NCBI GenBank assembly: GCA_030667735.1 | Contig: DAOUVG010000030.1 | Location: forward strand, 1-10,088 | DNA from: Dehalococcoidales bacterium | Lineage (GTDB): Bacteria > Chloroflexota > Dehalococcoidia > Dehalococcoidales > Fen-1064 | Reading direction: 5' to 3' | DNA length: 10,088 bases | In this document: piece after piece, positions 1 through 10,088 of the stretch | How the letters are laid out: the number at the start of each line of letters is the position of its first letter | Position numbering within the stretch: the first letter of the stretch is position 1 | Translations under genes and position numbers: made by a program | Notes under the pieces: generated by a model | Told to the model about the DNA's origin: nothing | The model's input: the letters and a program-made list of their open reading frames with translations, nothing else | The model's database searches: none

Positions 1-90
1 CAGGGACTGTAAAGGCATTTGTAAGACACTACACTAGCTGAAGCGATGAGACAGCAAAGAATCTCACCCGGCAAACTGAGTTTCAGGACG

Positions 91-128
91 AGCTGACTGG
101 ACCGGCTAATGGTCTGGCGGTATCAGCT
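91..128. repeat. Nested dyad downstream of the acyl-CoA synthetase gene
   Basis: The 144 bases before the end of the minus-strand gene contain no coding region I can support. They hold an imperfect nested dyad: AGCTGA (91-96) pairs with TCAGCT (123-128), and GACC/GGTC lies inside it. It sits just downstream of the stop codon of the minus-strand gene, so it could take part in transcript ending. No T-tract follows it, so I do not call it an intrinsic terminator. Confidence 0.25.
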
Positions 129-144
129 GTCCGGCGTACCGGTT

Positions 145-1551
145 TCAAGGGTGGTGGCGGTAGTACTCCAGGGTATTCCTGAGCGCACGCGCGCCGCGCT
201 CGATAGTGGGAAAGGCCGGGATACCAATCTCCTGGAACTTCAGGATGATGTCTCTGACCTCCCTGGCAGCATCCGCGGTGTATAAGAAAACGAATACCAT
301 CAATGGCTTCGATGTCGACTCTTTGACCTGGAGCATCAGGTCGAGGCTACCCTGGACCTGCTCTGGACTGATTTGCCGACCGGGCTTGGTTCCCGTGATA
401 CCTATCAGGTTGTCTATGTTCGGGTCCTGCGCAACGATTCCCCAGATGCGGCGCATGTCACGGCGCACCGGTCCGGCCGTGTCTATCGGGTTGCGGTAGC
501 TCCCGCCAACTACGTTGAAGAATGTCTCCAGTTCGCTGTAGGACTCCTGAGTGAGGCGGGGGACTCTCAGCCCGACATCAACCAGGGCATCGGTGATCGC
601 CACCGACTGTCCTCCCGAACCACCGATAACGGCCGTCCTGCCACCGCGGACCGGTGGAAAGTAGACGAGGGCCTTCAGGGTATCAATCAGCTCTTCCATT
701 GTGGTGACCTGGACTGCCCCGCACTGATTCACCGCGGCGTCCCATACCATTCGGGTTACGGCCAGTGCCCCGGTATGTGAGGCAATAGCCCTCCCCCCGT
801 CCTCGGTGCGCCCGCCCTTCCAAATCACCACCGGTTTGCGGGCAGCCGCTCGCCTGAGAACACTGAAAAACCTTCTGCCGTCCTTCACGCCCTCCAGGTA
901 CATGCCGATAACCTTGACCTCGGGGTCCTGGCTGAAGTACTCGAGGAAATCCGTGGCCTCAAGTGCAATGCCGTTGCCGGAACTGACCGACTTGCTGATG
1001 TCCAACCCGAGGAGGTGTGCATCCAGGCTGAAGGTCAGGGCCATGTTGCCGCTCTGCGAGATAAAGCCGACCGGTCCGGGGGTGCCGCAGTACTGGTCCG
1101 GGGTCTGCTTTATGCCCAGTCTCGGGTTGAATATCCCCATGCAGTTGGGACCGATGAGATGAAAGTTGGCCTCTTCCGCTCTTGCTGCCAGCGCCTGCTC
1201 CAGCCCTCTTCCTTCTTCGGTATGGGTCTCGGAGAAGCCCGAGGTGAAGAAATGGGCAGCAGCGACGTCCTTGCGGATGCAGTCCTCCAATACCTTCAGG
1301 GCCGCGTTTCTTGAGACCGCCACAATGGCCAGGTCAACCGGCTCGGGGATGTCAAGGAGGCTGGTATGGTTCTCCACTCCCAGGGCCTTGATATCCTCGA
1401 TAGTCTCCGGGTTGACCTGCACCGAGTACAGTTTTCCCTTGAAGTCGAGTTCGCCACGGAGCCATTCGAAGTTCGTCTTCTTGCTGTCACCAATGACGGC
1501 AACACACCTGGGGTTGAACGCCCGGTCCAACCTGTTGAAGTCTACTTTCAA
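145..1551 (-). CDS. ADP-forming acyl-CoA synthetase, alpha-type subunit (CoA-binding/ligase protein)
   Basis: 468 residues, matching the alpha half of NDP-forming acetyl/acyl-CoA synthetases, which convert acyl-CoA, ADP and phosphate to acid, CoA and ATP in the cytoplasm. A Rossmann-type CoA-binding domain fills about residues 10-130 (AVIGDS near 18, IGPNCMG 133-139). The succinyl-CoA-ligase-like part follows, with GFISQSGNM at 162-170 and SHTGAL at 258-263. H259 in that motif corresponds to the family's phosphorylated histidine. A third flavodoxin-like lobe runs from about 300 to the end. The ATP-grasp beta domain is absent, so a separate beta subunit is needed for the full reaction; none is in this window. 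The start is TTG: AGGAGA lies 4-5 bases upstream (reverse strand, near 1556-1561) and the next residues fit the family N-terminus. It follows rsmG on the same strand after about 100 bases but has its own promoter. The acyl substrate cannot be read from sequence. Confidence 0.88.
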   Translation of the reverse strand: MKVDFNRLDRAFNPRCVAVIGDSKKTNFEWLRGELDFKGKLYSVQVNPETIEDIKALGVENHTSLLDIPEPVDLAIVAVSRNAALKVLEDCIRKDVAAAHFFTSGFSETHTEEGRGLEQALAARAEEANFHLIGPNCMGIFNPRLGIKQTPDQYCGTPGPVGFISQSGNMALTFSLDAHLLGLDISKSVSSGNGIALEATDFLEYFSQDPEVKVIGMYLEGVKDGRRFFSVLRRAAARKPVVIWKGGRTEDGGRAIASHTGALAVTRMVWDAAVNQCGAVQVTTMEELIDTLKALVYFPPVRGGRTAVIGGSGGQSVAITDALVDVGLRVPRLTQESYSELETFFNVVGGSYRNPIDTAGPVRRDMRRIWGIVAQDPNIDNLIGITGTKPGRQISPEQVQGSLDLMLQVKESTSKPLMVFVFLYTADAAREVRDIILKFQEIGIPAFPTIERGARALRNTLEYYRHHP

Positions 1552-1602
1552 GGTTTCTCCTGAGTGCCTTCACTAATGAAACTCATTTCCTACGCTGAGG
1601 CT

Positions 1603-1632
1603 ATATTAGGCGGGCTGTCGACCGGCTGTCAA
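1603..1632 (-). promoter_or_regulatory. Sigma70-type promoter for the acyl-CoA synthetase gene
   Basis: On the minus strand TTGACA (1632-1627) is separated by 18 bases from TAATAT (1608-1603), about 50 bases before the TTG start. The -35 is a perfect consensus and the -10 matches four of six. A direct repeat of GACAGCC with an 11-base period (1630-1624 and 1619-1613) starts inside the -35 and runs into the spacer, a possible regulator site. The promoter lies in the gap after rsmG, so the downstream gene need not depend on rsmG transcription. Confidence 0.6.
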
Positions 1633-1651
1633 GGAGTCTCTGCTTCCACCA

Positions 1652-2374
1652 TCAGGAATGAAGCGGTCTCTTCGCCGGTATTCCCGGTCGGCGTGGGTAC
1701 TTCTCCGGAGTGGGGGAGACTTTCTCGATAATTACCAGACAGCGGTGGTCCGGGAACTCGGGCAGGTCAACGGCTCTCACCTCCCGTAACTCGCCCCCCA
1801 GTGTACTGATTGCCGCGGTCGCCTGCTCCAGTTCTGTGTCGATGTCTCCCCTTTTGTGGCCGATAAAAAAACCACCGACAGAACAGAAGGGTAACGTCAG
1901 TTCCACTAGTGTCGGCAATGGCGCGACCGCTCGCGATAGCACCAGGTCGAACCCTTCACGGTACTGCTTCCGGTGGGCGATTTCCTCAGCCCGGCCGACA
2001 ACGGTCTCAACCTCATCCAGCCCCAATTGCCCACACAGGTGGTGCAGGAATGCCGCCTTCTTTGCCGTCGATTCAAGCAGCACCAGCCGCATTACGGGGA
2101 AGGCTATTCTAAGCGGTACTCCCGGTATTCCCCCGCCGGTGCCGACGTCGATGACTCGCGGCCTGTCGCAATTTTCCCGCTCCTGCCAGACTGGTGTCAC
2201 CGTGAGGGCATCGAGGAAATGGTTTACCTGCACATTTTCATATCCGGTGATAGCGGTCAGGTTCATCCGTGTATTCCAGTCAATAAGCTCCCGGTAGTAG
2301 ACCTCGAACTGGTCAAACTGCTCCGCACTGAGGTTAAGTCCAAGTCTGCTTGTGCCGGAAATGAGTCTCTCCAT
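1652..2374 (-). CDS. rsmG: 16S rRNA (guanine527-N7)-methyltransferase RsmG (GidB)
   Basis: Class I SAM-dependent methyltransferase that makes m7G527 in the 530 loop of 16S rRNA. From the chosen ATG it has 240 residues, a normal length for RsmG. The helical N-terminus carries WNTRMNLTAI (33-42) and HFLDAL (52-57), typical of the family. The SAM-binding loop is VIDVGTGGGIPGVPL (74-88), followed by an acidic residue at E101 on the next strand. SRAVAPL (148-154) and GHKRG (172-176) are the later conserved family segments. A GTG at 2410 would add twelve residues. I chose ATG 2374 because it lines up with known RsmG N-termini, and because a TGC-TATAAT promoter element lies inside the longer version, where its transcript could not include that GTG. 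This gene is not obviously tied to its metabolic neighbours. Confidence 0.93.
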   Translation of the reverse strand: MERLISGTSRLGLNLSAEQFDQFEVYYRELIDWNTRMNLTAITGYENVQVNHFLDALTVTPVWQERENCDRPRVIDVGTGGGIPGVPLRIAFPVMRLVLLESTAKKAAFLHHLCGQLGLDEVETVVGRAEEIAHRKQYREGFDLVLSRAVAPLPTLVELTLPFCSVGGFFIGHKRGDIDTELEQATAAISTLGGELREVRAVDLPEFPDHRCLVIIEKVSPTPEKYPRRPGIPAKRPLHS

Positions 2375-2384
2375 GATGCTCACA

Positions 2385-2393
2385 ATTATAGCA
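2385..2393 (-). promoter_or_regulatory. Extended -10 promoter of rsmG
   Basis: The minus strand reads TGC TATAAT (2393 to 2385), a perfect -10 hexamer with the extended TGn motif. No convincing -35 is seen at 16-18 bases upstream, as is tolerated with an extended -10. Initiation about seven bases downstream would fall only 3-6 bases before the ATG at 2374, giving a leaderless or nearly leaderless mRNA. The octamer GTGAGCAT occurs twice, 27 bases apart, on either side of this box. Confidence 0.6.
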
Positions 2394-2424
2394 CAGAGAC
2401 ACATGCTCACTGACTGCCTTCTTC

Positions 2425-2453
2425 TTGACGAAGAGTGTTCGGGGCACTATAGT
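2425..2453 (+). promoter_or_regulatory. Strong plus-strand promoter, divergent from rsmG
   Basis: TTGACG (2425-2430), a 17-base spacer and TATAGT (2448-2453): five of six matches in each hexamer with ideal spacing. Transcription would begin near 2460 and reach the crotonase start at 2710 after about 250 bases of leader, or produce a separate small RNA. The promoter lies back to back with that of rsmG. Confidence 0.55.
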
Positions 2454-2625
2454 TAGGTCTATTATCGCGACCATCCCGCAGTGCCGGCTCTACAACGGCC
2501 CGGTAATTATGTAACGCATCGTTTCAGGAAGGAGGCTCTCTCATCGGTGAGGCGATAGCTCTGATGTTCGCCGAAGCCTGGTCGGACCATTGTCGTCGAT
2601 GGCGGTTTCCTTGCCTGATTACGTC

Positions 2626-2656
2626 CGTTTTACATCTTTCGGATGGAGGTAAAACG
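2626..2656. repeat. Perfect 8-bp inverted repeat, candidate operator
   Basis: CGTTTTAC (2626-2633) and GTAAAACG (2649-2656) are exact reverse complements 15 bases apart, with a smaller ATC/GAT pairing inside. The right arm ends directly before the TG of an extended -10 element, so the dyad covers the -35 zone of the proximal promoter. A bound repressor would block it. No T-run follows, so it is not a terminator. Confidence 0.5.
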
Positions 2657-2665
2657 TGTTAGTAT
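2657..2665 (+). promoter_or_regulatory. Proximal extended -10 promoter for the first crotonase
   Basis: TGT TAGTAT (TG at 2657-2658, hexamer 2660-2665) gives an extended -10 with four of six consensus bases and no good -35. Its start would lie near 2672, giving a leader of about 38 bases. The same TAGTAT hexamer serves as -10 for the second crotonase. Confidence 0.4.
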
Positions 2666-2709
2666 GACAGTAATTTCAATAAGCAACACGAGAATGGAAA
2701 GGAGTAGAA

Positions 2710-3504
2710 ATGGCTTACAAGTACTTAATCTATAAGAAGGACGCAGACAGACATATCGCTTATGTCACCATTAACCGTCCGGAGCGGATGAATGCCCTGC
2801 ACCCACCCGCTCACCCGGAGTTCTGGGAGGTCTGGAGTGATTTTCGGGACGACCCTGAGATGTGGCTGGGTATCCTTACCGGTATCGGGGACAAGGCCTT
2901 CTCGGCCGGCAATGACCTGAGATACCAGGCTGAACAGGCCGGGAAGAACGAGCCCAGAATACCGTCGCCACCGGGTGGCTTTGGAGGTATCACCAATCGT
3001 TTCGATTGCTACAAACCGCTGATTGCCGCTGTTAATGGCTTTTGCCTGGGGGGCGGGATGGAAATGGCTCTGGCCTGCGACATTATCATTGCCGCCGACC
3101 ACGCTCGCTTCGGGCTCCCGGAGCCAACCGTGGGTCTTAATGCCGGTGCGGGTGGTCTTCATCGGCTGCCACGGCAGCTACCACTTAAAGTAGCGATGGG
3201 AATGATACTCACGGCTCGGCACATCACTGCTGACGAAGCATACCGCATCGGGCTGGTTAATGAAGTAGTCCCTCTCAGCGAGTTATGGACATGCGTAGAT
3301 AGCTGGGCAAATGACATCTTGCGCTGCGCACCACTGTCAATTCGCTCATCCAAAGAGGCAGCTATGAAAGGTCAGGATATGACGCTTGGGGTTGCCCTGA
3401 ACCACGGTTTTCTTATGTCTCAGCAGATGGCACTGTCCGAAGACTTCGTGGAAGGGCCAAAGGCTTTCAGCGAAAAACGACCGCCAAACTGGAAGGGACG
3501 CTAA
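2710..3504 (+). CDS. Enoyl-CoA hydratase/isomerase (crotonase family), canonical active site
   Basis: 264 residues, a normal crotonase length. The enzyme should add water to, or isomerise, a trans-2-enoyl-CoA in the cytoplasm. The first oxyanion-hole segment is AFSAGNDL (63-70), following the usual INRPERMNAL (21-30). The second is FCLGGGMEMALACD (111-124). E118 aligns with the first catalytic glutamate (E144 of rat mitochondrial hydratase). E138, in FGLPE (134-138), aligns with the second (E164), and GAGG follows at 146-149. With both glutamates present, hydratase activity is plausible; the exact substrate cannot be read. The C-terminus ends in a typical FSEKRPPNWKGR tail. The ATG has Shine-Dalgarno AAAGGAG about five bases upstream. 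The stop lies only 10 bases from the convergent nitrilase stop, with no clear terminator between them. Confidence 0.9.
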   Translation: MAYKYLIYKKDADRHIAYVTINRPERMNALHPPAHPEFWEVWSDFRDDPEMWLGILTGIGDKAFSAGNDLRYQAEQAGKNEPRIPSPPGGFGGITNRFDCYKPLIAAVNGFCLGGGMEMALACDIIIAADHARFGLPEPTVGLNAGAGGLHRLPRQLPLKVAMGMILTARHITADEAYRIGLVNEVVPLSELWTCVDSWANDILRCAPLSIRSSKEAAMKGQDMTLGVALNHGFLMSQQMALSEDFVEGPKAFSEKRPPNWKGR

Positions 3505-3514
3505 CAGAATAGCT

Positions 3515-4369
3515 TCAGGCTGGTGGTTTATAAGCGTCGGGTCGGGTGAGGTCACCGTATAGCTCCGGGCGGCGGTCTCGGATAAAGTCCAACTCGAACT
3601 CGCCCGGCTTGACTACGAGACGTTTTTGCCTGGCCTGTGCCAGACTGACTTCGCCGTAGAGTATCTCTTCCTTCCTGGCGCTGCCGCTGGCAAGCGTGTC
3701 TCCCCAGGCGTTGGCGATTTTGCTCCGGCCGAGGAACCTGACGCCGCGCTCGACGCCGACACGGTCCACAGCCACCACGTGGACCTTGTTCTCCAGGGCA
3801 CGGGTATTGACCACGTACTTCGGGATATGACTCCTGGTTCCGGGCCAGTTGGTGGGCAGGGCGAGGATATCAGCACCCTGTAACGCCATGATACGGGCGC
3901 TCTCCGGAAAGTTGCAGTCGTAGCAGATGTGCATCCCGATGTTGCCAACCGGCGTCTGATGCACCTGGAACGGTCTGTCCCCGGGGTCTACGAAACGGTC
4001 GACACCGAGGAACGGCAGGTGGTTCTTCCGGTATTTGCCCACCAGCCCCTGCGGCCCAATCAGCGCGGCGGCGTTGTAGCATTTGTCGCCGTCTACTTCA
4101 AGGAGTCCGAAGACCACGTGCACGCCCAGTTCCCGGCAGAGGTCTGCCAGCCTGTCGGTTGCCGGGCCGGGTATGGTCTCCATGAAAGGCAGGGCTTCCT
4201 CACGACTGTTGAACACGTATCCGGTGAGGGCGCACTCCGGGAAGACAATTAGCTGCGCACCTTCTGCGGCGGCCTTCGCTGTCCAGAGCAGTATCTTCTC
4301 CAGGTTCACTTCGTTCTTCGTTATCCCGGGGTCTATCTGGACGGCGGCAACCTTCACGATATCACTCAT
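3515..4369 (-). CDS. Carbon-nitrogen hydrolase (nitrilase superfamily amidohydrolase)
   Basis: 284 residues with the nitrilase-fold triad in the expected order: E45 in VFPECALTGY (42-51), K115 in GKYRKNHL (111-118) and nucleophilic C149 in HICYDCNFPE (147-156). The family hydrolyses nitriles, omega-amides or N-carbamoyl amines. The GKYRKNHL and CYD-FPE pattern resembles the amidase and carbamoylase branches rather than true nitrilases, but the substrate is not determined. No signal peptide or membrane segment is seen, so it is cytoplasmic. The ATG start is supported by AGGAGG (4383-4378) eight bases upstream and by the normal N-terminus VKVAAVQ. It is divergent from the second crotonase and convergent with the first, so it sits between two acyl-CoA enzymes; joint function with them is only a possibility. 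Confidence 0.88.
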   Translation of the reverse strand: MSDIVKVAAVQIDPGITKNEVNLEKILLWTAKAAAEGAQLIVFPECALTGYVFNSREEALPFMETIPGPATDRLADLCRELGVHVVFGLLEVDGDKCYNAAALIGPQGLVGKYRKNHLPFLGVDRFVDPGDRPFQVHQTPVGNIGMHICYDCNFPESARIMALQGADILALPTNWPGTRSHIPKYVVNTRALENKVHVVAVDRVGVERGVRFLGRSKIANAWGDTLASGSARKEEILYGEVSLAQARQKRLVVKPGEFELDFIRDRRPELYGDLTRPDAYKPPA

Positions 4370-4400
4370 CAGAGCATCCTCCTATGGTCCTATGTAGCAC

Positions 4401-4429
4401 ACTCTAGGTGGAGGGCCTCGTTTTGTCAA
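4401..4429 (-). promoter_or_regulatory. Nitrilase promoter (divergent pair, left)
   Basis: On the minus strand TTGACA (4429-4424), a 17-base spacer and TAGAGT (4406-4401). The -35 is perfect and the -10 matches four of six. It lies about 30 bases before the ATG and faces away from the crotonase promoter, whose -35 is only 25 bases off. Confidence 0.6.
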
Positions 4430-4454
4430 ATCTTCCTGCGCCGGGAACAAGTCC

Positions 4455-4483
4455 TTGACAGCACAATCCTGGCGGTCTAGTAT
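4455..4483 (+). promoter_or_regulatory. Promoter of the second crotonase (divergent pair, right)
   Basis: TTGACA (4455-4460), exactly 17 bases, then TAGTAT (4478-4483). Initiation is expected near 4490, about 40 bases before the ATG. AGGAGGG (4519-4525) is the ribosome binding site, four bases before the start codon. Confidence 0.65.
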
Positions 4484-4529
4484 AACCGCGTTGCCACCAC
4501 GGATGCACTAATACTGCCAGGAGGGAAAA

Positions 4530-5321
4530 ATGGAATACCATGACATAATCTATGAGGTGGATGATTATATCGGCACGATAACGCTCAACCGCCCCCAGAG
4601 TCTGAACGCCTTCACCGATACCCTGCTTGCCGAGTGGGTGGATGCTATCGAGTCCGCCAAACGTGACCCCGGGGTACGGGTACTGATAGTAACCGGCGCT
4701 GGCAGGGGGTTTTGCTCCGGAATGGATGTCAAGGCTGCCGCAGGTGGAGGGCAGGCGCAACCCCTCTATGCCCGGCGTAACTATATGCGACTCGGTGTGC
4801 ACCGGGTGCCCCGGGCACTGGAGACCCTGGATAAGCCCTACATTGCCGCCATCAACGGTCCTGCCGCCGGGGCCGGCATGGACATGGCCAGCATGGCCGA
4901 TATCAGGATAATGTCGGATAAGGCTCGTGTGGGCATGAACTACGTCCGGGTGGGACTGCTGCCCGGTGATGCCGGGTGCTACTTTCTGCCCCGTATCGTG
5001 GGCATTGCCAAGGCATTGGAATTGATATGGTCGGGCCGGATGATTGACGCCGAAGAAGCGCTGCGTATCGGCTACGTCAGTATGGTGGTCCCCCACGACG
5101 AGCTGATGGAGAAGACGCGGGAGTTCTGCCGGCAGTTCACCCAGGCACCGGTAGCCACCCAGTTCGCCAAACGTCTCCTCTGGCGAGGCATGGACATGTT
5201 CCGTAACATCAACCTGGAGATGGCCGAGATGGCGATGCTGATAAACTCGACAAGCCCGGACACGAAGGAAGGCCCGCAGGCCTGGGTGGAGAAGCGGGAG
5301 CCGAAGTGGAGCGGTGAATAG
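4530..5321 (+). CDS. Crotonase-family protein lacking both canonical catalytic glutamates
   Basis: 263 residues with a full crotonase fold signature: LNRPQSLNAF (19-28), first oxyanion segment GFCSGMDV (60-67), second segment GPAAGAGMDMASMAD (110-124), and a C-terminal FCRQF...EKREPKW tail. At the place of the first hydratase glutamate there is D118, in GMDMA. At the second, the usual FGxPE is replaced by VGMNYVRVG, giving Y138. The following loop reads LLPGDAGCYFLPR (143-155), with an aspartate at 146 that could act as acid/base. The protein is therefore probably an isomerase, hydrolase, lyase or other crotonase-superfamily variant and not a standard hydratase. 'Enoyl-CoA hydratase/isomerase' is the safe family label. 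It has a near-consensus promoter, a strong ribosome binding site and a stem-loop terminator, so it is likely a monocistronic unit. Confidence 0.87.
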   Translation: MEYHDIIYEVDDYIGTITLNRPQSLNAFTDTLLAEWVDAIESAKRDPGVRVLIVTGAGRGFCSGMDVKAAAGGGQAQPLYARRNYMRLGVHRVPRALETLDKPYIAAINGPAAGAGMDMASMADIRIMSDKARVGMNYVRVGLLPGDAGCYFLPRIVGIAKALELIWSGRMIDAEEALRIGYVSMVVPHDELMEKTREFCRQFTQAPVATQFAKRLLWRGMDMFRNINLEMAEMAMLINSTSPDTKEGPQAWVEKREPKWSGE

Positions 5322-5350
5322 CGATTGTCAACCTTACCGGTTGAGGGGAA

Positions 5351-5386
5351 GAATAAGCGCTCGCCCTTTCGGGCGAGCGCTTATTC
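5351..5386. terminator. Perfect 16-bp stem-loop terminator
   Basis: GAATAAGCGCTCGCCC (5351-5366), loop TTTC (5367-5370), then the exact complement through 5386. The plus strand continues from a TTATTC arm end, so there is only a short U-rich tail; the minus reading is similar. It closes the second crotonase unit. A smaller stem (TCAACC 5328-5333 with GGTTGA 5339-5344) sits just before it. Confidence 0.75.
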
Positions 5387-5424
5387 CATGTGCCATACCG
5401 GCCGCAAGTTCCACTGTCCTGGCG

Positions 5425-5454
5425 TTGAATCATGTTCACCCGGACGGGTAAATC
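5425..5454 (+). promoter_or_regulatory. Possible promoter with dyad for the FAD reductase
   Basis: TTGAAT (5425-5430), an 18-base spacer and TAAATC (5449-5454) form a weak promoter candidate. The spacer contains ACCCG-GA-CGGGT (5438-5449), an inverted repeat flanked on each side by CATG, so a regulator could sit between the two hexamers. Some promoter is needed here because a strong terminator precedes it. Confidence 0.35.
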
Positions 5455-5487
5455 ATGGTAAGCTAGTAGTCAGGTCCTTTGTTTGAC

Positions 5488-5493
5488 GGGAGG
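5488..5493 (+). promoter_or_regulatory. Ribosome binding site that favours a TTG start
   Basis: GGGAGG lies immediately against the ATG at 5494 (zero spacing), too close to serve it, but is six bases before TTG 5500. It therefore favours TTG 5500 as the start of the FAD reductase. The TTG at 5479 lies upstream of this site and has no comparable one. Confidence 0.55.
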
Positions 5494-5499
5494 ATGCAG

Positions 5500-6696
5500 T
5501 TGTACGATGTTGCCGTAATCGGTGCCGGAGTGGTCGGGAGCCACACTGCCGGTAGACTGGCTGCGATGGGTCATAACGTGGTGGTCGTGGAAGGTAAGCG
5601 CAGCCTGACGGAACCCGTCTGCTGCACCGGGATTATTGGCCGTGAATGTGTCACATCCTTTGCCATCGGGGAAGACATCATCATGCGATGGGTGAAGGGC
5701 GCCCGGGTGTTCTCACCATCGGGCAAATCGCTCAAGCTGTGGCGGCCGAAATCCCAGGCTGCCATTGTCGATAGAGTATCGCTCAATGTCTCCATGATTA
5801 GCAGGGCTCAGGGAAGGGGCGCTCACTACGAGGTAGCAGCCCTCGTAAGGGATATCGAGGTTGCCGACGACCGGGTCAGGATTAAGGCGGTTCGCGGTAA
5901 CGAGCCGGTTCATCTTGAAGCCAGGGCGGCAGTTATCGCTACGGGCTTCAGACCCGGCCTGACCGAGCGACTCGGCTTGGGCAGGACTGGCGATTTCGTT
6001 GCCGGGGTACAGGCAGAGGTCAGTGCGCCCGGAGTTGAGGAAGTAGAAGTATACCTGGGCCGGGAAGTAGCCCCTTCGTTCTTTGCCTGGATGGTGCCGA
6101 CTACCTCCGGCATGGGACTTGCCGGGCTGCTTTCGCGGCGGACTCCGGAGGTCTATCTCAGAAAGCTGCTCTCGTTCCTGGCTGACCGGGGGAAGATAGC
6201 TTCGGCTGATGTCGAGGTGCTGCACGGAGGAATATCCCTGAAACCGTTGCCGAAGACCTATGGTGACAGGCTGCTGGTTGTCGGTACTGCTGCCGGACAG
6301 GTGAAACCCATCACCGGCGGTGGTGTCTACTACGGGTTACTCTGCGCCAACATCGCGGCGGAACACCTGCACAGCGCTCTGTCCGTAGACAACCTCTCGG
6401 CCGGGAACCTGGCTGGCTACCAGCGGGAATGGAAGCAGAGACTCGGATCGGAGTTGAGGACAGGCTACTGGGCCCGGAGAGTCTACGAGCGCTTCAGTGA
6501 CCGGCAGATTGACCGGCTGTTTGACATAATGGAATCGTCCGGCATCCTTGAAGCCCTGCTCAACGCAGAGGACCTTTCCTTTGACTGGCACGGGAGTGCT
6601 GTATCCCGCGTAATCAGCTTCGAGGTCTTTCGCAAGGTCATCGGGTCAATGAAGCTGCCGGCGCGCCTGAAGGACCGTATGCCCGGTCGGGAGTAG
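5500..6696 (+). CDS. FAD-dependent oxidoreductase, geranylgeranyl-reductase-like
   Basis: 398 residues from TTG 5500 (400 from ATG 5494, 405 from TTG 5479). The N-terminal dinucleotide-binding motif is YDVAVIGAGVVGS (2-14) with GxGxxG, and an acidic E31 ends the second strand to hold the FAD ribose. PVCCTGIIG follows (39-47), in the position of the conserved cysteine segment of geranylgeranyl reductases. Near 255-275, GDRLLVVGTAAG plus KPITGGG is the C-terminal FAD-contact motif of that family, with the usual GD of the motif changed to GT. Family members saturate isoprenoid chains of lipids, chlorophylls or quinones; the substrate here is unknown. No transmembrane segment is obvious. The short start is preferred because of ribosome-binding-site spacing and because most relatives begin directly at the YDV-like strand. 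It may be co-transcribed with the Gre-like gene 87 bases downstream. Confidence 0.82.
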   Translation: MYDVAVIGAGVVGSHTAGRLAAMGHNVVVVEGKRSLTEPVCCTGIIGRECVTSFAIGEDIIMRWVKGARVFSPSGKSLKLWRPKSQAAIVDRVSLNVSMISRAQGRGAHYEVAALVRDIEVADDRVRIKAVRGNEPVHLEARAAVIATGFRPGLTERLGLGRTGDFVAGVQAEVSAPGVEEVEVYLGREVAPSFFAWMVPTTSGMGLAGLLSRRTPEVYLRKLLSFLADRGKIASADVEVLHGGISLKPLPKTYGDRLLVVGTAAGQVKPITGGGVYYGLLCANIAAEHLHSALSVDNLSAGNLAGYQREWKQRLGSELRTGYWARRVYERFSDRQIDRLFDIMESSGILEALLNAEDLSFDWHGSAVSRVISFEVFRKVIGSMKLPARLKDRMPGRE

Positions 6697-6783
6697 CCCA
6701 CCGGACGAAGGTGAAAGCGCTCTGATTAAGTGTGCCGCGGGTGACGGGACTGATTACAGGGTTGTACAGGAGGAAGTATTAAA

Positions 6784-7584
6784 GTGACCGGCGGTAATGA
6801 GGATATCCGACTTGGTGAGGCTGCGCGCCGCTTTCTGGCTGGCCTGCCGGATGGGGAGAGAGAGGCCAGCCAGCATGAAATCTACCGGTTTGTCCGTTGG
6901 TACGGAACGGAACAGGCGTTAACCGGGATGTCTCCTCCACAGGTAGCGAACTACGCCGAGCAGTCGTCTCGGTCGGACACGGACTATGCGCGGAAACTTG
7001 AGTTGATACGGGGTTTTCTGGCTCACGCCAGGAAGCAGGGGTGGAGTCGGCTTAATCTGGCGGTTCACCTTAAGGCACGTAAGGTAAAGAGTAAGGCCGT
7101 GTCAGCGTCCAGAGAGCGTGATTCTGTTCTCCTGACACAGCAGCGATACGACGAACTGAAGGTCGAACTGACAGTACTGCTGGATAAACGTCCACAGTTG
7201 ATAGAAGATATCCGTAGTGCAGCCGCGGATAAAGACTTCAAAGAGAATGCCCCGTTGGATGCAGCTAAGGAGCAGCGTGGTTACCTGGAAGGGAGAATCC
7301 TGGAACTTGAGGGAGTCCTGGCTGCGGCGGTAATCATGGATGGGGAGCGAGCGAGCAGGCACAGGATTAGCATCGGTGATGATGTCGTGCTGAAGGACCT
7401 GGCATCAGGAGAAGAGGTCCGTTACACTCTGGTGAGTTCCAATGAGGTAGACCCTGCCGCCGGCAAGATTTCCAACGTTTCCCCGATAGGGAAAGCCGTA
7501 GTCGGACGGGCGGCGGGCGATGAGGTAGAGGTGACAGTGCCTGCCGGTAAGATGCGTTACAAGATTTTGAGCATTGGGAACTGA
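6784..7584 (+). CDS. GreA/GreB-family transcript cleavage factor with an extra N-terminal domain
   Basis: 266 residues, against about 158 for ordinary GreA. The C-terminal 150 are a complete Gre factor: a coiled-coil region from about 115-183, with the tip DFKENA (151-156) keeping D151 and E154. These are the two acids that, in GreA, place the Mg ion in the RNA polymerase active site to cleave backtracked RNA. The FKBP-like domain follows (197-266), with SPIGKAVVG (233-241) and VPAGKMRYKILSI (252-264). Residues about 8-100 are not part of GreA. They look like the alpha-helical core-binding (SAM-like) domain of tyrosine recombinases: RFLAGL, a Y/F-W helix (EIYRFVRWYG), then RKLELIRGFLAHARKQGW and a LNLAVHLKARK linker. 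No catalytic recombinase domain is present. The GTG start has AGGAGG (6768-6773) ten bases upstream. Gre assignment is firm; the N-domain assignment is pattern-based. Confidence 0.85.
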   Translation: MTGGNEDIRLGEAARRFLAGLPDGEREASQHEIYRFVRWYGTEQALTGMSPPQVANYAEQSSRSDTDYARKLELIRGFLAHARKQGWSRLNLAVHLKARKVKSKAVSASRERDSVLLTQQRYDELKVELTVLLDKRPQLIEDIRSAAADKDFKENAPLDAAKEQRGYLEGRILELEGVLAAAVIMDGERASRHRISIGDDVVLKDLASGEEVRYTLVSSNEVDPAAGKISNVSPIGKAVVGRAAGDEVEVTVPAGKMRYKILSIGN

Positions 7585-7599
7585 CGATTTACCGTGCTC

Positions 7600-7670
7600 A
7601 TTTGTTGGCGATGCCCGCAGAGTTAGTATTGCTTTACTGATTGCCAATGATATAAAATGCATCAACAAAT
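7600..7670. repeat. Inverted repeat bracketing the oxidoreductase promoter
   Basis: ATTTGTTG (7600-7607) and CAACAAAT (7663-7670) are perfect complements whose centres are 63 bases apart, close to six helical turns. Pairing can extend with ATGC/GCAT next to each arm if three bases bulge on the left. The right arm coincides with the expected transcription start, so a protein bound to both arms could loop out and control the promoter. Confidence 0.4.
7629..7656 (+). promoter_or_regulatory. Promoter of the aldehyde:ferredoxin oxidoreductase
   Basis: TTGCTT (7629-7634), 16 bases, then TGA-TATAAA (7648-7656): an extended -10 with five of six hexamer matches. Start near 7663, so the leader is about 28 bases and carries AGGAGG (7677-7682), eight bases before the ATG. 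A weaker alternative is TTGTTG (7602-7607) with TAGTAT (7624-7629). Confidence 0.55.
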
Positions 7671-7690
7671 ACGTTAAGGAGGCTTGATTC

Positions 7691-9583
7691 ATGACTGAAG
7701 AATCACCCGGCGGATATACTGGTAAGATTCTGAGGGTGAACCTTACCGATAGGCAGACCTCCATCGAAGAGCCTGATGCTAGGTTCTACCGGGAGTACTT
7801 CGGTGGGACTGCCTTGATTGGCTATTACCTGGTCAAGGAGCTGGAACCGGGTATTGACCCCTTGGGACCGAAGAACAAGCTGATTTTTACGGCAGGGGTG
7901 ATTTCCGGTGTTCCTGCCGCAGGATGTGGCCGTAGCGGAGTTGGTGCCAAGTCTCCCCTTACCGGTGGCTGGGGGGATGCTCAGGCAGGCGGGTTCTGGC
8001 CGGCAGAGTTGAAACGCGCCGGATGGGATGCCATTATATTTGAAGGTAAGGCGGACAAACCCGTGTACCTCTGGATTAAGGATGACCAGGTGGAAATTCG
8101 GGACGCCGCTCACCTCTGGGGTAAGACCACCGCCGAGGTGGACAGTCAACTCAAGGAGGAACTGGGCGACAAGAGAGTGCGTGTCACGCAGATAGGCCCG
8201 GCCGGTGAGAAGCTGGTGCGGCTGGCCGCTATCGCCAACGACATCAACCGCTACTATGGGCGTTGCGGGCTGGGTGCTGTCATGGGCTCCAAGATGCTGA
8301 AGGCCATCGCCGTACGTGGGAGCAATTCTCTGAAGGTGGCCAACCAGGAGAAGGTACGCGAGATTGCCGCCGCTACCGCCGATGTCATCAAGCGGTTTAT
8401 GGGCGGGTTCGCTTCCTTCGGTACCGCTGGTGGAGTTGGTGGACTGAACGCCATGGGGATACTGCCCACGAAGAACTTCCAGGAAGGGCAGTTCGACGGC
8501 TTTGAGAAAATCACCGGACAGGCAATGGCCGAGACTATCATGGTGGACACCGACAACTGCACTGCCTGTCCCGTCAATTGCAAGCGTGTTGTTGAAGTTG
8601 GGCCGCCGTACAATGTGGAGCGCGTCTATGGTGGGCCCGAATACGAGACCATCGGCTCCCTCGGTTCGCTCTGCGGGATAGATGACCTCAAGGCTATTGC
8701 TCATGGCAACCAGACCTGCAATGCCCTGGGACTGGACACCATCGGCACCGGTACAACTATCGCATTTGCTATGGAATGTTTTGAGAACGGTATCCTGACC
8801 GAGAAGGACACCGGCGGTATAGAACTGAAGTTCGGCAATGCCGAAGCGATGATGAAGATGGTGGAGATGATAGGGCGGCGTGAAGGACTGGGCGATATAC
8901 TGGCGGAGGGTGCCAAGCGTGCCGCGGAGAAGATAGGCGGAGGCGCCAGCCAGTATGCCATGCATATCAAAGGGCAGGAGTTGCCCATGCATGACCCCAG
9001 GGGCAAGGTTGGACTCGGGATGGGCTACGCTGTCTCACCTACCGGGGCAGACCACATGCACAACATCCACGACGTTGAGTTCATGCGCGTCAACCCAACC
9101 ATGTCAGCCCTGGGCATTCAAGAACCGCTCGACCCGTTTGACCTCGGTCTGTCCAAAGTCCGCTCCTTCTGGTACCTGGTCAACTGGCAGCACTTCAAGA
9201 ATTGTGCCATTACCTGTATGTTCTTGCCGTATGACCCCAATCGGATGGCTGAGCTTATCAGTGCGGTTACCGGTTGGAATACTAATGCCTGGGAGTTGGA
9301 GAAGGTCGGCGAACGTGCACTGGCTCTGGCCCGGCTCTTCAACGCCCGAGAGGGTCTCACTGCGAAGGATGACTTCGTGCCGGAGCGCCTGTACACAGGT
9401 GTTAGCAGCGGACCTCGGCAGGGTAAGGGTCTGGACAGGGAAGCATTCCAGGCGGCTATAAAGAGCTACTACGGTATGGCTGGATGGGATGCCGAGACGG
9501 CGTCGCCTACCGCTGACAAGCTGGCGGAGTTGGACCTTGCCTGGGCGATACCCGAGCTGGATAAGATACCGGGCAAGAAGTAA
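7691..9583 (+). CDS. Tungsten-containing aldehyde:ferredoxin oxidoreductase (AOR family)
   Basis: 630 residues, full length for AOR. The family oxidises aldehydes to acids at a W-bis-pterin site and passes electrons to ferredoxin through one 4Fe-4S cluster; the reverse reaction reduces acids. The N-terminal AOR domain has GKILRVNLTD (11-20), YFGGTALIGYYL (36-47) and the pterin-binding GRCGLGAVMGSKMLKAIAV (190-208). Cluster ligands are C290, C293 and C297 in CTACPVNC. The fourth is most likely C505 or C509 in NCAITC. The C-terminal helical domain covers the rest, with HDPRGKVGLGMGYAVSPTGADH (434-455), conserved around the cofactor in this family. AGGAGG eight bases upstream fixes the ATG. It has its own promoter and ends 36 bases before the convergent iron-sulfur gene. 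Which aldehyde it uses, and whether W or Mo is bound, cannot be read. Confidence 0.93.
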   Translation: MTEESPGGYTGKILRVNLTDRQTSIEEPDARFYREYFGGTALIGYYLVKELEPGIDPLGPKNKLIFTAGVISGVPAAGCGRSGVGAKSPLTGGWGDAQAGGFWPAELKRAGWDAIIFEGKADKPVYLWIKDDQVEIRDAAHLWGKTTAEVDSQLKEELGDKRVRVTQIGPAGEKLVRLAAIANDINRYYGRCGLGAVMGSKMLKAIAVRGSNSLKVANQEKVREIAAATADVIKRFMGGFASFGTAGGVGGLNAMGILPTKNFQEGQFDGFEKITGQAMAETIMVDTDNCTACPVNCKRVVEVGPPYNVERVYGGPEYETIGSLGSLCGIDDLKAIAHGNQTCNALGLDTIGTGTTIAFAMECFENGILTEKDTGGIELKFGNAEAMMKMVEMIGRREGLGDILAEGAKRAAEKIGGGASQYAMHIKGQELPMHDPRGKVGLGMGYAVSPTGADHMHNIHDVEFMRVNPTMSALGIQEPLDPFDLGLSKVRSFWYLVNWQHFKNCAITCMFLPYDPNRMAELISAVTGWNTNAWELEKVGERALALARLFNAREGLTAKDDFVPERLYTGVSSGPRQGKGLDREAFQAAIKSYYGMAGWDAETASPTADKLAELDLAWAIPELDKIPGKK

Positions 9584-9586
9584 AGG

Positions 9587-9616
9587 CTTATATCGTGCTG
9601 AAAAGCACGATATAAG
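9587..9616. terminator. Perfect 13-bp GAAA-loop hairpin between convergent genes
   Basis: CTTATATCGTGCT (9587-9599), loop GAAA (9600-9603), then the exact complement through 9616. It fills the gap between the oxidoreductase stop (9581-9583) and the convergent iron-sulfur gene stop (9620-9622), so it can serve both. There is no true U-tract on either side, so its strength as an intrinsic terminator is uncertain. Confidence 0.65.
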
Positions 9617-9619
9617 GGG

Positions 9620-9892
9620 TCATTTTCCGAGCAGCTTCCTCACGGCGTCGGCAGCAAGGCTGACCGCGCTGCCGATGACCGTGCGTCCGGTGACGATTGC
9701 GTCGAAGCGGCAGACCTCGTGACAGCACATACACTCTATGCAGATGGCGCGGTCGATGACGGCGACGCCGGCAACGCCGGCGCTCTTGCCCTGGATAGTG
9801 ATTGCCCCGGTAGGGCACGCCCTGACACACTCGGCGCACGCCGTACACTGCTGCTCCACCACTTTTGGCCTGACGGAGAGTTGGCCCACCAC
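9620..9892 (-). CDS. Two-cluster 4Fe-4S ferredoxin-like reading frame (C-terminal part of a DUF362-type protein)
   Basis: 90 residues from a GTG start. Two bacterial-ferredoxin motifs are complete: C16-x2-C19-x2-C22-x3-C26-P (CTACAECVRACP) and C51-x2-C54-x2-C57-x3-C61, the second with arginine where proline is usual. It should bind two 4Fe-4S clusters and carry low-potential electrons, possibly for the convergent aldehyde oxidoreductase next door. The GTG is only the first usable start after an in-frame TAG at 9979-9977. The frame stays open and protein-like between that TAG and the GTG, and no good Shine-Dalgarno precedes the GTG. I therefore think this is the tail of a longer gene and not a native small ferredoxin. 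The clusters themselves are certain; the gene boundary is not. Confidence 0.7.
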   Translation of the reverse strand: MVGQLSVRPKVVEQQCTACAECVRACPTGAITIQGKSAGVAGVAVIDRAICIECMCCHEVCRFDAIVTGRTVIGSAVSLAADAVRKLLGK

Positions 9893-10088
9893 GAACCTGG
9901 ATAGAGGGGCGGGTATCTTCCTGAGGAGTGTTCGTTTGGCACTGACAGGGAGCCGGAAGTCACTGGTGGTGACACTCTAGATGCTTTCCCCGACTACTTC
10001 TATGCTGTCGAGACTGCCCACTCCCAGACCGCGCTCGTGGGCATAGCGGGTAGTAGCGATATCCATCGGGTCCATACCGATGATTCCG
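9620..10088 (-). pseudogene. DUF362-type iron-sulfur protein split by an in-frame TAG, 5' end outside the window
   Basis: Reading the minus strand from the window edge in the frame of the ferredoxin-like part, 36 codons are open (10087-9980): GIIGMDPMDIATTRYA, then GLGVGSLDSIEVVGESI. A TAG follows (9979-9977), and then 28 more open codons with no start codon (SVTTSDFRLPVSAK...APLSRF). These join straight into the two-cluster segment. The order - MDIA-tryA helix, GLG, D-IEVVGE strand, dF-LPvs segment, two 4Fe-4S motifs - is what I recall for DUF362-domain proteins, so both sides of the TAG belong to one ancestral gene. No frameshift is involved. A single base change from CAG, GAG or AAG would explain it. 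Recoding or a sequencing/assembly error are the alternatives. The N-terminal majority lies beyond the right edge. Confidence 0.65.

Follow-up and report, generated by a model that had tools for sequence, protein, structure and literature searches.

Known transcript-cleavage factors and recombinase-derived regulators

Gre factors are usually regarded as a uniform set of small proteins for which diffusion is the route to RNA polymerase. According to the available portions of two reports (PMC4598747, PMC5715097), the hairpin of a Gre factor enters the secondary channel of the polymerase and its acids hold the second magnesium ion; the same portions describe Gfh1, Rv3788, and archaeal TFS4 as non-cleaving paralogues of cleavage factors that inhibit the polymerase. 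Gre is joined to other domains in the TPR-GreA/B-C-PIN conflict systems (PMC8195603) and in the long GreA models PRK14720 and PRK06330, but the partners differ from the one described here, and neither the model names nor the accessible part of PMC8195603 mentions a recombinase-type domain. As for recombinases, the available part of PMC10516654 presents MrpR/YopR of prophage SPbeta as a regulator that is built on a recombinase scaffold but does not recombine DNA.

The window, by which we mean the whole analysed stretch of 10,088 nucleotides from a Dehalococcoidales bacterium, carries a gene at 6784-7584 that an earlier note, based on the sequence alone, had described as a Gre factor fused to a tyrosine-recombinase-like domain, an architecture not known to its author from the standard literature. 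The fusion is real, its architecture and domain identity are in our judgement nearly certain, and the full-text literature, in which subscription papers and preprints are mostly not covered, likewise yielded no recognisable description of it. With GreA and GreB the protein shares the hairpin, the FKBP-like C-terminal domain, and the D..E tip, but it differs from them in about 110 added N-terminal residues that form the recombinase-type domain and in the context of the tip (DKDFRENAP vs. the usual GDLSENAEY). With the core-binding domains of tyrosine recombinases (XerC/D, lambda Int, 3nrw) it shares a four-helix fold and the pattern of basic residues in helix 4, whereas the catalytic domain is missing, the entry to helix 2 is shortened, and the Pfam score is below the cut-off. 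MrpR, in contrast, keeps the whole two-domain scaffold and is a repressor, not a polymerase factor. The order of parts resembles that of TFIIS, for which the available part of PMC8886746 describes a helical N-domain, a linker, and a cleavage module with an acidic tip; the analogy is one of layout, as the folds are different and no homology is claimed.

Gene and domain layout

The features of the locus are as follows.

5479..6696, + strand: FAD-dependent oxidoreductase gene, directly upstream (Pfam DAO/Lycopene_cycl)
6768..6773, + strand: Shine-Dalgarno-like AGGAGG, ten bases 5' of the GTG start (read directly from the sequence)
6784..7584, + strand: fused Gre factor, 266 aa plus stop, GTG start (Pfam and full-length relatives)
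6796..7083, + strand: core-binding (SAM-like, tyrosine-recombinase-type) domain, residues 5-100
7084..7125, + strand: variable, low-confidence linker, residues 101-114 (31% mean identity; pLDDT below 50 at residues 99-112)
7126..7341, + strand: Gre coiled-coil hairpin, residues 115-186 (PF03449; helices 119-148 and 156-181)
7234..7245, + strand: hairpin tip with the catalytic acid pair D151 and E154 (read from the sequence; counts in fused rows)
7357..7578, + strand: Gre C-terminal domain (FKBP-like, RNA-polymerase-binding), residues 192-265 (PF01272; solved Gre factors matched)
7691-9583, + strand: aldehyde:ferredoxin oxidoreductase gene, 3' of the fused gre (Pfam)

The protein passes both curated Pfam cut-offs of the GreA/GreB family, with 59.4 bits for GreA_GreB_N at residues 116-184 (threshold 24.5) and 87.5 bits for GreA_GreB at residues 193-264 (threshold 26.9), and has the acid pair at the hairpin tip (codons 7234-7236 for D151 and 7243-7245 for E154), which bears out the proposal of a complete Gre factor in residues 115-266. 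GreA is the nearest kind, as the protein barely passes the NCBIfam model NF001263 (145.7 vs. a cut-off of 145). The linker is predicted to be disordered at residues 99-112, and its length may allow the N-domain to contact surfaces in the vicinity.

A homologue of the upstream FAD oxidoreductase precedes the fused gene on the same strand in 39 of the 67 loci from named records (59 of the 67 have at least 1300 bases upstream), and this neighbour suggested no function for the fused Gre. Upstream of the fused gene lies a frame that we take to be thiC-like in 28 of the 67 loci and one presumably thi4-like in 11. Aldehyde:ferredoxin oxidoreductase adjoins gre only in locus L088 among the 67. A scan of positions 6500-7800 revealed no terminator and one weak promoter-like match, located inside the next gene.

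Conservation and identity of the N-terminal domain

A protein database search gave 2136 matches at E 0.001, and the best 120 of these, which were inspected, are 258 to 285 residues long and hence have room for the N-domain. In alignment A1, composed of 48 rows selected from those best 120, the extension is present in all 48. Mean pairwise identity in A1 is 68.8% in the N-domain (residues 8-100), 71.7% in the hairpin, 64.3% in the C-terminal domain, and 31.0% in the linker; the N-domain is thus conserved to the same degree as the Gre parts. A mis-called start with an extension not conserved in orthologs, which the earlier note had named as a possible flaw, is ruled out by the presence of the extension in every row and by this identity. 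The roughly 100 helical residues that normal GreA lacks are confirmed as well, with four predicted helices (residues 10-19, 23-40, 51-60, and 68-84) in a domain that is conserved in relatives.

The N-domain alone is predicted to fold confidently (pTM 0.81), and comparison of the predicted structure with recombinase domains revealed a four-helix SAM-like fold that spans the whole N-domain. In hhalign it matched Xer N-domains with 95.2 and 96.3% probability, while 50 shuffles reached at most 2% and the Gre domain 0.2%. Gre-specific helices are ruled out by the last value. The best Foldseek E-value, 0.022, would alone be insufficient to exclude an unrelated helical bundle, but such a bundle is made less likely by the hhalign controls and by the gap in the structural comparison. 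These results support the identification of the extension as a SAM-like core-binding domain of the tyrosine-recombinase type that lacks the catalytic domain. The reading of residues 1-105 as an XerC/XerD-type N-domain has therefore held in both comparisons proposed for it, by profile and by structure, although in Pfam its score stays below the gathering score of Phage_int_SAM_1 (17.7 bits for the N-domain and 14.2 for the whole protein vs. 22.3).

The N-domain fell under every Pfam cut-off tested, and for this reason data sources label the fused protein GreA. No recombinase catalytic domain with a nucleophilic tyrosine was found at E 1, the remainder of the protein being Gre. A PDB sequence search with the N-domain profile A2 returned no recombinase, and the same profile matched no gene of the window's genome besides the fused gre at E 10. 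A word-based search with residues 1-108, a method that needs shared exact words, found 91 proteins, all with PF03449, and neither a recombinase nor a free N-domain among them.

Distribution and origin of the fusion

The fusion occurs in 106 of 118 genomes of the window's class (one Gre match in 30 of the 106, at least two in 76) and in at least 77 of 301 genomes of the phylum Chloroflexota; the latter count comprises 71 genomes in which the profile match starts at position 45 or earlier and six genomes of family f66 with divergent fusions. In seven of the seven members of the divergent genus g21 (family f18) counted in the class, the N-domain was confirmed at E 6e-14 or better. All 67 loci in named records are titled Dehalococcoid- or Chloroflexi/Chloroflexota; 65 contain the full fusion and two run off the available sequence. 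Among genomes drawn from the window's order, 16 of 17 have the fusion, 15 of these 16 with a single Gre match. In genome G074 the second match comes from an open frame of 1604 residues (L286) that ends in a Gre C-domain and is possibly a large conflict-system Gre C-domain protein.

Whether a normal greA also exists, a point raised in the earlier note, has a divided answer: no second Gre was found at E 0.001 in the window's genome, which is 88% complete, while many relatives do have one, in which D..E is absent beside the fusion. The window's genome also encodes one zinc-finger protein of DksA/TraR type (46.9 bits), which bears on the earlier note's idea that the fused protein may compete with another secondary-channel factor.

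A single branch separates 87 fused from 32 plain rows in the Gre-domain tree (support 99/95, 200 of 200 bootstrap trees), and a quicker tree places 93 fused and 45 plain rows on two sides (SH-aLRT 93); both trees are unrooted and comprise the Gre domain alone. The simplest reading is that the fusion probably arose once in Chloroflexota.

Several relatives depart from the common architecture. The divergent fusions of f66 (L376, L377, and L361) have an N-domain ending in SDPMKNVRLPR, by eye nearer to the NP..PK ending of recombinases than the end of the window's N-domain. In G360 (L276, 1476-2022), a fusion-type Gre with the tip DKDVRENAP has a short lysine-rich start in place of the N-domain, a natural loss of that domain. 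Two short genes of family f121 (L289, 1500-2061, in G367; L290, 628-1288, in G358) encode frames of 187 and 220 residues that combine the N-domain with a Gre hairpin (tip GDLSENAGYH) and lack the Gre C-domain. In each case the next frame resembles the gamma subunit of 2-oxoacid ferredoxin oxidoreductase, the piece in G367 matching Pfam POR, and the preceding one is presumably its beta subunit. Genome G178, which belongs to the window's order and is without the fusion, has a 138-residue frame (L281, 1338-1752) whose start resembles a zinc ribbon (Zn_Ribbon_TF, below cut-off) and which contains a Gre hairpin with a GDLKEN tip but no C-domain; close by on the opposite strand, another frame matches POR_N weakly, below cut-off.

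In Dehalococcoides mccartyi CBDB1, stationary-phase acetylation at K17 is given for GreA cbdbA743 in the available part of PMC7918482, and the full-text literature yielded nothing further on GreA and Dehalococcoides. Counted from the first ATG, residue 17 is N or S in the three genomes of genus g2 that were checked, so the published numbering does not fit the sequences compared here.

Tip acids in fused and plain Gre factors

Among 147 fused rows (135 distinct sequences), D is present at position 151 in all, and 146 have E at 154. Plain paralogues differ where the fusion is present in the same genome: D..E was found in none of 43 in a first sample, and in 13 further genomes (families f42, f66, and f80) it was present in 13 of 13 fused and 0 of 13 plain proteins, the latter having D..D, A..E, S..E, or S..D. 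The final tally is 0 of 56 plain rows beside the fusion, in 24 of which only about 100 flanking bases are available and an upstream N-domain would not be visible, vs. 33 of 46 rows for which a fusion was not observed. In this tally, G229 and G245 were counted as divergent fusions on the basis of wider flanks, and the row of G360 was left out because its Gre is of the fusion type but has no N-domain. A D..D tip, present in 15 of the 56, may still be functional.

Of the 13 no-fusion rows without D..E, nine come from genomes of the window's class that showed no full fusion, and such genomes contributed no other plain rows. Tree-aware tests of the tip pattern gave no significance, the independent pairs being too few (five and two on well-supported branches). 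Relatedness accounts for part of the association, and these nine rows together with the small number of independent pairs mean that it may rest on few events. The observation itself is firm: in this part of the phylum, plain GreA is without the canonical pair and the fusion keeps it. What is new here is that the catalytic tip is kept by the fusion and lost by its plain sister.

Possible role of the fused protein

Given the usual biology of Gre factors, with a hairpin in the secondary channel and magnesium-holding acids, the Gre half should do its usual job, and the fused protein is probably the working transcript-cleavage factor: it would enter the secondary channel, where D151 and E154 would make a backtracked polymerase cut its own transcript. 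The N-terminal half, derived from the core-binding domain of a tyrosine recombinase and flexibly linked to the base of the hairpin, would remain outside the polymerase. The overall best explanation, to which we give a slight preference, is a transcript-cleavage factor with a grafted domain of DNA-binding type. That the N-domain tethers the factor to DNA seems somewhat better than an even guess; it may grip duplex DNA without sequence preference beside a transcribing polymerase, and this grip would hold the factor ready near elongation complexes.

The basic residues of the N-domain bear on this reading. The frequency of K and R per column correlates between the fused N-domains and the aligned recombinase family (Spearman 0.42), a value equalled by none of 95 circular shifts in an alignment that itself favours such matches. 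Both are basic at 71, 76, and 100 and, to a lesser degree, at 70 and 84. The basic residues of helix 4 and the basic tail are retained at 89-97%, and 132 of 134 sequences have a net positive charge (mean net charge 5.1 vs. 5.0 for Xer N-domains). We read this as suggesting that nucleic-acid binding was kept.

The main rival, which we consider rather unlikely, is that the N-domain no longer binds DNA and docks on a protein, either RNA polymerase or a partner, and so raises polymerase affinity or recruits the partner in the manner of TFIIS domain I, with which polymerase cofactors interact according to the available part of PMC8886746. The fused N-domain has lost half of the basic positions of recombinases (those aligned to residues 25, 27, 51, 55, 65, and 80), and conserved basic residues new to it (26, 35, 38, 44, 83, 97, and 99) appear along with the conserved aromatics W39 and Y57, a change that would suit such docking. 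The short proteins of G358 and G367, which represent one family, point the same way, as they carry the N-domain on a hairpin that lacks the polymerase-binding C-domain, as if the N-domain could position the hairpin by itself. Retention of the helix-4 and tail basics and a net charge equal to that of Xer N-domains argue against it.

The earlier note had suggested anchoring at particular sites, where the domain would recognise a DNA sequence and confine cleavage to certain loci. In its favour, the core-binding domain of recombinases contributes to site recognition. MrpR, described in the available part of PMC10516654 as a recombinase-fold protein that became a site-binding repressor, offers a parallel. 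We nevertheless regard site-specific anchoring as improbable: six residues preceding helix 2 are missing in comparison with recombinases, the recombinase basics of this shortened start are gone, and the fused protein is usually the sole Gre in the window's order, so that a purely local role would leave the remaining genome without a Gre factor. The partial retention of recombinase-type basics counts against inherited site recognition, which was probably not kept.

That the extension is a relic or an aid to solubility or folding without a binding function, as the fusion-type Gre of G360 without the N-domain and the zinc-ribbon-like hairpin protein of fusion-less G178 might suggest, is very improbable in view of a constraint on the N-domain equal to that on the Gre domains and of the 106 genomes, out of 118 in the class, that retain the fusion.

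Implications for Chloroflexota

Returning to the proposed DNA-tethered cleavage factor, its history might be described as a 'change of guard'. After a single origin in Chloroflexota, the DNA-gripping Gre would have taken over transcript cleavage, while plain GreA would have lost D..E by several routes (D..D, G..N, S..N, A..E, and S..E), become a non-cleaving secondary-channel factor, and later been lost in the window's order, where the fusion is usually the only Gre left. We put this scenario forward tentatively, at somewhat less than an even chance. The plain paralogues, rather than the fusion, are the proteins to be compared with Gfh1, Rv3788, and TFS4, and by this analogy they are perhaps polymerase antagonists; Gfh1, however, retains acidic tip residues, whereas the plain paralogues beside the fusion are without D..E and the fused protein keeps it.

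The fused architecture has been hidden in databases because the protein is labelled GreA and its N-domain lies under the tested Pfam cut-offs; it is a conserved variant that was overlooked because of this label. A large group of bacteria, among them members of the window's order with their compact genomes, employs a Gre factor with a domain of DNA-binding type, often as the sole Gre found. The question whether DNA tethering changes when and where a backtracked polymerase is rescued is thereby made testable. If the proposed history is true, many genomes would contain two opposing Gre factors, one tethered and cleaving, the other free and non-cleaving. With their altered tips, the plain GreA paralogues are natural candidates when new inhibitors of the polymerase are sought.
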